Shown one piece after another: positions 1-64,000 of a DNA stretch of 64,000 nucleotides (its first letter is position 1; every line of letters begins with the position of its first letter). A program made the translations under genes and the position numbers. The DNA comes from Cupriavidus sp. WGlv3 (GTDB lineage: Bacteria > Pseudomonadota > Gammaproteobacteria > Burkholderiales > Burkholderiaceae), in NCBI RefSeq assembly GCF_023952475.1, contig NZ_JALHRX010000003.1:248001-312000 (forward strand). The letters run 5' to 3'. A model generated the notes under the pieces. It searched no databases. It was not told the origin of the DNA and was given only the letters and a program-made list of their open reading frames with translations.

Positions 1-1
1 G

Positions 2-538
2 ACGGAGGGCGGTTCCGCCTTCGTCAATGCCGAGGGTTATATCAAGCAGTTTTCCTTCCCGAAAGTCACCTACCTGTATCGGGCTATGGTGCCCTACCTG
101 GTGGTGTTCTGCGTCGGCATGCTGGTTTTCTTTGCAGTGGCCCTGGCCTATGGGCGGAAATTCGATCTCGGTGCGCTGTGGTTCTTGCCCGGCTTCCTGC
201 TGTTCATCGTTATTAATTTCTTCCACCTGGTGATCGTTGCTCACCTTGGCGCAAGGTTCCGCGATCTGCCGCATCTTCTGAGCGGTTTGATCCAGATTGG
301 CTTCTACGTCACACCTGTGATGTACACCGTCACCATGCTCAAGGACCGCGGTCTCGGCTTCATCTATCAATACAATCCGCTGTATTACCTGATCGAGATC
401 GTTAGGTACCCGCTGCTCAATAACGCGTCGCCTCCGGAGGAAGTTTGGATGGTTGCCGTCGGCTACGCCGTCCTGATTGGTATCGCTGCGTTCGCAGTGA
501 TGAAGCGCATGTCTCATCGCATTGTGTATGTTCTATGA
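2..538 (+). CDS. wzm: ABC-2 polysaccharide export permease (Wzm-like), 5' truncated
   Basis: This is the C-terminal 178 residues of an inner-membrane ABC-2 type permease. The reading frame is open from the window edge, so the start is missing. The visible part begins with the GSAFVNAEGYIKQF-like stretch that precedes the membrane core in O-antigen and capsule exporters. About four hydrophobic segments follow and the protein ends in a short basic tail. The family moves lipid-linked polysaccharide across the inner membrane together with a Wzt ATPase. The next gene encodes that ATPase and overlaps the stop codon by ATGA, so the two are translationally coupled. Whether the substrate is O-antigen or capsule cannot be told from this fragment. 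Confidence 0.85.
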   Translation, partial: TEGGSAFVNAEGYIKQFSFPKVTYLYRAMVPYLVVFCVGMLVFFAVALAYGRKFDLGALWFLPGFLLFIVINFFHLVIVAHLGARFRDLPHLLSGLIQIGFYVTPVMYTVTMLKDRGLGFIYQYNPLYYLIEIVRYPLLNNASPPEEVWMVAVGYAVLIGIAAFAVMKRMSHRIVYVL

Positions 539-1281
539 CCTCTGAGCTAAAGATCAGTCTGCGCGATGTGCGCGTGCGTTTTGACGTGTCGATGCGTCAG
601 GACAGCCTAAAAGGCACGGTCTTGAATTTGCTGCGTGGTCAGACGAACGGCAGCCGCGAATATGTCGATGCCCTAAAAGGTATCAACCTGGAAATCAAGC
701 ATGGCGAGCGCGTTGGGCTTGTGGGTTTGAATGGCGCTGGCAAGAGTACGATCCTGAAGGTGATGGCGGGTATTTACCCTCCGACCGCAGGTGAAACGGA
801 AATTGTGGGTCATGTATCGCCGATGTTTGAACTTGCGACTGGCTTCGAAATGACGCAGACCGGCTGGGACAACATCCGCATCAGAGCGATGTTGCTAGGT
901 CTGACGCCGGACGAGGTCGAGGAACGTATTCATAGCATCGCCGAGTTTTCCGAGCTCGGACATTTCCTCGACTATCCCGTGAAGACATACTCGGCGGGGA
1001 TGTTCATCCGGCTGGCCTTTTCCGTCTCGACGGCAATCAACCCTGAAATCCTGCTGTTGGACGAGGTGATGGGTGCCGGTGACCTCGTCTTTGCTGAAAA
1101 GGCGAAGCGCCGCATGTATGAATTTATGGAGCAGGGAAAGATCCTCGTCTTTTCAAGCCACTCGCTTCCCCTCGTCGAAGATTTCTGCGAGCGCGCGATC
1201 TGGCTGAGGAAAGGCGAGATTGCAATGGACGGGCACGTTAAGGACGTTCTCGCGGAGTATACGGCACATCCAGTGCGGTAG
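535..1281 (+). CDS. wzt: ABC polysaccharide export ATPase (Wzt-like, short form)
   Basis: ATP-binding subunit of the polysaccharide exporter, 248 aa, partner of the upstream permease. Walker A is GLNGAGKST at residues 64-72, the signature is YSAGM at 152-156, and Walker B ends in ILLLDE with D176 and E177. It stops soon after the nucleotide-binding domain and lacks the C-terminal carbohydrate-binding domain found in Wzt proteins that recognise modified chain ends. It therefore resembles KpsT or short RfbB ATPases. The start at 535 is chosen because it overlaps the upstream TGA in ATGA. An in-frame upstream ATG at 445 would lie inside the permease gene. Base composition is lower in G+C than in the core chromosome genes. 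Confidence 0.9.
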   Translation: MTSELKISLRDVRVRFDVSMRQDSLKGTVLNLLRGQTNGSREYVDALKGINLEIKHGERVGLVGLNGAGKSTILKVMAGIYPPTAGETEIVGHVSPMFELATGFEMTQTGWDNIRIRAMLLGLTPDEVEERIHSIAEFSELGHFLDYPVKTYSAGMFIRLAFSVSTAINPEILLLDEVMGAGDLVFAEKAKRRMYEFMEQGKILVFSSHSLPLVEDFCERAIWLRKGEIAMDGHVKDVLAEYTAHPVR

Positions 1282-1399
1282 GGGCGGGGGTTTGGCGGCG
1301 TGACTGCCGCCGATACCCAGCCGAGTTCGACGACTATATAAAGAGAAGGCCCCGAAACATGGGCTCCGACAATTCGGTCTTTGCGTTAGGGAATAGCAA

Positions 1400-3988
1400 A
1401 TGAAAGTCAAAGAACTTGTCAGGGATACCATCTGGATGCCTGGCTCACAGTATGTCGAGCACGTCAAGCCAAAGGTCTCTGTAATTCTGCCGACATACCG
1501 CCGTGGGAAAAGCGGGATGTTTCGCCGGGCAGTACAGGCTGTGCTTGACCAGAGTTTAACGGATCTGGAACTGATTATTGTTGATGACGCTAGTACGGAT
1601 GGCACATCTGACCAGATTGCCGAGTTCATGCGTCGGGACGGCCGTGTGAGCTGCCTGCGTCATCAAAAAAATATTGGGCTTCCCGCAATTTCGGAGTATG
1701 AGGCGTACATGCGAGCCCGCTCCGATATGATTGCGTTTGCCTTCGACGACGACTATTTTTATCCGAACGCGCTTGAGGATTTGCTGGAGCAGTCCGAAGA
1801 ATATGAGGGCGCGGTTTGTTACGGCTATGTCGAATGGACTATCCGGGATCCGTCGACAGGGGAGTCAACCACAGGAAGGTTGGGTGGAGGTAAATCGCAG
1901 GGTGCGTTGCGAGGAGGGAACTTCGTACCCAACAATGGGGTATTGCTTCCTCGACACGTTATCGAAGACGTAGGGTTCTACGACCCTCACGTCATCATGG
2001 CGCGTGTATGCGACTGGGATCTCTGGAGGCGTGTGGCTGACCGGTACGAACTGCGGTTCGTGGACGTAGCAGTGGCCCTGGTAGAAGGACCGTCGACAAC
2101 AGACAGCTTAGGCAGTACATATCGGTTGGATTCTTGGGCGGCCGAGGAATGGATGCGTACTGCGCGCAATGAGCAGCTCAGGCCTTCTGCATTTCCTGAA
2201 TACGAAATTCTCGTGGCAAATCCAGCCCATGGGGAGAGTACACGAACCGTATGTGAAACGGTGGGATACAGACACGCATTGCAACGCGGCTGGATCGAGG
2301 AGACGGTCGAAGGGCGGAGCGGCGAAGGTTATGCGCTGGTGGTGAACACCGATTATGACGCATCCACGACGCTCTGCTTCGATATGCTTCCCCAGAAATA
2401 TGCACAGCGCGTTCGTGTTATTAGCACGAGTGGGGTCTTCGGTATAGAAGAGATGGCTCGTGCTACATGCGTGATCTTCATCCGCCGATTGCGTGCATTT
2501 CAGACCTGGATTGACGCGGCGAAGGCGATGGACATCCCGGTCTACTACTATCTGGATGACAATTTTCCTCTGCTGACAGAGCGAAACGACATAAAGATTC
2601 CCGGGGAGGACTTTTCGTCCCGTGCATTACGCTCGTCACTTAGATCTTTTGCAGGTGTCTTCCTTACATCTCAAGAGCTAGTTAAGTATTTTTCTGATCG
2701 CCTGATTCATGAAAATTTGTTGTACTTTCCTCCGGCATGCGTGAATCAATCCACATTGGTCGGATCTCAAAAGCACGATCCGCGTGACGACGAGATTGTC
2801 GTTGCCTTCGCCGGTGGATCTCATCGGCACAAGGGCCTTTGGGATGCTGTAGTCCCAGCTCTGCAAAAGGTGGCGAGAGAAGGGATGCCTATCCACTTCG
2901 TTACCACAGAGACCGATGGCGATGTGGTGGAAGACACAGTAGGCCATGAGAATTTTCGTGTAACGCTTCTTCCCTTTGATCCCGGTTATGCCTTTGCAAT
3001 TCGGCGATATGGGCGATACGGGCCACATTTCGTAGTTCACGCGCCGAGCGATACTGAAAACAACCGCTATAAGACAAGAAATGTGCTGCTCACGGCGAAC
3101 CTGTTGAGCGCAGTTGCGGTCTTGCCGGATACCGAGCCATATCGTGACATCGCCGACGATCAAATAGCATTTATTGTCAAAGACCCATTTTTGACTTCGC
3201 GCTGGTACGAGGCATTTAAGACTCTGTTTAGTGGAAAGATTGACAATGAAGCCCTAAAGGTTGGGAACGCGGTGTATTGCAAGACGCACTTCTCAGGGGT
3301 TCAGAACGGTCAGGTTCTAGACGCCATTTTTGAGCGGCACGGCGGCGAGCCAGATTGGATGGAACAGCAGCGCCGTTTGCATGCTCTCGCCGTCAGGCAG
3401 CGCATGACAGCGGGGCAATTCGGTAGCGGGACGATCGCCGCGCTTGGAAGTCTTGGGGATGCTAGTCAGTTGGCGCGTTTTCGCAAAATGCAGCGATATT
3501 CGTGGCGGCATCGACTACTTCGCGGCTCAACCGATCTGTGGAATTCGTGCGCGCCAGAGTTCCTCCCCCTTTGCAAGGCGAGCGAGGCGGCTGGGTGGCG
3601 TAAGCCTTTTTCCTCGTTGGAATTGAGCGACACGCTCCATGAACTGCCTTTTCGAGAGTACAAAGTGGACCTTCCTGCAGGAAAGCTCCGAGGAGTGTCA
3701 TTTGCTCTAGCTGTTGACTGGCTGAAACAAGGAATCGTCGGAGTGGAAGTGGTGGCGCCTAACGATGCGATCGTCGCACAGGTTGGGCATGATTTAGCTA
3801 CGTTGGATCTGTCCCGGCCGGTGGAGTTCAGCTTCAACGACATTCCTGTGACCGCAGATAGGCCGTGGCGTTTTCGCGTTTTTTGCCGCTCGCACAGCCC
3901 AGTTTACGTGTACGAGTTTATCAACCGCCGCCTGCTTGGACTGCGATTTTCCGCAGCCACGCCTTTTGCGGAATTTGTTATAGCTTAA
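1400..3988 (+). CDS. Multidomain glycosyltransferase: GT2 + GT4-like + C-terminal beta domain
   Basis: A large cytoplasmic glycosyltransferase of 862 aa. Residues about 28-270 form a GT2 (GT-A) domain with VILPTYRR, the acidic pair D62-D63 in IIVDDAS, and a DDD motif at D116-D118. Residues about 310-650 form a second domain with YYYLDDNF (D386-D387), VAFAGGSHRHKG, NNRYKTRN and EPYRDI. The same landmarks appear in the 412-aa protein encoded just downstream, so the two share a GT4-like domain. The last ~120 residues look beta-rich and could bind sugar; that is a guess. The gene lies 118 bp after wzt and 3 bp before the next transferase. Codon use is A+T-rich. A two-headed enzyme adding two sugars of one repeat is plausible but unproven. 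Confidence 0.75.
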   Translation: MKVKELVRDTIWMPGSQYVEHVKPKVSVILPTYRRGKSGMFRRAVQAVLDQSLTDLELIIVDDASTDGTSDQIAEFMRRDGRVSCLRHQKNIGLPAISEYEAYMRARSDMIAFAFDDDYFYPNALEDLLEQSEEYEGAVCYGYVEWTIRDPSTGESTTGRLGGGKSQGALRGGNFVPNNGVLLPRHVIEDVGFYDPHVIMARVCDWDLWRRVADRYELRFVDVAVALVEGPSTTDSLGSTYRLDSWAAEEWMRTARNEQLRPSAFPEYEILVANPAHGESTRTVCETVGYRHALQRGWIEETVEGRSGEGYALVVNTDYDASTTLCFDMLPQKYAQRVRVISTSGVFGIEEMARATCVIFIRRLRAFQTWIDAAKAMDIPVYYYLDDNFPLLTERNDIKIPGEDFSSRALRSSLRSFAGVFLTSQELVKYFSDRLIHENLLYFPPACVNQSTLVGSQKHDPRDDEIVVAFAGGSHRHKGLWDAVVPALQKVAREGMPIHFVTTETDGDVVEDTVGHENFRVTLLPFDPGYAFAIRRYGRYGPHFVVHAPSDTENNRYKTRNVLLTANLLSAVAVLPDTEPYRDIADDQIAFIVKDPFLTSRWYEAFKTLFSGKIDNEALKVGNAVYCKTHFSGVQNGQVLDAIFERHGGEPDWMEQQRRLHALAVRQRMTAGQFGSGTIAALGSLGDASQLARFRKMQRYSWRHRLLRGSTDLWNSCAPEFLPLCKASEAAGWRKPFSSLELSDTLHELPFREYKVDLPAGKLRGVSFALAVDWLKQGIVGVEVVAPNDAIVAQVGHDLATLDLSRPVEFSFNDIPVTADRPWRFRVFCRSHSPVYVYEFINRRLLGLRFSAATPFAEFVIA

Positions 3989-3991
3989 TCA

Positions 3992-5230
3992 ATGGCAAAG
4001 GAAGTAAGCGCAAGGCGGATGGACGTCGGATGCACCGGGATGGCGCCAAAGCTCGTCGATGGTGCCATCGCTGTGAAACTCGTGATCGAAGGCGAAATTC
4101 CGACCACGCACATCGTTGGGCGCCTCGTGCGTGAGGCTATTGGCACGAATGGAAGTGTTCAGCAAATGTTCGTGCCTGAATTTGTGCCGGCTCAGCTTGC
4201 AGCGCACGCCTTACCTCTGCTTATCCGGGTCGGAGATCCGGGTGGACATCAGATGCTGAAATGGATGATCCGCCGTGATATCCCTTTCCTTTATTACGTT
4301 GATGACAATTTCTGGGAGCTCAAGGGCGATACTCCGCTTGCCCAGTACTACCAAGCTCCTGAGGTGAGGGCGACTCTAGAACTGGCAGTGCGCCACGCGC
4401 ATACCGTTATTGTCAATTCACCCTTGCTGGGTGCTTACCTTCGAGATCGCTTTGGTGCGAAAGTGAGCGTGCTGCGGGCGCCTTTTGATTTCAGCATTCT
4501 CGCTGAGAATTGCTCGCGCCTGCCACACCCGCTTGAGATGCGTATTGGTTTTGCCGGTAGTGTGACGCGTGAGGGGGACTTTGTTGAAATCATACCCGCA
4601 CTCGAACGAATTCTTGCCGACTTCAGTGAAGTTCAGTTTTACTTCTTCGGCTACTGCCCCCCCGTTTTGCGAAACTCCAGTCGCGTGCACTTCTTTCGGC
4701 ATGTCGATAGCTACGAGGACTTTATTCGATTGAAGAATGAGTGTTCGCTCGACATCGGGCTTGCGCCGATGGCTGACTCCGAATCGAATCTATACAAAAC
4801 TAACAACAAATATCGCGAATATGGCGCTCTGCATGTCGCCGGCATTTACTCGGACTCTCCGCCATATCGGGACTCTGTCCGGCACGGAGAGAATGGTCTG
4901 CTAATCCCCATGGATGCAGAGGCGTGGTATGAGGCAATCGCGCTCCTCGTGCGCGACCATGATCTGCGTGATCGCATTGCCGATGCGGCGTACGAGGACG
5001 TCCGGGAAAAGTACGCTCAGACGACGGTCGCGGCGCAATGGCGCGACTTGTTGCTTCGATTTGCGCGCGAAAGCCCGAAGCCGACACTGTCTCGACGCGT
5101 GATCGCCGCGGACACGGTCGCAATCCGCATCGGCGGCTGGATCGCCAAGACTCGCCTGCGGGTAACGCTGAAGCTGCTGCGCATCCGTGGATGGGCGAGG
5201 GGTTTTATCGGGGGTTTGCATGGCGGCTGA
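3992..5230 (+). CDS. GT4-like glycosyltransferase sharing the YYxDDNF domain
   Basis: A 412-aa putative glycosyltransferase. It contains LYYVDDNF (D104-D105), IGFAGSVTREG, SNLYKTNNKYREYGAL and PPYRDS, in the same order as the second domain of the preceding 862-aa protein. This suggests duplication of one transferase domain. The C-terminal half resembles the nucleotide-sugar-binding lobe of GT4 enzymes, ending in a helix of the type seen after DAEAWYEAI. No signal peptide or membrane segment is visible. It starts 3 bp after the upstream stop. The alternative start at 4019 would drop nine residues. It belongs to the A+T-richer polysaccharide block and overlaps the following GT2 gene. The sugar specificity is unknown. 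Confidence 0.75.
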   Translation: MAKEVSARRMDVGCTGMAPKLVDGAIAVKLVIEGEIPTTHIVGRLVREAIGTNGSVQQMFVPEFVPAQLAAHALPLLIRVGDPGGHQMLKWMIRRDIPFLYYVDDNFWELKGDTPLAQYYQAPEVRATLELAVRHAHTVIVNSPLLGAYLRDRFGAKVSVLRAPFDFSILAENCSRLPHPLEMRIGFAGSVTREGDFVEIIPALERILADFSEVQFYFFGYCPPVLRNSSRVHFFRHVDSYEDFIRLKNECSLDIGLAPMADSESNLYKTNNKYREYGALHVAGIYSDSPPYRDSVRHGENGLLIPMDAEAWYEAIALLVRDHDLRDRIADAAYEDVREKYAQTTVAAQWRDLLLRFARESPKPTLSRRVIAADTVAIRIGGWIAKTRLRVTLKLLRIRGWARGFIGGLHGG

Positions 5231-6215
5231 CATGCATGTTAGGGGGGGCAGCTCCGTCGTTCCGCTTCACGAAGGCAGGGGGGTTGCTGCGGTCGTTATC
5301 ACGTACAACCCGGACGGGGAGGTGTTGCCCCGCTTGTTAGACCGCTGCGCTGCTCAGGTAGACCGGATCATCGTGGTTGACAATGGTACGACAGCGGTAG
5401 ATGTTCCAGCCCTCTGCCGTCCTTTCGAAACCCGATGCCTGATCACGTACGTGCCACTAGGCACCAACCTCGGCATCGCCGCAGCCCAAAACCGCGGTAT
5501 CGAAGCAGCAAAGGCCGCCGGTGCCGAATACGTGCTCTTGCTGGACCACGACAGTGTGCCGGCCGACGGCATGGTCACCGTGCTGCGGCAAGCCGACCGG
5601 CAACTGCGCGAGGCCGGCGTCGAGGTCGGCGCCGTGGGCGCGGTGGCGCACGACCGCCGCACGGGCACGACCTCCAAGGTGGTGCGCATGGTGCGCGGCC
5701 GCGTGCAGCGGCTTGCCACCCTGACCTCGGAGCCTTATGTCGAGGCCGATTTCCTGATTGCCTCCGGCACCATGATCGCGATCTCGGTGCTCGAACGCTA
5801 CGGCATGATGAACGAGGGCTATTTTATCGACCACGTCGACACGGAATGGTGCCTGCGCGTAAAGGCGCGAGGCATGCGGCTCTTTGCAATTCCGCGCGCC
5901 CGGCTGGAGCATGCATTGGGCGACCATGTCGTGCGGGTCTGGCTGGGCCGCTGGCGCGAGGTGCCCGTGCATTCTCCTGCCCGCGATTACTACATGTTCC
6001 GCAATACCGTGCGCATGCTGCTGACGACGCCGATGAGTCTTGCATGGCGGATTACCCATGTGTTCCGCCTGTCGCAGTTTGCGGTGTTCTTCGGCCTCGG
6101 CATGTCGCCGCGGCTGAAGCGAATCCGATTGATGACCCGAGGCATCATCGACGGCGTAAAGGGCCGCGGTGGCGCGTTGGTGGATGCGAGGCCGGGTCGT
6201 GGAAGCAACCGCTAA
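5220..6215 (+). CDS. GT2 glycosyltransferase, rhamnosyltransferase-like
   Basis: A family 2 glycosyltransferase, about 331 aa. It has the GT-A opening VAAVVITYNPDGE, the VVDNGT acidic motif, a DxD element in LLLDHDS, and FIDHVDTEWCLR, which is characteristic of rhamnosyltransferases of O-antigen clusters. I chose the ATG at 5220, preceded by GGGGG, which overlaps the upstream stop by 11 bp. An in-frame ATG at 5187 would extend the protein by 11 residues. The gene straddles the point where base composition changes from the A+T-richer island to typical high-G+C sequence. It overlaps the next GT2 gene at its 3' end. The family link is strong; rhamnose as the sugar is only suggested by motif. Confidence 0.85.
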   Translation: MAADMHVRGGSSVVPLHEGRGVAAVVITYNPDGEVLPRLLDRCAAQVDRIIVVDNGTTAVDVPALCRPFETRCLITYVPLGTNLGIAAAQNRGIEAAKAAGAEYVLLLDHDSVPADGMVTVLRQADRQLREAGVEVGAVGAVAHDRRTGTTSKVVRMVRGRVQRLATLTSEPYVEADFLIASGTMIAISVLERYGMMNEGYFIDHVDTEWCLRVKARGMRLFAIPRARLEHALGDHVVRVWLGRWREVPVHSPARDYYMFRNTVRMLLTTPMSLAWRITHVFRLSQFAVFFGLGMSPRLKRIRLMTRGIIDGVKGRGGALVDARPGRGSNR

Positions 6216-6981
6216 GCTGTTGACTGTTTCCCTGGTAAGCCACGGCCAGGGCGAACTGATGCGTCCGCTGATCAGGCAGTTGTCTACGATCGCCCATGAA
6301 CTCCCCCTGAAAGTGGTTGTTACGGAGAACTTGCCCGAACGCCGCAACACGGACGACACTTTCGGCGATCTCGACATCCGGTATATCCAGAATGCCGAGC
6401 CTAAGGGTTTCGGGGCGAACCACAACGCGGCCTTTGCTTTTTGCGATACGCCATATTTTTGCGTCGTTAATCCGGATGTCCGGCTGATCGAGAATCCCTT
6501 TCCTGCGCTATTGGCGCAAGCCTTGGCACGGCCGGGGGTCGTTGCGCCGCGTGTGGTGGCCAACGACGGCGCGGTCGAGGACAGTGCGCGGAAAGTGCCG
6601 AGACCATTGGTCTTGCTGCGACGGGCGCTGACCCGGTTAGCCAACAAGCGGATGCCGCCGGACTACACCGGCGAAGGGACGGTTCCGGTGGACTGGGCTG
6701 CCGGCATGTTTCTACTTTTTGATGCCACCTTATTCCGGCGACTGGGCGGCTTCGACGACCGCTACCATCTTTATTGCGAGGATGTGGACGTTTGCCTTCG
6801 CACATGGCTGAATGGAGGCAGTGTCCATCTGGCCAATGATGTCATAGTGATGCACGATGCCCGCCGTGATAGCCACCGCCGGCTTCGCTACCTCCGCTGG
6901 CATATGGCAAGCATGATGCGGCTGTTTACGTCCGCCGCCTACTGGCGGTTCCGCTTGCGCCATGTCGCCGCCGGCAATTGA
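6199..6981 (+). CDS. GT2 glycosyltransferase
   Basis: A family 2 glycosyltransferase of about 260 aa. It has LLTVSLVSHGQGE at the N-terminus, GFGANHNAAF, CVVNPDVRL (the DxD-like NPD motif) and CEDVDVCLR near the C-terminus, all typical of GT2 enzymes of polysaccharide clusters. I prefer the GTG at 6199, which has GAGG seven bases upstream. An ATG at 6184 and a GTG at 6169 are in frame. With any of these the gene overlaps the preceding GT2 gene, so the two are probably translated together. It ends 19 bp before the WecA-type gene. The sugar transferred is not known. Confidence 0.85.
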   Translation: MEATAKLLTVSLVSHGQGELMRPLIRQLSTIAHELPLKVVVTENLPERRNTDDTFGDLDIRYIQNAEPKGFGANHNAAFAFCDTPYFCVVNPDVRLIENPFPALLAQALARPGVVAPRVVANDGAVEDSARKVPRPLVLLRRALTRLANKRMPPDYTGEGTVPVDWAAGMFLLFDATLFRRLGGFDDRYHLYCEDVDVCLRTWLNGGSVHLANDVIVMHDARRDSHRRLRYLRWHMASMMRLFTSAAYWRFRLRHVAAGN

Positions 6982-7000
6982 ACATTATTAGAACGATTCC

Positions 7001-8104
7001 ATGTTCGATTTCTTTTGGGTTCCAGCTTTTGCCTTCCTGGTCTCCGCGCTGAGCGTTCTGCTGCTGCGGCCAGTCGCTATGGTCGGCGGCCTGCTGGATC
7101 GTCCCGACAACCGCAAGCGGCACCACGGAGCGGTGCCGCTGGTCGGCGGCATTGCCGTAACGCTGGCTGTCTGGGCTGGTTGCCTGCTGTTCATGCGCAA
7201 CCAGGGTTACTACGTCGCGCTGTTGGGAGGGCTGACATTGCTGGCTTTTGTCGGCCTGATCGACGACATGCAAGGCATGTCTCCGGTGGCCAAACTGGGC
7301 GCACAGATCTTTGCGGCGATCCTGATGACGTCATGGGGCGGCGTCTATCTGACGTCGCTGGGCGACATCTTTGGCCGGCGCGAGATCGAATTGGCAAACT
7401 GGGCCATCCCGCTGACGCTTTTTGCCGTAGTCGCCGTCATCAACGCCATGAACATGAGCGACGGACTCGATGGCCTGGCGGGCGGGCTTTCGCTGATCGT
7501 GTTCGGCTGGTACGCCTATCTGGCCGGCGAGTTGGGCAATCTCGCTGCGCAGCGCGTATGCGTGATTTTCTGCGGCGCTATTCTCGGCTTTCTGATCTTC
7601 AATATGCGCAACCCCTTCCGGGGAAAGTTGCGCGTGTTTCTCGGCGATGCCGGCAGTCTGATGCTCGGATATGGCATCGTCTGGTTTGCGGTGGAGTTGT
7701 CACAGCCGACTTACAACAACGGCCTTCATGTGCCGCCAGTTGTCATGCTCTGGGTGCTGGGTTTTGTGCTGATCGATCTGCTGGTGGTGGTCATTCGTCG
7801 CGCATTGAAGCGACGCAATCCGCTCTCTGCTGACCGCACTCATTTGCACCACGTGTTGCTTCGCCTTGGCCTGAGCCCGGATGCCATTGTCTGGGTCATC
7901 CTCGTCAGCAACGCCTTGCTGGGTTTCGTCGGCGTTTACTGCTGGAAGCAAGGGGTCTCGGAGCAGGTGCTATTTCTTTCATTCCTTGGTGTCACCGGGC
8001 TTCATCTGTTGCTGATGCGTAATGCATGGCGCTGCCTGCGCGTTGGCCGCCGAATCGTGCTGCGCGGTAAGCGCAGTTTCAACTCGGGTAATAATGGAGA
8101 GTAA
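7001..8104 (+). CDS. wecA: Undecaprenyl-phosphate HexNAc-1-phosphate transferase (WecA/MraY family)
   Basis: Integral membrane enzyme of 367 aa that starts glycan synthesis by moving a sugar-1-phosphate from a UDP-sugar, probably UDP-GlcNAc or a relative, to undecaprenyl phosphate. The family motifs are present in order: LLDRPDNRKRH near the N-terminus, D88-D89 in LIDDM, NAMNMSDGLDG at 148-158, FLGDAGS with D216, and the HLHH motif at 281-284. About ten hydrophobic segments are visible. It follows the GT2 genes by 19 bp and is the last gene of the plus-strand block. It ends only 26 bp from the convergent flippase gene. It could equally be called wbpL-like, since the exact substrate is not fixed by sequence alone. 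Confidence 0.9.
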   Translation: MFDFFWVPAFAFLVSALSVLLLRPVAMVGGLLDRPDNRKRHHGAVPLVGGIAVTLAVWAGCLLFMRNQGYYVALLGGLTLLAFVGLIDDMQGMSPVAKLGAQIFAAILMTSWGGVYLTSLGDIFGRREIELANWAIPLTLFAVVAVINAMNMSDGLDGLAGGLSLIVFGWYAYLAGELGNLAAQRVCVIFCGAILGFLIFNMRNPFRGKLRVFLGDAGSLMLGYGIVWFAVELSQPTYNNGLHVPPVVMLWVLGFVLIDLLVVVIRRALKRRNPLSADRTHLHHVLLRLGLSPDAIVWVILVSNALLGFVGVYCWKQGVSEQVLFLSFLGVTGLHLLLMRNAWRCLRVGRRIVLRGKRSFNSGNNGE

Positions 8105-8130
8105 GGCCGTCTCGGGGTATTCCGATCTGG

Positions 8131-9387
8131 TCAGGCGGATATTGCCGCGTTGATAGCGGTGGCGCGGACGCGAAGGATCAGGATCAGGCCAAAGACCACG
8201 GCGACGGCATTGGCGGCCGCATATCCGGCCACGGCGCCGCGGACGCCAAGATGAGGGATTGTCACCAGGTCGACCGCCACCGTGGTGGCAAGGACCAGTC
8301 CCCACTTGATTGCCACCCAGCGCGGCCGGCGCAGGTATATGGGCAACAGGCTCAGTCCCACATCCGCAAACACCAGGATTGATGCCAATGCAGCCAGCCG
8401 CAACAGATCCGCGGTTTCGCCGAACGCCTTGCCGTAAAGCAGGTGGACGACTGGCTCCGCACAGAGCGCCAGAATGATGGCGCCTGCTGCGCCAAGGACG
8501 GTCATGCCCGCAGCAACGCGGAGGACATTGCGGCGCGCCGCAATGCCAGACTGCTGCGCAAATACGTAGAGCGGCGCTACGCCTGCCGCGAGGATGGTGG
8601 CGAGGGTAGTGAAGTTGTCGAGTATTTGCATAGTGGCCGCGTATGTCCCCAGTTCGGCCAGCGGCACGGCCGGTTTAAGGATCAACTGATCGGCGCGGCG
8701 TGCGGCGACCATCAGCATGAAGCTGACCCAGAACAACGCACCGTCGTACACCAGCTCACGCGTCAAGGCCGGGTCGTGCTTCGGGATCGTTTTCGGGGCG
8801 CGAGAGAGGTAATACCAGGTAAGCAGCACTGAGGCGATCAAGGGCTCGATCGCAAACGCACCGGCGTATGCCGGGACGAGTTCAATGCCGGCGAAATACA
8901 GGATCACGATCAGGCCGGCCTTGGCGGCGAGGGCAATCAAGTTGAAGACAACATTGGGACGGTTGTGGGTGCGCGCCTGCATCCATGCGATGGCAACCCC
9001 GAACGGTTCTCGCATCATGACCGCCGTTCCGAGGATTGCTGCGGGAATCCATGTATCGGCGGGCTGCTGCGTGGCCCCCAGCCACAGGCACATCAGCACA
9101 TAGCCGGCCATGCCCGCGCTCAGCCGAATGGCGAACACGTGTGCGACCAGAGTATGCTTCGCTTCTGGCGTCGCCATCGTCACCAACCGCGGCACCACCA
9201 CCTCCGCCGAACAAAGCAACGGTATCGACGCCGCAATAAACACCAGCGACTGCGCATACTGGAAATGCGCGAACCCTTCGGTGCCCAGCGCCCGCGCCAG
9301 CATGGCCACCACGCCGATGCCCACGACCACTTGCAAGCCACGGTCGGCCAGCAGCCAGAGCAGGTTGCCTGCGACTTTGCGGCGCAT
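8131..9387 (-). CDS. Wzx-like polysaccharide flippase
   Basis: A 418-aa polytopic membrane protein of the MOP (Wzx/MurJ-like) superfamily, with about twelve hydrophobic helices and a basic start (MRRKVAGNLLWLLADRG) typical of O-antigen flippases. Such proteins flip undecaprenyl-linked oligosaccharides to the periplasm. The start at 9387 is chosen because its ATG overlaps the upstream TGA as TGATG. A longer frame to 9426 lies inside the upstream gene. It is the last gene of the minus-strand operon 12978-8131. No Wzy polymerase is encoded in this operon. The ligase-like protein at 18079-19392 or a gene outside the window may do that job. Confidence 0.85.
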   Translation of the reverse strand: MRRKVAGNLLWLLADRGLQVVVGIGVVAMLARALGTEGFAHFQYAQSLVFIAASIPLLCSAEVVVPRLVTMATPEAKHTLVAHVFAIRLSAGMAGYVLMCLWLGATQQPADTWIPAAILGTAVMMREPFGVAIAWMQARTHNRPNVVFNLIALAAKAGLIVILYFAGIELVPAYAGAFAIEPLIASVLLTWYYLSRAPKTIPKHDPALTRELVYDGALFWVSFMLMVAARRADQLILKPAVPLAELGTYAATMQILDNFTTLATILAAGVAPLYVFAQQSGIAARRNVLRVAAGMTVLGAAGAIILALCAEPVVHLLYGKAFGETADLLRLAALASILVFADVGLSLLPIYLRRPRWVAIKWGLVLATTVAVDLVTIPHLGVRGAVAGYAAANAVAVVFGLILILRVRATAINAAISA

Positions 9388-10520
9388 CAGGGTTGTTTCC
9401 TCAGGCTGCGGTATTGCGCCAGCCATTGCCGCGCCACACCATTCACGTCGAAATGGCCGACGATTCGCTGGCGGCGACGGTCGCGGTCAGTCTCGGTGCC
9501 GGGCAGGCTTGCGATGGCGTTGCGCAAGGCGCTTGCCAGGGCCTGCGGATCTCCCGTGGGAGTCAGCGTGGCGGTGTCTCCCGCCAGTTCGGATACGCCT
9601 GCCGCGGCGGTCGCCACCACCGGCAGACCGCTCGCCAGCGCTTCGCCCACCGCCAGCGGCATGCCTTCGATGCGCGACGACAGCACGAAGACATCGGCGG
9701 CGCGTAGCAGCTCCGGAATGTCCTTCCTGGCGCCGGCCAACAGTACGGCATGATTCAGCCCGTGCCGGGCGACCCGATGCGCCAGTTCATCGCGCAACGG
9801 ACCATCACCGGCAATCATGAGCCGCGCCTTGGGCAGGTCGCGGCTGAGCTCGGCGAAGGCCTCGATCAACATGGCCTGGTCCTTTTCCGGTACCAGCCTG
9901 CCGACGTTGAGGACCAGCAGGTCGTCGGCGCCCAGGCCGAGGTCGCGCCGGGTCTGTTCGCGCGAAGCCTGGTCAGGGCGAAAGCGGCTGGTATCGATGC
10001 CGTTCGGCATCACGATCACGCGCCCGTCCGGCACGGCGCCGCTGGCCACCATCGCCAGGCGGCCGGCGTCGCTGACGTGGGTCGTCAGGGCGCACCAGCG
10101 GTCCGTGAGGCGGTAGGCGAGGGCACGCAGGCGCCCGCCTTCGCGCGCGCTGTGCGCCGAGCAGATGACTGGCGGCATGTGTCCCGTTCTGGCCAGCACT
10201 CGTGCGAAGAGGTTGGCGTGGACCATATGGGCGTGGATGACATCCGGGCGCCACCGCTGCACGAGCAGCCGGGCCTTGCGCAGCGCCGCTAGCATCGACA
10301 GCGGAGTCTTGCGCATGGCCAGTTCGGTGACGTGGATGGCGGCAGGCAAGTCGATCTCCTGCCCCTGCGTCAGGCTGAGGATGGCGACCTCATTGCCCAG
10401 TGCCAGGAAGGCGCGCGCCAGCGCAGCGATCTGCTGCTCGGCGCCGCCCAGCTTGAGGCCTGTGGTGATGACAAGGATGCGCAAGGGCGCCGGCGCGGCA
10501 GTGTCGTCGACGCTGCCCAT
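9387..10520 (-). CDS. GT4 glycosyltransferase
   Basis: A cytoplasmic family 4 (GT-B) glycosyltransferase of 377 aa. It shows the N-terminal loop LKLGGAEQQIAALA, LVLNVGRLVPEKDQ at the start of the donor domain, and the EGMPLAVGE (E-x7-E) nucleotide-sugar motif. It belongs to the minus-strand operon and is coupled at both ends. Its ATG at 10520 overlaps the stop of the initiating transferase (TGATG), and its own stop overlaps the flippase start. It probably adds a sugar to the lipid-linked intermediate made by the WcaJ-type enzyme encoded just upstream. The 25 residues of extra frame upstream of 10520 are inside the previous gene and were not used. Confidence 0.88.
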   Translation of the reverse strand: MGSVDDTAAPAPLRILVITTGLKLGGAEQQIAALARAFLALGNEVAILSLTQGQEIDLPAAIHVTELAMRKTPLSMLAALRKARLLVQRWRPDVIHAHMVHANLFARVLARTGHMPPVICSAHSAREGGRLRALAYRLTDRWCALTTHVSDAGRLAMVASGAVPDGRVIVMPNGIDTSRFRPDQASREQTRRDLGLGADDLLVLNVGRLVPEKDQAMLIEAFAELSRDLPKARLMIAGDGPLRDELAHRVARHGLNHAVLLAGARKDIPELLRAADVFVLSSRIEGMPLAVGEALASGLPVVATAAAGVSELAGDTATLTPTGDPQALASALRNAIASLPGTETDRDRRRQRIVGHFDVNGVARQWLAQYRSLRKQP

Positions 10521-11839
10521 CAGCGGGCTCCGTAGCCGGTCGCGAGGGTCCTCAACGTCTTCACCCCGATCAGCAGGTCCAGTGCCAGGGAACAATGCTT
10601 GACGTAATACAGGTCATAGCTGAGCTTGGTCACGGTTTCTTCGTGGCTGCCGGCGTAACCCTGCTGCACCTGGGCCCAGCCGGAGAGGCCGGGCCGCACC
10701 AGATGCCGGTACGGATAGTAGGGGATGGTTTCGGAAAACCGCTCGACCATGGGCGCCTGCTCCGGCCGCGGGCCGATCAGGCTCATATGCCCGAGCAGCA
10801 CGTTCCACAGCTGCGGGATCTCGTCCAGGCGGTACTTGCGAATAAAACGGCCGACCCGGGTCACGCGCGGATCGCGGCGTGCCGCGAACAGGGCAGGCGC
10901 GCTGGCGTCGACGCCCATGCTGCGGAACTTGAGCATGACGAAGGGCTTGCCGAACAGGCCCACGCGTTCTTGCCGGAAGATGGCGCCGCCAGGCGTTTCG
11001 AGTCGGATGGCGAGTGCGACGGCGAGTCCCAGCGGCACGGCCAGCGGTGCCAGGCAGGCGACGGCCACGATATCGATCGCGCGCTTCAGGTAGCCATAGA
11101 GGTAGTGCGCGGCGTAGTCGTCCAGGAAGTTCTCGTCGATATGCGCCAGGCCGACGCGGCCGGTCAGCATTTCGCCGACGCGCTCGACCGAGTACATGCG
11201 GACATGGCTCATCTTGTAATGCGCGAGCAGTCGCGTGCGTTCGGGGTCGCCGGTGGCGCTGCGCTCAACCATCAGCCCGTCGAAGTGCCGGGCGTCCTCC
11301 AGCGATCCCACTGGTTCGAAGCGGATGCGGGCGGGCGCCGCGGCGCCGGGCATGGCAAGGATGGCGTCCAGCTGCGCCAGCGTGCCCGGATCGGTATAGC
11401 CGAACAGCGGCACGTAGTTCTGCACGAAGCGTCGATAGCCGGTCCAGAGCCACGCCAGCGTGATCAGGTAGGACAGCAGCAACGCGCCACGCGAGTATTC
11501 GATATGGAAGGCGGCAAACACAAAAAGCAAGCCGCAGAAGGGCAGCGTCGCGGCAAGTCCGGCGAGGCTGTTGCCCTCCATCGCCGGCAGGTGCAGCGAG
11601 CGATGCAGCAGCATGAACGCGACCAGGTACGGCACTACGGACCATAGCAGGGTGCGCGTGAATACGTAGGTCACGATGCCGGCGCGGTGTGCCATTTCGG
11701 CGCCGACCGCGCTGAGCGCGAACAGCGCCAGGCCGAGCACGGCCCACGCCACCATCCGGCTGACGCGGCGCACGGTCTCGGAACCGCCGGTGCGCATGCG
11801 CAGGGCGCGGTGCCGCATGCTGTCGGCCTTGATGGTCAT
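10520..11839 (-). CDS. Undecaprenyl-phosphate glycosyl-1-phosphate transferase (WcaJ-like)
   Basis: A 439-aa polyisoprenyl-phosphate hexose-1-phosphate transferase. The N-terminal half has about four to five membrane helices (residues ~25-130) and a soluble CoA-binding-like region. The C-terminal ~190 residues are the bacterial sugar transferase domain: a membrane segment, then FRQERVG, MLKFRSM, RKYRLDEIPQLWNVL, SLIGPRPE and RPGLSGWAQV. The family primes exopolysaccharide or O-antigen units on undecaprenyl phosphate in the inner membrane. The ATG at 11839 overlaps the upstream TGA in ATGA. It is the second initiating enzyme in the region, beside the WecA-type protein at 7001-8104, so two separate glycans may be made here. 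The hexose (glucose, galactose or a diamino sugar) is not known. Confidence 0.9.
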   Translation of the reverse strand: MTIKADSMRHRALRMRTGGSETVRRVSRMVAWAVLGLALFALSAVGAEMAHRAGIVTYVFTRTLLWSVVPYLVAFMLLHRSLHLPAMEGNSLAGLAATLPFCGLLFVFAAFHIEYSRGALLLSYLITLAWLWTGYRRFVQNYVPLFGYTDPGTLAQLDAILAMPGAAAPARIRFEPVGSLEDARHFDGLMVERSATGDPERTRLLAHYKMSHVRMYSVERVGEMLTGRVGLAHIDENFLDDYAAHYLYGYLKRAIDIVAVACLAPLAVPLGLAVALAIRLETPGGAIFRQERVGLFGKPFVMLKFRSMGVDASAPALFAARRDPRVTRVGRFIRKYRLDEIPQLWNVLLGHMSLIGPRPEQAPMVERFSETIPYYPYRHLVRPGLSGWAQVQQGYAGSHEETVTKLSYDLYYVKHCSLALDLLIGVKTLRTLATGYGAR

Positions 11840-12978
11840 GATGTCGGCACCCGCGCGGTGCGGGGCGTTTGAGCGAGGGCGTCGCGGTAGACGGACCAGG
11901 TGGCGTCGGTCATGCGATCCAGGCCATAGCATTGCTCCCACCGCTGGCGCGCGCCGTGGCCAAGCGCCGCGCGCAGGGCGCTGTCGTCGGCAAGGCGGCG
12001 CAGCGCTGCGGCGAACGCATGCTCATCATCGTGATCGACCAGCAGCCCGTACCGGTCGTCTTCTAGTTGCTCGCGAATGCCTGGCAGGTTTGAGGCGACG
12101 ACCGGCAGTCCGGCCCGCATCGCTTCGAGCACGGACAGCGGCAAGCCTTCGTGGTCCGACGCCAGTACAAAGGCCTGGGCCGAAGCCAGCAGCGCGGGTA
12201 CTTCCGTGACGTTGCCGGGAAACTCCACGCGGCCCGGTGCAAGCTGTTGCGCCAGCTGCTGCATGGCATGCCGCTGCGGGCCGTCTCCGACCAGGGTCAG
12301 TACGCACGACTCCAGCCCTGCGCGCGCGAGCGCGCGGATCGCCGCGTCCTGACGTTTGGGCGCGGCAAAGCGCGCGACCATCACAATCCTTCGCAGGGGG
12401 GCTTGCGGGTCGGCGCGATGGGGTGTATCGGGGATGCCGTTGGGAATGACCGAGATGCGTTCGGCGGGAAGCGGAAGCGACCGGGCCAGGTGTCGTTCCG
12501 CTTGCGCGACGCAGATCACGCGCGCCGCCAGCGGTGCCAGCAGCCATTCCGCCACGCGCGCGGCCATGCGCTGGCGCGGTGGGGCTTCGGCCTTGAAGGC
12601 AAAGCCGTGGACGGTATAGACCACGGGTATGCCGAGCAACAGCCCGGCGATGCGGCCCAGGGCGCCCGCCTTGGCGCTGTGCGCATGGATCAGGTCCGGT
12701 GCGGCCTGTTTCAATGCCCCGACCAGTTCACGCAGGGCATGGATGGCGCGCCAGGGCGACAGGGCATTGTCCAGCCGTGTCAGCCGGATGGTCTGCGCGC
12801 CGGTGCGCGCCGCGATCTCGAAGAGGGGGCCTTCGCCGCCCGCCAGCAGCATGGTATCCGCCTTGCCGGCCGTCGACCGCAGCAGGTCGGCGACATGCGA
12901 TTGCGCGCCGCCGATCTCCGCATTGGTGATCAGGTAGGCAATGCGAGGTCGGGACGACGGTTGCGCGGGTGGCTTCAA
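11836..12978 (-). CDS. GT4 glycosyltransferase, first gene of the minus-strand glycan operon
   Basis: A family 4 glycosyltransferase of about 380 aa. It has RIAYLITNAEIGGAQSHV at the N-terminus, IVMVARFAAPKR at the start of the donor domain, and EGLPLSVLE as the E-x7-E motif. The start is uncertain. The open frame runs to 13185, but that would cover a perfect TATAAT at 13114-13119 on this strand and leave only 36 bp to the divergent phosphomannomutase gene. No ATG lies between there and the conserved N-terminus. I therefore prefer the TTG at 12978. The 3' end overlaps the next gene by ATGA. It probably acts in the same pathway as the WcaJ-type enzyme. Confidence 0.8.
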   Translation of the reverse strand: MKPPAQPSSRPRIAYLITNAEIGGAQSHVADLLRSTAGKADTMLLAGGEGPLFEIAARTGAQTIRLTRLDNALSPWRAIHALRELVGALKQAAPDLIHAHSAKAGALGRIAGLLLGIPVVYTVHGFAFKAEAPPRQRMAARVAEWLLAPLAARVICVAQAERHLARSLPLPAERISVIPNGIPDTPHRADPQAPLRRIVMVARFAAPKRQDAAIRALARAGLESCVLTLVGDGPQRHAMQQLAQQLAPGRVEFPGNVTEVPALLASAQAFVLASDHEGLPLSVLEAMRAGLPVVASNLPGIREQLEDDRYGLLVDHDDEHAFAAALRRLADDSALRAALGHGARQRWEQCYGLDRMTDATWSVYRDALAQTPRTARVPTS

Positions 12979-13113
12979 GGCTGTGTACGTTTCGTGACGG
13001 ATCGGGTCCGCCGCGGATCCCGCGGCAGCACAAAATACCCCTGAGCGCGAGGCAGGGCACCGCCGGATGTAGGACAGACTCCGAAAATTGTGTCCATCCG
13101 TGATAATGCGGCG

Positions 13114-13119
13114 ATTATA
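13114..13119 (-). promoter_or_regulatory. -10 box of the minus-strand glycan operon
   Basis: A perfect TATAAT on the minus strand in the divergent gap between the GT4 gene and phosphomannomutase. No good -35 hexamer lies at 16-18 bp, so activity may need an activator or be weak. Transcription would begin near 13107, about 130 nt before the TTG at 12978. This is a sequence match only. Confidence 0.4.
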
Positions 13120-13221
13120 CCGCCCGGGCCCGCCGCAATCCGGCAAAATAGCTGCCTTTGGGGCGCCGCATCGGCCTGCTGGCAAGGTGTGGCGCGGACG
13201 ACAAGCAACTCAGGACCCTAC

Positions 13222-14607
13222 ATGCAAATCGATCCTTCCATCTTCAAAGCCTATGACATTCGCGGCATCGTGGGCAAAACGCTCACCCGCGACGTCGCGC
13301 GCCAGATCGGCTTGTCGTTCGGCTCCGCCGCTGTGGAGCTTGGCGAGACTTCCATCGCCGTCGGCCGCGACGGCCGGCTGTCCGGCCCGGACCTGATCGG
13401 CGGCCTGGTCGAGGGCCTGCGCGCCACTGGGCTGGACGTGCTGGACCTGGGCATGGTCGCCACACCGATGGTCTATTTCGCGACCAATATCGAGATCGAT
13501 GGCGTACGCCCCACCTCCGGCATCATGGTCACCGGCAGCCACAACCCGCCCGACTACAACGGCTTCAAGATGGTGCTGGCGGGCCGGGCCATCTATGGCG
13601 AGCAGATCCAGGACTTGCGCAAGCGCATCGAGGCCGGCGCCTTCACCCAGGGTGCGGGCGCGTACCAGGAAGTCGATGTGCGTGCGAAGTATCTCGATCG
13701 GATCCTGGGCGACGTCAAGCTGTCCCGCCCGATGAAGATCGCGCTCGATGCGGGCAATGGCGTGGCCGGCGCCTTCGTCGGCGACCTGTTCCGCGGGTTG
13801 GGCTGTGAAGTGGTCGAGCTGTTCTGCGAGGTCGACGGCAATTTCCCCAACCACCATCCTGATCCCGCGCATATCGAAAACTTGCAAGACCTGATGAAGA
13901 CCCTGCGCGAGACCGATTGCGAGCTGGGCCTGGCCTTCGATGGCGACGGCGACCGCCTTGGCGTGGTGACCAAGGACGGGCAGGTGATCTTCCCGGACCG
14001 CCAGCTGATGCTGTTCGCCGAGGAAATCCTGTCGCGCAACCCCGGTGCGCAGGTGATCTACGACGTCAAGTGCACCGGCAAGCTGGCCCCGTGGATCCGC
14101 CAGCACGGTGGCGAGCCGCTGATGTGGAAGACCGGGCATTCGCTGGTGAAGGCCAAGCTGAAGGAAACCGGCGCGCCGATCGCCGGCGAGATGAGCGGCC
14201 ATGTCTTCTTCAAGGACCGCTGGTATGGATTTGACGATGGCCTGTACACCGGCGCGCGCCTGCTGGAAATCCTGTCGCGCCATGCCGATCCCAGCGCGGT
14301 GCTGAACGCGCTGCCGAACGCCAACAACACCCCTGAACTGCAACTGAAGTGCGCCGAGGGCGAACCGTTCACGCTGCTCGACAAGATCCGCGCCAATGCG
14401 AAGTTCGAGGGCGCGCGCGAAGTGATCACCATCGACGGCGTGCGGGTGGAATATGCCGATGGCTTTGGCCTGGCGCGTCCGTCCAATACCACGCCGGTGG
14501 TGGTGATGCGTTTCGAGGCGGACAACGACGCCGCGCTGGCGCGTATCCAGGCAGAGTTCAAGCGCGTGATCCTCGCCGAGAAGCCGGATGCTCAGCTCCC
14601 GTTCTGA
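13222..14607 (+). CDS. manB: Phosphomannomutase/phosphoglucomutase
   Basis: A 461-aa alpha-D-phosphohexomutase that interconverts hexose-6-phosphate and hexose-1-phosphate, supplying GDP-mannose or UDP-glucose derived sugars for LPS and exopolysaccharide. The catalytic serine is S106 in TGSHNP (104-109). The metal loop is DGDGDR at 240-245 and the sugar-binding loop is GEMSGH at 323-327. A C-terminal phosphate-binding region RPSNTTP is also present. Length fits AlgC-type enzymes. The start is the ATG of MQIDPSIFKAYDIRG, the conserved N-terminus; an open frame to 13090 is not used. The stop overlaps or nearly touches waaC. It stands divergent from the glycan operon and likely feeds both that operon and the core genes. 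Confidence 0.93.
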   Translation: MQIDPSIFKAYDIRGIVGKTLTRDVARQIGLSFGSAAVELGETSIAVGRDGRLSGPDLIGGLVEGLRATGLDVLDLGMVATPMVYFATNIEIDGVRPTSGIMVTGSHNPPDYNGFKMVLAGRAIYGEQIQDLRKRIEAGAFTQGAGAYQEVDVRAKYLDRILGDVKLSRPMKIALDAGNGVAGAFVGDLFRGLGCEVVELFCEVDGNFPNHHPDPAHIENLQDLMKTLRETDCELGLAFDGDGDRLGVVTKDGQVIFPDRQLMLFAEEILSRNPGAQVIYDVKCTGKLAPWIRQHGGEPLMWKTGHSLVKAKLKETGAPIAGEMSGHVFFKDRWYGFDDGLYTGARLLEILSRHADPSAVLNALPNANNTPELQLKCAEGEPFTLLDKIRANAKFEGAREVITIDGVRVEYADGFGLARPSNTTPVVVMRFEADNDAALARIQAEFKRVILAEKPDAQLPF

Positions 14608-14617
14608 GGGCGCGACG

Positions 14618-15694
14618 GTGCCTGCGGCATCGTCTGACGCGGCCGGTGTGGCACAGCCCATGCCGGCCGCGGTGCCTTTTGCGCTGCCGGAGCGGCCGCG
14701 CATCCTGCTGGTCAAGGTATCGTCGCTCGGTGATGTGGTGCACAACATGCCGCTGGTGCACGACTTGCGCGCGCGCTGGCCGGGCGCCGAGATCGACTGG
14801 GTCGTGGAAGAGGGCTACGTGGAGCTGGTGCGCCTGCTGCCCGAGGTGCACCGCGTGATCCCGTTTGCGCTGCGGCGCTGGCGCAAGCGCCTGCTGCAGG
14901 GCGGCACCTGGCGCGAGATTGGCGCGGTGCGCGACGCCTTGCGCCAGCAACGCTATGACGCCGTGATCGAAAGCCAGGGCTTGCTCAAGACCGCGGTGGT
15001 GGCACGCGTCGCCGCGCGCGCGCCGGGCGCGCCCATCATCGGGCTCGGCAACGCCACGCAGGGCTCGGGCTATGAGCCGGCGGCGCGGCTGCTTTATACG
15101 GACCCGGTGTCGGTGCCGCGCCAGACCCATTCGGTGCGCCGCTCCCGCTTGCTGGGCGCAGCGCTGACCGGCACCGCACCCGTGGAGCCGCCTTTGTTTT
15201 TCGGGCAGGGTGCCCGGACGCTGTCGGTCGACGATCCGCTATGGGCGGATTTGCCGGCGCGCTATGCCGTGTGCTTCCATGCGACCGCCGGGGCGCGCAA
15301 GAAGTGGGCGGTGCAGAACTGGCACGCGCTGGGCAAACGCCTGGATCAAGCGGGCCTGGTGATGCTGCTGCCATGGGGCAATGACAAGGAACGCCACGCT
15401 GCCGAAGCCATTGCTGCCGGCGTGCCGCGGGCCAGGGTGTTGCCGCGCTTCTCGGTGATGCAGGGCTTTGGGCTGATCAACCGCGCCGAAGTCGTGATCG
15501 GCGTGGATACCGGCTTGGTCCATATCGCCGCGGCGCTGTGCCGGCCCACGGTGGAAATCTATACCGCTACCTGGCGCTGGAAGACCGAAGGCTACTGGTC
15601 GGAGCGCATTGCCAATGTCGGCGACGATGGCGTGGTCCCGTCGGTCGATGAAGTCTACGAGGCGGCTTGCCGCGTGCGCGGAGTGGCGGCCTGA
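14618..15694 (+). CDS. waaC: Lipopolysaccharide heptosyltransferase I
   Basis: A GT9 enzyme of about 358 aa that adds the first L-glycero-D-manno-heptose to Kdo2-lipid A at the inner face of the inner membrane. The N-terminus RILLVKVSSLGDVVHNMP is the family hallmark, followed by VVEEGY and, in the C-terminal domain, HATAGARKKW and GVDTGLVHIAAAL (ADP-heptose binding). I prefer the GTG at 14618, which has GAGGG seven bases upstream. An ATG at 14588 would overlap manB by 20 bp and add ten residues. The stop overlaps the waaA start as TGATG, a tight pair that builds the inner core. Confidence 0.92.
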   Translation: MPAASSDAAGVAQPMPAAVPFALPERPRILLVKVSSLGDVVHNMPLVHDLRARWPGAEIDWVVEEGYVELVRLLPEVHRVIPFALRRWRKRLLQGGTWREIGAVRDALRQQRYDAVIESQGLLKTAVVARVAARAPGAPIIGLGNATQGSGYEPAARLLYTDPVSVPRQTHSVRRSRLLGAALTGTAPVEPPLFFGQGARTLSVDDPLWADLPARYAVCFHATAGARKKWAVQNWHALGKRLDQAGLVMLLPWGNDKERHAAEAIAAGVPRARVLPRFSVMQGFGLINRAEVVIGVDTGLVHIAAALCRPTVEIYTATWRWKTEGYWSERIANVGDDGVVPSVDEVYEAACRVRGVAA

Positions 15695-16983
15695 TGTTGC
15701 GTCTCCTGTACAGCTTGTTGTGGGTGGCGGTGCTGCCGCTGGCGCTGCTGCGCCTGGCCTGGCGCGCGCGCAAGGAGCCGGGCTACCTGCAGCATGTCGG
15801 CGAACGCCTCGGGGCCTATGGCGGGCTGCCGAAGCCAGGGCCATGGCTATGGGTCCACGCCGTGTCGGTAGGCGAGACCCGTGCCGCGCAGCCCTTGATC
15901 GAGGCGCTGCTGGCCGCGCATCCCCATCATCGCCTGCTGCTGACGCACATGACGCCGACCGGCCGCCAGACCGGCGCGCAGTTGTTTGGCAAGGAGCCGC
16001 GCGTGGTCCAGTGCTACCTGCCCTATGACCTGCCGTGGCTGGTGCGGCGGTTCATGCGGTACTTCCGGCCGCAGGTGGGCATGCTGATGGAGACCGAGGT
16101 GTGGCCGAACCTGGTCCATGGCGCGCGCAAGGCAGGCGTGCCGCTGTACCTGGTCAATGCCCGCTTGTCGCCGCGCAGCTACCGGCGCACGGCCCGCTTC
16201 GGCCGGGCCGCAGCGTCGATGTACCGCGACTTTGCCGGCGTGCTGGCACAGACGGCCGGCGACGCCGAGCGCTTTCGCGCACTGGGTGTGCCGGCGGTGC
16301 AGATCACCGGCAACCTCAAGTTCGACATGCAGCCAGCGCCGGCCGGCGTGGCGCTGGGCGGGCAACTGCGCCAGGCCTTCGGCGCGCGCGCGGTGCTGGC
16401 GGCGGCCAGTACGCGCGAGGGCGAGGAAGCGATGCTGCTCGACGCCTTCTCGCGCTGGGAGTCCCTGGCGCCGGGCGTGCCCCGGCCGGCGCTGCTGCTG
16501 ATTCCGCGCCATCCGCAGCGTTTCGATGAAGTGGCCGCGATGGCGGCGCGTACCGGGTTTTCGGTCGAACGCCGCAGCAGTCTGGATCTCGATCGCGTGC
16601 GGTCGCCGCTGGCGGCCGACATCGTGCTGGGCGATTCGATGGGCGAGATGGCAATGTACTTTGCCGCGTCGGACCTGGCATTCATCGGCGGCAGCCTGTT
16701 GCCGCTGGGCGGGCAGAACCTGATCGAAGCCTGCGCCGTCGGCACCCCAGTGCTGATCGGGCCGCATACCTTCAACTTTGCGCAGGCGACCGAGGATGCG
16801 ATTGCCGCGGGTGCGTGCCTGCGTGTCGACAATGCCGACGTGCTGATGCGCACCGCCGCAAGCGTGCTGGCCGATCCGGCACGCCTGGCGGAGATGCGCG
16901 CGCATGCGCAGACCTTCTCCGGCCTGCATCGGGGCGCCACGGTGCGCACGCTCGCAGCGGTGGCACCGGCGCTGGAAGGCTGA
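15694..16983 (+). CDS. waaA: 3-deoxy-D-manno-octulosonic acid (Kdo) transferase
   Basis: A 429-aa GT30 enzyme that adds Kdo residues to lipid IVA, anchored by an N-terminal membrane helix (MLRLLYSLLWVAVLPLALL). Family signatures include WVHAVSVGETRAAQPL with the catalytic glutamate, MLMETEVWPNLV, ITGNLKFD, and the C-terminal GGSLLPLGGQNLIEA and GPHTFNF motifs. Its ATG overlaps the waaC stop (TGATG), so the two are translationally coupled. An open frame nine residues longer is inside waaC. It ends 8 bp from a convergent glycosyltransferase. The function is secure from the family. Confidence 0.94.
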   Translation: MLRLLYSLLWVAVLPLALLRLAWRARKEPGYLQHVGERLGAYGGLPKPGPWLWVHAVSVGETRAAQPLIEALLAAHPHHRLLLTHMTPTGRQTGAQLFGKEPRVVQCYLPYDLPWLVRRFMRYFRPQVGMLMETEVWPNLVHGARKAGVPLYLVNARLSPRSYRRTARFGRAAASMYRDFAGVLAQTAGDAERFRALGVPAVQITGNLKFDMQPAPAGVALGGQLRQAFGARAVLAAASTREGEEAMLLDAFSRWESLAPGVPRPALLLIPRHPQRFDEVAAMAARTGFSVERRSSLDLDRVRSPLAADIVLGDSMGEMAMYFAASDLAFIGGSLLPLGGQNLIEACAVGTPVLIGPHTFNFAQATEDAIAAGACLRVDNADVLMRTAASVLADPARLAEMRAHAQTFSGLHRGATVRTLAAVAPALEG

Positions 16984-16990
16984 CGGGCGG

Positions 16991-18082
16991 CTATCCTGGT
17001 GTTCGCACCAGGGCGTCCCACTGCAGCGCAATGCGCTCCAGCGCGAATTGGCTGGCCTTCTGGCGTCCGCTGGCGCCCAGCCTTGCCGCCAGGTCCGGTT
17101 GGCGGATCACGGCCAGCAGCGCACGGGCCAATGCGTCGGCGTCGTCGGTCGGGACCACCAGTGCGTCCTGGCCCGGATCCAGTAATTCGCGCGGGCCGGT
17201 CTCGCAATCGGTCGATACGATCGGCAGCCCGAAGGCCATCGCTTCGATCAGCACCAGTCCGAAGCCCTCATAGCGCGAACTCAGGCAGAACACCGAGGCG
17301 TTGCCATAGGTTTGCACAGGGTCATTGCAGATCCCGGGCAGGCTGGCGCTGCCTTCCAGTTCCAGTTCCCGGATCAAAGCCGACAGCGCGGCGCGTTCCT
17401 CGCCTTCGCCATGGATCACCAATTGCCATTGCGGCGCCTGCGCCGACACTATTTTCCAGGCGCGCAGCAGCACATCGAAACCCTTGGCTGGCACCATCCT
17501 CCCCATGGCCAGTACCGTCCTTTGCGCGCGCGGTGCCGGCGCATCCGGCAGCGCGAACGGCAGCGGATTCGGCAGGCACACGACCTTGCTGCGCGGCCGC
17601 AGGGCTTCCAGCCAGCGGCTGCGGTCGCGCTCCGTCAGTACCACCACCTGGCGGCAGAACCGCGCCGCCAGCCGGCGCGCCAGCTTGCGCGCGGGCTTGC
17701 CGAGGTCCTGGTCGAAGTGGCAGTGCTCCCAGGCGATATGGTGCAGGCCCAGGCCGAGCGTGGCAGGCAGCACGAACAGTTCCAGCATGGGGTCCACCTG
17801 CACCAGGACATCGATGCGATGCGCAATGCAGTGCCGGCGGATGCCGGCAACGGTGGCGAAATAGGCCCGCTTGAAAGAAGGGCGTTGCGCGAACACCGCT
17901 TCATGGCGCACCTCGGGGTGCAATGGAAACTGGCTGGACCTGTCCCAAAGGCTAAGGACGGTGACGCAGTGTCCCAGCGCAGCCAGCGCGTTGGCGATGG
18001 TGGCGGTCATCCGCTCCGCGCCGGCCATTGCATTCAGGGTGCCGGTCAGGAAGCAGATATGGCGCCGGGCGTCCGGGTTCAA
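16991..18082 (-). CDS. GT4 glycosyltransferase, probable LPS core or O-chain enzyme
   Basis: A family 4 glycosyltransferase of about 363 aa. It has ICFLTGTLNAMAGAERM at the N-terminus, VLAMGRMVPAKGFDVLL at the donor domain, and EGFGLVLIE as the E-x7-E motif; YEGFGLV is typical of WaaG-like and related core transferases. No ATG is available near the conserved N-terminus. The TTG at 18082 overlaps the upstream TGA as TTGA and is preferred over the TTG at 18136. It follows the O-antigen ligase in the same operon and converges on waaA, so a role in outer core or O-chain assembly is likely. The sugar is unknown. Confidence 0.8.
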   Translation of the reverse strand: MNPDARRHICFLTGTLNAMAGAERMTATIANALAALGHCVTVLSLWDRSSQFPLHPEVRHEAVFAQRPSFKRAYFATVAGIRRHCIAHRIDVLVQVDPMLELFVLPATLGLGLHHIAWEHCHFDQDLGKPARKLARRLAARFCRQVVVLTERDRSRWLEALRPRSKVVCLPNPLPFALPDAPAPRAQRTVLAMGRMVPAKGFDVLLRAWKIVSAQAPQWQLVIHGEGEERAALSALIRELELEGSASLPGICNDPVQTYGNASVFCLSSRYEGFGLVLIEAMAFGLPIVSTDCETGPRELLDPGQDALVVPTDDADALARALLAVIRQPDLAARLGASGRQKASQFALERIALQWDALVRTPG

Positions 18083-19392
18083 GGGGTTGCGGGCGCCGGC
18101 AATTTGCTTTGGCGCGCGACAACATAGGCAAAGCAAAACGCCATGACCAGGCTATAGAAGGCATTGACCAGCGTCGTGGCGAACATGACTTCGGTCAGCC
18201 CGAACACCATGAAGCCGCAGCACAGCGCCAGGCCCATGGCGCTGGCGACACGCGTGCCCCGGTCGGTTCCACGCAGGTGGCGCACGAAGAAAACCGCCGG
18301 CACGAGGTACAGCGCAAGGATCGCCAGCAATCCAGGAATGCCGAGCGTCGCTGCGGCATGCAGCAGTTCATTGTGAGAATGCGGCATGGTCGCGGCCAGC
18401 GGCGTAATCACATGCTGAGTGGCGAGGGTCCGCAGGGTCGTTTCGAAGTGTTCCGGCCCGACGCCGGTCCAGGGGTGGGCCTGGAACAGTTCAAGCGACG
18501 CGCGCCAGAGCTGAAGGCGAACGCCGATCGAAGTGTCCGACGTTACATGCTGAACAAATTGAGACAGTTCCGATACAACCGCAGCCGTCCTCTGCTGCAC
18601 GATCGCACTGCTGAACCATCCCAGCGCCATCAGCCCGGCCAGCCCCAGCAGTACCCCGGCCTTGTGCAGCCGCGTCAACCTGCGCGAGGCCGCCAGCGCG
18701 ATCAGTGCCAGCACTGGAATGGCCAGCCAGCCGCCGCGGGTGCCGCTCATGTATGACGCGTACAGTCCCGCGAAGCCGGCCAGCAGTTTCAGGCCAGCCA
18801 GCCAGTGATCGCCCGGGCGGTTCCAGCCGATCGAGATCACGGCGAGCATGCCGGTCAGCAAGGCGAGGTTGCCGAAGGGAATGACGTTGGAGAAACCGAC
18901 ATGGCTGGGACGTCCCGCCGCGGCGACTTCGTGCAGCCACAAGGCGGATATCAGCGCACAGGCGACGAAGCCCCACTGGATGCTCTGCATGCCGCGTCGG
19001 CCCAGGCGCAGCATGCCAGGGACCAGAAGGATGAACAGCGCAAAACGCAGGTAAAGATAGGGCACATGCGGGTCTTCGGCCCCGGTCAGCAGTTGCTGGG
19101 TCAGCACCGCCAGCGGCAGCGCCGCCATGGCCAGCATGAAGGGCCAGTACCGGCGCAGGATCAGGCCGAATTCCGCAAGGCCGGCGCGGCCGCCGGCAGC
19201 CAGGGCGATGGCGCTCCACCCCAGCAACAGCCCGAAGCAGGTGTTGCTCAGCGACGGCTTGACGAACATCAGCGCGGGAAACGCAGCCAGGACAACACAG
19301 GCGCTCAGGTACAGAGCTTTGTCGATCCCCAATGGTAGGGACCCTTGCAATCTCGTCATCAAGAGCATGGAGAAAGGTTTCCGGAGGAACAT
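18079..19392 (-). CDS. waaL: O-antigen ligase (WaaL/Wzy_C family)
   Basis: A polytopic membrane protein of about 437 aa with roughly eleven hydrophobic segments. Its large periplasmic loop carries LFQAHPWTGVGPEHF and later PHSHNELLHAAATLGIPG. The histidine-bearing HSHNELL element is the Wzy_C/ligase signature. The family joins polymerised O-chain to lipid A-core in the periplasm. Some members instead polymerise repeats (Wzy), and sequence alone does not fully separate the two. I start at the ATG 19392. The open frame extends to 19509 and another ATG lies at 19368, so the start is uncertain. It is coupled to the downstream GT4 gene. Confidence 0.82.
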   Translation of the reverse strand: MFLRKPFSMLLMTRLQGSLPLGIDKALYLSACVVLAAFPALMFVKPSLSNTCFGLLLGWSAIALAAGGRAGLAEFGLILRRYWPFMLAMAALPLAVLTQQLLTGAEDPHVPYLYLRFALFILLVPGMLRLGRRGMQSIQWGFVACALISALWLHEVAAAGRPSHVGFSNVIPFGNLALLTGMLAVISIGWNRPGDHWLAGLKLLAGFAGLYASYMSGTRGGWLAIPVLALIALAASRRLTRLHKAGVLLGLAGLMALGWFSSAIVQQRTAAVVSELSQFVQHVTSDTSIGVRLQLWRASLELFQAHPWTGVGPEHFETTLRTLATQHVITPLAATMPHSHNELLHAAATLGIPGLLAILALYLVPAVFFVRHLRGTDRGTRVASAMGLALCCGFMVFGLTEVMFATTLVNAFYSLVMAFCFAYVVARQSKLPAPATP

Positions 19393-19720
19393 GGGTGCAT
19401 GAAAGATGCGTGCCGTTCCGTCCGTCTTATTATTGTCGCCGTCTCCTGAGGAGCGGTGCCCTGCGCCGGCATTGCGGCTCGGGGCGAAGCGATTATATCG
19501 GATGGCCACGGTGGCATTTCCAGGAGTTCCGCATCCTATCCGGCTGGGCGTGTCGACCCGTTACAGGATGTATGTGGAGGGTCAGGCGCTTCAAGAGGTG
19601 CCGGATCGGCTTGCTAAACTGAAGGTCTATGGCCGGGTGCACTTTCCGGCATGCTGCCAGTCACATCCATCGATGACATCGCTACGGGCGCCCCAGGGCA
19701 GCCCCGCAACAGGAGTTCTT
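19393..19720. other. Intergenic region between waaL and the META lipoprotein gene
   Basis: A 328-bp divergent gap. On the minus strand there is a perfect TATAAT (19492-19497), a candidate -10 for waaL with no clear -35. On the plus strand a clear AGGAG lies ten bases before the lipoprotein ATG. An open frame covers much of the interval but lacks protein-like features. I see no other gene. Confidence 0.5.
19492..19497 (-). promoter_or_regulatory. -10 box upstream of waaL
   Basis: A perfect TATAAT on the minus strand about 95 bp before the chosen waaL start. The -35 region is poor; no hexamer close to TTGACA lies at normal spacing. It would drive waaL and the following GT4 gene. Confidence 0.35.
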
Positions 19721-20527
19721 ATGGATAGCCGTAATCGCCTGATTCCCTTCGCGGCCGCCGTGCTGGTCGCCGCCGTGCTCGGCGCCTGCACTACCGCGAC
19801 CGCGCCCAACCTTCCGTCGGCCGGCACCAACCTGAACCAGACCCAGCCGTCCGGCCCGAGCCGCTGGGAACTGGTGCGCTGGCAGCAGCCTGACGGCTCG
19901 CTGCGCGAGATCCCGCACGGCGACAATGGCGAGCCGATCATTTTCGAGTTCAACGAGGGTATCGATGCCGCGCAGGGCACGGTCAGCGGCACCAGCGGCT
20001 GCAATCGCTTCAGCGGCAGTTATGGCAAGACCGAGACCGGCATCCGCTTCGACCGCATCGCCGGCACGCGCATGGCTTGCCCGCCGCCGCGCATGGCGCT
20101 GGAGTCGGCGCTGCTGAAGGCGATGCAGACGCCGTTCGCCACCGTGGGCACGCAGCCGTCGGCGGCCAGTACCGGCCGGCAGATCATCTGGAAGACCGTG
20201 GACGGCGAGCTGCTGCAGTTCGTCGAGCGCGAGGGCGTGGGCAAGCGCGGTGCGCGCGTGGAGGCCGCGGGCGTCGAGAAGACCGTCTATATCGACTCGC
20301 AGCGCGTGGAGTGCACGGGCGTGGGCAAGATGACTTGCTACCGCTGGCGCGAGTCGCCGGATGCGCCGTGGCAGCTGTGGTATGGGCCGATCGAGGGGCT
20401 GGATTTCGAACCCGGCGTGTCGTACCGGCTGCGCGTGCGCGAATACCAGGTGCCGAACCCGCCGGCGGATGCGTCGGCGATCCGCTGGCAGTTGCTCAAC
20501 GTGGAGTCGCGCACGCGCGCGAAGTAA
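19721..20527 (+). CDS. META/DUF4377 domain lipoprotein
   Basis: A 268-aa predicted lipoprotein. The signal peptide ends in a lipobox AVLGAC, with the acylated cysteine at about residue 23, so it is probably in the outer membrane facing the periplasm. Residues ~45-140 match the META/HslJ fold: SRWELVRW, GTVSGTSGCNRFSGSY, and MACPPPRMALE. The C-terminal ~85 residues (TVYIDSQRVECTGVGKMTCYR...) match the small DUF4377 domain that often follows META. HslJ relatives are linked to heat and novobiocin tolerance; the exact function is unknown. The start is the ATG at 19721 with AGGAG upstream. A longer frame to 19406 lacks a ribosome site. A strong terminator follows. Confidence 0.85.
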   Translation: MDSRNRLIPFAAAVLVAAVLGACTTATAPNLPSAGTNLNQTQPSGPSRWELVRWQQPDGSLREIPHGDNGEPIIFEFNEGIDAAQGTVSGTSGCNRFSGSYGKTETGIRFDRIAGTRMACPPPRMALESALLKAMQTPFATVGTQPSAASTGRQIIWKTVDGELLQFVEREGVGKRGARVEAAGVEKTVYIDSQRVECTGVGKMTCYRWRESPDAPWQLWYGPIEGLDFEPGVSYRLRVREYQVPNPPADASAIRWQLLNVESRTRAK

Positions 20528-20545
20528 GGCGCCACGCCTCCATGC

Positions 20546-20573
20546 AAAACGGGCCGCGGTTGCGGCCCGTTTT
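20546..20573. terminator. Bidirectional rho-independent terminator
   Basis: A perfect 12-bp stem (AAAACGGGCCGC with GCGGCCCGTTTT) and a GGTT loop, flanked by A and T tracts. It lies between the stops of the convergent META lipoprotein and TolC-family genes and can serve both. Confidence 0.9.
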
Positions 20574-20596
20574 CCTTTACAGGTGCAAGCGGTAGG

Positions 20597-22114
20597 TCAG
20601 GAGCGCGGCGTGCCCGCGGGCGTGGCTTCGCGCCGCGTGCCGCGGCGCTCGGCCGACGAGGCGCGCGGGTTTGCCGGCGCCTTCGCGCCGGCCTGCGCCG
20701 GCACCGGCAGCTTGTACAGCGCGCCCGGCGACGACGTCAGCAGGGTATTGATCTGCACCACGTCCGCTTCCTGCAGCACGCCGGTGGAGGCCTTCAGGCG
20801 CAGCCCGTTCATGATGGTGTCGTAGCGGGCCTTGGCCAGGTCGCGGCGGGTGGAGAAGAGCTGGGCCTCGGCGTTGAGCACGTCGATGTTGATGCGCACG
20901 CCCACCTCGTAGCCGAGCTGGTTGGATTCCACCGCGCTGGTGGCCGAGCGTTCGGCCGCCTCCAGCGCCTTGACCTGGGCCAGTCCGTTGGAGACGCCGG
21001 AGTAGGTCTGGCGCGCGGTCTGGGCGGCGGTGCGGCGGGCGAATTCCAGGTCGCTGGCGGCCTTGTCGGCCAGCGCCAGGGTCTCGCGCACGCGCGACTG
21101 GATCTGGCCGCCGGCGAAGATCGGCAGGGTCAGCTGCACGCCGATCTGCGACGCGTTGTAGTGCGTCGAGATCGCCTGGGTGGCGCTGCCGGTCTGGTTG
21201 TTGAAGCCGTACGAGGCCACCAGGTCGACCGACGGCAGGTGCCCGGCCTTGGCCTTGTTGGTCTCGCGCTGCGCGGTCTCGAGGTTGTAGCTGGCCAGGT
21301 TGACCTGCAGGTTGCTGGTCTCGGCCTGCGCCGCCCAGGCGTTGACATCGGGCGGCTGGGGTCCGGGGATCGGCGCTTCGGCGCGCAGGCCCATCAGTTC
21401 GTCGACCGGCTTGCCGGTGATCTGCTGCAGCGTGGCGCGCCTGATCTCCAGGTCGCTCTGCGCGGCGATCTCGGTCGAGGTGGCCAGGTCGAAGCGGGCC
21501 TGGGCGTCGTTGGCGTCGACGATGGTGGCGGTGCCGACCTCGAAATTGCGCCTGGCCTGTTCCAGCTGCTCGGCGATGGCCTTCTTCTGCGCGCGCGCCA
21601 GGTAGAGGTTGTCCTGCGCGGCCAGCACGTCGAAGTAGGCCTGCGCGCTGCGCGTGATCAGGTCGAGCTCGGCCTGGTGGAAGGTGACTTCGCCCGCCTG
21701 CGCGGCCAGCTCGCCCTGCTTGTAGGTTTCCCAGCGGTCCCAGCGGAACAGCGGCTGGCTCAGCTGCAGCTGCCAGTTGTTGTTGTTGAAGAAACGCGTG
21801 CCGGAGGCGCTGGGCGCGCCGCCGATCGGCAGCGAAGCGGTCTGGTCGAGCTTGGTGCGGTTGGCGCCGGCGGTGCCCACCACCTGCGGCAGCAGGCCCG
21901 CGCGGCCCTGCGGCAGCTTCTCGCGCGTGGCCAGCAGCTGCGACCGCGCGCTGGCGAACTGGGCGTCATTGGCTTGCGCATCGCGGTAGACCTGCAGCAG
22001 GTCGGCCGCGCCGGCCACCGCGGGCATCATGGCCAGCAGCGGGACCAGCAGGGAAGCCGCGATCGCCAGGCGCGTCCGGATCGCTCCGGGCTGGGCGTTG
22101 GGCGCAAACGTCAT
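20597..22114 (-). CDS. tolC: TolC-family outer membrane efflux channel
   Basis: A 505-aa outer membrane channel protein. It has a signal peptide (residues ~1-37, ending AVAGAADLL), and two similar OEP repeats begin at LLQVYRDAQANDAQF and ANLAS-like NLQVNLASYNLETAQRE. The family forms trimeric channels that connect RND and type I exporters to the outside. The C-terminus has a Pro/Ala/Arg-rich tail after LTSSPGALYKLPVPA. The start at 22114 is preceded by GGAGG; the 34-residue upstream extension was rejected. It sits downstream of pcm and rhodanese, with a complete RND pump further upstream on the same strand. It could supply the missing outer component of that pump, or be the general TolC. Confidence 0.92.
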   Translation of the reverse strand: MTFAPNAQPGAIRTRLAIAASLLVPLLAMMPAVAGAADLLQVYRDAQANDAQFASARSQLLATREKLPQGRAGLLPQVVGTAGANRTKLDQTASLPIGGAPSASGTRFFNNNNWQLQLSQPLFRWDRWETYKQGELAAQAGEVTFHQAELDLITRSAQAYFDVLAAQDNLYLARAQKKAIAEQLEQARRNFEVGTATIVDANDAQARFDLATSTEIAAQSDLEIRRATLQQITGKPVDELMGLRAEAPIPGPQPPDVNAWAAQAETSNLQVNLASYNLETAQRETNKAKAGHLPSVDLVASYGFNNQTGSATQAISTHYNASQIGVQLTLPIFAGGQIQSRVRETLALADKAASDLEFARRTAAQTARQTYSGVSNGLAQVKALEAAERSATSAVESNQLGYEVGVRINIDVLNAEAQLFSTRRDLAKARYDTIMNGLRLKASTGVLQEADVVQINTLLTSSPGALYKLPVPAQAGAKAPANPRASSAERRGTRREATPAGTPRS

Positions 22115-22190
22115 GACACCTCCAGGTGGGCGCGGCGGGTGCCGCGGCCGACAGTCGTTTCTTCTTCGTGTTGCTGTGCTGGCTGCCGCG

Positions 22191-22514
22191 TCAGTACTTC
22201 GGCATGGCGGGGTCAACCTGGCTGGCCCAGGCGTCGACGCCGCCGGTCAGGTTGTAGACCTTGCCGTAGCCCTGGCGCTCCAGGTAGGCCGCCACCTGCA
22301 TGCTGCGTGCGCCGTGATGGCAGATGCAGACGATGTCGGCGTCTTCGTCGAGTTCGGCAGCGCGCGCCGGGATGTCGCGCATCGGGATGTGGGTGATGCC
22401 GGGCAGGGCGCAGGTCTGCACCTCCCAGCCTTCACGCACGTCGAGCAGGACCGGCCTGGCGCGGCTGGCGTCGGCCAGCCACTGGGCCAGTTCGGTCGCT
22501 TGGATGACCTGCAT
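22191..22514 (-). CDS. Single-domain rhodanese-like sulfurtransferase
   Basis: A 107-aa cytoplasmic rhodanese domain. LLDVREGWE near the N-terminus and the active-site loop CHHGARS with C65 are conserved, followed by YLERQGYGKVYNLTGGVDAW, the usual family ending. Small rhodaneses of this type resemble GlpE/PspE and carry sulfane sulfur on the cysteine. The substrate here is unknown. It lies 11 bp after pcm and 76 bp before the TolC-family gene on the same strand, so all three may be one transcript. Confidence 0.9.
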   Translation of the reverse strand: MQVIQATELAQWLADASRARPVLLDVREGWEVQTCALPGITHIPMRDIPARAAELDEDADIVCICHHGARSMQVAAYLERQGYGKVYNLTGGVDAWASQVDPAMPKY

Positions 22515-22525
22515 GGCGTACGTCC

Positions 22526-23179
22526 TCAGAACTGGAATTGCGAGGGCCGGGCCGCGCCCTGGAGGGGCTTGACCGCGGTCTCGAACAGGTTGACGACCTG
22601 GTACTCGGTTTCGGACACGCGCGTGACCAGGCGCGCTTCCATCACCGGCAGTTCGCCGACGAAGGCGGCGATGCGCCCGCCCACTTTCACCTGCGCCAGG
22701 ATCGACGGCGGGATCGCCGGCAGCGAGCCGGAGATGCAGATCACGTCGTAGGGCGCGGCGGCGGCCCAGCCGTCGGCGGCATTGCCTTCGGCAACGTCGA
22801 CATTGGTGACGCCGGCGTTGGCCAGGTTGGTGCGGGCCAGCTCGACCAGCTCGGGCACGATGTCGACCGTCAGCACGTGGCGGGCGCGGTTGGCCAGCAG
22901 CGCGGCCATGTAGCCGGAGCCGGCGCCGATTTCCAGCACGGTCTCATGCTTGCGCACGGCCAGGTCCTGCAGGATGCGGGCTTCGACGCGCGGCGCCAGC
23001 ATGTTCTGCCCGGCGGGCAGCGGAATCTCCATGTCGACGAACGCCAGCGAGGCGTACGCGGACGGGACGAACTGCTCCCGCTTGACCACCGCCAGCAGGT
23101 CCAGGATTTCCTGGTCCAGCACGTCCCACGGGCGGATTTGCTGTTCGATCATGTTGAATCGGGCTTTTTCGAGATCCAT
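22526..23179 (-). CDS. pcm: Protein-L-isoaspartate O-methyltransferase family protein
   Basis: A 217-aa SAM-dependent methyltransferase of the PCMT family. The SAM-binding motif VLEIGAGSGY is at residues 81-90, preceded by the conserved FVPSAYASLAFVDMEIPLPAGQNML region. The family repairs isoaspartyl residues in aged proteins. This short form starts with the DLEKARFNMIEQQIRPWDV motif found in a branch often encoded near tolC, whose activity is less studied. The start at 23179 has a GGTAAGGA stretch upstream; 20 extra in-frame residues were rejected. It leads the pcm-rhodanese-tolC set. Confidence 0.88.
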   Translation of the reverse strand: MDLEKARFNMIEQQIRPWDVLDQEILDLLAVVKREQFVPSAYASLAFVDMEIPLPAGQNMLAPRVEARILQDLAVRKHETVLEIGAGSGYMAALLANRARHVLTVDIVPELVELARTNLANAGVTNVDVAEGNAADGWAAAAPYDVICISGSLPAIPPSILAQVKVGGRIAAFVGELPVMEARLVTRVSETEYQVVNLFETAVKPLQGAARPSQFQF

Positions 23180-23292
23180 CTTGCCATTCCTTACCAATGC
23201 CAACCGCTGTCGGTCTGTGCGCCGGCCGCGCGGTGCCACGGCCGGACAGTCTTATCAAACCCGTTATTTTAACCTTGCGGGCGCCTCCGGGC

Positions 23293-26200
23293 TCATTCCG
23301 CGCTGGCCTCCACCGGGGCCGGGCGCTCCGTCGCCGCGGGCCGGCCGGTCAAGGCCTGCGCGGGCGCTTCCGGCGTGGCGTGCGGCTTGCCTTGCCACAG
23401 CCGGCGCAGCCACGCGCCGAAATCATCAAGATACGTATAGATCACCGGCACCACCACCAGCGTCAGGATCGACGAGGTGATGATCCCGCCGATCACGGTC
23501 TGTCCCATCGGCGCGCGCTGCTCGGCGCCCTCGCCCAGGCTGAAGGCCAGCGGCACCATGCCGAAGATCATCGCCAGCGTGGTCATCAGGATCGGGCGCA
23601 GCCGCACGCGCGCGGCTTCGACCAGCGCGGCCTCGCGCGACAGCGGCTCACAGCCGTCGACACCCTGGCGCGCCTGGTTGGCGAAGTCCACCAACAGAAT
23701 CGCATTCTTGGTCACCAGCCCCATCAGCATGATGAAACCGATGATCGAGAACATGTTCAGGGTCGAGCCGAACAGCAGCAGCGCCGCGAACACGCCGGCC
23801 AGCGTCAGCGGCAGCGAGGTCATGATGGCGATTGGCTGGAAGAAGCTGGCGAACTGCGAGGCCAGGATCATGTAGATGAAGATCACCGCCAGCGCCAGCG
23901 CCGACACGGCGTAGCCAAACGACTCGTTCATCGACTTGGTCGAGCCGCCGAAGCGGTACTTGTAGCCGGCCGGCCAGTTCACCCCGTCGAGCGCGCCCTT
24001 GATGTCGCGCGCGACTTCGCCGGCCGAGCGCCCGGCCACGTTGGCGGTCAGCTCGACTTCGCGGTTCAGGTCACGCCGGCTGATCTGGTTGGCGCCGGTG
24101 GTGGGCACCAGCTCGGCGATCTGGCGCAACGGCACCATCTTCGGCGAGCCGTCGGCATTGGCGTGGCTGCTGGCGATCATCAGCGCGCTGAGGTCGGCCA
24201 TGCCGGTGCGCGCATCCTTCGGCAGGCGCACGCGCACGTCGTAGTTCTCGTCGTCCGGCGCGCGCCAGGAGCTGATGGCATCGCCGGCCAGCAGCGGCCG
24301 CAGCGCATTGCCGATCTGCGCCACGCCCACGCCCAGGTCCGAGGCCAGTTCGCGGCGGATGCGGACCTCGATGGTGGGGCGGTCGTCCTTCATGCTCGAA
24401 TCCAGGTCGGTCAGGCCGGGAATCGCCGCCATGCGCGCGCTGGCTTCGCGCGACAGGCGCCGCAGTTCGTCGAGGTCATCGCCCTGGATCGACACCTGGA
24501 TCGCCTTTTGTCCGCCGGCGCCGTCGGGCATGCCGACCATGGTCAGCGTGATGCCGGCAATGCCGGCCAGCCGCTGGCGGATCAGCGGGTTGAGCTGCGC
24601 GGTGGTCAGGGCGCGCGCGCGCCGCTCGGTCAGGCGCACCGACACCAGCGCGTTGTTGCGACCCGAGGCGTTGCCCGAGTTGATGGTGGCGTAGGTGTAG
24701 GCCACTTCGGGGAAGGCCTTCAGCGCGGCTTCCACCTGCCGCACCTTGGCCTCGATGACGTCGAGCGAGGTGCCGACCGGCGTGGTGAAGCCGACCTGGG
24801 TCTCGCCGAGGTCGGCATTGGGCACGAACTCGGTGCCGATCAGCGGCACCAGCGCAAAGCTGCCGAAGAAGGTCGCGGCGGCGATCGCGGCGGTGGCCAG
24901 GCGGTGCTTCAGCGCCCAGGCCAGCATGCCGGCGTAGCCGTCGCCAAGCCGGTCCATCCTGGCCGAGAACCAGTCCAGCAGCCGCCCCACGGTGCGCCCG
25001 TACCAGCTGCGCTTGTTGCCGGTGCCGTGCAGGTCGGGGTCATGCCAGACCGAGGACAGCATCGGGTCCAGCGTGAACGAGACGAACATCGAGATCAGCA
25101 CCGCCGCCACCACGGTGATGCCGAACTGGTGGAAGAAGCGCCCGATGATGCCGCCCATGAAGCCCACCGGCAGGAACACCGCGACGATCGAGAAGGTGGT
25201 GGCCAGCACCGCCAGCCCGATCTCGTTGGTGCCGTCCAGCGCCGCGCTGCGGTGGTCCTTGCCCATCAGGTTGTGGCGCACGATGTTCTCGCGCACCACG
25301 ATGGCATCGTCGATCAGCAGCCCCACGCACAGCGACAGCGCCATCAGCGTGATCACGTTGAGGGTGAAGCCGCACAGGTACATCACGCCGAAGGTGCCGA
25401 TCAGCGCGATCGGCAGCGTCAGCCCGGTAATCACCGTGCTGCGCCACGAGCCCAGAAACAGGAACACGATCGCCACGGTCAGGAAGGCGCCTTCCAGCAG
25501 CGTCGAGCGCACCTCCTTCACGCTGCTGCGGATGCCGCGCGCGGTGTCGTTGACCACGGTGAGCTGCACGCCGGCCGGCACCAGCTTGCGCACCTCGTCG
25601 GTCATGCGCACCAGGCCGTCGACGGTATCGACGGTGTTCTGGCCCTGCGCCTTCACCACCGACAGGAACAGCGCGCGCTTGCCGTCGAGCAGCGCCAGGC
25701 TTTCCTGCTCTTCCTGGCCGTCGCGCACGTCGGCGATCTCGCCCAGCGTGACCGGCTGGCCGGCGCGGCGCGCGACGATGATCTGCCGGAACGCATCCGG
25801 CGTGGGCACCCGGCCCTTGATCTGCACCACGGTCTCCGTCGCCGCGGAACGCAGCTCGCCCGCGGGCAGCTCCTGGTTCTCGTTTCGGATCGCGTTCATC
25901 ACCTGGTCGACGCCGATTCCCAGCGCCTCCAGCTGCGCCGGCCGGATGCGGATCTCGACCTCGCGCTTGGTGCCGCCGACGAGGTTGATGGCGCCGACGC
26001 CGCGCACGGTTTCCAGCCGCTTGCGCACGATCTGGTCGGCGATGGTGGTCAGCTCGCGCTGGCTGCGGCTGGCGCCGGGCGCGTTGGAGACAGAGAGATA
26101 GAAGATCGGCGCGTCCGACGGGTCATAGCGCAGCACGCGCGGTTCCTTGACCTCATCGCGGAACTGCGGGCGGATCAGCGCGATCTTGTCGCGCACGTCC

Positions 26201-26517
26201 TGCGCGGCCTGGCCGACATCGACGCTCAGGTCGAACTTGATGACGACGACCGAAGTGCCCTGGTACGAGTGCGAAAAGATCTCGTCGATGCCGGAGACGG
26301 TATTGACGATCTCCTCGACCTTGCGCGTGACGTCGGACTCGACCGACTCCGGCGCGGCGCCCGGGTATTCGGTCTGCACCACCACCACCGGGAAGGTGAT
26401 GTCGGGAAACTGGTCGACCGGCAGCCGCTGGTAAGAGAACAGCCCGACCACGATGAAGGCCATCATCATCATGGTGGCCAGCACCGGGTTGCGGATCGAC
26501 AGGCGGGTGAACCACAT
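23293..26517 (-). CDS. RND multidrug efflux inner-membrane transporter (AcrB/MexB type)
   Basis: A 1074-aa proton-driven RND transporter. It has the classic layout: one N-terminal helix (MWFTRLSIRNPVLATMMM), a large periplasmic porter domain, a helix bundle, then a repeat of both. The proton-relay aspartates are D403-D404 in GLLIDDAIVV, and the second half has ANLAG/GRSAGEVARDIKG-like porter loops and MGLVTKNAILLVDFAN. Relatives with this N-terminus and PVDQFPDITFP are HAE1-type drug pumps; the substrate cannot be read from sequence. It lies 20 bp downstream of its fusion partner gene and under a TetR gene. No outer channel gene is adjacent, but a TolC homolog follows two genes later. Confidence 0.93.
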   Translation of the reverse strand: MWFTRLSIRNPVLATMMMMAFIVVGLFSYQRLPVDQFPDITFPVVVVQTEYPGAAPESVESDVTRKVEEIVNTVSGIDEIFSHSYQGTSVVVIKFDLSVDVGQAAQDVRDKIALIRPQFRDEVKEPRVLRYDPSDAPIFYLSVSNAPGASRSQRELTTIADQIVRKRLETVRGVGAINLVGGTKREVEIRIRPAQLEALGIGVDQVMNAIRNENQELPAGELRSAATETVVQIKGRVPTPDAFRQIIVARRAGQPVTLGEIADVRDGQEEQESLALLDGKRALFLSVVKAQGQNTVDTVDGLVRMTDEVRKLVPAGVQLTVVNDTARGIRSSVKEVRSTLLEGAFLTVAIVFLFLGSWRSTVITGLTLPIALIGTFGVMYLCGFTLNVITLMALSLCVGLLIDDAIVVRENIVRHNLMGKDHRSAALDGTNEIGLAVLATTFSIVAVFLPVGFMGGIIGRFFHQFGITVVAAVLISMFVSFTLDPMLSSVWHDPDLHGTGNKRSWYGRTVGRLLDWFSARMDRLGDGYAGMLAWALKHRLATAAIAAATFFGSFALVPLIGTEFVPNADLGETQVGFTTPVGTSLDVIEAKVRQVEAALKAFPEVAYTYATINSGNASGRNNALVSVRLTERRARALTTAQLNPLIRQRLAGIAGITLTMVGMPDGAGGQKAIQVSIQGDDLDELRRLSREASARMAAIPGLTDLDSSMKDDRPTIEVRIRRELASDLGVGVAQIGNALRPLLAGDAISSWRAPDDENYDVRVRLPKDARTGMADLSALMIASSHANADGSPKMVPLRQIAELVPTTGANQISRRDLNREVELTANVAGRSAGEVARDIKGALDGVNWPAGYKYRFGGSTKSMNESFGYAVSALALAVIFIYMILASQFASFFQPIAIMTSLPLTLAGVFAALLLFGSTLNMFSIIGFIMLMGLVTKNAILLVDFANQARQGVDGCEPLSREAALVEAARVRLRPILMTTLAMIFGMVPLAFSLGEGAEQRAPMGQTVIGGIITSSILTLVVVPVIYTYLDDFGAWLRRLWQGKPHATPEAPAQALTGRPAATERPAPVEASAE

Positions 26518-26537
26518 GGCGCGCGTCCTCGGTACCG

Positions 26538-27647
26538 TCAGGCCTTGACGCGCCTGACCTGGCTGCCGCTGCGCAGCGTGCCGAGGTTGTTGCGCACGAT
26601 CTCGGCGCCGGCATCGAGGCCGGAGACGATTTCCACCATGCCGCCGGCTTCGTCGCGCAGGCCGAGTTGCACCGGGCGTTCCGCCAGCGTGTCGCGCTCG
26701 ATGGCATAGACGAAGGCGCGCTCGCCCTCGGTGCGCACCGCCGACACCGGCACCGAGACCACCGCGGCGCGCTGGCCCAGCACCAGCGCGCCGCGCGCGA
26801 ACATGCCCGCGCGCAATACCTGGTCGGCATTGTCGACGCGGACATAGACCATGATGCTGCGCGTGCCCTCGCTGACGGCCGGGTTGATGCGCACCAGCTT
26901 GCCGGCAAAGCGGCCGGCGCCTTCCACTTCGAGCGCCACCGGCTGGCCCACCGCGGCACGCGCCACGTCGGCCATCGGGATCGGCGCTTCCAGCTCCAGC
27001 ACGCGCAGGTCGACCACATCGACCAGGCGCGTGTCCGGCGACACCTTCTCGCCAGGCTGCACCGCGCGCGCGGCCACCATGCCGTCGAGCGGCGCCTTGA
27101 CCACGGTGTCGGCGAGCGACTTCTTTGTCACCGCCAGCCCGCCCTGGGTGGCGTCCAGGTTGGCGCGTGCCACCGCCAGGTCGGACTGGTACTTGTCGAA
27201 GGCGGTCTGCGAGATAAAGCCCTTGTCGACCAGTTCGCGGTTGCGTTCCCAGGTCTGGCGCGAGTTCTCGAACTGGCCCCGTGCGGCCAGCATTTGCCCG
27301 CGCGCCTGCGCGACACGCGCCTCATATTCGGTCGGGTCGATGCGCACGATGACCTGGCCGGCGCGCACCGGCTCGCCTTCGCGCACCAGCACCTGCTTCA
27401 CTTCGCCGGAGACCTTGGCCTTGACCGAGGCCTGGTTCAGCGCGCGCAGGCTGCCCGACAGCGGCAGCGACAGCTGCAGGTCCTGGCGCGCCACGCGCAC
27501 CAGGTCGGTCTGCAGGAATTCGACGATATTGGCGGCCGCAGCGCCCGCCTGCGGCTGGCGCGCGCTGCCGGCCTTGCGCACGGCCACCGTGGCGCTCAGC
27601 GCCAGGGCCAGGCAGGCGGCGGTGATCAGCAGGGTCTTGCGCTTCAT
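26538..27647 (-). CDS. RND efflux periplasmic adaptor (HlyD/MFP family)
   Basis: A 369-aa membrane fusion protein. An N-terminal signal or anchor (KTLLITAACLALALSATVAV) is followed by a lipoyl half, VKAKVSGEVKQVLVREGEPV, a coiled-coil hairpin, and the returning lipoyl half, VKAPLDGMVAARAVQPGEKV. Beta-barrel and membrane-proximal domains follow. It bridges the RND pump and an outer membrane channel. No lipobox cysteine is obvious, so it is probably a membrane-anchored or periplasmic form. The ATG at 27647 overlaps the TetR stop by ATGA. The 80-residue upstream frame was rejected because it lies inside the regulator gene. Confidence 0.92.
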   Translation of the reverse strand: MKRKTLLITAACLALALSATVAVRKAGSARQPQAGAAAANIVEFLQTDLVRVARQDLQLSLPLSGSLRALNQASVKAKVSGEVKQVLVREGEPVRAGQVIVRIDPTEYEARVAQARGQMLAARGQFENSRQTWERNRELVDKGFISQTAFDKYQSDLAVARANLDATQGGLAVTKKSLADTVVKAPLDGMVAARAVQPGEKVSPDTRLVDVVDLRVLELEAPIPMADVARAAVGQPVALEVEGAGRFAGKLVRINPAVSEGTRSIMVYVRVDNADQVLRAGMFARGALVLGQRAAVVSVPVSAVRTEGERAFVYAIERDTLAERPVQLGLRDEAGGMVEIVSGLDAGAEIVRNNLGTLRSGSQVRRVKA

Positions 27648-28468
27648 GTCGGGGTGCCGGGTCGCGGTGCGGCAGGGGCGGGATCGCCATCGGTAGCCAT
27701 CGCGGCGGCGCGTTGCGCCAGCATCTCGTCGCGGATCACTTCCCAGATATAGGGGCCGTGCTGCGGCGGCAGCGGCCGGTCGCGCGCTGCGCCGGCCGTC
27801 AGCCCGAACAGCAGCGTGTCGAGCAGGCCGTCGAGGAAGGCCTCGGGGTCGATGTCTTTCTCGGCGGTGGCGCGCAGCGCGCGCTGCCACATCATCAGAA
27901 ACACCAGCGGCGCGCAGATCAGCGTGGTGGTCGGGTTGGCCGGCAGCGCGCGGAACTCGCCGCGCGCCACGCCGCGCGCCAGCACCTTGGCGAACAGCTC
28001 GTCGCCCGGCACCATCACTTCCTGGTTATAGAAGCGGGCGATGTCCGGGAAGTTGGCCGACTCCGCCATGATCAGCTTGGTCAGTCCCGCCACCGACGTG
28101 GCGCCGATCAGTCCCCACCAGCCGCGCAGCAGTTCGCGCAACAGCTCGGGCGTGCTGCCCTGGTAGGCATCGACCAGGTCGGCGCCGCGCGCCAGTGCCG
28201 GCACCAGGTTCTCGCGCACCACCGACTTGAACAGCTCTTCCTTGTTGGCGAAGTACAGGTAGACCGTGCCCTTGGACACGCCGGCCGCCGCGGCCACGTC
28301 TTCGAGGCGCGTGGCGGCATAGCCGCGCTCGACGAACAAGTCCAGCGCCGCCGCCACCAGTTCCTGCGGCCGTGCCGCCTTGCGCCGGCTCCAGCGCGGG
28401 CTGTCGGCGTCCTTCGGCGCGTCGGCGGTTGACGTGGTCACGGCGGGTTTGCGAAGACTGCGGGGCAC
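27644..28468 (-). CDS. TetR-family repressor of the RND efflux operon
   Basis: A 274-aa TetR/AcrR regulator. The helix-turn-helix is at about residues 55-74 (RLEDVAAAAGVSKGTVYLYF), followed by NKEELF, the usual family transition. The ligand-binding C-terminal domain ends with a long tail rich in Ala and Pro. It is the first gene of a coupled tetR-MFP-RND unit, so it probably represses its own operon and is relieved by a drug-like ligand. The start is a GTG at 28468; another GTG at 28441 is possible. A 13-bp perfect palindrome lies 13 bp upstream of the start and is a good operator candidate. Confidence 0.88.
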   Translation of the reverse strand: MPRSLRKPAVTTSTADAPKDADSPRWSRRKAARPQELVAAALDLFVERGYAATRLEDVAAAAGVSKGTVYLYFANKEELFKSVVRENLVPALARGADLVDAYQGSTPELLRELLRGWWGLIGATSVAGLTKLIMAESANFPDIARFYNQEVMVPGDELFAKVLARGVARGEFRALPANPTTTLICAPLVFLMMWQRALRATAEKDIDPEAFLDGLLDTLLFGLTAGAARDRPLPPQHGPYIWEVIRDEMLAQRAAAMATDGDPAPAAPRPGTPT

Positions 28469-28481
28469 GAGGGGCGTCGAA

Positions 28482-28494
28482 AAGTTAATAACTT
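28482..28494. promoter_or_regulatory. Candidate TetR operator palindrome
   Basis: AAGTTA-A-TAACTT is a perfect 6+1+6 palindrome, A+T-rich in high-G+C surroundings, and lies just upstream of the TetR start codon. It is where an autoregulatory operator would be expected. No binding data are available. Confidence 0.45.
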
Positions 28495-28724
28495 GTGGGT
28501 CAGTAATGTAGATGAGGCCCTACAGGGGGTCAAGCAGGGGCATACACCAAGGCACGTCCGACCAGACCCGTTCGGCGTCATGTGATGGACGGTGCACGGA
28601 TTTTTCCTGCAACCGTGCCACGCTTACGGCGTTTTCCTTTTCTTACAGGAGGCCCGCGGCCCTTCGGGCACAATGTCGCCTTTGACCTGGCAGCCTGAGC
28701 GGCTGCCGCTCCAGAACCATCGTC

Positions 28725-29009
28725 ATGAGTTGCCGGTCAGACCTTTCCTGCCGCGCGGGCTGCGGCGCCTGCTGTATCGCGCCGTCGATCGCTTCGCCGC
28801 TGCCCGGCATGCCGGACGGCAAGCCGGCGGGCGTGCCGTGCGCGCAGCTGCTGCCGGATATGCGCTGCGCGGTGTTCGGCCGCCCGGACCGGCCCGCGTT
28901 CTGCGGCGGCCTGAAGCCGTCGGCCGAGATGTGCGGCGAGTCCCGCGAAGCGGCGCTGCAATGGCTGGCCCGGCTCGAGATCCTGACCGCGCCGCAAGCG
29001 TCCGCCTGA
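28725..29009 (+). CDS. YkgJ-family cysteine cluster protein
   Basis: A small 94-aa protein with an N-terminal C-x5-C-x2-C-C cluster ([10 protein letters not shown]), and further cysteines near [14 protein letters not shown] and EMCG. This is the pattern of the YkgJ/UPF0153 family, thought to bind zinc or iron-sulfur clusters; no reaction is established. [12 protein letters not shown] is a family feature. It starts at the ATG of MSCRSDLS. It precedes a lipoprotein gene by 60 bp on the same strand. Confidence 0.85.
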
Positions 29010-29069
29010 GCGGCACGGCGCGGCATGACGCCTGGCAATCGTTCCTGAACTCCCGCAATCGGAGGCAAT

Positions 29070-29630
29070 ATGATCCGGACTTCCCGACGGCGCTGGCTCG
29101 CCGCTGCCGCCGCGGCCACCCTGGCCGTGGGGCTGGCCGCCTGCGGCGCCTTCCGCAGCGAGTACACGTTCTCGCAAAGCGAGCTGCAGGCGGCGCTGGA
29201 GCGCAAGTTTCCGTTCAACAAGCGCTACATGGAGCTGTTCGACATCCAGCTGACCAACCCGCAGCTGACGCTGGACTCCGTGCGCAATCGCGTCAACGTG
29301 CAGTTCGACGCCACCATCGACAACAAGCTGTTCTTCAGCCAGGCCCTGACCGGCCGCTTCGCGCTGGACAGCGGGCTGCGCTACGACGAGCCCACACGGT
29401 CCGTGGTGCTGCAGGATCCGGAGGTGAAACGCTTCGACGTGCAGGGCATGCCCGCGCAGTTCTCGCGCCAGCTCAATGCGCTGGGCGGCATCCTGGCCGA
29501 GCAGCTGTTGCAGGGCTATCCGCTCTATACCTTCCGCGAAGACCAGCTTCGCCTTGCCGGCACGCACGTCGAGCCCGGTACAATCACCGTTTTGCCCGAC
29601 GGCATCAACGTCAAGATCAACCGCCCCTGA
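29070..29630 (+). CDS. YceB-like DUF1439 lipoprotein
   Basis: A 186-aa predicted lipoprotein. The Tat-like basic start MIRTSRRRW is followed by a hydrophobic stretch and a lipobox, LAAC, with the cysteine at about residue 25. The mature part ([53 protein letters not shown]) matches DUF1439/YceB proteins, periplasmic lipid-binding-fold lipoproteins of unclear role. GGAGG lies five bases before the ATG. It ends 79 bp before uppP. Confidence 0.85.
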
Positions 29631-29709
29631 CCGGGGCGCATCGAACAACAATGCGGGCGGTCCGGCACCAGGCCGGACAACGCCCGTGACTACGTCTCAT
29701 TCGTTCCGC

Positions 29710-30591
29710 ATGGAAATCGCACTAGCGCTGAAGGCCGTGATCCTCGGCATCGTCGAAGGCCTGACCGAGTTTCTTCCCATTTCGAGCACCGGCCACCTGA
29801 TCCTGGCCGGCCAGTTGCTCGACTTCAACGACGAGAAGGGCAAGATCTTCGAGATCGTGATCCAGTTCGGCGCCATCCTGGCGGTGTGCTGGGAGTTCCG
29901 CGCGCGCATCGGCAAAGTGGTGCGCGGCCTGCGCGACGACCCGCTGTCGCAGCGCTTTGCCGCCAACGTGGTGATCGCGTCGGTGCCGGCGATCGTGCTG
30001 GCCTTTATCTTCGGCAAATGGATCAAGGCCCACCTGTTCAACCCGATCTCGGTGGCGCTGGCCTTTATCGTCGGCGGCGTGGTGATCCTGCTGGCCGAAT
30101 GGCGCGACGCGCGCCGCGGCACGGTCTCCCATCCGCAGGGCAACGCGCTGCTGGAAGCCGCCAAGGCCGGCGCACCACGCATCGAGTCGGTCGACGACCT
30201 GAACTGGCGCGACGCGCTCAAGGTGGGGCTGGCGCAGTGCTTCGCGCTGGTGCCGGGCACCTCGCGTTCCGGCGCCACCATCATCGGGGGCATGCTGTTC
30301 GGGCTGTCGCGGCAGGTGGCCACCGAGTTCTCCTTCTTCCTGGCGATCCCGGTGATCTTCGGCGCCACCGTCTACGAACTGTACAAGGCGCGCGCGCTGC
30401 TGAACGGCGACGACCTCGGCATCTTCGCGGTCGGCTTCGTCTTTGCCTTCCTGTCCGCCTTCTTGTGCGTGCGCTGGCTGCTGCGTTTCGTCGCCACGCA
30501 CGACTTCAAGCCGTTCGCGTGGTACCGCATCGCCTTCGGCATCGTGGTGCTGCTGACCGCGTACACCGGGCTGGTGTCCTGGCACGCCTGA
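29710..30591 (+). CDS. uppP: Undecaprenyl-diphosphatase
   Basis: A 293-aa polytopic inner-membrane phosphatase (BacA family) that removes one phosphate from undecaprenyl diphosphate to recycle the lipid carrier used by peptidoglycan, O-antigen and other glycans. Both family motifs are present: [17 protein letters not shown] near the N-terminus, and [10 protein letters not shown] in the second half, with eight or so helices. The start is the ATG at 29710; an open frame to 29476 overlaps the upstream lipoprotein and was not used. High activity also gives bacitracin tolerance in this family. It supplies carrier for the glycan assembly enzymes encoded earlier in the window. Confidence 0.95.
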
Positions 30592-30613
30592 GCAGGCTGT
30601 GACACAGGCAACA

Positions 30614-30641
30614 AAAAAGCGTGGCAGATGCCACGCTTTTT
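30614..30641. terminator. Bidirectional rho-independent terminator
   Basis: A 12-13 bp stem (AAAAAGCGTGGCA with TGCCACGCTTTTT) with a very short loop (AGAT once the last pair opens). It lies between the convergent uppP and trmB genes and can serve both. Confidence 0.9.
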
Positions 30642-30660
30642 CTTTGGGCGCTTGCAGCGC

Positions 30661-31446
30661 TCAGGCGCGCTTGCGGAACACCACGTCCCACACCCCGTGC
30701 CCGAGCCGCACGCCGCGCCGCTCGAACTTGGTCACGGGCCGGTAGTCCGGGCGCTCGGCAAAACCACCCGGCGCCGCCGAGGTGTTCTCCAGCAGCGGCT
30801 CGGCCGACAGCACTTCGACCATCTGGTGCGCGTACTCTTCCCAGTCAGTCGCGCAGTGGATATAGCCGCCCGGCTTCAGGCGCGCGGCCAGCAGCTTCAC
30901 CAGCGGCGCCTGCACCAGCCGGCGCTTGTTGTGGCGCTTCTTGTGCCACGGGTCCGGAAAATAGATGTGCACGCCGTCGAGGCAGTCGTCGGTCAGCATA
31001 TGCGCGATCACTTCCACCGCGTCATGCTGCAGGATCCGCACATTGGCCAGGCCGCGCTCGTCGATCAGCTTGAGCAGCGCGCCCACGCCCGGCTCATGCA
31101 CCTCGCATCCCAGGAAGTTGTCCTGCGGCCGCAGGCCGGCGATATGCGCGGTGGTCTCGCCCATGCCGAAGCCGATCTCCAGGATCGACGGCGCCTGGCG
31201 GCCAAAGGTTGCCTCCCAGTCCAGCGGCTGCGGCGTGTAGGGCACGATCATGCGCGGCCCGACTTCGTCGATGGCGCGTTGCTGCCCGGTCGAGGTCCGG
31301 CCCGCGCGGCGCACGAACGAACGGATGCGGCGCGGATGCGCAACGCCTTCAGGATCGACAGGAGAGGGGGCGGACGCTGGCACGGCGGCGCGGTCTGCCG
31401 GCTCGGCCTCGTCGGCCGGCCCGGTGCTGGGGTCTTGGGGAAGCAT
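30661..31446 (-). CDS. trmB: tRNA (guanine-N7)-methyltransferase
   Basis: A 261-aa SAM-dependent enzyme that makes m7G46 in tRNA variable loops. The SAM motif LEIGFGMGE is at 89-97, with CEVHEPGVG and the catalytic/tRNA motif [15 protein letters not shown] further on. The C-terminus TKFERRG...VWDVVF is typical. An acidic/Pro-rich extension of about 45 residues precedes the conserved [11 protein letters not shown] start. The ATG lies only a few bases after the U-tract of the tRNA-Gly terminator. The gene thus sits directly behind a tRNA gene on the same strand. Confidence 0.95.
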
Positions 31447-31452
31447 GGCAAC

Positions 31453-31498
31453 AAAAAAGCCGCCGGGCGGATCACCGTAACGGTGGCAAAGGCGGCTT
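31453..31498 (-). terminator. Terminator of tRNA-Gly, ending at the trmB start
   Basis: Read on the minus strand, AAGCCGCC (31498-31491) pairs with GGCGGCTT (31464-31457), followed by a run of T, with an inner hairpin CACCG-TTA-CGGTG between. It lies just after the tRNA and ends about 8 nt before the trmB ATG. It probably stops tRNA transcription and may also reduce read-through into trmB. Confidence 0.65.
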
Positions 31499-31512
31499 GT
31501 CTCGACTGGAAG

Positions 31513-31587
31513 TGGAGCGGGCGATGGGAATCGAACCCACGTCTTTAGCTTGGGAAGCTAAGGTAATAGCCATTATACGACGCCCGC
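31513..31587 (-). tRNA. tRNA-Gly (anticodon CCC)
   Basis: A 75-nt tRNA gene on the minus strand with CCA encoded. The acceptor stem pairs GCGGGCG with CGCCCGC, the D region contains TATAATGGCTATTA, the anticodon stem-loop is TTAGC-TTCCCAA-GCTAA, giving anticodon CCC, and the T arm contains GGTTCGATTCC. Discriminator base is U. It reads GGG glycine codons. Confidence 0.95.
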
Positions 31588-31655
31588 GAACCCGCGATTC
31601 TATGCGGGATCCCGGGGGGATGCAAGCGAGTGGCTGATGGGGCGCATTCAGCGCC

Positions 31656-31880
31656 TCAGGCCTTGTACGCGAAGTTTTTGCCGACCTCCTGGCTGATATA
31701 GCTGCACAGGCCGGATCCCGCCGTGGCGAGGCGCTTCATCTGTTCGACGTGGTGGCGGCCGGGCCTGCGGTAGTCATAGGTGTAGACGTGGTCGTTGTCG
31801 AAGCGGATCCGGATATGTTCCGGGCCAACTTCGTAGGCGACCACGCCCGAGTTGCCGCTGAGATTCCGGTAGGGCTGCAT
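31656..31880 (-). CDS. KTSC-like small protein
   Basis: A 74-aa cytoplasmic protein. VVAYEVGPEHIRIRFDNDHVYTYDY, followed by an alpha segment and a SGLCSYISQEVG ending, resembles the KTSC domain (small beta sheet plus helix), whose function is unknown. The KTSC tetrad itself is not intact, so the assignment is tentative. The start is the ATG at 31880; a longer frame to 32300 overlaps the LysR gene and was rejected. It lies between the LysR gene and tRNA-Gly on the same strand. Confidence 0.65.
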   Translation of the reverse strand: MQPYRNLSGNSGVVAYEVGPEHIRIRFDNDHVYTYDYRRPGRHHVEQMKRLATAGSGLCSYISQEVGKNFAYKA

Positions 31881-31942
31881 AGCTGCCAATGATAGGTCTT
31901 GTCTGGCGTGGCTGCTGGCCGGGAACCGGTCGCGTTGGCGCG

Positions 31943-32941
31943 TCAGCGGCGCCGCATCGGTGCCGAAGGCGCCCTGGCGTCCTGCGCGGCCGCCGCTTCC
32001 AGGGCTTCGCACAGCAGTGTCACGGCCGGCGGCGATTCGATTTGCGCCGGCGTGATGAAGACCAGGTGGCCCGAGGCAAACGGCGCGCGCAGCTGCACTT
32101 CGCGCACCATCGACAGGGCCTGGTAGTTGGCCAGCGCCGTCGCCGGCGCCACCGTCAGGAATCCGCCCGCGGCGGTCATGGCCAGGTTGCTGTGAAATGA
32201 CGCCGACTCGATATGCGGCACCGGCGGCAGCTGGCCATCGTCGAGGAACGGTTGCTCGAACACGTCGCGCGTGTGGGTGCCGCGCGGGGGCAGGATCCAC
32301 GGTCCTTCGTGAAGATCCGCCAGCGCGACTCCGCGGCGCCCGGCGAGAGGATGGCCCGGCGCGCAGACCACGGCCAGATGCTCGTCGCGCAAGCGCGTGA
32401 TGCGGGCGCTGGCCTCGAGCTGGCCGGCGTGGTCCTTTTGCAGCCGGCCCACGATGCAGTCGAGTTCGCCTGCAGACAGCATCGCGGTAAGCCCGGCGAC
32501 GGTATGTTCGCGTACCGCCAGGCGTGGCAGGCAGCCGCGCTCACGCAACCACGCTACGGCCCGGGGCAGCACGTCCATGCCCACCAGCGGCAGCATGCCG
32601 AGCCGGACCAGTGGCACTTCCGGCCGCGTCAGCAGCGCCTCGCCGGCCGCGTCGATCGCACCCAGCACCACGCGCAACCGTTCCAGCGCACGCTCGCCCG
32701 CAAGGCTCAGGCGGCCGCCGCGTGTGGTCCGTTCGATCAGCTTGCAGCCGAAGGCGAGTTCCAGCTCCTGCAGCATCTTGGTAACGGCCGGCTGGCTCAG
32801 GTGCAGCCGCTCCCCCGCCGCGGTCAGCGAGCCGCTGCGTGCCACCAGGTCCAGCAGGCGCAGGTGGCGGATACGCAGGCGGTCGATGCGGTTGGGCCAT
32901 GGCATTCCGGCATCCGTGCTTCTCGGGGTCGCGCGCGTCAT
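31943..32941 (-). CDS. LysR-family transcriptional regulator
   Basis: A LysR-type regulator of about 332 aa. The winged HTH is near the N-terminus (LRLLDLVARSGSLTAAGERLHLSQPAVTKMLQELE), followed by a two-lobed effector-binding domain. It is divergent from the Bug protein and CaiB-type genes, with 90 bp between starts, and so probably regulates them. The preferred start is the ATG at 32941; one at 32905 gives a shorter N-terminus and is also plausible. The ligand is likely a small organic acid or CoA-linked acid, by analogy with the neighbours. Confidence 0.9.
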   Translation of the reverse strand: MTRATPRSTDAGMPWPNRIDRLRIRHLRLLDLVARSGSLTAAGERLHLSQPAVTKMLQELELAFGCKLIERTTRGGRLSLAGERALERLRVVLGAIDAAGEALLTRPEVPLVRLGMLPLVGMDVLPRAVAWLRERGCLPRLAVREHTVAGLTAMLSAGELDCIVGRLQKDHAGQLEASARITRLRDEHLAVVCAPGHPLAGRRGVALADLHEGPWILPPRGTHTRDVFEQPFLDDGQLPPVPHIESASFHSNLAMTAAGGFLTVAPATALANYQALSMVREVQLRAPFASGHLVFITPAQIESPPAVTLLCEALEAAAAQDARAPSAPMRRR

Positions 32942-33031
32942 AGCAAAACGTGATGGCTTTATCAAAACTGGATAATTGTTTTGAATGGCCTCCTCCCGGG
33001 ACAATCGGGGCAAACCATGAAGGAGACTGCA

Positions 33032-34006
33032 ATGGAGGCCAATCCCACGCGCCGCCTGCTGCTGAAATCACTGCTGGCATTGCCGGCCGCCGCGCATGCT
33101 GCCCACCCCTATCCGAGCCGGCCGATCCGGCTGGTGGTGCCCTACGCCGCCGGCGGCGGGCCGGACATCCAGACCCGCAAGCTGGCCGAGCGGCTGGCGC
33201 ACGTGCTGGGCCAACCGGTTGTGGTCGAAAACAAGGTCGGTGCGGGCGGCATCCTCGCCGCCGAATTCGTCGCGCAGCAGCCGGCCGATGGCTACACGCT
33301 GATGCTGGGCGCTTCCACCCATGTCGCGCAGAAGCTGCTGCAGCCCGGCGCGAAATTCGACCCGATGGCGTTCACCCACATCATCCGCGTCGGCGTCAGT
33401 CCGTCGGTGCTGGTGGTCAGCGCCGGCTCGCCATACCGGAACGTGGCCGATCTTGCCGCCGCGGCACGGCGCGCACCCGGCACGCTCAACTACGCCTCGG
33501 GCGGGATCGGCTCGGCGGCGCATGTATCGGGCGCGGCGTTCGCGTCGGCGACCGGCATCGACGTGGTGCACGTGCCGTACAAGGGCTCGGTCGAGATCGT
33601 GCCGTCGCTGATCAAGGGCGATACCCAGTTCGGCTTCCCGGTCGCGGCCACGGCGATGCCGCAGCTCGCCAGCGGCAAAGTGCGGATGTTGGCAGTGACC
33701 TCGGCCAGCCGCGCCCCGGTGTTGCCGCAGGTGCCCACGTTGAACGAGGCCCTCGGCCGCAAAGACCTCGACCTCGATGCCTGGAGCGGTATCTGGGCGC
33801 CGCCGCGGCTGTCCGCGGCGATTACTGCGCGGCTGCATGCGGCAGTGATGCAGGCGCTGCAGGACCCCGCGTTGCGCCGGACCTATGCCGACATGGGCGC
33901 CGTACTCGCGCCGACGCCCACACCGGAGGCGTTTTCCCGGCTCGTGGCCGACGAGACCGTGCGCCTGCGCCAGGTCATCGACAAGAACCGCATCACCAAG
34001 GAGTAG
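33032..34006 (+). CDS. Bug/TctC-family periplasmic substrate-binding protein
   Basis: A 324-aa periplasmic binding protein. The signal peptide (RRLLLKSLLALPAAAHA) is followed by YPSRPIRLVVPYAAGGGPD, the Bug hallmark, then VVVENKVGAGGILAAEFVAQ, and NYASGGIGSAAHVSGAAF later. The family, much expanded in Bordetella and Cupriavidus, binds small carboxylates. I use the ATG at 33032, preceded by AAGGAG six bases away; ATGs at 33017 and 32981 are upstream. It is not next to TctA/TctB membrane genes, as is common for orphan Bug proteins. It is followed 2 bp later by the CoA transferase gene. Confidence 0.92.
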   Translation: MEANPTRRLLLKSLLALPAAAHAAHPYPSRPIRLVVPYAAGGGPDIQTRKLAERLAHVLGQPVVVENKVGAGGILAAEFVAQQPADGYTLMLGASTHVAQKLLQPGAKFDPMAFTHIIRVGVSPSVLVVSAGSPYRNVADLAAAARRAPGTLNYASGGIGSAAHVSGAAFASATGIDVVHVPYKGSVEIVPSLIKGDTQFGFPVAATAMPQLASGKVRMLAVTSASRAPVLPQVPTLNEALGRKDLDLDAWSGIWAPPRLSAAITARLHAAVMQALQDPALRRTYADMGAVLAPTPTPEAFSRLVADETVRLRQVIDKNRITKE

Positions 34007-34008
34007 AC

Positions 34009-35127
34009 ATGGCCATGAGCCTCACCTCACAAGCGGACTTCGCGCCGCTGGCCGGCATCCGCGTGCTGGATTTCTCGCACGTGATTGCCGGACCGTTTGC
34101 CACCTTCCTGCTGTCTCAGCTGGGCGCGGAGGTGACCAAGGTCGAGAACGCGGGCGGCGGCGACGTGATGCGCCGCGCGGGCAAGGGGCATGCCGCCTTT
34201 GTCGCGCTCAATGCCGGCAAGTCGTCGCTTGCGCTCGACCTGGCCGATGAAGGCGGGCGCGCGCATGCGCTGGAACTGGCCAGCCGTTGCGACGTGTTCG
34301 TCGACAACCTGCGGCCAGGCGTGCTGGAGCACTTCGGGCTGGGCTACGAGGCGGTGCGACTGCGTAACCCGCGCGTGGTCTATTGCAGCATCTCCGGCTT
34401 TGGCCGCGGGGCGGCGCAGTGGCACGGCCGGCCGGCCTATGACCACGTGGTACAGGCAGCCACCGGCATGGCATGGATGGGCGGGACCGAAGGCGACCCG
34501 CCGATGAAGACCGGCTTCCCGGTGATCGACGCCGCTACCGGCATGCTGGCTGCCTTCGCCATCGTGGCCGGCGTGCGCGAGCGCGAGCGCACCGGGCACG
34601 GCATGCTGCTTGATGTGTCGATGGCCACGGCCGGACTGCAACTGATGTATCCGATGGCATGCGATGCCATGACCACCGGCGGCGTGCCGGTACGGCAAGG
34701 CAACCAGGGCTATTCGGGCAGCCCGTCGGCGGATTTCTTCCGCACCCGCGACGGCTGGCTGGCAATTGGTGCGAACACGCCGAAGCAATTGCTGGCGCTG
34801 CTCGACGCGCTCGGCCTGGGCGAGCTGGCCAATGATCCGGCCTTGTTCGACACCCCGCTGGACGCGGCCGCCTTGCCCGCCTTCGTGCGCGCGCTCGATC
34901 CGGCGGCGCTCAAGCGGGCCATCGCGGGCGCCGTGGCGGCGGGGGCCGCGGCCGACCTGGAGCCGCGCCTGGCCGCGCTGGGCGTCCCGGCGGCACGCCT
35001 GCGCAATATCGCCGAGTTCGCCGCGGAGTCGATGGCCAATGGCAGTCTGCAGCCGGTGACACTGCGCGAAGGGCAAACCGAGGTCATGTCGCCGGGGCTG
35101 GGTTTTCGCGTGTACCGCCCGGGATGA
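34009..35127 (+). CDS. CaiB/BaiF-family CoA transferase
   Basis: A 372-aa class III CoA transferase. VLDFSHVIAGPFATFLLSQLGAEV at the N-terminus is the family signature, with VENAGGGD and the later RPAYDHVVQA and VIDAATGML; D174 is the likely nucleophile. Enzymes of this class move CoA between an acyl-CoA and a carboxylate. AAGGAG precedes the ATG, and the gene is 2 bp after the Bug gene, so both are one operon controlled by the divergent LysR protein. A plausible role is uptake and activation of one organic acid. The acid is unknown. Confidence 0.9.
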   Translation: MAMSLTSQADFAPLAGIRVLDFSHVIAGPFATFLLSQLGAEVTKVENAGGGDVMRRAGKGHAAFVALNAGKSSLALDLADEGGRAHALELASRCDVFVDNLRPGVLEHFGLGYEAVRLRNPRVVYCSISGFGRGAAQWHGRPAYDHVVQAATGMAWMGGTEGDPPMKTGFPVIDAATGMLAAFAIVAGVRERERTGHGMLLDVSMATAGLQLMYPMACDAMTTGGVPVRQGNQGYSGSPSADFFRTRDGWLAIGANTPKQLLALLDALGLGELANDPALFDTPLDAAALPAFVRALDPAALKRAIAGAVAAGAAADLEPRLAALGVPAARLRNIAEFAAESMANGSLQPVTLREGQTEVMSPGLGFRVYRPG

Positions 35128-35165
35128 GGCCCGGCGTATAGTGGCTGGCACGATGGCACACGGCC

Positions 35166-35585
35166 ATGTGCGCCGTCATCCCTCCCGCAACGTCAGGACG
35201 TTCCCCCTTGACCACCGACTTCTTCGCCCGCTTCGAAGCCGAATGCCTGCCGCGCATCACCGATGCGATCGGCCAGCAGCACCGGCGCCTGCAACTCCAG
35301 CCGCTGCCCGCCGATGGCCCCGGGATGCCGCCGCGCCTGCGCATGACCGCAGAGGGCCCGCCGGAGCTGCGGCGCCATCCGTATGCGCTCGATATCACGC
35401 TGGCGTGGGACGGGCTGGAGGTGCAGCGGCTGTTCGCCGCGGGCGGCGAGGCGCGCTTTGCCGGCTACCTCGCGGCGCTGCCGGCCAAGCTGCGGGCGTG
35501 GCAGGAGCCGCGCGGCATCGATTTCCGCTCGCTGTCGCAGGCCGACCCGCAGATCCTGATCGGCGGGCTGGATTTCGAACACTAA
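35166..35585 (+). CDS. Hypothetical protein, 139 aa
   Basis: I do not recognise this protein. It is 139 aa, without a signal peptide or membrane segment. FFARFEAECLPRITDAIGQQHRRLQ and HPYALDITLAWDGLEVQRLFAAGGEARFAGYLAALPAKLRAWQE suggest a compact alpha/beta protein. The start is uncertain: ATG 35166 is used, but the TTG at 35208 is close to where the regular fold seems to begin. It follows the CaiB gene by 38 bp on the same strand and could be co-transcribed. It converges with the aldose epimerase gene. Confidence 0.55.
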   Translation: MCAVIPPATSGRSPLTTDFFARFEAECLPRITDAIGQQHRRLQLQPLPADGPGMPPRLRMTAEGPPELRRHPYALDITLAWDGLEVQRLFAAGGEARFAGYLAALPAKLRAWQEPRGIDFRSLSQADPQILIGGLDFEH

Positions 35586-35600
35586 GCGGCGTTGCCTGAA

Positions 35601-36503
35601 TCAGCCGGCGACGCGCAGCCGGCACACCGCGCTTTCCGACTGGCCGGGCTCGATCCAGCGCAAGCCATGGCCATGGTGGATGGCATCGGGCAGTCCCACC
35701 CACGGCTCCACGCAATAGAAGTCGGAGGTTTCGGTTTCGGACCAGGTGGTCACGGCATGCCAGGGCGTGCTGCCGGGCAGGTCGAGCTCGAAGCCGATAC
35801 GGCGGCCGGACATGACCAGTTGCGCCGAGGGGCTGCCGCGGAAGACGTGGAAGGTGTCCTGCAGCCGTGGATCGTCGAGCTGGTAGGCCGACTCGCCGGC
35901 CTCGGCCGGTCCAGGGCTGCCATCCGGTAGCTGGCGCATGCGCCCGGTGTCGGGCAGGGCCAGCGACGCCGCACTGCGCTGCGCGTGGGGCAGGGTGAAA
36001 TAGAAGTGGTGGCCGGGATAACAGGGCAGGCGCTGCGTGCCGGGGTTGGTGGTGCGCAGCGCAATCTCCAGGCCGTCGGGCAGCAAGGTGTAGACCACGT
36101 CGAACACGAAGGCGAACGGATAGCCGGCGCGCGTGGCCTCGCTGTCGCGCAGCGTCATCGTGATCGCAGCCTGCGGGTCGATGGCGCTGACCTCGAACGG
36201 CAGGTCGCGCGCAAAGCCGTGTTGCGCCAGGGTGTGGACCATCCCTTGTCCGTCACGCCATTGACCCGGGTTGCCGTCGACAAAATGCCGTCCGATAAAC
36301 GGGAACAGCAGCGGGTTGCCGCCGCGGATCTTGGCCGGGCGGCTCCAGTCGGCGGCGTCGGGCCAGTACAGCAGGTCTTGCCCGCGATGCACCCAGCGGA
36401 CCAGCCGCGCGCCGTATTGCGGCGCCAGCAGCAGCCAGGAATCGGCCTGGCCGATCCGCACCAGCGGCTGGCCCTGGAAGTCTTCGGTTGGCAGGTTGGG
36501 CAT
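35601..36503 (-). CDS. Aldose 1-epimerase family protein
   Basis: A 300-aa galactose mutarotase-like protein. The fold motifs GGNPLLFPFIGRH, HGFARDLPFEV with the conserved histidine, and YPGHHFYFTLPH in the second half are present, with CVEPWVG as the usual acidic motif near the end. Members interconvert alpha and beta sugar anomers; some act on phosphorylated hexoses. The substrate is not evident. It lies 24 bp downstream of the acetoacetyl-CoA synthetase on the same strand, a spacing consistent with co-transcription but with no clear metabolic link. Confidence 0.88.
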   Translation of the reverse strand: MPNLPTEDFQGQPLVRIGQADSWLLLAPQYGARLVRWVHRGQDLLYWPDAADWSRPAKIRGGNPLLFPFIGRHFVDGNPGQWRDGQGMVHTLAQHGFARDLPFEVSAIDPQAAITMTLRDSEATRAGYPFAFVFDVVYTLLPDGLEIALRTTNPGTQRLPCYPGHHFYFTLPHAQRSAASLALPDTGRMRQLPDGSPGPAEAGESAYQLDDPRLQDTFHVFRGSPSAQLVMSGRRIGFELDLPGSTPWHAVTTWSETETSDFYCVEPWVGLPDAIHHGHGLRWIEPGQSESAVCRLRVAG

Positions 36504-36527
36504 GGCGTGGGGATGTGGCGCCGGTGC

Positions 36528-38552
36528 TCAGGTGGTGGCCGACTCGGCCTGGCGCGCCTTGAGGAAGCGCGCGGCATAGTCGAAGTACCAGTCGAGCGTG
36601 TCGGGGTTGGCCATGGCGTCGCGGTTGGCGATGCCCTGCGGCGCATGGCCCAGCAGCAGCTTCTTGATCGGTACCTCCATCTTCTTGCCCGACAGCGTGC
36701 GCGGCACGCCGGGCGCCTGCACGATCTCGTTGGGGACGTGGCGCGACGACAGCGCGCTGCGGATGCGCGCGCGCAGGGTGTCGCGCAGCGCGTCGTCGAG
36801 CACCACATCTTCGCGCAGCACCACGAACAGCGGCATATACGACTCGCGGCCAAGGTATTCGAGGTCGACCACCATGCTGTCGAGCACCTCGGGCAGGTCT
36901 TCGACCACGCGGTACAGCTCGCTGGTGCCCATGCGGATGCCGTGGCGGTTGATGGTGGCGTCGGAACGCCCGTAGATCACCGCCCCGCCGCGTTTGGTGA
37001 TCTTGATCCAGTCGCCATGCCGCCAGGCGCCGGGGTAGGTGTCGAAATAGCTGTCGCGGTAGCGCTGGCCATCGGAGTCACCCCACAGGTAGAGCGGCAT
37101 CGACGGCATCGGCTCGGTGCAGACCAGTTCGCCGACCGCGTCGACCAGCGGCTGGCCATGGTCGTCGAAGGCTTCGACCTTGGCGCCCAGGCAGCGGCAC
37201 TGCATCTCGCCGGAATAGACCGGCAGCAGCGGGCAGCCGGCGACGAACGAGCCGGCGAAGTCGGTGCCGCCCGACATCGGCACCAGCCAGATGTCTTCGC
37301 GCACATGGCGGTAGATCCAGTCGTAGGCCTCGACCGGCAGCGGCGAGCCGGTCGAGCCCAGTCCGCGCAGCCGCGACACGTCGGCGATGCGAGCCGGCTC
37401 AATGCCGGCCTTCATGCAGTTGGTGAAGAATGCCGCGCCGGCGCCGAACAGGGTCACGCCGGCATCGTCGACGAAGCGCCACAGCACGCCGGCGTCGGGC
37501 CAGGCCGGGTTGCCGTCGTAGAGCGCGATGGTGGTGCCGAGCAGCAGCCCGGCCACCTGCGCGTTCCACATGATCCAGCCGCTGCTGCTGTACCAGTGGA
37601 ACACGTCGTCAGGGCCCAGGTTGTTGTGGAACGCCATCAGCTTGAGCTGCTCGATGACGATGCCGCCATGGCCGTGCACGATCGGCTTGGGCATGCCGGT
37701 GGTGCCGGACGAATAGACGATCCACAGCGGATGGTCGAACGGCACCGGCTCGATCGCCAGCGGCACGTCGTGCGCCAGCACGTCCTGCCAGGCATGGACG
37801 CGCACGCCGGCGGGCGCCGCGGCGCCACTGCCGGCTTGCGGCACCAGCACCAGGTCGGTCAGCGAGGGCAGCGCTGCGACCAGCTCGGCCAGCACCGGCG
37901 CGCGGTCATAGACCTTGCCGCCGTAGCGGTAGCCGTCGACGGCGATCAGCACCCTGGGCGCGATCTGGCGGAAGCGGTCGACCACCGCCACCTGTCCCAT
38001 GTCCGGCGCGCAGCCGGACCAGACCGCACCCAGGCTGGCGGTGGCCAGGAAGGCGACCACGGTGGCGGGGATATTGGGCAGGTAGCCGGCGACGCGGTCG
38101 CCGCGCTGCACGCCCATCCGGCGCAGCGCATGCGCCAGCGAGGCGACCTGCGCCTCGAGCGCGTGCCAGCTGATGTCCGCCAGCGGCTGCGCCTCGCCGG
38201 CATGGCGGATGGCGGTGCGCTGGCGCGCGCTGCCACTGCCGGCATGGCGGAAGACCTGCTGCACGTAGTTCAGCGTGGCGCCGTCGAACCAGCGCGCGCC
38301 GGGCATGGTGCGCCGGTCCAGCACTTGCCTGGCCGGAGTATCGAAGCGCACGTCGAAGTAGGCGCGCACGGCGTCCCAGAAGGCTTCCAGCTCGGTGACG
38401 GACCACTGCCACAGGCTGTCGTAGTCGTCGAAGGCCAGGCCGCGTTCGGTGCGCAGCCAGCGCATGAACTGCGCGATCTGGCTGCGGTCGCGGAACGCCT
38501 CGGACGGCGTCCACATCAGGTTGCCTTCGGCGAGCGGGGCGGCGGTGGTCAT
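36528..38552 (-). CDS. aacS: Acetoacetate-CoA ligase
   Basis: A 674-aa AMP-forming acyl-CoA synthetase. The length, the N-terminal region with RTERGLAFDDYDSLWQWSV, the adenylation core YSSGTTGMPKPIVHGHGG (about residue 280), and the C-terminal SGKKMEVPIKKLL lysine region all match acetoacetyl-CoA synthetase. It makes acetoacetyl-CoA from acetoacetate with ATP, feeding PHB or ketone metabolism. GGAGGAG precedes the ATG at 38552. The 86-residue upstream frame is unsupported. An acetoacetate role fits a PHB-producing betaproteobacterium. Confidence 0.9.
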   Translation of the reverse strand: MTTAAPLAEGNLMWTPSEAFRDRSQIAQFMRWLRTERGLAFDDYDSLWQWSVTELEAFWDAVRAYFDVRFDTPARQVLDRRTMPGARWFDGATLNYVQQVFRHAGSGSARQRTAIRHAGEAQPLADISWHALEAQVASLAHALRRMGVQRGDRVAGYLPNIPATVVAFLATASLGAVWSGCAPDMGQVAVVDRFRQIAPRVLIAVDGYRYGGKVYDRAPVLAELVAALPSLTDLVLVPQAGSGAAAPAGVRVHAWQDVLAHDVPLAIEPVPFDHPLWIVYSSGTTGMPKPIVHGHGGIVIEQLKLMAFHNNLGPDDVFHWYSSSGWIMWNAQVAGLLLGTTIALYDGNPAWPDAGVLWRFVDDAGVTLFGAGAAFFTNCMKAGIEPARIADVSRLRGLGSTGSPLPVEAYDWIYRHVREDIWLVPMSGGTDFAGSFVAGCPLLPVYSGEMQCRCLGAKVEAFDDHGQPLVDAVGELVCTEPMPSMPLYLWGDSDGQRYRDSYFDTYPGAWRHGDWIKITKRGGAVIYGRSDATINRHGIRMGTSELYRVVEDLPEVLDSMVVDLEYLGRESYMPLFVVLREDVVLDDALRDTLRARIRSALSSRHVPNEIVQAPGVPRTLSGKKMEVPIKKLLLGHAPQGIANRDAMANPDTLDWYFDYAARFLKARQAESATT

Positions 38553-38682
38553 GTCTCCTCCTTGGGCCCGTCTGCCGCGGGCATCGGATGGTGCGAGGGT
38601 TGGCCGCGGGCGCCTGTCGCGGGCGCCCGGCATCAGCGTGACATGATAACGGCGGATCGCTGCCGGCGCGTGCCGGCTGGCA

Positions 38683-40209
38683 TCACCGACCGGCGGGACG
38701 TTCGAATAGTGTTTCCCACAGGGTGTCAACCTTCGCCTTGACCGCGGCATCCATGGCGATCGGCGTGCCCCATTCGCGCGTGGTTTCGCCCGGCCACTTG
38801 TCGGTGGCATCGATGCCCATCTTGGAGCCCAGGCCCGACACCGGCGAGGCGAAATCGAGGTAGTCGATCGGGGTGTTGTCGACCAGCACCGTGTCGCGGC
38901 TGGGATCGACGCGAGTGGTGATGGCCCAGATCACTTCCTTCCAGTCGCGCACGTCGACATCGTCGTCGACCACCACGATGAACTTCGTATACATGAACTG
39001 CCGCAGGAAGCTCCACACGCCGAACATCACGCGCTTGGCATGGCCGGCGTACTGCTTCTTCATCCGCACCAGCGCCATGCGGTAGCTGCAGCCTTCGGGC
39101 GGCAGGTAGAAGTCGGTGATCTCGGGGAACTGCTTTTGCAACAGCGGCACGAACACCTCGTTCAGCGCCACGCCCAGCACGGCCGGCTCGTCGGGCGGCT
39201 TGCCGGTGTAGGTCGAGTGGTAGATCGGGTCGCGCCGCATGGTGATGCGGTCGATGGTGAAGACCGGGAACCAGTCCTGCTCGTTGTAGTAGCCGGTGTG
39301 GTCGCCGAACGGGCCTTCCAGCGCGTGCTGGTAGCCGGACGGGTGGTTGGGATCGGGCTGGATATGGCCTTCCAGCACGATCTCGGCCGAGGCCGGCACG
39401 CTCAGCTCGGACAGCGTCGGCGTCAGGCAGCCCGCCAGCGCGGTGCGGCTGCCGCGCAGCAGGCCGGCGAACTGGTATTCGGACAGCGTATCGGGCACCG
39501 GCGTCACCGCGCCCAGGATGGTGGCCGGGTCGGCGCCCAGCGCCACCGCGATCGGGAAGGGCTTGCCGGGGTTGGCCAGCGCATGCTCGCGGAAGTCGAG
39601 CGCGCCGCCGCGGTGCGCCAGCCAGCGCATGATCACCTGGTTGCGGCCGATCACCTGCTGGCGGTAGATGCCCAGGTTCTGGCGCTTCTTGTGCGGGCCC
39701 TTGGTCACCACCAGGCCCCATGTGATCAGCGGGGCGGCGTCGCCGGGCCAGCAGGTCTGGATCGGCAGGCGCGCCAGGTCGACGTCGTTGCCTTCCCACA
39801 CCATCTCCTGGCAGGCCGGGCTGCTGACGCGCCTGGGCGCCATGTCCCATACCGACTTGGCCAGCGTGAACAGCTTGCCGGCCTCGCGCAGCCCGCGCGG
39901 CGGCTCCGGCTCCTTCAGCGCCGACAGCACCCGGCCGATGTCGCGCAGGTCTTCCATCGATTCGGCGCCCATGCCAAATGCGACTCTGCGTGTCGTGCCG
40001 AACAGATTGGCCAGCACCGGCACGCTATAGATGTCGCCATGGGGAGCGCCCGCAGGTTGCTCGAAGACGACCGCGGGACCGCCGGCGCGCAGCAGGCGGT
40101 CGCAGATTTCGGTCATTTCCAGGTTGGGCGATACCGGGCGGGCGATGCGCCGCAGCTCGCCGAGCCCTTCGAGCTGGCCGATGAAATCGCGCAAGTCTTT
40201 GTATTGCAT
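38683..40209 (-). CDS. ubiD: UbiD family decarboxylase (3-octaprenyl-4-hydroxybenzoate carboxy-lyase)
   Basis: A 508-aa prenylated-FMN-dependent decarboxylase of the ubiquinone pathway. It starts [22 protein letters not shown], the usual UbiD opening, with [45 protein letters not shown], and a C-terminal [17 protein letters not shown] metal/oligomer region. The E-x10-D-type active-site pattern is consistent with function, though not verified in detail. The start is ATG 40209; 33 extra upstream residues overlap an A+T-rich leader and are not used. No ubiX is in the window. Confidence 0.93.
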
Positions 40210-40474
40210 GGTGAATTCTGTTGTGGTGCGGGATCCGCACCGGATCCAGGAGGCGGCGGTCAGGTCGGTGACGATACACATTCCTCGGAGCGACGGCAAA
40301 AAAATCATCCTCCCGGTGCCGCGGAAATTGTAAGTTTTTTGTCCGCCGCGGGACCGCCCGCAACGCGGCGAGCCAAGGCCACGCCTGCGGTTGCGGGTGT
40401 TCGAGTGATGCCGGGCCGACCAAAACCCTCTTGTTACAAATAACTGGAAGTAGTGAATTTAAGTTTTTTTATTC

Positions 40475-40503
40475 TTGACGGGATATAACACCGTTTCTAC
40501 AAT
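40475..40503 (+). promoter_or_regulatory. Sigma-70 promoter of the lytic transglycosylase
   Basis: TTGACG and TACAAT separated by exactly 17 bp, preceded by a T tract. This is the best promoter match I found in the window. Transcription would start near 40510, about 345 nt before the ATG at 40857. Confidence 0.7.
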
Positions 40504-40512
40504 CCGGTCTGC

Positions 40513-40850
40513 TCCATGGAGTGTTGCGTCGCAACATGGATTTTCCCCCTGTGTCAAGGGGTGCACATCAAAACAACGTGCCAGAAAATCCCTCCAGCAA
40601 GACCAATGGTCATAGACCCGCGCGCATGGCGGGTGACCGGTCGCCTCCGGCGACTTGCCGGAGTGTAGGGAGTTAAGTCGTGGCAGGTAGTGCTCCCCCA
40701 GGGCGCGGCCTGTTTCCAGTTGGGCGCATGGGGAGCGCCCTGCCAACAGGTGCTTGGTCGTCACTGCTAGACGGCGCGGCATCCTTACTTGAGTACGTTG
40801 AGATCGGGCGCATGCCGCAGTCGGGCACGCGAAGCGGGCAACGGATGGAG
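40513..40850 (+). ncRNA. Long structured 5' leader of the lytic transglycosylase mRNA
   Basis: Between the promoter and the gene the plus strand can form several hairpins. TGTTGC-GTC-GCAACA is at 40522-40536, extended by TCCA/TGGA pairing. GTCGCC-TCC-GGCGAC is at 40640-40654. GCTCCCC (40692-40698) pairs with GGGGAGC (40730-40736) around a 31-nt loop. I recognise no known riboswitch. A cis-regulatory RNA or a separate small RNA are both possible. Confidence 0.35.
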
Positions 40851-40856
40851 GTAAGC

Positions 40857-41966
40857 ATGAGCGGTTGGAAAACCCTTCATCTTCCCGGCATCGGGCGGGC
40901 CCTGCAGGTCCGCCTCCGACAGCCGGTACCCGGAGTGAGTCGGGCATTGCAGGTCCGTCTCGCGCATCCGGTCGCGGGCCGCGCCTTGCGCGGTGGCCGC
41001 ACGACGCTGAAGTACGCCCTGAACAGCCTGGGCGTGATGGCAGTGGTTTCGGCGGTGTCGCTGTCGGTGAGCCAGGAATGGCGCACCACGCTGGCCGCCT
41101 TGCTGGCCGGTGACGAAGCGCCCGCGGTGCTGGTGAGCGCCGCCGTGGCAGCGCCCGTACATGCCAGCACTGCTGCCAACGCTGCCAACAGCCCGGCGGT
41201 GTCCAGCGCCGTCCCGCCGAGCACGGCCGACGTCGCGGCGGCCAAGTTCGGCTATGGCACTGGCCGCGGTGGCAAGCTCGGCCTGCCGACCGTGTCGGGC
41301 GTCGACGAATGGAGCCTGGCGGCCAGCACCAAGGTGCCGTCGGTCGCGCACCTTGCTGCGCGGATCCCGGTGACGCGCGTGGCCATGGACGCCCGCAGCA
41401 CCGGCGCCACGCTGGGCAGCGCGCGCGAGCAGGCCGCCGTGGCGGACTATATCGCCCGCAAGTACCGCGTGGCGGCCCAGGCCACCGCGCAGCTGGTCAA
41501 GGCTGCCTACCTGACCGGGCGCGAGGTCGGCATCGACCCGCTGCTGATCCTGGGCGTGATCGCGATCGAGTCCAGCTTCAACCCGTACGCCGAAAGCGGC
41601 GTGGGCGCGCAGGGCCTGATGCAGGTCATGACCAAGGTCCACCAGGACAAGTACGAAGCCGTCGGCGGCGTGTCCGCGGCCCTGAACCCGTACGCCAACA
41701 TCAAGATCGGCGCGCTGGTGCTAAAGGACTGCATCGCCCGCGCCGGCTCGCTCGAGGGCGGCCTGAAGTACTACGTCGGCGCCACCACGGCCACCGATGG
41801 CGGCTACGGCGCCAAGGTGCTGGCCGAGCGTGCCCGCCTGCGCCAGCTGATCGGCGTGCGCAGCGCGCCCGCCAATGCCGACAAGCCGGCGGCCGAGGAC
41901 AAGGCCCCGGTCGAGCATGCGCCGACCGAGAAGCTGGAAGCCAACAACGGGCCGCACAACGCCTGA
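40857..41966 (+). CDS. Membrane-anchored lytic transglycosylase (SLT domain)
   Basis: A 369-aa cell-wall enzyme. An N-terminal basic region with two copies of an RALQVRL element is followed by a hydrophobic segment, SLGVMAVVSAVSLSV (about 58-72), likely the anchor, then a low-complexity Ala-rich linker. The SLT domain is at about 205-340, with catalytic E238 in GVIAIESSFNPYA, then GAQGLMQVM and NPYANIKIG. Such enzymes cleave peptidoglycan glycan strands, forming anhydro-muropeptides. I chose ATG 40857, with GGAGG six bases upstream; 40845 and 40680 are alternatives. Its terminator lies just downstream. Confidence 0.85.
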   Translation: MSGWKTLHLPGIGRALQVRLRQPVPGVSRALQVRLAHPVAGRALRGGRTTLKYALNSLGVMAVVSAVSLSVSQEWRTTLAALLAGDEAPAVLVSAAVAAPVHASTAANAANSPAVSSAVPPSTADVAAAKFGYGTGRGGKLGLPTVSGVDEWSLAASTKVPSVAHLAARIPVTRVAMDARSTGATLGSAREQAAVADYIARKYRVAAQATAQLVKAAYLTGREVGIDPLLILGVIAIESSFNPYAESGVGAQGLMQVMTKVHQDKYEAVGGVSAALNPYANIKIGALVLKDCIARAGSLEGGLKYYVGATTATDGGYGAKVLAERARLRQLIGVRSAPANADKPAAEDKAPVEHAPTEKLEANNGPHNA

Positions 41967-41992
41967 GCCGGCTCCCCGGCATCGCCCAGAAG

Positions 41993-42016
41993 AAAAGCAC
42001 CCCGCGGGGTGCTTTT
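41993..42016. terminator. Bidirectional rho-independent terminator
   Basis: An 11-bp perfect stem (AAAAGCACCCC with GGGGTGCTTTT) with the minimal CGCG loop and a T run on the plus strand. It lies between the convergent lytic transglycosylase and aminotransferase genes. Confidence 0.92.
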
Positions 42017-42049
42017 TTATTGGCCTGCCGCCGCAGCGGCCGGGTGCCG

Positions 42050-43231
42050 TCAGCGGAACAGCCTGCCCAGCCGCGCCATTGCCTCTTCGATATTCTCGCG
42101 CGAGGTCGCGTATGAGATCCGGATGTAGTCCCGGGCCGTATGCGGGCCGAAGTCCTGTCCCGGCACCATCACCACGCCCGCGTCGTGCAGCATGGCCTGC
42201 GTCAGGCGGTCGGCGTCGCCGGCGGCCGGGTGGTTGACGCCGCGGCAGTCCGCATACACATAGAAGGCGCCGTCGGGGCGCACCGGCACGCGCAGCCCGA
42301 GCGACTCCAGCGCCGGCACGATCAGGTCGCGGCGGCGGCGGAATTCGGCCTTGCGCTCGTCGTAGATGGCCAGCGCCTCGGGCGTGAAGCACGCCAGCGC
42401 GGCGTACTGCGCTACCGCCGACGCGCAGATGAACAGGTTCTGCGCGACCTTCTCGAAGGCCTCGACCAGCGCCTCCGGCACCACCAGCCAGCCCAGGCGC
42501 CAGCCGGTCATGTTGAAGTACTTCGAGAAGCTGTTCACCGTGACCACGTTCGGGTCCAGGCTCAGCGCCGACACCGGCGGCGCGTCGTAGGACAGGCCCT
42601 GGTAGATCTCGTCGAGGATGGCAAAGCCGTTGCGCGCGCGCACCGCCTGCAGGATCCGCGCAAGTTCGTCGGGCAGGATCGAGGTGCCGGTCGGGTTGGA
42701 CGGCGAGGCCAGCAGCACGCCGCGGGTCTGCTCGCCCCAGTGGGCCTCGACCTGCGCGGCGGTCAGCTGGAAGCGCTCGGCCGGGCCGCTCGGGATCATG
42801 CGCGCGATGCCGTCGAAGGCAGCGACGAAGTGGCGGTTGCACGGGTAGCTCGGGTCCGGCATCAGCACCTCGGCGCCGATCTCGACCAGCACCGCGCATG
42901 CCAGCAGCAGCGCCCCGGAGGCGCCGGCGGTGACAATCACGCGCCGCGCCGGGATATCGAGCCCGTAGGCGGTCTGGTAATAGCCCGCGATGGCCTCGCG
43001 CAGCGGATGGATGCCGAGCGCACCGGTGTACTGCGTGACGCCGCGGCGCATCGCGGCCTCGGCGGCGCGCACCACCGGCTCGGCGGCGGTGAAGTCCGGC
43101 TCGCCGATGCCCATGTGCACGATATGGCGGCCGGCGCGCTCCAGCGCGGCGGCCTGCTTGGCCAGCTCCATCACATGGAAGGCGTCGATGTTGGCGAGGC
43201 GGGCGGCGGTGGCCAGGTGCTGCAAGTCCAT
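42050..43231 (-). CDS. Pyridoxal-phosphate aminotransferase (class I/II)
   Basis: A 393-aa fold-type I PLP enzyme. The lysine that holds PLP is K237 in SFSKYFNMTGWRLGW. The N-terminal HMGIGEPDF, VTAGASGAL and SPSNPTGT motifs and the terminal RISYATS arginine are present. This pattern fits aspartate/succinyldiaminopimelate-type aminotransferases; the exact amino donor is unknown. I start at ATG 43231; 19 additional residues upstream are possible. It lies downstream of nusB on the same strand with 136 bp between, so it may be separate. Confidence 0.88.
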   Translation of the reverse strand: MDLQHLATAARLANIDAFHVMELAKQAAALERAGRHIVHMGIGEPDFTAAEPVVRAAEAAMRRGVTQYTGALGIHPLREAIAGYYQTAYGLDIPARRVIVTAGASGALLLACAVLVEIGAEVLMPDPSYPCNRHFVAAFDGIARMIPSGPAERFQLTAAQVEAHWGEQTRGVLLASPSNPTGTSILPDELARILQAVRARNGFAILDEIYQGLSYDAPPVSALSLDPNVVTVNSFSKYFNMTGWRLGWLVVPEALVEAFEKVAQNLFICASAVAQYAALACFTPEALAIYDERKAEFRRRRDLIVPALESLGLRVPVRPDGAFYVYADCRGVNHPAAGDADRLTQAMLHDAGVVMVPGQDFGPHTARDYIRISYATSRENIEEAMARLGRLFR

Positions 43232-43367
43232 GGTGTTCCGGGGCGGGCAGGGCCCGTTCAGCAAAGGGATAGACAGGAATGAAAACACCCGCCGCGGCGG
43301 GTGTCGTCTTCATCGGCGCTGGCGCCAGGCGAGCGCGACGGCACGGCGGGGCCGCGGCGAGGGCGGC

Positions 43368-43886
43368 TCAGCGGCGCGCGGCCACCTCGGCGGCGCGTAC
43401 CTGGGCGGCCAGCTTGTCCAGCACGCCGTTGACGTACTTGTAGCCCTCGACGCCGCCAAAGGTCTTGGTCAGCTCGACCGCTTCGTTGATGACCACCTTG
43501 TACGGGATGTCGAGGCAGTGCACCAGCTCATAGCTGCCGACCAGCAGGGCGGCGCGCTCGACTGGGGACAGCTCGTCGACGGAACGGTCCAGGAACGGCT
43601 CGAACGCGGCGGTCAGGCGGGCCTCTTCGCGCACGGCGCCGTTGAGCAGCGCGTCGAAGTGCTCGCGGTCGGCCTTGTTGAAGCCCTGGGCGTCATGCAG
43701 GTGGGCCTGGATCGCGCCGATGTCGTTGCGGTTCAGCAGCCATTGGTACAGGCCCTGCAGGGCCAGCTCGCGCGAGCGGCGGCGCGCGCTCTTGGGCGGC
43801 GCCTTGGCTTCGGTGCGGGCGGCCGCGGGCTTCCCGCCGGCAGCCTTGCCGGCGTCGTTGTCCGGCGTATTCGACGTATCACTCAT
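43368..43886 (-). CDS. nusB: Transcription antitermination factor NusB
   Basis: A 172-aa RNA-binding antitermination protein. After a disordered Ala/Lys-rich N-terminus, the core begins [21 protein letters not shown], with [18 protein letters not shown] and [28 protein letters not shown], all family hallmarks. It binds boxA RNA with NusE (S10) to support rRNA transcription. Its ATG overlaps the ribH stop by 8 bp, so ribH and nusB are coupled, an arrangement also seen in E. coli. Confidence 0.95.
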
Positions 43887-44379
43887 CGTCGTCCTCATCT
43901 TCGTCTTCCTGGCCGCGCAGCGAATCGAGCGCCGCCACCAGGTTGGCCATCTCCACCGCGGCGCGGGCGCAGTCGCGGCCCTTTTCGCGGGTGCGGGCAT
44001 GGGCCTGCTCGTCGGTGTCGACGGTCAGGATGCCGTTGGCGATCGGCAAGTTGAAATCCAGGCCGACGCGGGTGATGCCGGCGCCCGACTCGTTCGAGAC
44101 CAGCTCGAAGTGATAGGTCTCGCCGCGCACCACGGCGCCCAGCGCGACCAGCGCGTCGAACTGGCCGCTCTCGCACATCTTCTGCAGTGCCAGCGGGACT
44201 TCCAGTGCGCCCGGAACGGTTACCACCAGGGTGTCTTCGCCCTCGACGCCGAGCTGTTCCAGCTCGGCCACGCAGGCCTCGAGCAGTTCGGCGCAGACCG
44301 GCTCGTTGAAGCGCGCCTGCACGATGCCGATACGCAGGCCTTCACCGTCGAGGTTGCTGGGGTAGAAGCCGTGATCCAT
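43879..44379 (-). CDS. ribH: 6,7-dimethyl-8-ribityllumazine synthase
   Basis: A 166-aa lumazine synthase. It condenses the butanone phosphate made by RibB with the pyrimidine from RibD to form the riboflavin synthase substrate. [40 protein letters not shown] and the later [12 protein letters not shown] motifs are all conserved. The acidic C-terminal tail ([11 protein letters not shown]) is typical of betaproteobacteria. It forms icosahedral or smaller oligomers in the family. It follows ribB by 86 bp and overlaps nusB. Confidence 0.96.
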
Positions 44380-44465
44380 TGTTCAGTTCTCCAGTTTTCG
44401 GGAGGGCCGCGGCGGCAGGCGCCGCAAACCCGGGTATTTGGGGGTGGCTCGGTCCTGGGGCCGGC

Positions 44466-45575
44466 TCAGTCGGCCTGGCCGCTCATCGGCTGGTAGCCGG
44501 TCACTTCCAGGTCGAAGCCGGTCATGCTGGGCATGCGCTGCTTGGCGGCCAGCACGCGCATCTTGCCGACGCCGACATCCTTCAGGATCTGCGCGCCCAT
44601 GCCATACGTGCGCAGGTCGGGCTTGCGGCGCGGGCGCGACTGCGGCGCGTCGAGCGCGCTGAATTGCGTGAACACCTGCTCGACGGTGTCGCCGCAGTTC
44701 AGCAGCACGATCACGCCGCGGTCGGCCTCGGCAATCGCCTGCATCGCCGCCGGGATGCTCCACGAGTGCGTCGTGCATTTCACTTCCAGCAGGTCCAGCA
44801 CCGAGAACGGCTCGTGCACGCGCACCAGCGTTTCCTGTTCTGGCGTGGGCTCGCCCTTGACCAGCGCGAGGTGGGCCTGGCCGGTCGGCTTGTCGCGGTA
44901 GGCGATGCTGTGGAAGGTGCCGTACGGGGTTTGCATGGCGCGCTCGCCGACGCGCTCGATGATGCTCTCGGTACGGCTGCGGTAGTGGATCAGGTCGGCG
45001 ATGGTGCCGATCTTCAGGTCATGCTCCTGGGCGAACTCGACCAGGTCGGGCAGGCGCGCCATGGTGCCGTCGTCCTTCATGATCTCGCAGATCACCGCCG
45101 CCGGCGTCAGTCCGGCCAGCGCGCCCAGGTCGCAGCCGGCCTCGGTATGTCCGGCGCGGATCAGCACGCCGCCGGGCTGCGCCGTAAGCGGGAAGATATG
45201 GCCCGGCTGTACCAGGTCGGCCGGCCTGGCGTCGCGGGCGACGGCGGCCTGCACGGTGCGGGCGCGGTCGGCGGCCGAAATGCCGGTGGTCACGCCCTCG
45301 GCCGCCTCGATCGAGACGGTGAAGTTGGTGCCGTGCTGGGTGCCGTTGCGGCTCACCATCGGATGCAGGTCGAGCTGGCGGCAGCGCTCTGCGGTCAGCG
45401 TCAGGCAGATCAGGCCGCGGCCATGCTTGGCCATGAAGTTGATTGCCTCCGGCGTGACGAAATCGGCAGCCAGGACCAAGTCGCCCTCATTTTCGCGGTC
45501 TTCCTCGTCGACAAGGATGACCATGCGGCCGGCGCGAATGTCGGCAATGATGTCTTCGGTACGGGCGATTGTCAT
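44466..45575 (-). CDS. ribB: 3,4-dihydroxy-2-butanone-4-phosphate synthase with degenerate GTP cyclohydrolase II domain
   Basis: A 369-aa RibBA-shaped protein. The N-terminal DHBP synthase domain is intact, with [11 protein letters not shown] at 23-33, [12 protein letters not shown] and [13 protein letters not shown]. The C-terminal GTP cyclohydrolase II domain has lost its catalytic parts: after VRVH (251-254) the zinc-binding cysteines are replaced by [11 protein letters not shown], and the QEGRGIGL loop is missing, although the ending [11 protein letters not shown] is kept. It therefore probably makes only butanone phosphate, and another RibA must exist. A minus-strand TACAAT at 45726-45731 may be its promoter. 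No FMN riboswitch is visible upstream. Confidence 0.92.
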
Positions 45576-45830
45576 GGCGTGCTGAACGGCAGGTTGGGGC
45601 GGAAATCAGGCGAATGGCTGTGGCAGGAACCATGGCCGCGGTGGAAAGCGGCCGGACTGAGGCGGGGCATCGGGCCAGGCCGGCCGGGCCATATACGCCC
45701 GGCAGGTCGCCCAGTCAAGCCGGGTATTGTACGCCAAGGCAGCCCACGCTGGACGCGCAGGCCGCGAAAGTGCTGCCGGCTGGCGAAGGGACGGGCGAGG
45801 GGCAGGCTGCGGCGCCGGGCAGGCCCCGCC

Positions 45831-46454
45831 TTACGCGGGAGCCTGAGCGGCAGACAGCATCCGTTCCACGTAGCGCGCGATCAGGTCGATCTCCAGGTTG
45901 ACGCGCGCGCCGGGCTTGAGCTCCTGCAGCGTGGTCACTTCGACGGTGTGCGGGATCAGGTTGATCGAGAACTCGCAGCCGTCGGCTTCATCGGTGACGC
46001 GGTTGACGGTCAGCGACACGCCATTGACCACCACCGAGCCCTTGTAGGCGAGGTAGCGCGCCAGCTCGCGCGGGGCGCGGATGCGCAGCTCGTGCGACTC
46101 GCCCACCGGCGCAAAGTGCACCACTTCGCCCAGGCCGTCGACATGCCCCGACACCAGGTGGCCGCCGAGCCGGTCGGCCAGGCGCAGCGCCTTCTCCAGG
46201 TTGACGCGGCCGGCGCGGTCTAGCCCCACGGTCTTGTCCAGCGATTCGCGCGAGACCTCGACCTCGAACGCGTCGGGCGCCATGGCGATCACGGTCATGC
46301 AGGCTCCCTGGATGGCGATGCTGTCGCCGATGATGACATCCGACAGGTCGAGCCCGCCCGCGGCGATGCGCAGGCGCACGCCGGCATCGGCGGCGGCGCC
46401 GAGCGGGGTCACGGATTCAATGCGGCCGACCGCCGCGACAATGCCAGTAAACAT
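45831..46454 (-). CDS. ribE: Riboflavin synthase, alpha subunit type
   Basis: A 207-aa riboflavin synthase that converts two 6,7-dimethyl-8-ribityllumazine molecules to riboflavin. It has two similar lumazine-binding domains. The start MFTGIVAAVGRI is diagnostic, as are GACMTVIA and LGGHLVSGHVDGLG, and VNGVSLTVN in the second domain. The start at 46454 is the family start; 22 extra upstream residues were rejected. It lies 58 bp downstream of ribD. E. coli uses ribC for the same enzyme. Confidence 0.96.
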   Translation of the reverse strand: MFTGIVAAVGRIESVTPLGAAADAGVRLRIAAGGLDLSDVIIGDSIAIQGACMTVIAMAPDAFEVEVSRESLDKTVGLDRAGRVNLEKALRLADRLGGHLVSGHVDGLGEVVHFAPVGESHELRIRAPRELARYLAYKGSVVVNGVSLTVNRVTDEADGCEFSINLIPHTVEVTTLQELKPGARVNLEIDLIARYVERMLSAAQAPA

Positions 46455-46512
46455 GGTGGAGTCTTGTGCTTGAGGTTTTGGGAATCTCGGATGGGCTGCC
46501 GGCGTTCTGGCG

Positions 46513-47628
46513 CTACGCATCGTTGCGCCGGGCGATCAGCCGCAGGTCGTCGCCGATCTGCCGGACTTCATGCCAGTGGAACTGCTCGGCATCCTGCAGC
46601 CGCGCCAGCGGCGGCAGGTTGAACATGCCCTGGGCATCGCCGAGCAGCTTGGGCGCCAGGTAGATCAGCAGTTCGTCGGCGCAGTGCTCGCGCACCAGCG
46701 AACCGTTGAGCTTGAAGCCCGCCTCGACGTGCAATTCGTTGATGCCGCGCCGGCCGAGTTCTTCCAGCATGCGGCGCAACTCGACCTTGCCGTGCGGGTT
46801 GGGCAGCACCACGACTTCGACGCCACGGCCTTCCAGCGCGCGCTGGCGCTGGCGGTCTTCCACCGCGCAGAACACCAGCACGGGCCGGGCGAACTCGCCG
46901 GTATCCGGGGTCAGGATCTGCGCGTCGAGCGGCACTTCGAGCCGGGAATCGACCAGCACCCGCTGTGGCTGGCGCGGCGTGGCGATGGCCCGCACCGTCA
47001 GCGCGGGATTGTCGTCGCGCACGGTGCCGATGCCGGTCAGGATGGCGCAGGCGCGGGCGCGCCAGGCGTGGCCGTCGTCGCGCGCGGCCTGGCCGGTGAT
47101 CCACTGGCTGGTGCCGTCATGCAGCGCCGTGCCGCCATCCATCGACGCCGCCACCTTGACGCGCACCCACGGCAGCCCGCGCGTCATGCGCGAGACAAAG
47201 CCGATATTCAGGTCGCGCGCCTCTTTTTCCAGCAGGCCGCAGCGCACGTCGATGCCGGCATCGCGCAGGCGCTGCAGGCCGCGCCCGGAGACCGATGGAT
47301 TGGGGTCTTCCATCGCCGCCACCACGCGCGTCACGCCGGCGCGCACCAGCGCATCGGCGCAGGGCGGAGTGCGCCCGAAATGGCTACACGGCTCCAGCGT
47401 GACATAGGCGGTGGCGCCGGCCGGATCGAGCCCGCGCGACAGCGCGTCTTTCATCGCCTGGATCTCGGCATGGTCCTGCCCGGCCGGCTGGGTGAAGCCC
47501 TGTCCGATAACCTGGCCATCCTTGATCAGCACGCAGCCGACGCGCGGATTGGGCGTGGTGTTGAACAGGCCCCGCGCGGCGAGCGCGAGCGCCTGCTGCA
47601 TGGCGGCGTGGTCGGTATCGGAAAACAT
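46513..47628 (-). CDS. ribD: Bifunctional riboflavin deaminase/reductase RibD
   Basis: A 371-aa bifunctional enzyme. The N-terminal deaminase carries the zinc site H53-A-E55 and C81, C90 in PCSHFGRTPPC. The C-terminal reductase domain has VRVKVAASMDGGTAL and HVEAGFKLNGSLV. It performs two successive steps after GTP opening, giving the substrate for lumazine synthase. The N-terminus MFSDTDHAAMQQALALAARG is typical. It is the first gene of the rib block; the pseudopilin gene fimT ends only 51 bp upstream on the same strand, so the rib genes could be reached by read-through. Confidence 0.96.
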   Translation of the reverse strand: MFSDTDHAAMQQALALAARGLFNTTPNPRVGCVLIKDGQVIGQGFTQPAGQDHAEIQAMKDALSRGLDPAGATAYVTLEPCSHFGRTPPCADALVRAGVTRVVAAMEDPNPSVSGRGLQRLRDAGIDVRCGLLEKEARDLNIGFVSRMTRGLPWVRVKVAASMDGGTALHDGTSQWITGQAARDDGHAWRARACAILTGIGTVRDDNPALTVRAIATPRQPQRVLVDSRLEVPLDAQILTPDTGEFARPVLVFCAVEDRQRQRALEGRGVEVVVLPNPHGKVELRRMLEELGRRGINELHVEAGFKLNGSLVREHCADELLIYLAPKLLGDAQGMFNLPPLARLQDAEQFHWHEVRQIGDDLRLIARRNDA

Positions 47629-47679
47629 TCGGCGATCGGGTGGGCCTTGGCGCTGCGATTAGGTGGCAGGGCTGCCAGG

Positions 47680-48240
47680 TCATGGCGGTTCGGAGGATTC
47701 CGCCGCCTCGCAGTCGGTGTCGCGGCCGGGTGTGCAGAGTCGGATACGTCCCTGCGCGCCCAGCCTGACTTGCCGCTGCTCGCCACGGCAGCCAAGTGTG
47801 AAGGTGGCGGCCTGGAAACCGCCCTGCTCAGAACGAGAGTATCCCACAGGCAGGAATTTCAGCACATTGGCACCGCGCACCGTTTGCCGAAGGGTCACGG
47901 ACAGGCACGGCGTGCCGGGCTCGACCACGGACAGCACCACCGGCTGGTCAGGGCTGGCGCCTGCCGTCACCAGTTGCCAGCCCGGACTCAGCGTGGACTC
48001 GCCCGGCAGCGGCTGCAGCGTCACCTCGACGCGGCGCGACAGCGCGGTGGCGCGTGCCAGCGCCAGCGACATCGCCAGCCGGTCGGCCGCAAGCGTGACC
48101 TGCTGGCGCGCGAGCATGCCGCTGAACAGCGGATAGGCCGCGGCCGTGAATACGCTGAGAATGGCCAGGCCGGCGACCAGTTCGACCAGCGTCAGTCCAC
48201 CCGTGTGTCGAGGCCTGCCGGCATTCCATGGCATGTCCAT
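47680..48240 (-). CDS. fimT: Type IV pseudopilin, FimT/GspH type (cluster 1)
   Basis: A 186-aa prepilin-like protein. The class III signal is RPRHTGG^LTLVEL (cleavage after G15, methylated L16, E at +5), followed by a hydrophobic helix. The body ends in cysteines near the C-terminus. GspH/FimT proteins are minor pilins that prime type IV pilus assembly. It is the last gene of the minus-strand minor-pilin operon 52383-47680, and lies 51 bp upstream of ribD. An ATG two residues later is possible. The second fimT in the window is at 52909. Confidence 0.85.
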   Translation of the reverse strand: MDMPWNAGRPRHTGGLTLVELVAGLAILSVFTAAAYPLFSGMLARQQVTLAADRLAMSLALARATALSRRVEVTLQPLPGESTLSPGWQLVTAGASPDQPVVLSVVEPGTPCLSVTLRQTVRGANVLKFLPVGYSRSEQGGFQAATFTLGCRGEQRQVRLGAQGRIRLCTPGRDTDCEAAESSEPP

Positions 48241-48247
48241 CGGGGCC

Positions 48248-48703
48248 TCAGCAATGGGGTGGCAACGGCTGCGGCACCGCGCCGTCGGGCAGCGCCAGCC
48301 ACTGACCGGTGCTGCGCAGGATCAGCGTCCCGCATTCGGGATCCGCGGCTTGCGGCACCGCACGGAGTTCGACACAGGTATCCAACGGGACTTGCGGACA
48401 GGCGCCGGCGCTTACCAGATGGCGCACCGGGCCATTGGCTGGCACGCGCAGCGGCCACTGGCCGGCAACCATGTCGGCCCCTGGCGCGGCGGCAAAGGTC
48501 ACCGCCTCGAGCGCATGCCGCTCGAGTTGCAGCATCGCGCCGGCCAGCGCGGCGCGGGCCTGCGCGCGCCAGCCGCGCGCCAGATGGCGGTGCCACGCGG
48601 GCACGGCCATGGCCGCGAGGATGGCCAGCACGGCCAGCGCGGCCACCAGCTCGATCAGGCTGAAGCCGCGCTTGCGCCGGCGGGCAGATGCCCGGCTCAT
48701 CAT
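48248..48703 (-). CDS. Type IV minor pilin, PilE-like (cluster 1)
   Basis: A 151-aa prepilin. The leader MMSRASARRRKRG is followed by G^FSLIELVAALAVLAILAAMAV, the canonical N-terminal helix with E at +5. A pair of cysteines (ACPQVPLDTC) and a late C are in the globular part, which is short. It is probably a PilE-type minor pilin. The ATG at 48703 overlaps the upstream stop by ATGA; a 37-residue longer frame lies inside the PilY1-like gene. It ends 7 bp before fimT. Confidence 0.85.
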   Translation of the reverse strand: MMSRASARRRKRGFSLIELVAALAVLAILAAMAVPAWHRHLARGWRAQARAALAGAMLQLERHALEAVTFAAAPGADMVAGQWPLRVPANGPVRHLVSAGACPQVPLDTCVELRAVPQAADPECGTLILRSTGQWLALPDGAVPQPLPPHC

Positions 48704-50535
48704 GGCGCCTCCTCCCTGGCCGGGCCGACGATCTCGCGCCAGCGCAGGCGCCCGGTGCGGCGCGTGGCGAGCGTTTGTGCGACCTGCGTGACGGCGTTGC
48801 CCGTGGCGGACCACACCGAGAGGGAAAACGCCTGGCGTCCGGCGCCGCCCGGTTGCGCGGGCGTGCCGGGCAATTCGGTGCGGGTCGCGAACACGCTGGC
48901 CCCGGGCGCCAGCAACTGGCCGGTGGCGACCAGCAGGCGCTCGCCGAAGCTGCGCTGCACGACGGATTCCCCGGTCGCCGCCAGCACCAGGTAACTGCGT
49001 TGCGCGCCATCGGGTGTGCGGGTCACGAACAGCAGGTAGCCGGGGAAGACCGGTTCGATCTCGACCAGCTGTTCGCCGGCATGGGGCAGGGTCAGGCGCC
49101 AGCCGGGATCCTGCGCGCCGCCGGGCGTCGCGCGCAGGATGTGGCCGTTGTCTGCCGCCTGGGTCGTGACCTGCCGGGGCGCGCGCGCCGTGACGCTGCG
49201 TGTGGCAAGGTCATCGGGCACCGCGGCCAGCTCGTTGCCGGCGCCGTAGATCACCACGGGCGCGGTCGGGGATCCGAGCAGTACGGGGGCTTCTTCCCTG
49301 GCCGGTTGCGCGGACACCTGCATCCGGTACAGGCAGGCCGCGGCAGGGCTTGCGCCGGCCGGCGGCGCGTCGGCAAGCGGGAAGCGCCAGAGCTGGCCGG
49401 CATTGTCGGTGGCATAGGCCGCGAGCGCGGCACCGGTGAGATCGGGCAGCACGCTGACCGCCACCAGCTGGCCGGCCGCAGGGCCGCCGAGGCAGTCGCG
49501 CTCCGGCAAGGTCAAGGTGCGGATGGCGTACTGGCCGGCCCATGCGGCGCTGGCGGGCTTGTCCAGTGGCAGCAAGGCAAGTCCGGCGCGGCCAGCGCCC
49601 GCCTCGCCACCGGTGCCTGCATCGAGGATCACGACCGCGAACCAGCGCAAACCATCCGGACCACGGATGCCCGCCGCGCGTACCGGCCCGCGTCCGGCCA
49701 GCGGCAGGGCGTCGGTCGCGGCGATCTCCCAGATCGGCACGAACGGCATCTGTCCGTCGGGATCGGTAACGTCGAGCACGAAGGCTGCCGCGGGGTTGCC
49801 GGCGGCGGCATTGGCCGGGACGCCGCATAGCAGCACCGTGCGCCATTCGCCGCGCAGGGTGACGTCCTGCGCTTCCGGGCGCGGGCAGGGCGGCGGCACC
49901 GTTGGTGTTCCCGGGGCCGGCATGGCGATGGCATAGGGCAGCAGCGCGCCCGGCAGGTAAGCGGCACGCTCCTCGCCGGTCGCGGCATCGAACGCATGCA
50001 GCAGGCCGTCGACGGTGCCATGCCAGGCCACATGCGTGCGCAGGCTGTAGCGCAGGCGAAAGCCGGCGTGGCCGGCTTTGCCGGGCGACCATGCGGGCGG
50101 CGCCACCACCCGCACGCGTGCGCCCGCCGCATTGCCCAGGCGGGTATCGCGCGGGCGCAGGCCGGGGCGGGTCTGGTCGCCGTGCAGCCAGTCCACCGAG
50201 GCGCTGTCCCCAATGTGCAAGGCCTCGGTTACTGCATCCCATTGCAGCGGAATGGCGCGCGCCGTCTCGCCGTCCGGTGCCGCATACGTGAATATCCGCC
50301 GCGACGGCACGGTCCGGCGGTCGAGGCGGTCGCCGGCCTCCCACAGGTCCGGCGAGGGCGCCTGCGTCAGGTCCTGCCAGCCGATGGCGAACAGGCGCCC
50401 GGTCCACGGATACGCGCCGTTCGCGGTCCGGTAGGCCAGTGGCAGCCGGCCCGCTTCGGACCCGGCGGCATGGCAGGCCGCAGCTACGACAAGGACAAGA
50501 CAGACGAGGGTGCAGCGGACGGCGAGGCGGGTCAT
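48700..50535 (-). CDS. Truncated PilY1-like protein (cluster 1)
   Basis: A 611-aa secreted protein resembling only the C-terminal beta-propeller half of PilY1. A signal peptide (LVCLVLVVAAACHA) is followed by a short N-terminal part with no von Willebrand A or lectin-like domain, then propeller repeats such as WHGTVDGLLHAFDAATG and TDNAGQLWRF. The calcium-binding loop that should be DxDxDG has become D365-L-T-G-A-A-L-A-A, so it has lost its ligands. A lipobox-like VAAAC at about residue 20 is possible. It is coupled to neighbours on both sides (ATGA). It may be a non-adhesive tip or assembly factor. The longer open frame to 50874 lies in the pilX gene and is rejected. Confidence 0.8.
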   Translation of the reverse strand: MTRLAVRCTLVCLVLVVAAACHAAGSEAGRLPLAYRTANGAYPWTGRLFAIGWQDLTQAPSPDLWEAGDRLDRRTVPSRRIFTYAAPDGETARAIPLQWDAVTEALHIGDSASVDWLHGDQTRPGLRPRDTRLGNAAGARVRVVAPPAWSPGKAGHAGFRLRYSLRTHVAWHGTVDGLLHAFDAATGEERAAYLPGALLPYAIAMPAPGTPTVPPPCPRPEAQDVTLRGEWRTVLLCGVPANAAAGNPAAAFVLDVTDPDGQMPFVPIWEIAATDALPLAGRGPVRAAGIRGPDGLRWFAVVILDAGTGGEAGAGRAGLALLPLDKPASAAWAGQYAIRTLTLPERDCLGGPAAGQLVAVSVLPDLTGAALAAYATDNAGQLWRFPLADAPPAGASPAAACLYRMQVSAQPAREEAPVLLGSPTAPVVIYGAGNELAAVPDDLATRSVTARAPRQVTTQAADNGHILRATPGGAQDPGWRLTLPHAGEQLVEIEPVFPGYLLFVTRTPDGAQRSYLVLAATGESVVQRSFGERLLVATGQLLAPGASVFATRTELPGTPAQPGGAGRQAFSLSVWSATGNAVTQVAQTLATRRTGRLRWREIVGPAREEAP

Positions 50536-51125
50536 GGCTGGATCACGCTTTGCAAAAGAGCGCGCACGGCCCGGGTGCGGCCGAAGCCGACCGCGGTCAC
50601 CCGCATCCGCGGTGCCGGGGCGAGTGCGAAGGCGGGGTCCGGCGCACTGTAGCCGGCCGGCGCTTCGTCCAGGATTTCCGCGACATAGCGCGGCGGCTCC
50701 TGCGCGGCTGCGTCGGCCGGCAGAGCAGCGCCGGTAAATCGGCCCAGCGGCACGCCGATGACGTCGACCTCGGCATCGGCCCGCAGCCATGGCTGCCACA
50801 CCGGTGGCCCGGCCAATGCGGGGCGGCAGAGGCCCGCCTGCTGGCCGCTGCCGCAGCGACCCGGGGCCGGCCAAAGAGCCAGGCGGTCCTGCAGGTTCGG
50901 CGATGCCGCGGCCGCCAGCAGCTCGGCCTCGCCATCGCGCAGGGCGGCCTCGGCGGCGCGGAACGCGAGTTCGCGCTCATGCTGCATGACGGCAAGCTGC
51001 CGGCCGGACAGCAGCATCTGCAGCGTGGCGGCCGCGATCAGCACCACCATCAGCAGCAGGGTGGCGCACAGCAGCAGCGTGACGGCGCCGGCCTGGCACG
51101 GGCGTGGCAGGCGGGGCGCTAGCAC
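50532..51125 (-). CDS. Type IV minor pilin, PilX-like (cluster 1)
   Basis: A 197-aa PilX-type protein with a leader MLAPRLPRPCQAG, then ^AVTLLLCATLLLMVVLIA. Like other PilX proteins it lacks the +5 glutamate. RELAFRAAEAALRDGEAEL after the helix is a PilX feature. A GTG start at 51125 overlaps the pilW stop by 7 bp. PilX is a minor pilin linked to pilus priming and cell aggregation. It is the third gene of the minus-strand operon. Confidence 0.82.
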   Translation of the reverse strand: MLAPRLPRPCQAGAVTLLLCATLLLMVVLIAAATLQMLLSGRQLAVMQHERELAFRAAEAALRDGEAELLAAAASPNLQDRLALWPAPGRCGSGQQAGLCRPALAGPPVWQPWLRADAEVDVIGVPLGRFTGAALPADAAAQEPPRYVAEILDEAPAGYSAPDPAFALAPAPRMRVTAVGFGRTRAVRALLQSVIQP

Positions 51126-52066
51126 AGTGTCTCCTCGCAGTGCGGCGCATTGCGCAGCCGCACCGTGGCGGCGAACACGCGACGCGCGGTGCCTGCCTGC
51201 GCCGGCGTAGCGGGCGGCAGGTCCGCCGCCGCGGTGCCGGGCAGCGACAGCGTGTCCGTAGCGCTACCCCGGACCGGCGTGGCCGAGCCCGGCCGGTCGC
51301 CGCGCACGGCGAGGGCGATCTGGACCGCCACCACGCGTTGCCAGGCGGCATCGCCCGGCGCGGGGATCGCCGATGCCGTTTCGAAGCGATCGGGGCGGCC
51401 GTCCTGGTCCAGGTCCAACCCATAGCGCAATTGCAGCGATTCCACCCCGCGCACCAGCGCGCCCGAGGTCCAGCCGCTGCCGTCGATCAGGCCATTGCGG
51501 CGGGCCGGGTAACGGCACAGCAGTTGCGGCACGCCGTCGGCGCCAGCCGCCACATAGAGCAGGTTCTCGGCGACATAGCTGGCGGCTGGTGCGGTGGCCG
51601 CCGCGCCTGTTGCAATTGCCGCGACCGCATAGCCGCTGCAATCGGTCATGGTGTCGTCCGGCTGCGCCGGCGCGGCGGGCAGGCCGCTGCCGCTGAAGCG
51701 GACCAGCAGCGCGTCGCTTTGGCCGACCGCGGCCCTGGCGCAGGCGGGTACGGCGGCGATGGCGGGCTGGCCGCAATTGTCCGCGCCGCTGACCGCGGGC
51801 AGGGCAGTGGCGGCCATGCCGGAGGCGGGCTCGCCCGGCCAGCCGGACTGCCGTAGCAGCGTGGACAGAATGGCCAGCGCGCGCTGGCCGCGTTCCTCGA
51901 TCAGCACGCGGTCGGTGGCGGCGAGGTAGGCCGCATGCGCGTTGAGGAAGGCGGCGCCGGCCGCGGCGGAGGCGATCAGGCCCAGCGTCATGCCGACCAT
52001 CAATTCGACCAGCGAAAAGCCGCGCGGGTGGGTCCGCAAGCTGCGGGCGTCAATGAGCCGGTTCAT
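51119..52066 (-). CDS. Type IV minor pilin, PilW-like (cluster 1)
   Basis: A 315-aa minor pilin. The leader RSLRTHPRG is followed by ^FSLVELMVGMTLGLIASAAAGAAF, the PilW-type helix with the +5 glutamate. The body is long, with DNCG and C near the end (CEETLC), and LRYGLDLDQDG that might bind a metal. The ATG at 52066 overlaps the pilV-like stop in ATGA. PilW is needed for stable pili in Pseudomonas. The paralog in cluster 2 is shorter (255 aa). Confidence 0.85.
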   Translation of the reverse strand: MNRLIDARSLRTHPRGFSLVELMVGMTLGLIASAAAGAAFLNAHAAYLAATDRVLIEERGQRALAILSTLLRQSGWPGEPASGMAATALPAVSGADNCGQPAIAAVPACARAAVGQSDALLVRFSGSGLPAAPAQPDDTMTDCSGYAVAAIATGAAATAPAASYVAENLLYVAAGADGVPQLLCRYPARRNGLIDGSGWTSGALVRGVESLQLRYGLDLDQDGRPDRFETASAIPAPGDAAWQRVVAVQIALAVRGDRPGSATPVRGSATDTLSLPGTAAADLPPATPAQAGTARRVFAATVRLRNAPHCEETLC

Positions 52067-52383
52067 GGTCGCGCCCATGTTGATCCGGCCGGCAGGCAGC
52101 CGCCGGCATCCGGCATCGGCACGATGGCGGCGACCGCGGTGGCCAAGGGCGCTGCACAGCGGCCCAGTTCGGCATCGTCGGCCGCGCTGCGCGTGGCCTG
52201 TGCCAGGCGCTCCAGCTGGCGCAGCCAGCCCAGCCCGGTGGTGCCGACCACCGCCATCGGCAGCAGTCCGGCAAGGACGATCGACAGGGCGCCAAGCGCC
52301 TCGATCAGCGCGTAGGCGCGCTGGACCCTGGGTTGCGGGGTAGTTGGCGGCGGCGATCGACGCCGGACGGCGGATGAGGACAT
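52063..52383 (-). CDS. Short PilV-like minor pilin with Ala at -1 (cluster 1)
   Basis: A 106-aa PilV-type protein, first gene of the minus-strand operon. The hydrophobic helix YALIEALGALSIVLAGLLPMAV carries a glutamate at +5 (E28), but the residue before the cleavage site is Ala (QRA^YALIE), not the nearly invariant Gly. The globular part is about half as long as in the cluster 2 PilV (187 aa), and ends in a CLPAG motif. It may process slowly, or the frame start may be different. The gene stands divergent from cluster 2. Confidence 0.7.
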   Translation of the reverse strand: MSSSAVRRRSPPPTTPQPRVQRAYALIEALGALSIVLAGLLPMAVVGTTGLGWLRQLERLAQATRSAADDAELGRCAAPLATAVAAIVPMPDAGGCLPAGSTWARP

Positions 52384-52908
52384 GGCATGGGTTGTGAAGG
52401 CGATGGGCCCAGATTAGCCAGCCCTCCGAACCGCGAACGTGCCGAAACGTAAAGCAGGGAGATCCGCACCATTGTGTTAAGCGCGGGCCTGCTGCGCCCG
52501 ACCGTCACGCTTGCCCGCGCGCAGTTGCGGCGGCCCAACGCCTTGCCGACTGGCCGCCAAACGCTGCGCGATGCAATTGACAGGAATTATCAAATTCCCC
52601 ACTATCGCGGGTGTTGCAAAGTCGTAACGATTCCGCTATTCGATCCGCGATTCGCGGCATCCCGTTGCCGGCCGCTGAGGCGGCAGCGAGGCATAGAACA
52701 AGAATTTTCGGGTGCGGGCTGGCCTTTCCGCCGTCAGAGCGGAATGCCTTGCCCAGATAACAAAGCCATTTATCGGGGGTCAACATGCATCGGGTCATCC
52801 TGGCAGTTCCTTGTCCATCGGCGGCGGCACCTCTGCCCGCGCGCTGACATGCCGGCGACGGTTCGCCTTCGCGATACCGCGCCTCCCCGCCTTCACCACG
52901 ATGTGGCC
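52384..52908. other. Divergent intergenic region between the two minor-pilin operons
   Basis: About 525 bp between the cluster 1 pilV and the cluster 2 fimT. On the plus strand TTGACA at 52577-52582 is followed at once by an inverted repeat GGAATT-ATCA-AATTCC. I see no clear protein gene. Its composition is lower in G+C near 52560-52660 than the flanks. Promoters of both operons must lie here. Confidence 0.5.
52577..52598 (+). promoter_or_regulatory. -35 box with overlapping inverted repeat upstream of cluster 2 pilins
   Basis: TTGACA (52577-52582) directly followed by GGAATT-ATCA-AATTCC (52583-52598), a perfect 6-bp-arm inverted repeat. The repeat occupies the spacer where a repressor or activator could act. 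The -10 box is weak (CACTAT at 52600-52605). Confidence 0.35.
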
Positions 52909-53526
52909 ATGCCCGGCCCGGGCCTGCCTGTGCGCGTGGCTCGCAGCGGCAGCGGCAGCGGCGCTGGCCCCGGGCCGCGCGCATTGCGCCGGCGCTGCCG
53001 CGGGCTGACGCTGGTCGAGCTGATGGCGGTGGTGGTGATGGTGGCGATCCTGGCCGCGATCGGCACGCCTTCGTTCGTCTCGCTGCTGCGCACCAGCCGT
53101 GTCGACAGCGAGATCCAGTCGATGGTCGGCACCCTGCAGCTCGCGCGCAGCGAGGCCGTCAAGCGCGGCTTGCCGGTCAGCGTGTGCCCGTCCGCCAATG
53201 GCACCGCCTGCCTGGGCGCCGGCAACTGGGCGGGCGGCTGGATCGCCTTCGTCGACCGCAATGGGTCGGGAACGGTGGACGCGGCACCGCCGGCCGACGA
53301 GGTGCTGCACTACCGCGCCGGCTGGTCCGCCACCGACACCTTCACCACGCCCGCCGGCGCGGCTTTCCTGAGCTACAACCGCGACGGCTTCGCCGTGCTG
53401 CCTGGCGGCGCGCTGACGATGACGCTGCGCACCAGCCCGGTGGCCGACGACGCCACGCGCTGCATCGCCATCAATATTGCCGGCCGGCAGACCATCCAGC
53501 GCGCCGGGGAGGGCGCATGCCAGTGA
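52909..53526 (+). CDS. fimT: Type IV pseudopilin, FimT/GspH type (cluster 2)
   Basis: A 205-aa FimT-type minor pilin. A rather long basic leader ends in RRRCRG^LTLVELMAVVVMVAILAAI, with the expected E at +5. QLARSEAVKRGLPVSVCPSANG is a strong GspH/FimT motif, followed by WIAFVDRNGSG and C-terminal cysteine. It probably primes pilus assembly. The start is unsure: ATG 52909 gives a 29-residue leader, and ATG 52849 adds 20 residues; the open frame reaches 52474. It overlaps the next gene (GGGGAGGG ribosome site inside its end). Confidence 0.82.
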   Translation: MPGPGLPVRVARSGSGSGAGPGPRALRRRCRGLTLVELMAVVVMVAILAAIGTPSFVSLLRTSRVDSEIQSMVGTLQLARSEAVKRGLPVSVCPSANGTACLGAGNWAGGWIAFVDRNGSGTVDAAPPADEVLHYRAGWSATDTFTTPAGAAFLSYNRDGFAVLPGGALTMTLRTSPVADDATRCIAINIAGRQTIQRAGEGACQ

Positions 53527-54080
53527 CCGGACGGAACTGCAGTCTGCACCGGCGCCGCATGGCGTGCGGACTTTCGCTGATCGAGGTGCTGATCACGCTG
53601 GTGATCACCTCGGTGGGGCTGCTCGGCCTGGCCAAGATGCAGGCGGCAGCGCTGGCCAATACGCAGATCGCGCGCGGGCGTGCGCTGGTGGCGCTGCAAC
53701 TGGAAAGCCTGGCCGCGGCGATGCACGGCAACCGCGGCTTCTGGGCGGCCGGCACGGCGCCGCAGACGTTCACGCTGTCCGGCACGACGGTCACCGACAG
53801 CACCGGCGCGCTCAGCGCCGCCGCGCCGGACTGCGCCAGCGTGGCGTGCACGCCGATCCAGATGGCCGCCTACGACGTGCAGCACTGGGCCGCGGATATG
53901 GCGGCCCATTTTCCCACCTATGCGGCCACGGTCAACTGCAGCAACGACATCAGCCGCCCGATCCGCTGCAGCCTGACCGCCACCTGGAGCGAGCGCTACC
54001 TGGCCTACAACCAGACCACCGCGGCGCAGACTTCGGCCATGGCCGCCACGCAAAGCCTGACGCTGCACGTCCAGCCATGA
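53517..54080 (+). CDS. pilV: Type IV minor pilin PilV (cluster 2)
   Basis: A 187-aa minor pilin. The leader MPVTGRNCSLHRRRMACG is followed by ^LSLIEVLITLVITSVGLLGLAKMQ, the typical PilV helix with E at +5 and the GLAKMQA extension. Two cysteine-bearing loops follow (DCASVACT and CSNDISRPIRC). It overlaps fimT by 10 bp and pilW by 4 bp (ATGA), so the operon is tightly coupled. Compared with the cluster 1 version it is full length and has the usual Gly at the cleavage site. Confidence 0.88.
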   Translation: MPVTGRNCSLHRRRMACGLSLIEVLITLVITSVGLLGLAKMQAAALANTQIARGRALVALQLESLAAAMHGNRGFWAAGTAPQTFTLSGTTVTDSTGALSAAAPDCASVACTPIQMAAYDVQHWAADMAAHFPTYAATVNCSNDISRPIRCSLTATWSERYLAYNQTTAAQTSAMAATQSLTLHVQP

Positions 54081-54844
54081 GAGCGATCCTTCGAATCCCG
54101 CCCCGCATGCCTCGCCGCATGCCTCGGCGCAGGTATCGATGCGCGCAGGCCGGTGTCTCGCTGGTCGAGGTGCTGGTGGCCATGGTGATCGCGCTGTTCA
54201 TGCTGGCGGCGCTGATGACAGTGTTCCTCAACCTGCGCGGCACCGTGCGCGACCAGGAGCGGCTGGCGGCGCTGCAGGACAGCGAGCGCCTGGTGATGAC
54301 GATGCTGGCCAACACGGTGCAGTCGGCCGGGTACTTCCCCGATCCGCTGACCCAGGTGGCGGCGGAGGCGTTGCCGGCGCTGGCCGGCAATGCCTTTGGC
54401 GATTTCGTCGCGGGGCAGGCCATCGTCGGCCAGTCCGGCGCCGATGGTGCCAGCGATACGCTGACGGCGCGCTTTGTCACCGCCAGCGGCGACGGCATCA
54501 TGAATTGCCAGGGCGCCGCCAATACCTCGGGCGCCAGTGTCGCCTACCTCAACACCTTTGCGGTCAATGCCGCCAACGAGCTGACCTGCGCGGTCAACGG
54601 CGGCGCGCCGGTGCCGCTGGCCGGCGGCATCACCGCGCTGCGGGTGCGCTACGGCACCGACACCAGCAACGGCGGCAACGTCGACACCTACCTCAGCGCC
54701 AGCGCGGTCACCGCCGGCGCACTGTGGGGCCAGGTGCGCAGTGCGCGCGTGTCGCTGACCTTTGCCAATCCCTTTGCCGGTCAGCCCGGCCAGCCGGCCA
54801 CGCTCGGCTGGACCCAGACCATCGGCCTGATGAACCGCCCATGA
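54077..54844 (+). CDS. pilW: Type IV minor pilin PilW (cluster 2)
   Basis: A 255-aa PilW-type protein. The 26-residue arginine-rich leader ends CAQAG^VSLVEVLVAMVIALFMLAALM, with the glutamate at +5. The next stretch (LRGTVRDQERLAALQDSERLVMTMLANTVQSAGYF) is highly typical of PilW. C-terminal region with FANPFAGQPG ends in the IGLMNRP type. The ATG overlaps the pilV stop and the stop overlaps pilX. It belongs to the minor-pilin set delivering PilY1. Confidence 0.9.
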   Translation: MRAILRIPPRMPRRMPRRRYRCAQAGVSLVEVLVAMVIALFMLAALMTVFLNLRGTVRDQERLAALQDSERLVMTMLANTVQSAGYFPDPLTQVAAEALPALAGNAFGDFVAGQAIVGQSGADGASDTLTARFVTASGDGIMNCQGAANTSGASVAYLNTFAVNAANELTCAVNGGAPVPLAGGITALRVRYGTDTSNGGNVDTYLSASAVTAGALWGQVRSARVSLTFANPFAGQPGQPATLGWTQTIGLMNRP

Positions 54845-55428
54845 CCCGCGCCCAGCCAGACCGCTTCCGCGCCGGCGCCGCGCCGCGCGGCTATGTCCTG
54901 ATCATCGGCCTGCTGTTCCTGCTGATCCTGTCGCTGCTGTCGGTGACGATGTTCCGCGGCTTCGGCCTGCAGGAGAAGATCGCCGGCAACACCCGCGAGA
55001 AGCAGCGCGCGTTCGAGGCCGCGCAGGGCGCGCTGCAGTACGGCGAGTGGTGGCTGGGGCAGGGCAACGGCTCCGCCGGCGCGGCCTGCAACAGCGTGAT
55101 CGACGCCAACGATCCGGCCAACCTGCAGGTCTGCGCCAACGCGCTGGCAGACCCGGCCAGCCTGCCGTGGACGCCGGCACGGGCGGATTACCTGCCGCCG
55201 TCGATGCGCCTTGCGACGGCCGGCAGCCCCGGCGGCCTGAACGGCGCCGACATCAACTACGCGCGCGCGCCCAGCCTCTACATCCACTATCTGGGTCTGT
55301 CGCCGGATGGCCTGTCGATGCTGTTCCGCGTGACCGGCGCCGGCTATGGCGGCAGCGACGGCACCGCCGCGGTGGTGCAGAGCACTTACCAGCTTGGCGC
55401 GGGCACCAAGGACCTCGGGAAAGAGTGA
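54841..55428 (+). CDS. pilX: Type IV minor pilin PilX (cluster 2)
   Basis: A 195-aa PilX-type protein. The leader MTRAQPDRFRAGAAPRG is followed by ^YVLIIGLLFLLILSLLSVTMFRGFGLQEKIAGNTREK; PilX proteins have no +5 glutamate, and QEKIAGNTREKQRAFEAAQGAL is the diagnostic motif. The stop overlaps the PilY1 start (TGATG), and the ATG overlaps the PilW stop. It likely forms part of the tip complex. Confidence 0.9.
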   Translation: MTRAQPDRFRAGAAPRGYVLIIGLLFLLILSLLSVTMFRGFGLQEKIAGNTREKQRAFEAAQGALQYGEWWLGQGNGSAGAACNSVIDANDPANLQVCANALADPASLPWTPARADYLPPSMRLATAGSPGGLNGADINYARAPSLYIHYLGLSPDGLSMLFRVTGAGYGGSDGTAAVVQSTYQLGAGTKDLGKE

Positions 55429-58400
55429 TGAGCCAACCTCCACGCCTCGCCGGCATTGCCGCCGCCGTCAGCACCGCCGTCAACATGCTGCTGGCAGGGC
55501 CGGCGCACGCCCTGGTGATCCAGGACAACCTGAACGGGGCGTCGTCTTACTATGACTGGGTGGCGCTGAATGGCGCGTGCCTGACCGCAGGCAACGGCAC
55601 CGGCTCGATTCCGGGCTGCGCCACGTCGAGCTTCACCTACTACCGGGACCGCAACTCGAAACTGGTCGGAGGCGCCAGCGGGAGCGTGCCGGATGCTGTC
55701 GGCTACGGCGCGCTGCGGCTGACCAACGGCGACACGGCCGAGGGCGCCAACGGCGACAACCAGACCGGCGCGGTGGTGTCCCGCTTCACCTTCGGCATGC
55801 AGGAAGGGTTGCAAGTCACGTTCTCCACCGTCACCTACGGCGGCGACAACCTGCGCGGCACCGGCGCCGACGGCATCAGCTTCTATCTCGCCGACGGCAG
55901 CAGGAGCCCGACTGTGGGCGGGCTGGGCGGCAGCCTGGGCTACAGCTGCTCCAACGTCAATGCCGCGTACGACGGCGTGGCCGGGGGCTATATCGGCATC
56001 GGCATCGACGAGTTCGGCAACTTCTCGAACAAGGCCGACAACACCGACTCGGGCCCGGCGTTCCAGGCCAACCGCATCAGCGTGCGCGGCTCGGGCGATA
56101 CCAACTGGGCCGGCCTGCGCGCCGCCTATCCGGCCTACTACCCCGACAACCTGAGCGCCAGCAAGCGCGCGCAGGCCGTGCAGAACACCTGTGCGCGCGG
56201 CTATGTGCAGGACTGGAGCAGCGGCAAGGACGGCGGCGACGTCAGGGGACGGCGGCTGGCCTACAACTACCGCATGCTCGGCATCAGCGACCTGCCCGAC
56301 AAGATCGCCAACCAGCAGGCGGTGTCGAGGCCGACGCGCGCCAAAGGCATCCCGATTGTCTATTCGCTCAAGCTGACGCAGAACGGGCTGCTGAGCATGT
56401 CCTACAGCTACAACGGCGGCGCAGCCACGCCGGTGATCACCGACCAGGACATCACGCAGGCCAACGGGCCGGTGCCGGCGGCGCTGCGCTTCGGCTTCGC
56501 CGCGGGCACCGGCGGCGGCAGCAACGTGCACGAGATCACCTGCTTCAAGGCCGAGCCGGTGGGCCAGTCCAGCAGCTCGGCCGGCACCAACGTGCAGCAG
56601 TCGGCGCGGGTCGAGGCGGGCGCGCAGGTGTACCTGGCCTACTACCATCCGACCAACTGGTGGGGCGAGCTGAGCGCGCAGAACCTGCTCTACGATCCCG
56701 CCACCGATTCGGTGTCGATTGCCACCGTGGCCAACTGGAACGCGCATTGCACGCTGACCGGCGGCCATTGCGCGGCGACCGGCACTACGGTGGTGGCGCA
56801 GGCGCCCGACAGCCGCAAGATCCTGACCTGGAGCGGCAGCACCGGCATCCCGCTGCGCTGGGATGCCAACCTGCCCGACGCGCACAAGGCGAAGCTGACC
56901 GCGGGCGACGCCGCGCCGAGCGGCGACCGTCTCGACTACCTGCGCGGGAACCGCAGCAAGGAGCTGACCGCGGCCGGCGCCGGGCTGTTCCGCAAGCGCA
57001 CCGGCGTGCTGGGCGACATCATCGATGCCAGCCCGGCCTGGGTCGGCGCGCCGTCATCGCCGTACAGCGGGCCGTGGACCGATGCCTTGTACAAGCGCGC
57101 CAGCCCGCCCGAGCCTGCCGGCAGCTATGATGCCTTCCGGCAAGCCAGGGCTCAGCGGCTCAACGTGGTCTATGTCGGCGCCAACGACGGGCTGCTGCAC
57201 GGCTTCCGCTCCGGCTACTACAACGCGGCGGGCGCCTTTGTCGGCAACGACGCCGGCAAGCCCAACGACGGCCGCGAGGTGCTGGCCTACATGCCCGGCG
57301 CGGTGCTCGACACCATCCAGTCGTCGAATGCGGCGCTCGCCTACAGTTCGCCGCAATACGTGCACAACCTGTTCGTCGATGCCACGCCAGGCACCGGCGA
57401 TCTCTACTACGCCGGCGCCTGGCATACCTGGCTGGTCGGCGGGCTGGGGCCGGGCGCGAACCGCGGCGGCCCGCTCGCCAGCAAGACCGCGACCGCGACC
57501 GGCGGCGCGCTGTACGCGCTCGACGTGACCGATCCGGAGCGCTTCGGCGATACCCCGGCGGCGGCCAGTGCCACGGTGATCGGCGAGTGGAACCACACGC
57601 TGCAGTGCACTGGCGACAGCGCGTGCGGCGACAACCTCGGCAACACCTATGGCACGCCCGTGATCCGCCGCCTGCACAACGGCCAGTGGGCGGTGCTGTT
57701 CGGCAACGGCCTGGGCAGCAAGAGCGGCTCGGCCGGCCTGTTCATCATGCTGGTCGACCCGGCCGACGGCGCGCGCAGCTTCCGCTATCTCGGCACCGGC
57801 TACGGGCCGCAGCAGGATCCGGCCGGCGCCAACAGCAAGAACGGCATTGCCTTTGTCACGCCGGCCGACCTCGACGGCGACCACATCACCGACTACGTCT
57901 ACGCCGGCGACGTGTTCGGCAACCTGTGGCGCTTCGACCTGACCTCGGACAATCCGGACCACTGGCGCGCCGCCAGCCGGCCGCTGATGCAGACCGGCGG
58001 CAAGCCGATCTCCACCCGGGTGGCGGTAGGCTCGGTGCCCGGCAACGGAACCGGCGCCGCGGCGATGCCGCGCGTGGTGGTGGCGTTCGGCACCGGCCGC
58101 CGGCTGGAGCAGACGCAGGGCAGCGAAGCGGTGTTCGAGCCCGGCGGGCAGGGACTGTATGGCGTGTGGGACTGGGACATGGCGGGATGGAACGCGGTGG
58201 CCGGCGCGCAGGCCCGCTATGCGTCGCTGGCCAGCGCCACCCGGCCCCTTTCCGCCGCCAACCTGACCCAGCAGTCGATTACCGCAGAAGGGCGCGCGGC
58301 CGGCAGCACGGTGACGGTGCGCACGGTCAGCGCCGGCAAGGTGTGCTGGCAGGGCTCGACCGCCTGCGCCAGCGGCAACAACAAGTACGGCTGGCAGCTG

Positions 58401-58802
58401 CCGCTGCCGTCGGCCACGCGCGAGCAGGTGATCTACAACCCGGTGATCGCCTACGGCATGGTGATCGTCAATACCACCATCCCGCCCAGTTCGGCGCTGT
58501 CGCAGGCGCTGTCGTGCAATGCCGAGGTGCCGTCGGGCTTCACCATGGGCGTGTCGATGGGCTCGGGCGGCGCGGCCGCGCAGTCGTTCTTCAGCAGCAC
58601 CAACAGCAGCACCTTCCCGCTGCTGAACAACGGCATCGTCAGCGGCATCGGCCTGAGCGGCACCGGCACGCCGTCGGTGGTGACGGCGAAGAAGCGGCCT
58701 TACCTGGTGCAGCAGACCGTTGGCGGCAGCGGCGCCATCACGCAGATCAACCCCGGCGCCAACGGTGCCGGCGCCCGCCTCAACTGGATTCGCCTGCGCT
58801 GA
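55428..58802 (+). CDS. pilY1: PilY1 pilus-tip protein with N-terminal L-type lectin-like domain
   Basis: A 1124-aa secreted pilus-tip adhesin. A signal peptide ends about AHA (residue 28). Residues ~30-400 resemble an L-type (legume-type) lectin: TGADGISFYLADG (145-157), GGLGGSLGYS (164-173) and GYIGIGIDEFGNFS (187-200) with metal-type D194/E195/N198. This replaces the usual N-terminal von Willebrand A domain. The C-terminal ~600 residues form the PilY1 beta-propeller: GANDGLLHGF (~583) and the calcium loop DLDGDHITD at 814-822, followed by YVYAGDVFGNLWRFD. PilY1 binds calcium to control pilus retraction and adhesion. Here the tip may bind sugars. The ATG overlaps the pilX stop. Confidence 0.88.
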   Translation: MSQPPRLAGIAAAVSTAVNMLLAGPAHALVIQDNLNGASSYYDWVALNGACLTAGNGTGSIPGCATSSFTYYRDRNSKLVGGASGSVPDAVGYGALRLTNGDTAEGANGDNQTGAVVSRFTFGMQEGLQVTFSTVTYGGDNLRGTGADGISFYLADGSRSPTVGGLGGSLGYSCSNVNAAYDGVAGGYIGIGIDEFGNFSNKADNTDSGPAFQANRISVRGSGDTNWAGLRAAYPAYYPDNLSASKRAQAVQNTCARGYVQDWSSGKDGGDVRGRRLAYNYRMLGISDLPDKIANQQAVSRPTRAKGIPIVYSLKLTQNGLLSMSYSYNGGAATPVITDQDITQANGPVPAALRFGFAAGTGGGSNVHEITCFKAEPVGQSSSSAGTNVQQSARVEAGAQVYLAYYHPTNWWGELSAQNLLYDPATDSVSIATVANWNAHCTLTGGHCAATGTTVVAQAPDSRKILTWSGSTGIPLRWDANLPDAHKAKLTAGDAAPSGDRLDYLRGNRSKELTAAGAGLFRKRTGVLGDIIDASPAWVGAPSSPYSGPWTDALYKRASPPEPAGSYDAFRQARAQRLNVVYVGANDGLLHGFRSGYYNAAGAFVGNDAGKPNDGREVLAYMPGAVLDTIQSSNAALAYSSPQYVHNLFVDATPGTGDLYYAGAWHTWLVGGLGPGANRGGPLASKTATATGGALYALDVTDPERFGDTPAAASATVIGEWNHTLQCTGDSACGDNLGNTYGTPVIRRLHNGQWAVLFGNGLGSKSGSAGLFIMLVDPADGARSFRYLGTGYGPQQDPAGANSKNGIAFVTPADLDGDHITDYVYAGDVFGNLWRFDLTSDNPDHWRAASRPLMQTGGKPISTRVAVGSVPGNGTGAAAMPRVVVAFGTGRRLEQTQGSEAVFEPGGQGLYGVWDWDMAGWNAVAGAQARYASLASATRPLSAANLTQQSITAEGRAAGSTVTVRTVSAGKVCWQGSTACASGNNKYGWQLPLPSATREQVIYNPVIAYGMVIVNTTIPPSSALSQALSCNAEVPSGFTMGVSMGSGGAAAQSFFSSTNSSTFPLLNNGIVSGIGLSGTGTPSVVTAKKRPYLVQQTVGGSGAITQINPGANGAGARLNWIRLR

Positions 58803-58807
58803 CCACC

Positions 58808-59266
58808 ATGAACCTGCCTGCCTTTCTCCAAGCGCGGCGCGCTGCCGCGGGCTTCACGCTGATCGAGCTGATGATCACGGTGGCGATCGCCGCGATCCTG
58901 GCCGCGATCGCCTATCCGTCCTACACGGAGCATGTGCGCAAGTCGCGCCGCACCGACGCCAAGACCGCCTTGCTGGATCTGGCGGCGCGCCAGGAGCGGC
59001 TGTTCAGCACGCAGAACGTCTATGGCGGCACGCCCGCCGCGCTGGGATATGCCGGGCCGGCCTTTCCGGTGGAAATCCGGTCAGGCGGCCAGGCGTACTA
59101 CCAGTTGACGGTGGTGGCGGGCAATCCGGCCACCAGCTATACCGCGACCGCGGCGCCGGTCGGCGCGCAGGCGGGAGACGACTGCGGCAGCTACACCATC
59201 AACCACCTGGGGCTGCAGGGGAACACGGGGATGCGCGCCGGCGTGGCGTCGGCGCAGTGCTGGTAG
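58808..59266 (+). CDS. pilE: Type IV minor pilin PilE (cluster 2)
   Basis: A 152-aa PilE-type prepilin. The leader MNLPAFLQARRAAAG is followed by ^FTLIELMITVAIAAILAAIAYPSY, the canonical pilin helix with E at +5. RKSRRTDAKTALLDLAARQERLFSTQNVY is the minor PilE signature, and two cysteines close the C-terminal D-region (DDCGS and the final CW). It is 5 bp after pilY1, ends the plus-strand operon and stops 15 bp from the convergent nrdR. Confidence 0.92.
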   Translation: MNLPAFLQARRAAAGFTLIELMITVAIAAILAAIAYPSYTEHVRKSRRTDAKTALLDLAARQERLFSTQNVYGGTPAALGYAGPAFPVEIRSGGQAYYQLTVVAGNPATSYTATAAPVGAQAGDDCGSYTINHLGLQGNTGMRAGVASAQCW

Positions 59267-59281
59267 CGGAAGACGCGGGCG

Positions 59282-59746
59282 TCAGCGCTTGCCGCTGCCG
59301 GCGGTGACTTCGGCCAGCACGTCCGAGAATTCGGACACGTCTTCAAAGCTGCGGTAGACCGAGGCAAAGCGGATATAGGCGATCTTGTCGAGCTTGCGCA
59401 GCTCGCGCATCACCAGTTCGCCGACCTGGCTGCTGGGGATTTCCTTCTCGCCCAGCGCCAGCAGCTTTTCTTCGATCCGGGTGATGGCTTCGTCGATGGC
59501 TTCGGCCGAGACCGGGCGCTTGCGCAACGCCAGGCGCATCGAATCCTTCAGCTTGGCGCGGGCGTAGTCCACGCGCGAGCCGTTTTTCTTGACGATGGCG
59601 GGGAAGAACAGCTCGATCCGCTCATAGGTGGTGAAGCGGCGGTCGCAGGCTTCGCAGCGGCGGCGCCGGCGCACGGCATCGCCGTCTTCCGACATGCGGG
59701 TGTCGAGAACCTGGGTATTGGAATGACCGCAAAAGGGGCATTTCAT
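59282..59746 (-). CDS. nrdR: Transcriptional repressor NrdR
   Basis: A 154-aa repressor of ribonucleotide reductase genes. The zinc ribbon has C3, C6, C31 and C34 (CPFCGHSN and [10 protein letters not shown]). The ATP-cone ([18 protein letters not shown]) follows. It binds NrdR boxes in the presence of dATP/ATP. In E. coli nrdR is upstream of ribD. Here glyA comes just before it on the same strand, and the pilin region separates it from ribD. The spacing to glyA is 155 bp. Confidence 0.96.
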
Positions 59747-59901
59747 GCCGGACCACCTTCAGTTGAACCCCATCGCCTTGTCCGTGTTGTCGTTCTGCGG
59801 CGGCAGGGCGGGTTGGCGAGGCCCGCGGCCCGCGCCGGAGGGGCGCGGGCCGCGGAGCTGCCGGCCGCCCATGCGCGTGCGCACGGGCGGCCTTGTCAGC
59901 G

Positions 59902-61149
59902 TCAGCCGTAGACCGGGAAACGCTTGGTCAGGGCCGACACCTGCTCGCGCACCGCGGCGATATTGGCGGCGTCGTGCGGGTTGTCCAGCACGTCGGCGAT
60001 CAGGTTGCCGACGATGCGGGCTTCTTCTTCCTTGAAGCCGCGCGTGGTCATGGCCGGCGAGCCGACGCGGATGCCGGAGGTGACGAACGGCTTTTCCGGG
60101 TCATTCGGAATCGCGTTCTTGTTCACGGTCAGGTGCGCCTCGCCCAGGATGCGCTCGGCTTCCTTGCCGGTGATGTTCTTGGCGCGCAGGTCGACCAGCA
60201 TCACGTGGCTCTCGGTGCGGCCCGAGACGATGCGCAGGCCGCGCGCGATCAGGGTTTCGGCCAGCACCGCGGCGTTCTTCACCACCTGCTGCTGGTATTC
60301 CTTGAACTCCGGCGTCAGCGCTTCCTTGAACGCCACCGCCTTGCCGGCGATCACGTGCATCAGCGGGCCGCCCTGGATGCCGGGGAAGATCGACGAGTTG
60401 ATCGCCTTCTCGTGCTCGGCCTTCATCAGGATCACGCCGCCGCGCGGGCCGCGCAGGCTCTTGTGGGTGGTGGTGGTGACGAAGTCGGCGTGCGGCACCG
60501 GGTTCGGGTAGACACCGGCGGCGATCAGGCCGGCGTAGTGGGCCATGTCGACCATGAAATAGGCACCGATCGACTTGGCGACCTTGCCGATGCGCTCGAA
60601 GTCGATGCGCAGCGCGAAGGCCGAGGCGCCGGCGATGATCAGCTTGGGCTTCTTCTCTTGCGCGAGCTTTTCCAGCGCGTCGTAGTCGATGTCTTCCTGC
60701 GCGTTCAGGCCGTAGCTGACCACGTTGAACCACTTGCCGCTCATGTTCAGCGCCATGCCGTGGGTCAGGTGGCCGCCTTCGGCCAGGCTCATGCCCATGA
60801 TGGTGTCGCCCGGCTTGAGCACGGCGAAGTACACGCCCTGGTTGGCCTGCGAGCCCGAGTTGGGCTGCACGTTGGCGGCTTCGGCGCCGAACAGTTGCTT
60901 GACGCGGTCAATGGCCAGCTGCTCGACGATGTCGACGTACTCGCAACCGCCGTAGTAGCGCTTGCCGGGATAGCCCTCGGCGTACTTGTTGGTCAGCTGC
61001 GAACCCTGTGCGGCCATCACCGCGGGCGAGGTGTAGTTCTCGGAGGCGATCAGCTCGATGTGGTCTTCCTGGCGCTGGTTTTCCTGCTGGATGGCGGCAA
61101 AGACCTCGGGGTCGATCTGGTCGATCGTAAAACGGCTGCGTTCGAACAT
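59902..61149 (-). CDS. glyA: Serine hydroxymethyltransferase
   Basis: A 415-aa PLP enzyme that interconverts serine and glycine with tetrahydrofolate. K230 in [14 protein letters not shown] holds [32 protein letters not shown], and GGHLTHG are standard motifs. Length equals that of the E. coli enzyme. The start at 61149 fits; 120 residues of extra upstream frame are inside the leader. nrdR follows on the same strand. The leader is long and folded and may be regulatory. Confidence 0.97.
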
Positions 61150-61564
61150 GGCGAAACTCGTCTGAAAAAAGGGAATCCGATTCAGGCATCGGGGGTAGGG
61201 CGCGCGGGGAAGGCTAGCGGCGACCGGCACCGGCGGCGGCTTGGCCGTCGGCGCAGGGCGCACCCTGCTTCCCATTCGCTGCCCAGGCGAGCGGCAGGCA
61301 TGACTCGCGTCAACGCCATGGCGTCTGGAAACTTCACGCCAGAGAACTTGCGCTTCCTCGTGGTAGTGCCCACTGACTTCGCCAGTCGCGCAAGATGGAA
61401 TGGTTGCGCGCAGTGTAGCGCGAGGCGGCTGCCCGCCGCAAGCCGTGGCGCCGCCAGCCAAGCGCTGGCAAGGGCTGGCGCGGGCCTGGCCAGCAACTTG
61501 CTGTTGCAAAGTCGTCCTGCGGGTTTACACGAAACGGGTATCGCTCTCCGTTACAATCGCGGCC
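61150..61564. other. Divergent intergenic region between glyA and ybgC with folded glyA leader
   Basis: A 415-bp gap. On the minus strand, TACACT (61412-61417) with TTGCGG 18 bp away may be the glyA promoter, giving a leader of about 255 nt. The leader can form GCAGGG-TGCG-CCCTGC (61253-61268) and CTGCC/GGCAG (61279-61297) hairpins. On the plus strand a TACAAT lies just before ybgC. Small open frames here are unconvincing. Confidence 0.5.
61552..61557 (+). promoter_or_regulatory. -10 box directly before ybgC
   Basis: TACAAT ends eight bases before the ybgC ATG, so transcription would begin at or within a base or two of the start codon. No Shine-Dalgarno sequence is present. No -35 hexamer at normal spacing; TTTACA is 22 bp away. 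Confidence 0.4.
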
Positions 61565-61965
<401 letters not shown>

Positions 61966-61969
<4 letters not shown>

Positions 61970-62649
61970 ATCCCGTGACCGTCACGCAAGACATGTCGAT
62001 CGTAACGCTGGTGCTCCACGCCAGCGTGCTGGCACAGGCCGTCATGGCGCTGTTGCTCGCCATGTCGCTGTTTTCGTGGACCTATATCTTCCGCAAGCAC
62101 CTGGCGGTGCGTTCGGCGCGCACCCAGACCGAAGGCTTCGAGCGCGACTTCTGGGCCGGCGGCGACCTGCAGGCGCTCTATAACAGCGCCGTCAACAACC
62201 GCCACAACACCGGTGCGCTGGAACGGATCTTCGAATCCGGCATGGGCGAGTTCCTGAAGGCGCGCGAACGCGGCAACGAGGCCGGCGCGCTGCTCGACGC
62301 CGCTCGCCGCGCCATGCGCGCGGCCTACCAGCGCGAGATGGACGTGCTGGAATCGCATTTGCCGTTCCTGGCTTCGGTTGGTTCGGTGAGCCCGTATATC
62401 GGCCTGTTCGGCACGGTGTGGGGGATCATGAACGCGTTCCGCGGGCTGTCGAACGTGCAGCAGGCGACGCTCGCGTCGGTGGCGCCCGGCATTGCCGAGG
62501 CACTGGTGGCGACCGCGATCGGCCTGTTCGCGGCGATCCCGGCGGTGATTGCCTACAACCGCTACGCCACCGAAATCGATCGCCTGGCGATCCGGTTCGA
62601 GAGCTTCATGGAAGAGTTCCTGAACATCCTGCAGCGCCAGACCCGCTAA
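61966..62649 (+). CDS. tolQ: Tol-Pal system protein TolQ
   Basis: A 227-aa inner-membrane protein with three helices: one near the N-terminus (SIVTLVLHASVLAQAVMALLLAMSLFSWTYI) and two in the conserved C-terminal half (FLASVGSVSPYIGLFGTVWGIM and ALVATAIGLFAAIPAVIAYN). TolQ and TolR use the proton gradient to energise TolA, which pulls Pal-bound outer membrane inward during division. The ATG overlaps the ybgC stop. It is 61 bp upstream of tolR. Confidence 0.97.
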
Positions 62650-62710
62650 CCGTATTCCCTATCAACGGTCCGGGCGGTGAGCCCGGGCCGGCGTTTCCAG
62701 GAGTCCTGCA

Positions 62711-63154
62711 ATGGCAGCCATTCAGCGCCGCGGCGGCTCGCGCCGCCGGGCCAGCGCCGAGATCAACGTCGTGCCGTATATCGACGTCATGCTCGTGCTG
62801 CTGGTCATCTTCATGGTGGCCGCGCCGATCGTCAGCCCCGCCACCGTCGACCTGCCCACCGTGGCCAATGCCACGCCGCAGCAGAAGGCGCCGCCGATCG
62901 TCGTCACCGTGCATGAAGACGGCCAGCTCACCGCGCGCGGCAAGGACAACGCCGGCAATGCGTTCGAACGCAAGCTCGACAAGCAGGGGCTGCTGGATTT
63001 CGTCCACCAGCGCCAGAACGAGAACCCGGACCAGCCGGTGGTGATCGCCGCCGACCGCGCGGTCAAGTACGAGGCGGTGCTGGACGTCATGTCGGTCCTG
63101 AAAGCCGACGGCGTCAAGCGCGTCGGCCTGATGGTCAAGTCCAAGACCTCCTGA
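62711..63154 (+). CDS. tolR: Tol-Pal system protein TolR
   Basis: A 147-aa ExbD/TolR-type protein: one membrane helix with INVVPYIDVMLVLLVIFMVAAPI, whose aspartate carries protons, then a periplasmic domain with TVHEDGQLTARGKD and VVIAADRAVKYEAVLDVM. It forms the motor with TolQ. GGAG lies before the ATG. It precedes tolA by 36 bp. Confidence 0.97.
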   Translation: MAAIQRRGGSRRRASAEINVVPYIDVMLVLLVIFMVAAPIVSPATVDLPTVANATPQQKAPPIVVTVHEDGQLTARGKDNAGNAFERKLDKQGLLDFVHQRQNENPDQPVVIAADRAVKYEAVLDVMSVLKADGVKRVGLMVKSKTS

Positions 63155-63190
63155 CGTATTGAAGCCCCTATCCGATTGCCGTTGCGCTTG

Positions 63191-64000
63191 ATGACGACCG
63201 CCGCCGCCTATCCCTACCAGCCGGTCAAGGAGCGGGGAACCCTGCGTTCCTTCCTGCTCGCGCTGCTCATGCACCTGATGCTGGCCGTGGTGCTGTACTA
63301 CGGCGTGAGCTGGCAGAGCAGCACCCCGGTCGGGGCCGAGGCCGAACTGTGGGAGGAAATCCCCGCCGCCACTGCGCCCCCGCCACCGCGGCCGCAGCCA
63401 GAGCCCGAACCGGTGGTGCAGCCGCGTCCGGCGCCGCCGCCGCCCCAGGTGAAGAGCAAGGTCGAGGACGACGCCGATATCGCGCTGGAGCAGAAGAAGC
63501 GCCGCGCCGAAGCGGCCGCCCGCGAAGAAGCCGAGCGCAAGGAAGCAGCACGCAAGGAAGAGGTGCGCAAGGACGCCGAGCGCAAGGAAGAGGCGCGCAA
63601 GGAAGCCCTGCGCAAGGAGGCCGACCGCAAGGAAGCCGAGCGGCGCGAGGCCGAGCGCAAGGAAGCGCAGCGCAAGGAAGACGCGAAGAAGAAGGCCGCG
63701 CAGCAGGAGCAGGACCGCAAGGAACAGGCCGAGCGCGAGCGCAAGGAAGCCGCCGAGGCCAAGGCCAAAGCGCAGGCCGATGCCAAGGCCAAGGCCCAGG
63801 CCGACGCCAAGGCGAAAGCCCAGGCCGATGCCAAGGCCAAGGCGGATGCCGACGCCAAGGCCAAGCGCGAAGCCGCCGCCAACGCCCAGCGCAAGAGCGA
63901 GCTGGCGCGCCTGCAGGCGCTGGCCGGCGGCTCCGGCGCGGGCGGTGGCGGGGTCGGCAATGCGGCCGGCGCCGGTGCCGGCGGTGGCGGCAAGGCGTCG
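63191..64000 (+). CDS. tolA: Tol-Pal protein TolA, 3' truncated by the window end
   Basis: The first 270 codons of tolA; the frame is open to the window edge. A single N-terminal membrane helix (LRSFLLALLMHLMLAVVLYYGVSW, about 19-42) has the serine/histidine type seen in TolA/TonB proteins. A Pro-rich part (PPPPRPQPEPEP, about 64-90) follows, then a long charged helical domain with many RKEA/RKEE units and three perfect AKAKAQAD repeats. A Gly-rich linker begins near the edge. The C-terminal Pal-binding domain is outside the window. TolA links the inner and outer membranes. Confidence 0.93.
   Translation, partial: MTTAAAYPYQPVKERGTLRSFLLALLMHLMLAVVLYYGVSWQSSTPVGAEAELWEEIPAATAPPPPRPQPEPEPVVQPRPAPPPPQVKSKVEDDADIALEQKKRRAEAAAREEAERKEAARKEEVRKDAERKEEARKEALRKEADRKEAERREAERKEAQRKEDAKKKAAQQEQDRKEQAERERKEAAEAKAKAQADAKAKAQADAKAKAQADAKAKADADAKAKREAAANAQRKSELARLQALAGGSGAGGGGVGNAAGAGAGGGGKAS

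Follow-up and report, generated by a model that had tools for sequence, protein, structure and literature searches.

The locus analyzed here raises the question of what a PilY1 protein may carry at its N-terminus. In the window, a 64,000-nucleotide stretch of Cupriavidus sp. WGlv3 DNA, the pilY1 gene occupies 55428..58802 of the forward strand (ATG at 55428, stop at 58802); all features below lie on this strand. The original prediction was that the 1124-residue product combines an ordinary PilY1 C-terminal half with an L-type lectin-like N-terminus. Its first 27 residues (55428..55508) form a predicted signal peptide, read from the sequence and ending near AHA. No match to N_methyl, the class III signal of type IV pilin N-termini, is found in this PilY1.

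The C-terminal half is that of a typical PilY1, as had been proposed. The PilY1 beta-propeller family PF05567 matches residues 528-929 (57009..58214) with E 1.6e-35, scoring 123.3 bits against a curated score of 28.1; residues 496-1120 align with 3hx6, the structure of PilY1 from P. aeruginosa, with E 9.6e-43. The sequence DLDGDHITD (D814-D822; 57867..57893) aligns with the calcium loop of 3hx6 and is the putative calcium-binding loop of the propeller. Among NCBIfam families, PilC_Neiss scores 50.8 bits, below its cut-off of 350; the second match is at chance level.

The genes around pilY1 encode minor pilins. Upstream lie a frame with a fimT/fimU-like minor pilin (52474..53526; GspH and N_methyl domains), whose gene start is internal to the frame, a pilV-like gene assigned by N_methyl and operon position (53517..54080), pilW (54077..54844; PF16074 and N_methyl) and pilX (54841..55428; PF14341 and PF13681), the last three with starts read from the sequence. 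In the open reading frames of the window, the pilX stop and the pilY1 ATG share one base. Downstream is a pilE-like minor pilin of the ComP_DUS family (58805..59266; PF16732 with E 3.7e-23, N_methyl). PilY1 is encoded together with all of these, and by a strict count on the fetched stretches, fimT, pilV, pilW, pilX and pilE-like genes are found near lectin-PilY1 in 30 of 34 distinct fusions.

Analysis of the N-terminal region places an L-type lectin domain of about 350 residues at positions 28-378 (55509..56561), on the basis of profile, fold and conservation. The motifs first taken as lectin-like are all present: GADGISFYLADG (residues 146-157), GGLGGSLGYS (164-173) and IGIDEFGNFS (191-200). 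The first 391 residues give a PF18483 (Lectin_L-type_dom) match with E 8.3e-8, at a score of 32.8 bits that lies below the Pfam curated score of 78.3; this family is matched individually by 31 of 35 lectin-PilY1 N-domains (E <= 0.01). A 47-sequence profile searched against the PDB retrieves solved legume lectins, with pea lectin at E 1.4e-7. In a single-sequence search with the N-domain, the best match is to an unrelated protein (E 0.18), and pea lectin follows with E 0.19. Residues ~381-500 also match 9 of 40 non-lectin PilY1 proteins weakly. The PF18483 and PDB profile matches exceed chance, and a genuine PilY1 with an N-terminal L-type lectin domain is supported.

Structure prediction agrees with this assignment. 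Two AlphaFold models of low mean pLDDT (52.5 and 54.8; pTM 0.64) both match legume lectins by VIA-align: the first aligns to peanut lectin (Z 17.9, rmsd 2.9, 212 aligned) and the second to FRIL lectin (Z 17.7, rmsd 3.0, 205 aligned). The lowest pLDDT falls in the N-terminal ~65 residues and much of ~170-277 (model numbering), and pLDDT was scarcely higher when a trimmed alignment was used for the second structure prediction. The 50 PDB matches listed by Foldseek (best E 1.8e-8) consist of legume lectins, ERGIC-53, Emp46p, an archaeal legume-lectin domain and one entry titled only "a carbohydrate-binding domain". The N-terminal domain is accordingly modelled as an L-type lectin beta-sandwich, the fold of pea and peanut lectins.

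The lectin stands where vWA-type PilY1 proteins have a vWA domain. In the window PilY1, Pfam gives no match to vWA or to DUF4114 (PF13448) at E <= 1, and the lectin domain has no strict MIDAS-like motif. On this point the original prediction is supported. The accompanying view that a vWA-like domain is present in most described PilY1 proteins is overstated. In the accessible text of a 2026 survey (PMC13190605), vWA occurs in one third of described PilY1 proteins, and vWFA and DUF4114 are the only N-terminal domains identified in them. Another source, likewise available in part, gives an InterPro count of 68 PilC/PilY1 architectures that are not individually described (PMC8179133). Among 40 non-lectin PilY1 proteins of the same order, hand-picked from the best-scoring part of a longer list and with a few frames ending at contig or region edges, 16 have a strict MIDAS-like motif within the first 300 residues and two match a Pfam VWA family in their N-terminal regions at E <= 0.01.

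The residues expected at an L-type sugar site are retained. Alignment to pea lectin identifies D148 (55869..55871) as the loop A Asp (pea D81), G168 (55929..55931) as the loop B Gly (pea G99), and N198 (56019..56021) as the loop C Asn (pea N125). Together with D194, these are identical in 35/35 lectin-PilY1 rows and in 47/47 rows of a second alignment, 41 of them Bacteroidota proteins; the Asp/Gly/Asn trio is also kept in all 19 rows that aligned from 20 non-PilY1 frames. The manganese-site Glu of plant lectins (pea E119) is replaced by Gly192 in every one of the 35 rows, and the domain is therefore an L-type lectin outside the plant legume-lectin subfamily. At the calcium site, D194 and N198 are invariant and pea D129 has no residue-for-residue counterpart. 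D204, near the position of pea D129 and present in 34 of the 35 rows, may be a shifted fourth calcium ligand in its place. Four cysteines (C51, C64, C174 and C372) occur in all 35 rows and a fifth, C255, in 34; none of the five is conserved in the 41 Bacteroidota relatives. The loop preceding HE aligns with pea lectin without a gap. The length of this loop in L-type lectins relates to the type of sugar ligand, and by that rule the alignment hints at mannose/glucose-type ligands.

The fusion is not confined to this genome. Lectin-PilY1 proteins number 36 (17 from Cupriavidus, 17 from others of its order, two from elsewhere), which rules out a one-off fusion or assembly artefact. In a propeller tree, built by a quick method with SH-aLRT and no bootstrap from hand-chosen rows that omit two partial lectin sequences, 34 lectin-PilY1 proteins form one clade (SH-aLRT 100) with 58 others outside it. 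They therefore constitute a stable PilY1 subfamily; the idea that the lectin moved more than once between propellers is rejected because the tree requires only one change. Consistent with this, the lectin is present in all 19 genomes, of 399, with a complete PilY1 propeller at least 46% identical.

Of 60 Cupriavidus genomes, 9 have a lectin PilY1 at the nrdR-linked site, 31 have a PilY1 of another type there and 19 show no strong PilY1 match; the remaining genome (G012, 54% complete) has no nrdR match. These counts use the 51 of 90 listed PF05567 matches with at least 104 bits, "no strong match" meaning none at this score within 20 kb on the same contig. Among the 39 weaker matches omitted, two lie near nrdR, in G081 and in the short PilY-like gene of G083. 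The lectin gene of G073 is on a 7.2-kb contig without nrdR. The tip cassette therefore varies from species to species, and the cassette at this single chromosomal site varies as a whole.

With P. aeruginosa PilY1, of which 3hx6 is the C-terminal half, and other vWA-type PilY1 proteins the window protein has in common the C-terminal beta-propeller, the calcium loop and the minor-pilin operon; as far as the available text describes them, those proteins have an N-terminal vWA (PMC8179133, PMC9109919), whereas here there is an L-type lectin. The available account of M. xanthus PilY1.1 gives its N-terminal domain a role in EPS-dependent twitching (PMC9109919). Like the window protein, it joins a PilY1 propeller to a proposed sugar-binding N-terminal domain, but that domain is DUF4114, there likened to PA-IIL-type lectins (PMC9109919) and unmatched here. 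S. sanguinis PilC likewise displays a ConA-like superfamily lectin on type IV pili, and this module is described, in the part of the source available, as binding sialylated glycans and heparin probes (PMC9934059). PilC, however, is a modular pilin of a Gram-positive organism, and the carrier here is PilY1 and no pilin. Legume lectins, ERGIC-53/Emp46p and the archaeal legume-lectin domain (7elv) have the same fold and the same Asp/Gly/Asn site; the window lectin differs in lacking the manganese Glu, in its extra cysteines and insertions, and in its PilY1 carrier. Modular PilY1 proteins and a lectin-bearing streptococcal pilin are thus already known. In titles and abstract openings of the literature on Cupriavidus PilY1, no account of the lectin type was found.

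Taken together, the window PilY1 is quite probably a type IVa pilus tip adhesin whose outermost part, an L-type lectin, holds glycans. The predicted fold, the conserved sugar-site residues, the fusion, the operon and the single clade come directly from computation; a tip location and the function of the propeller would be as in other PilY1 proteins. The propeller half would dock on the FimT/PilV/PilW/PilX minor-pilin complex encoded upstream and prime pilus assembly, displaying the lectin half at the very tip. There, D148, G168 and N198 would form a shallow, calcium-dependent site for glycans. With glycans gripped at the tip, retraction would therefore draw the cell to the sugar-bearing surface. 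Cupriavidus is a largely environmental genus. The expected ligand is a polysaccharide that belongs to the bacterium's matrix or comes from nearby microbes, fungi or plants, an animal host being the less expected source; host glycans, as originally proposed, are a guess, and the polysaccharide of the cell itself or of a neighbour could equally be the target.

Conservation of the fold and the site is no proof that a ligand is bound, and L-type folds are able to lose sugar binding. The domain could instead be a structural spacer, a mechanosensor or a protein-binding head that binds no sugar. The five near-invariant cysteines, restricted to the PilY1 lectins in the comparison with Bacteroidota relatives, suggest an additional, PilY1-specific role, for example in mechanical stability or in the sensing of force. 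A site that no longer bound sugar would be free to drift, and so the invariance of the trio in 35/35 PilY1 lectins and the 19 aligned non-PilY1 rows makes a purely non-sugar role unlikely.

That the domain cuts polysaccharide at the pilus tip, as a ConA-like glycan hydrolase or lyase, is very improbable. The superfamily does include glucanases, being termed "lectin/glucanase" in the available text of PMC9934059. However, conservation falls on the residues of the lectin site, and every match listed by Foldseek or VIA-align (50 in each list) is a lectin or a carbohydrate-binding domain; the absence of enzymes from these lists counts weakly against an enzyme. The sub-cut-off PF18483 score and the low pLDDT would leave room for a divergent vWA or an unrelated fold with coincidental motifs, but two models, the profile search and residue conservation agree on L-type lectins. 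Moreover, vWA is unmatched, and a strict MIDAS-like motif occurs in only one of 35 lectin rows (L120), at position 341 of 351, inside the linker. On the evidence of Pfam, VIA-align, the PDB profile and residue conservation, a vWA fold, DUF4114 and chance motifs are rejected for the window protein, and a divergent vWA or unrelated fold is exceedingly improbable. The preferred interpretation is of a tip that would bind sugar.

The lectin module also occurs outside PilY1, in DUF6701 proteins that make up 15 of 18 scanned non-PilY1 frames, some encoded in pilin gene clusters. These have the same site residues as the window PilY1 and differ in carrying a DUF6701 C-terminal part where it has the propeller. 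The PF20419 search was silent in the WGlv3 genome and in control genomes alike and is uninformative. We take the DUF6701 proteins to be MshQ-like. In the accessible literature MshQ is described only as a putative adhesin or without an assigned function, and as far as searched no lectin in it is reported. It is possible, though we advance this tentatively, that two unrelated type IV pilus tip families, PilY1 (type IVa) and DUF6701/MshQ-like proteins (MSHA-like pili), draw on one L-type lectin module as a plug-in head that grips sugars. In that case the ability of pilus tips to recognize sugars would be widespread and exchangeable, and MSHA pili could owe their "mannose-sensitive" character to the DUF6701 lectin.

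The adhesion targets of type IV pili are determined by the N-terminal modules of PilY1, and an L-type lectin with an intact site provides a directly testable ligand class for all members of this PilY1 clade; C. necator, a laboratory species, belongs to the same genus. The nrdR-adjacent site, at which tip types differ between species, is a natural set for studying the evolution of pilus-tip specificity. For this soil bacterium, a lectin head on the predicted pilus-cap protein would permit a direct grip on sugars.

The open frame at 55428-58802 (+), pilY1, encodes a lectin-type PilY1 of 1124 residues, in which an L-type lectin domain is fused to a PilY1 propeller. The sole Pfam match in its N-terminal 391 residues is PF18483 (Lectin_L-type_dom; E 8.3e-8), at 32.8 bits, below the curated 78.3. 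Taken on their own, 31 of 35 lectin-PilY1 N-domains match PF18483, three match Lectin_leg-like and two match Lectin_legB (each E <= 0.01). A search of the PDB with a profile built from alignment A1 (47 rows: six PilY1 lectins and 41 Bacteroidota proteins) retrieves pea lectin (E 1.4e-7), and the 60 matches listed of 75 are all named legume lectins or agglutinins. Two AlphaFold2 models of the domain, one from A1 and one from alignment A4, are rich in strands, with a low mean pLDDT in both (52.5 and 54.8) and a pTM of 0.64. A Foldseek search of the PDB with model 1 gives a best E of 1.8e-8, and the 50 matches listed comprise legume lectins, ERGIC-53, Emp46p, an archaeal legume-lectin domain and one 'carbohydrate-binding domain'. 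VIA-align superimposes model 1 on peanut lectin (Z 17.9, rmsd 2.9, 212 residues) and model 2 on FRIL lectin (Z 17.7, rmsd 3.0, 205 residues). All 50 matches listed per model are plant lectins, the list for model 2 not being independent proof because A1 and A4 have sequences in common.

Taken together, the PF18483 match, the PDB profile and the structural matches bear out the original prediction of an L-type lectin-like N-terminus, and the structure-prediction check agrees: models of low pLDDT match L-type lectins in both Foldseek and VIA-align. The propeller and calcium loop at the C-terminus had been called typical of PilY1. This description holds, as PF05567 scores 123.3 bits on residues 528-929 (cut-off 28.1) and the alignment to the P. 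aeruginosa PilY1 structure, 3hx6, spans residues 496-1120 with the calcium loops in register.

The putative sugar site consists of D148, G168 and N198, which phmmer aligns to pea lectin D81, G99 and N125, the positions that bind sugar in legume lectins. The three are invariant in 35/35 lectin-PilY1 rows and 47/47 A1 rows, as is D194, which aligns to the calcium ligand D121. Gly192 replaces the manganese ligand E119 in all 35 lectin-PilY1 rows; to our knowledge, animal L-type lectins likewise have no manganese site. The domain would bind a sugar ligand, probably in a calcium-dependent manner. The PilY1 lectins also carry near-invariant cysteines (window 55578-56543): C51, C64, C174 and C372 in 35/35 and C255 in 34/35. 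Their number within the domain, five, is odd. In contrast, the 41 Bacteroidota relatives have no cysteine at any of these positions, the C64 and C255 columns being gaps, and insertions further set the PilY1 lectins apart. The lectin domain occurs in Hymenobacter and other Bacteroidota (L018-L058) in frames mostly of 590-2300 residues.

The pilY1 gene is the fifth of a minor-pilin operon: fimT/fimU-like, pilV-like, pilW, pilX, pilY1 and pilE-like. The pilX stop and pilY1 start overlap by one base. Lying 3' of pilY1, the pilE-like gene (58805-59266, +) is a member of the ComP_DUS family (PF16732, E 3.7e-23), which takes its name from a DNA-uptake pilin. Beyond the pilE-like end, on the opposite strand, lies nrdR. 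Upstream of the lectin cluster, and divergent from it, is a second minor-pilin cluster (47680-52383, -). This holds a short PilY-like gene (48700-50430; 576 aa; PF05567 E 0.0012, below cut-off), whose product is propeller-like and without an N-terminal module of any kind, and a weak PF16732 match, below cut-off, at 48248-48814 (-).

Among 399 genomes drawn by the tool from the same order, Burkholderiales, PF05567 is present in 257 and the lectin domain in 30 (19 of 158 genera). Within these 30, the lectin-PilY1 fusion occurs in 19, the domain is found solely in a DUF6701 protein in nine, and the remaining two carry it in a protein with DUF11 repeats (G262) or in frames with no recognised partner (G452). 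The A2 profile matches 16 of 398 genomes of a phylum sample, which supplies one further fusion from outside the order (L246); another (L017) comes from a Gammaproteobacteria bin. With 17 of 60 Cupriavidus genomes positive, lectin-PilY1 proteins number 36: 17 from Cupriavidus, 17 from other members of the order and two others. A frame counted as a fusion when BLAST matched it to the lectin and also to the propeller of the window protein, and full-length Pfam searches of eight of the 36 (the window protein, L122, L129, L131, L017, L136, L124 and L246) place PF05567 above cut-off in all eight. The 38 fusion frames, minus four second copies of named loci, leave 34 distinct fusions; in 30 of them the fetched stretch includes fimT, pilV, pilW, pilX and a pilE-like gene. 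In the other four, the contigs are short (L014, L153), matches are weak only (L136) or there are no matches (L135).

In a quick maximum-likelihood propeller tree (n=92: 34 lectin type, 58 others), all lectin types lie on a single branch (SH-aLRT 100, length 0.78); the tree needs a single change of state, where shuffling gives a mean of 27.7. The window propeller, searched against the 399 genomes, finds complete-frame PilY1 proteins of at least 46% identity in 19 genomes, all of lectin type; the next three matches (38-44%) are not, and in G394 (58%) the frame, 378 residues long, borders a contig end that leaves its N-terminus out of view. Because the single branch and the identity search agree, lectin and propeller travel together; lectin-PilY1 is a PilY1 subfamily, and a recent swap of a single domain is rejected. 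Separately, the short PilY-like proteins L163, L171, L172 and L173, which adjoin either the lectin or another PilY1 cluster, share a very long branch of this tree, at 3.05 changes per column.

The original prediction held that most described PilY1 proteins have a vWA-like domain in place of the lectin, which was not confirmed. Lectin matches at E <= 1e-3 are absent from all 40 non-lectin PilY1 picked from the top of the same-order PF05567 list. A strict MIDAS-like motif occurs in the first 300 residues of 16/40, and Pfam finds VWA_2 in two and PA14 in one. A looser pattern matches 22/40 yet also 13/35 lectin rows, and so says little. The strict-motif and VWA_2 counts therefore make vWA common, not the rule, in agreement with the third of described PilY1 proteins given by PMC13190605.

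The same module occurs outside PilY1. Of 18 scanned non-PilY1 frames with the domain, 15 carry a C-terminal DUF6701 (L137-L146, L240-L243, L245); the other three have no family (L127), DUF11 repeats (L147) or He_PIG (L247). Asp, Gly and Asn are kept at the three site positions in 19/19 aligned frames (20 queried by profile search; L143 gave no row). In L240-L244 the lectin gene is preceded by prepilin-like genes, with prepilin identity confirmed in all four checked. MshQ of MSHA pili is presumably a DUF6701 protein. PMC7096442 describes MshQ as a putative adhesin on mannose-sensitive MSHA pili, and PMC9815625 counts it among components of unknown function. The lectin domain of DUF6701 proteins is possibly a sugar-binding head of MSHA-like pili.

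In the parts seen of open-licence literature on PilY1, lectin pilins, type IV pili and Cupriavidus, we found no description of an L-type lectin PilY1. Such a protein may already be among the 68 PilC/PilY1 architectures drawn from InterPro by PMC8179133, which reports many modules, vWA among them, common to modular pilins.

The N-terminal 391 residues are 95-96% identical to loci of C. alkaliphilus, C. necator and C. neocaledonicus. Across Cupriavidus, a site for pilus-tip genes can be recognised by nrdR. Counting PilY1 within 20 kb of nrdR (PF05567 at least 104 bits; 51 of 90 matches used), nine of 60 genomes have the lectin type and 31 another type; no such PilY1 was found in 19, and nrdR itself had no match in one. 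Eight genomes have the lectin type off nrdR or on another contig, five of these with another type at nrdR. Different tip types therefore occupy one site among species of one genus. For the window protein, computation establishes the fold, the site, the fusion, the operon and the clade, while tip location, calcium dependence, sugar binding and the ligand are inferred. For M. xanthus, the modelled series runs PilA-FimU-PilW-PilV-PilX-PilY1 and ends, at the very tip, in the N-terminal domain of PilY1 (PMC13190605); twitching is altered when the PilY1.1 N-terminal domain is removed or inactivated (PMC9109919). By analogy, we infer a tip location here, and this pilus would touch a surface with its lectin domain first.
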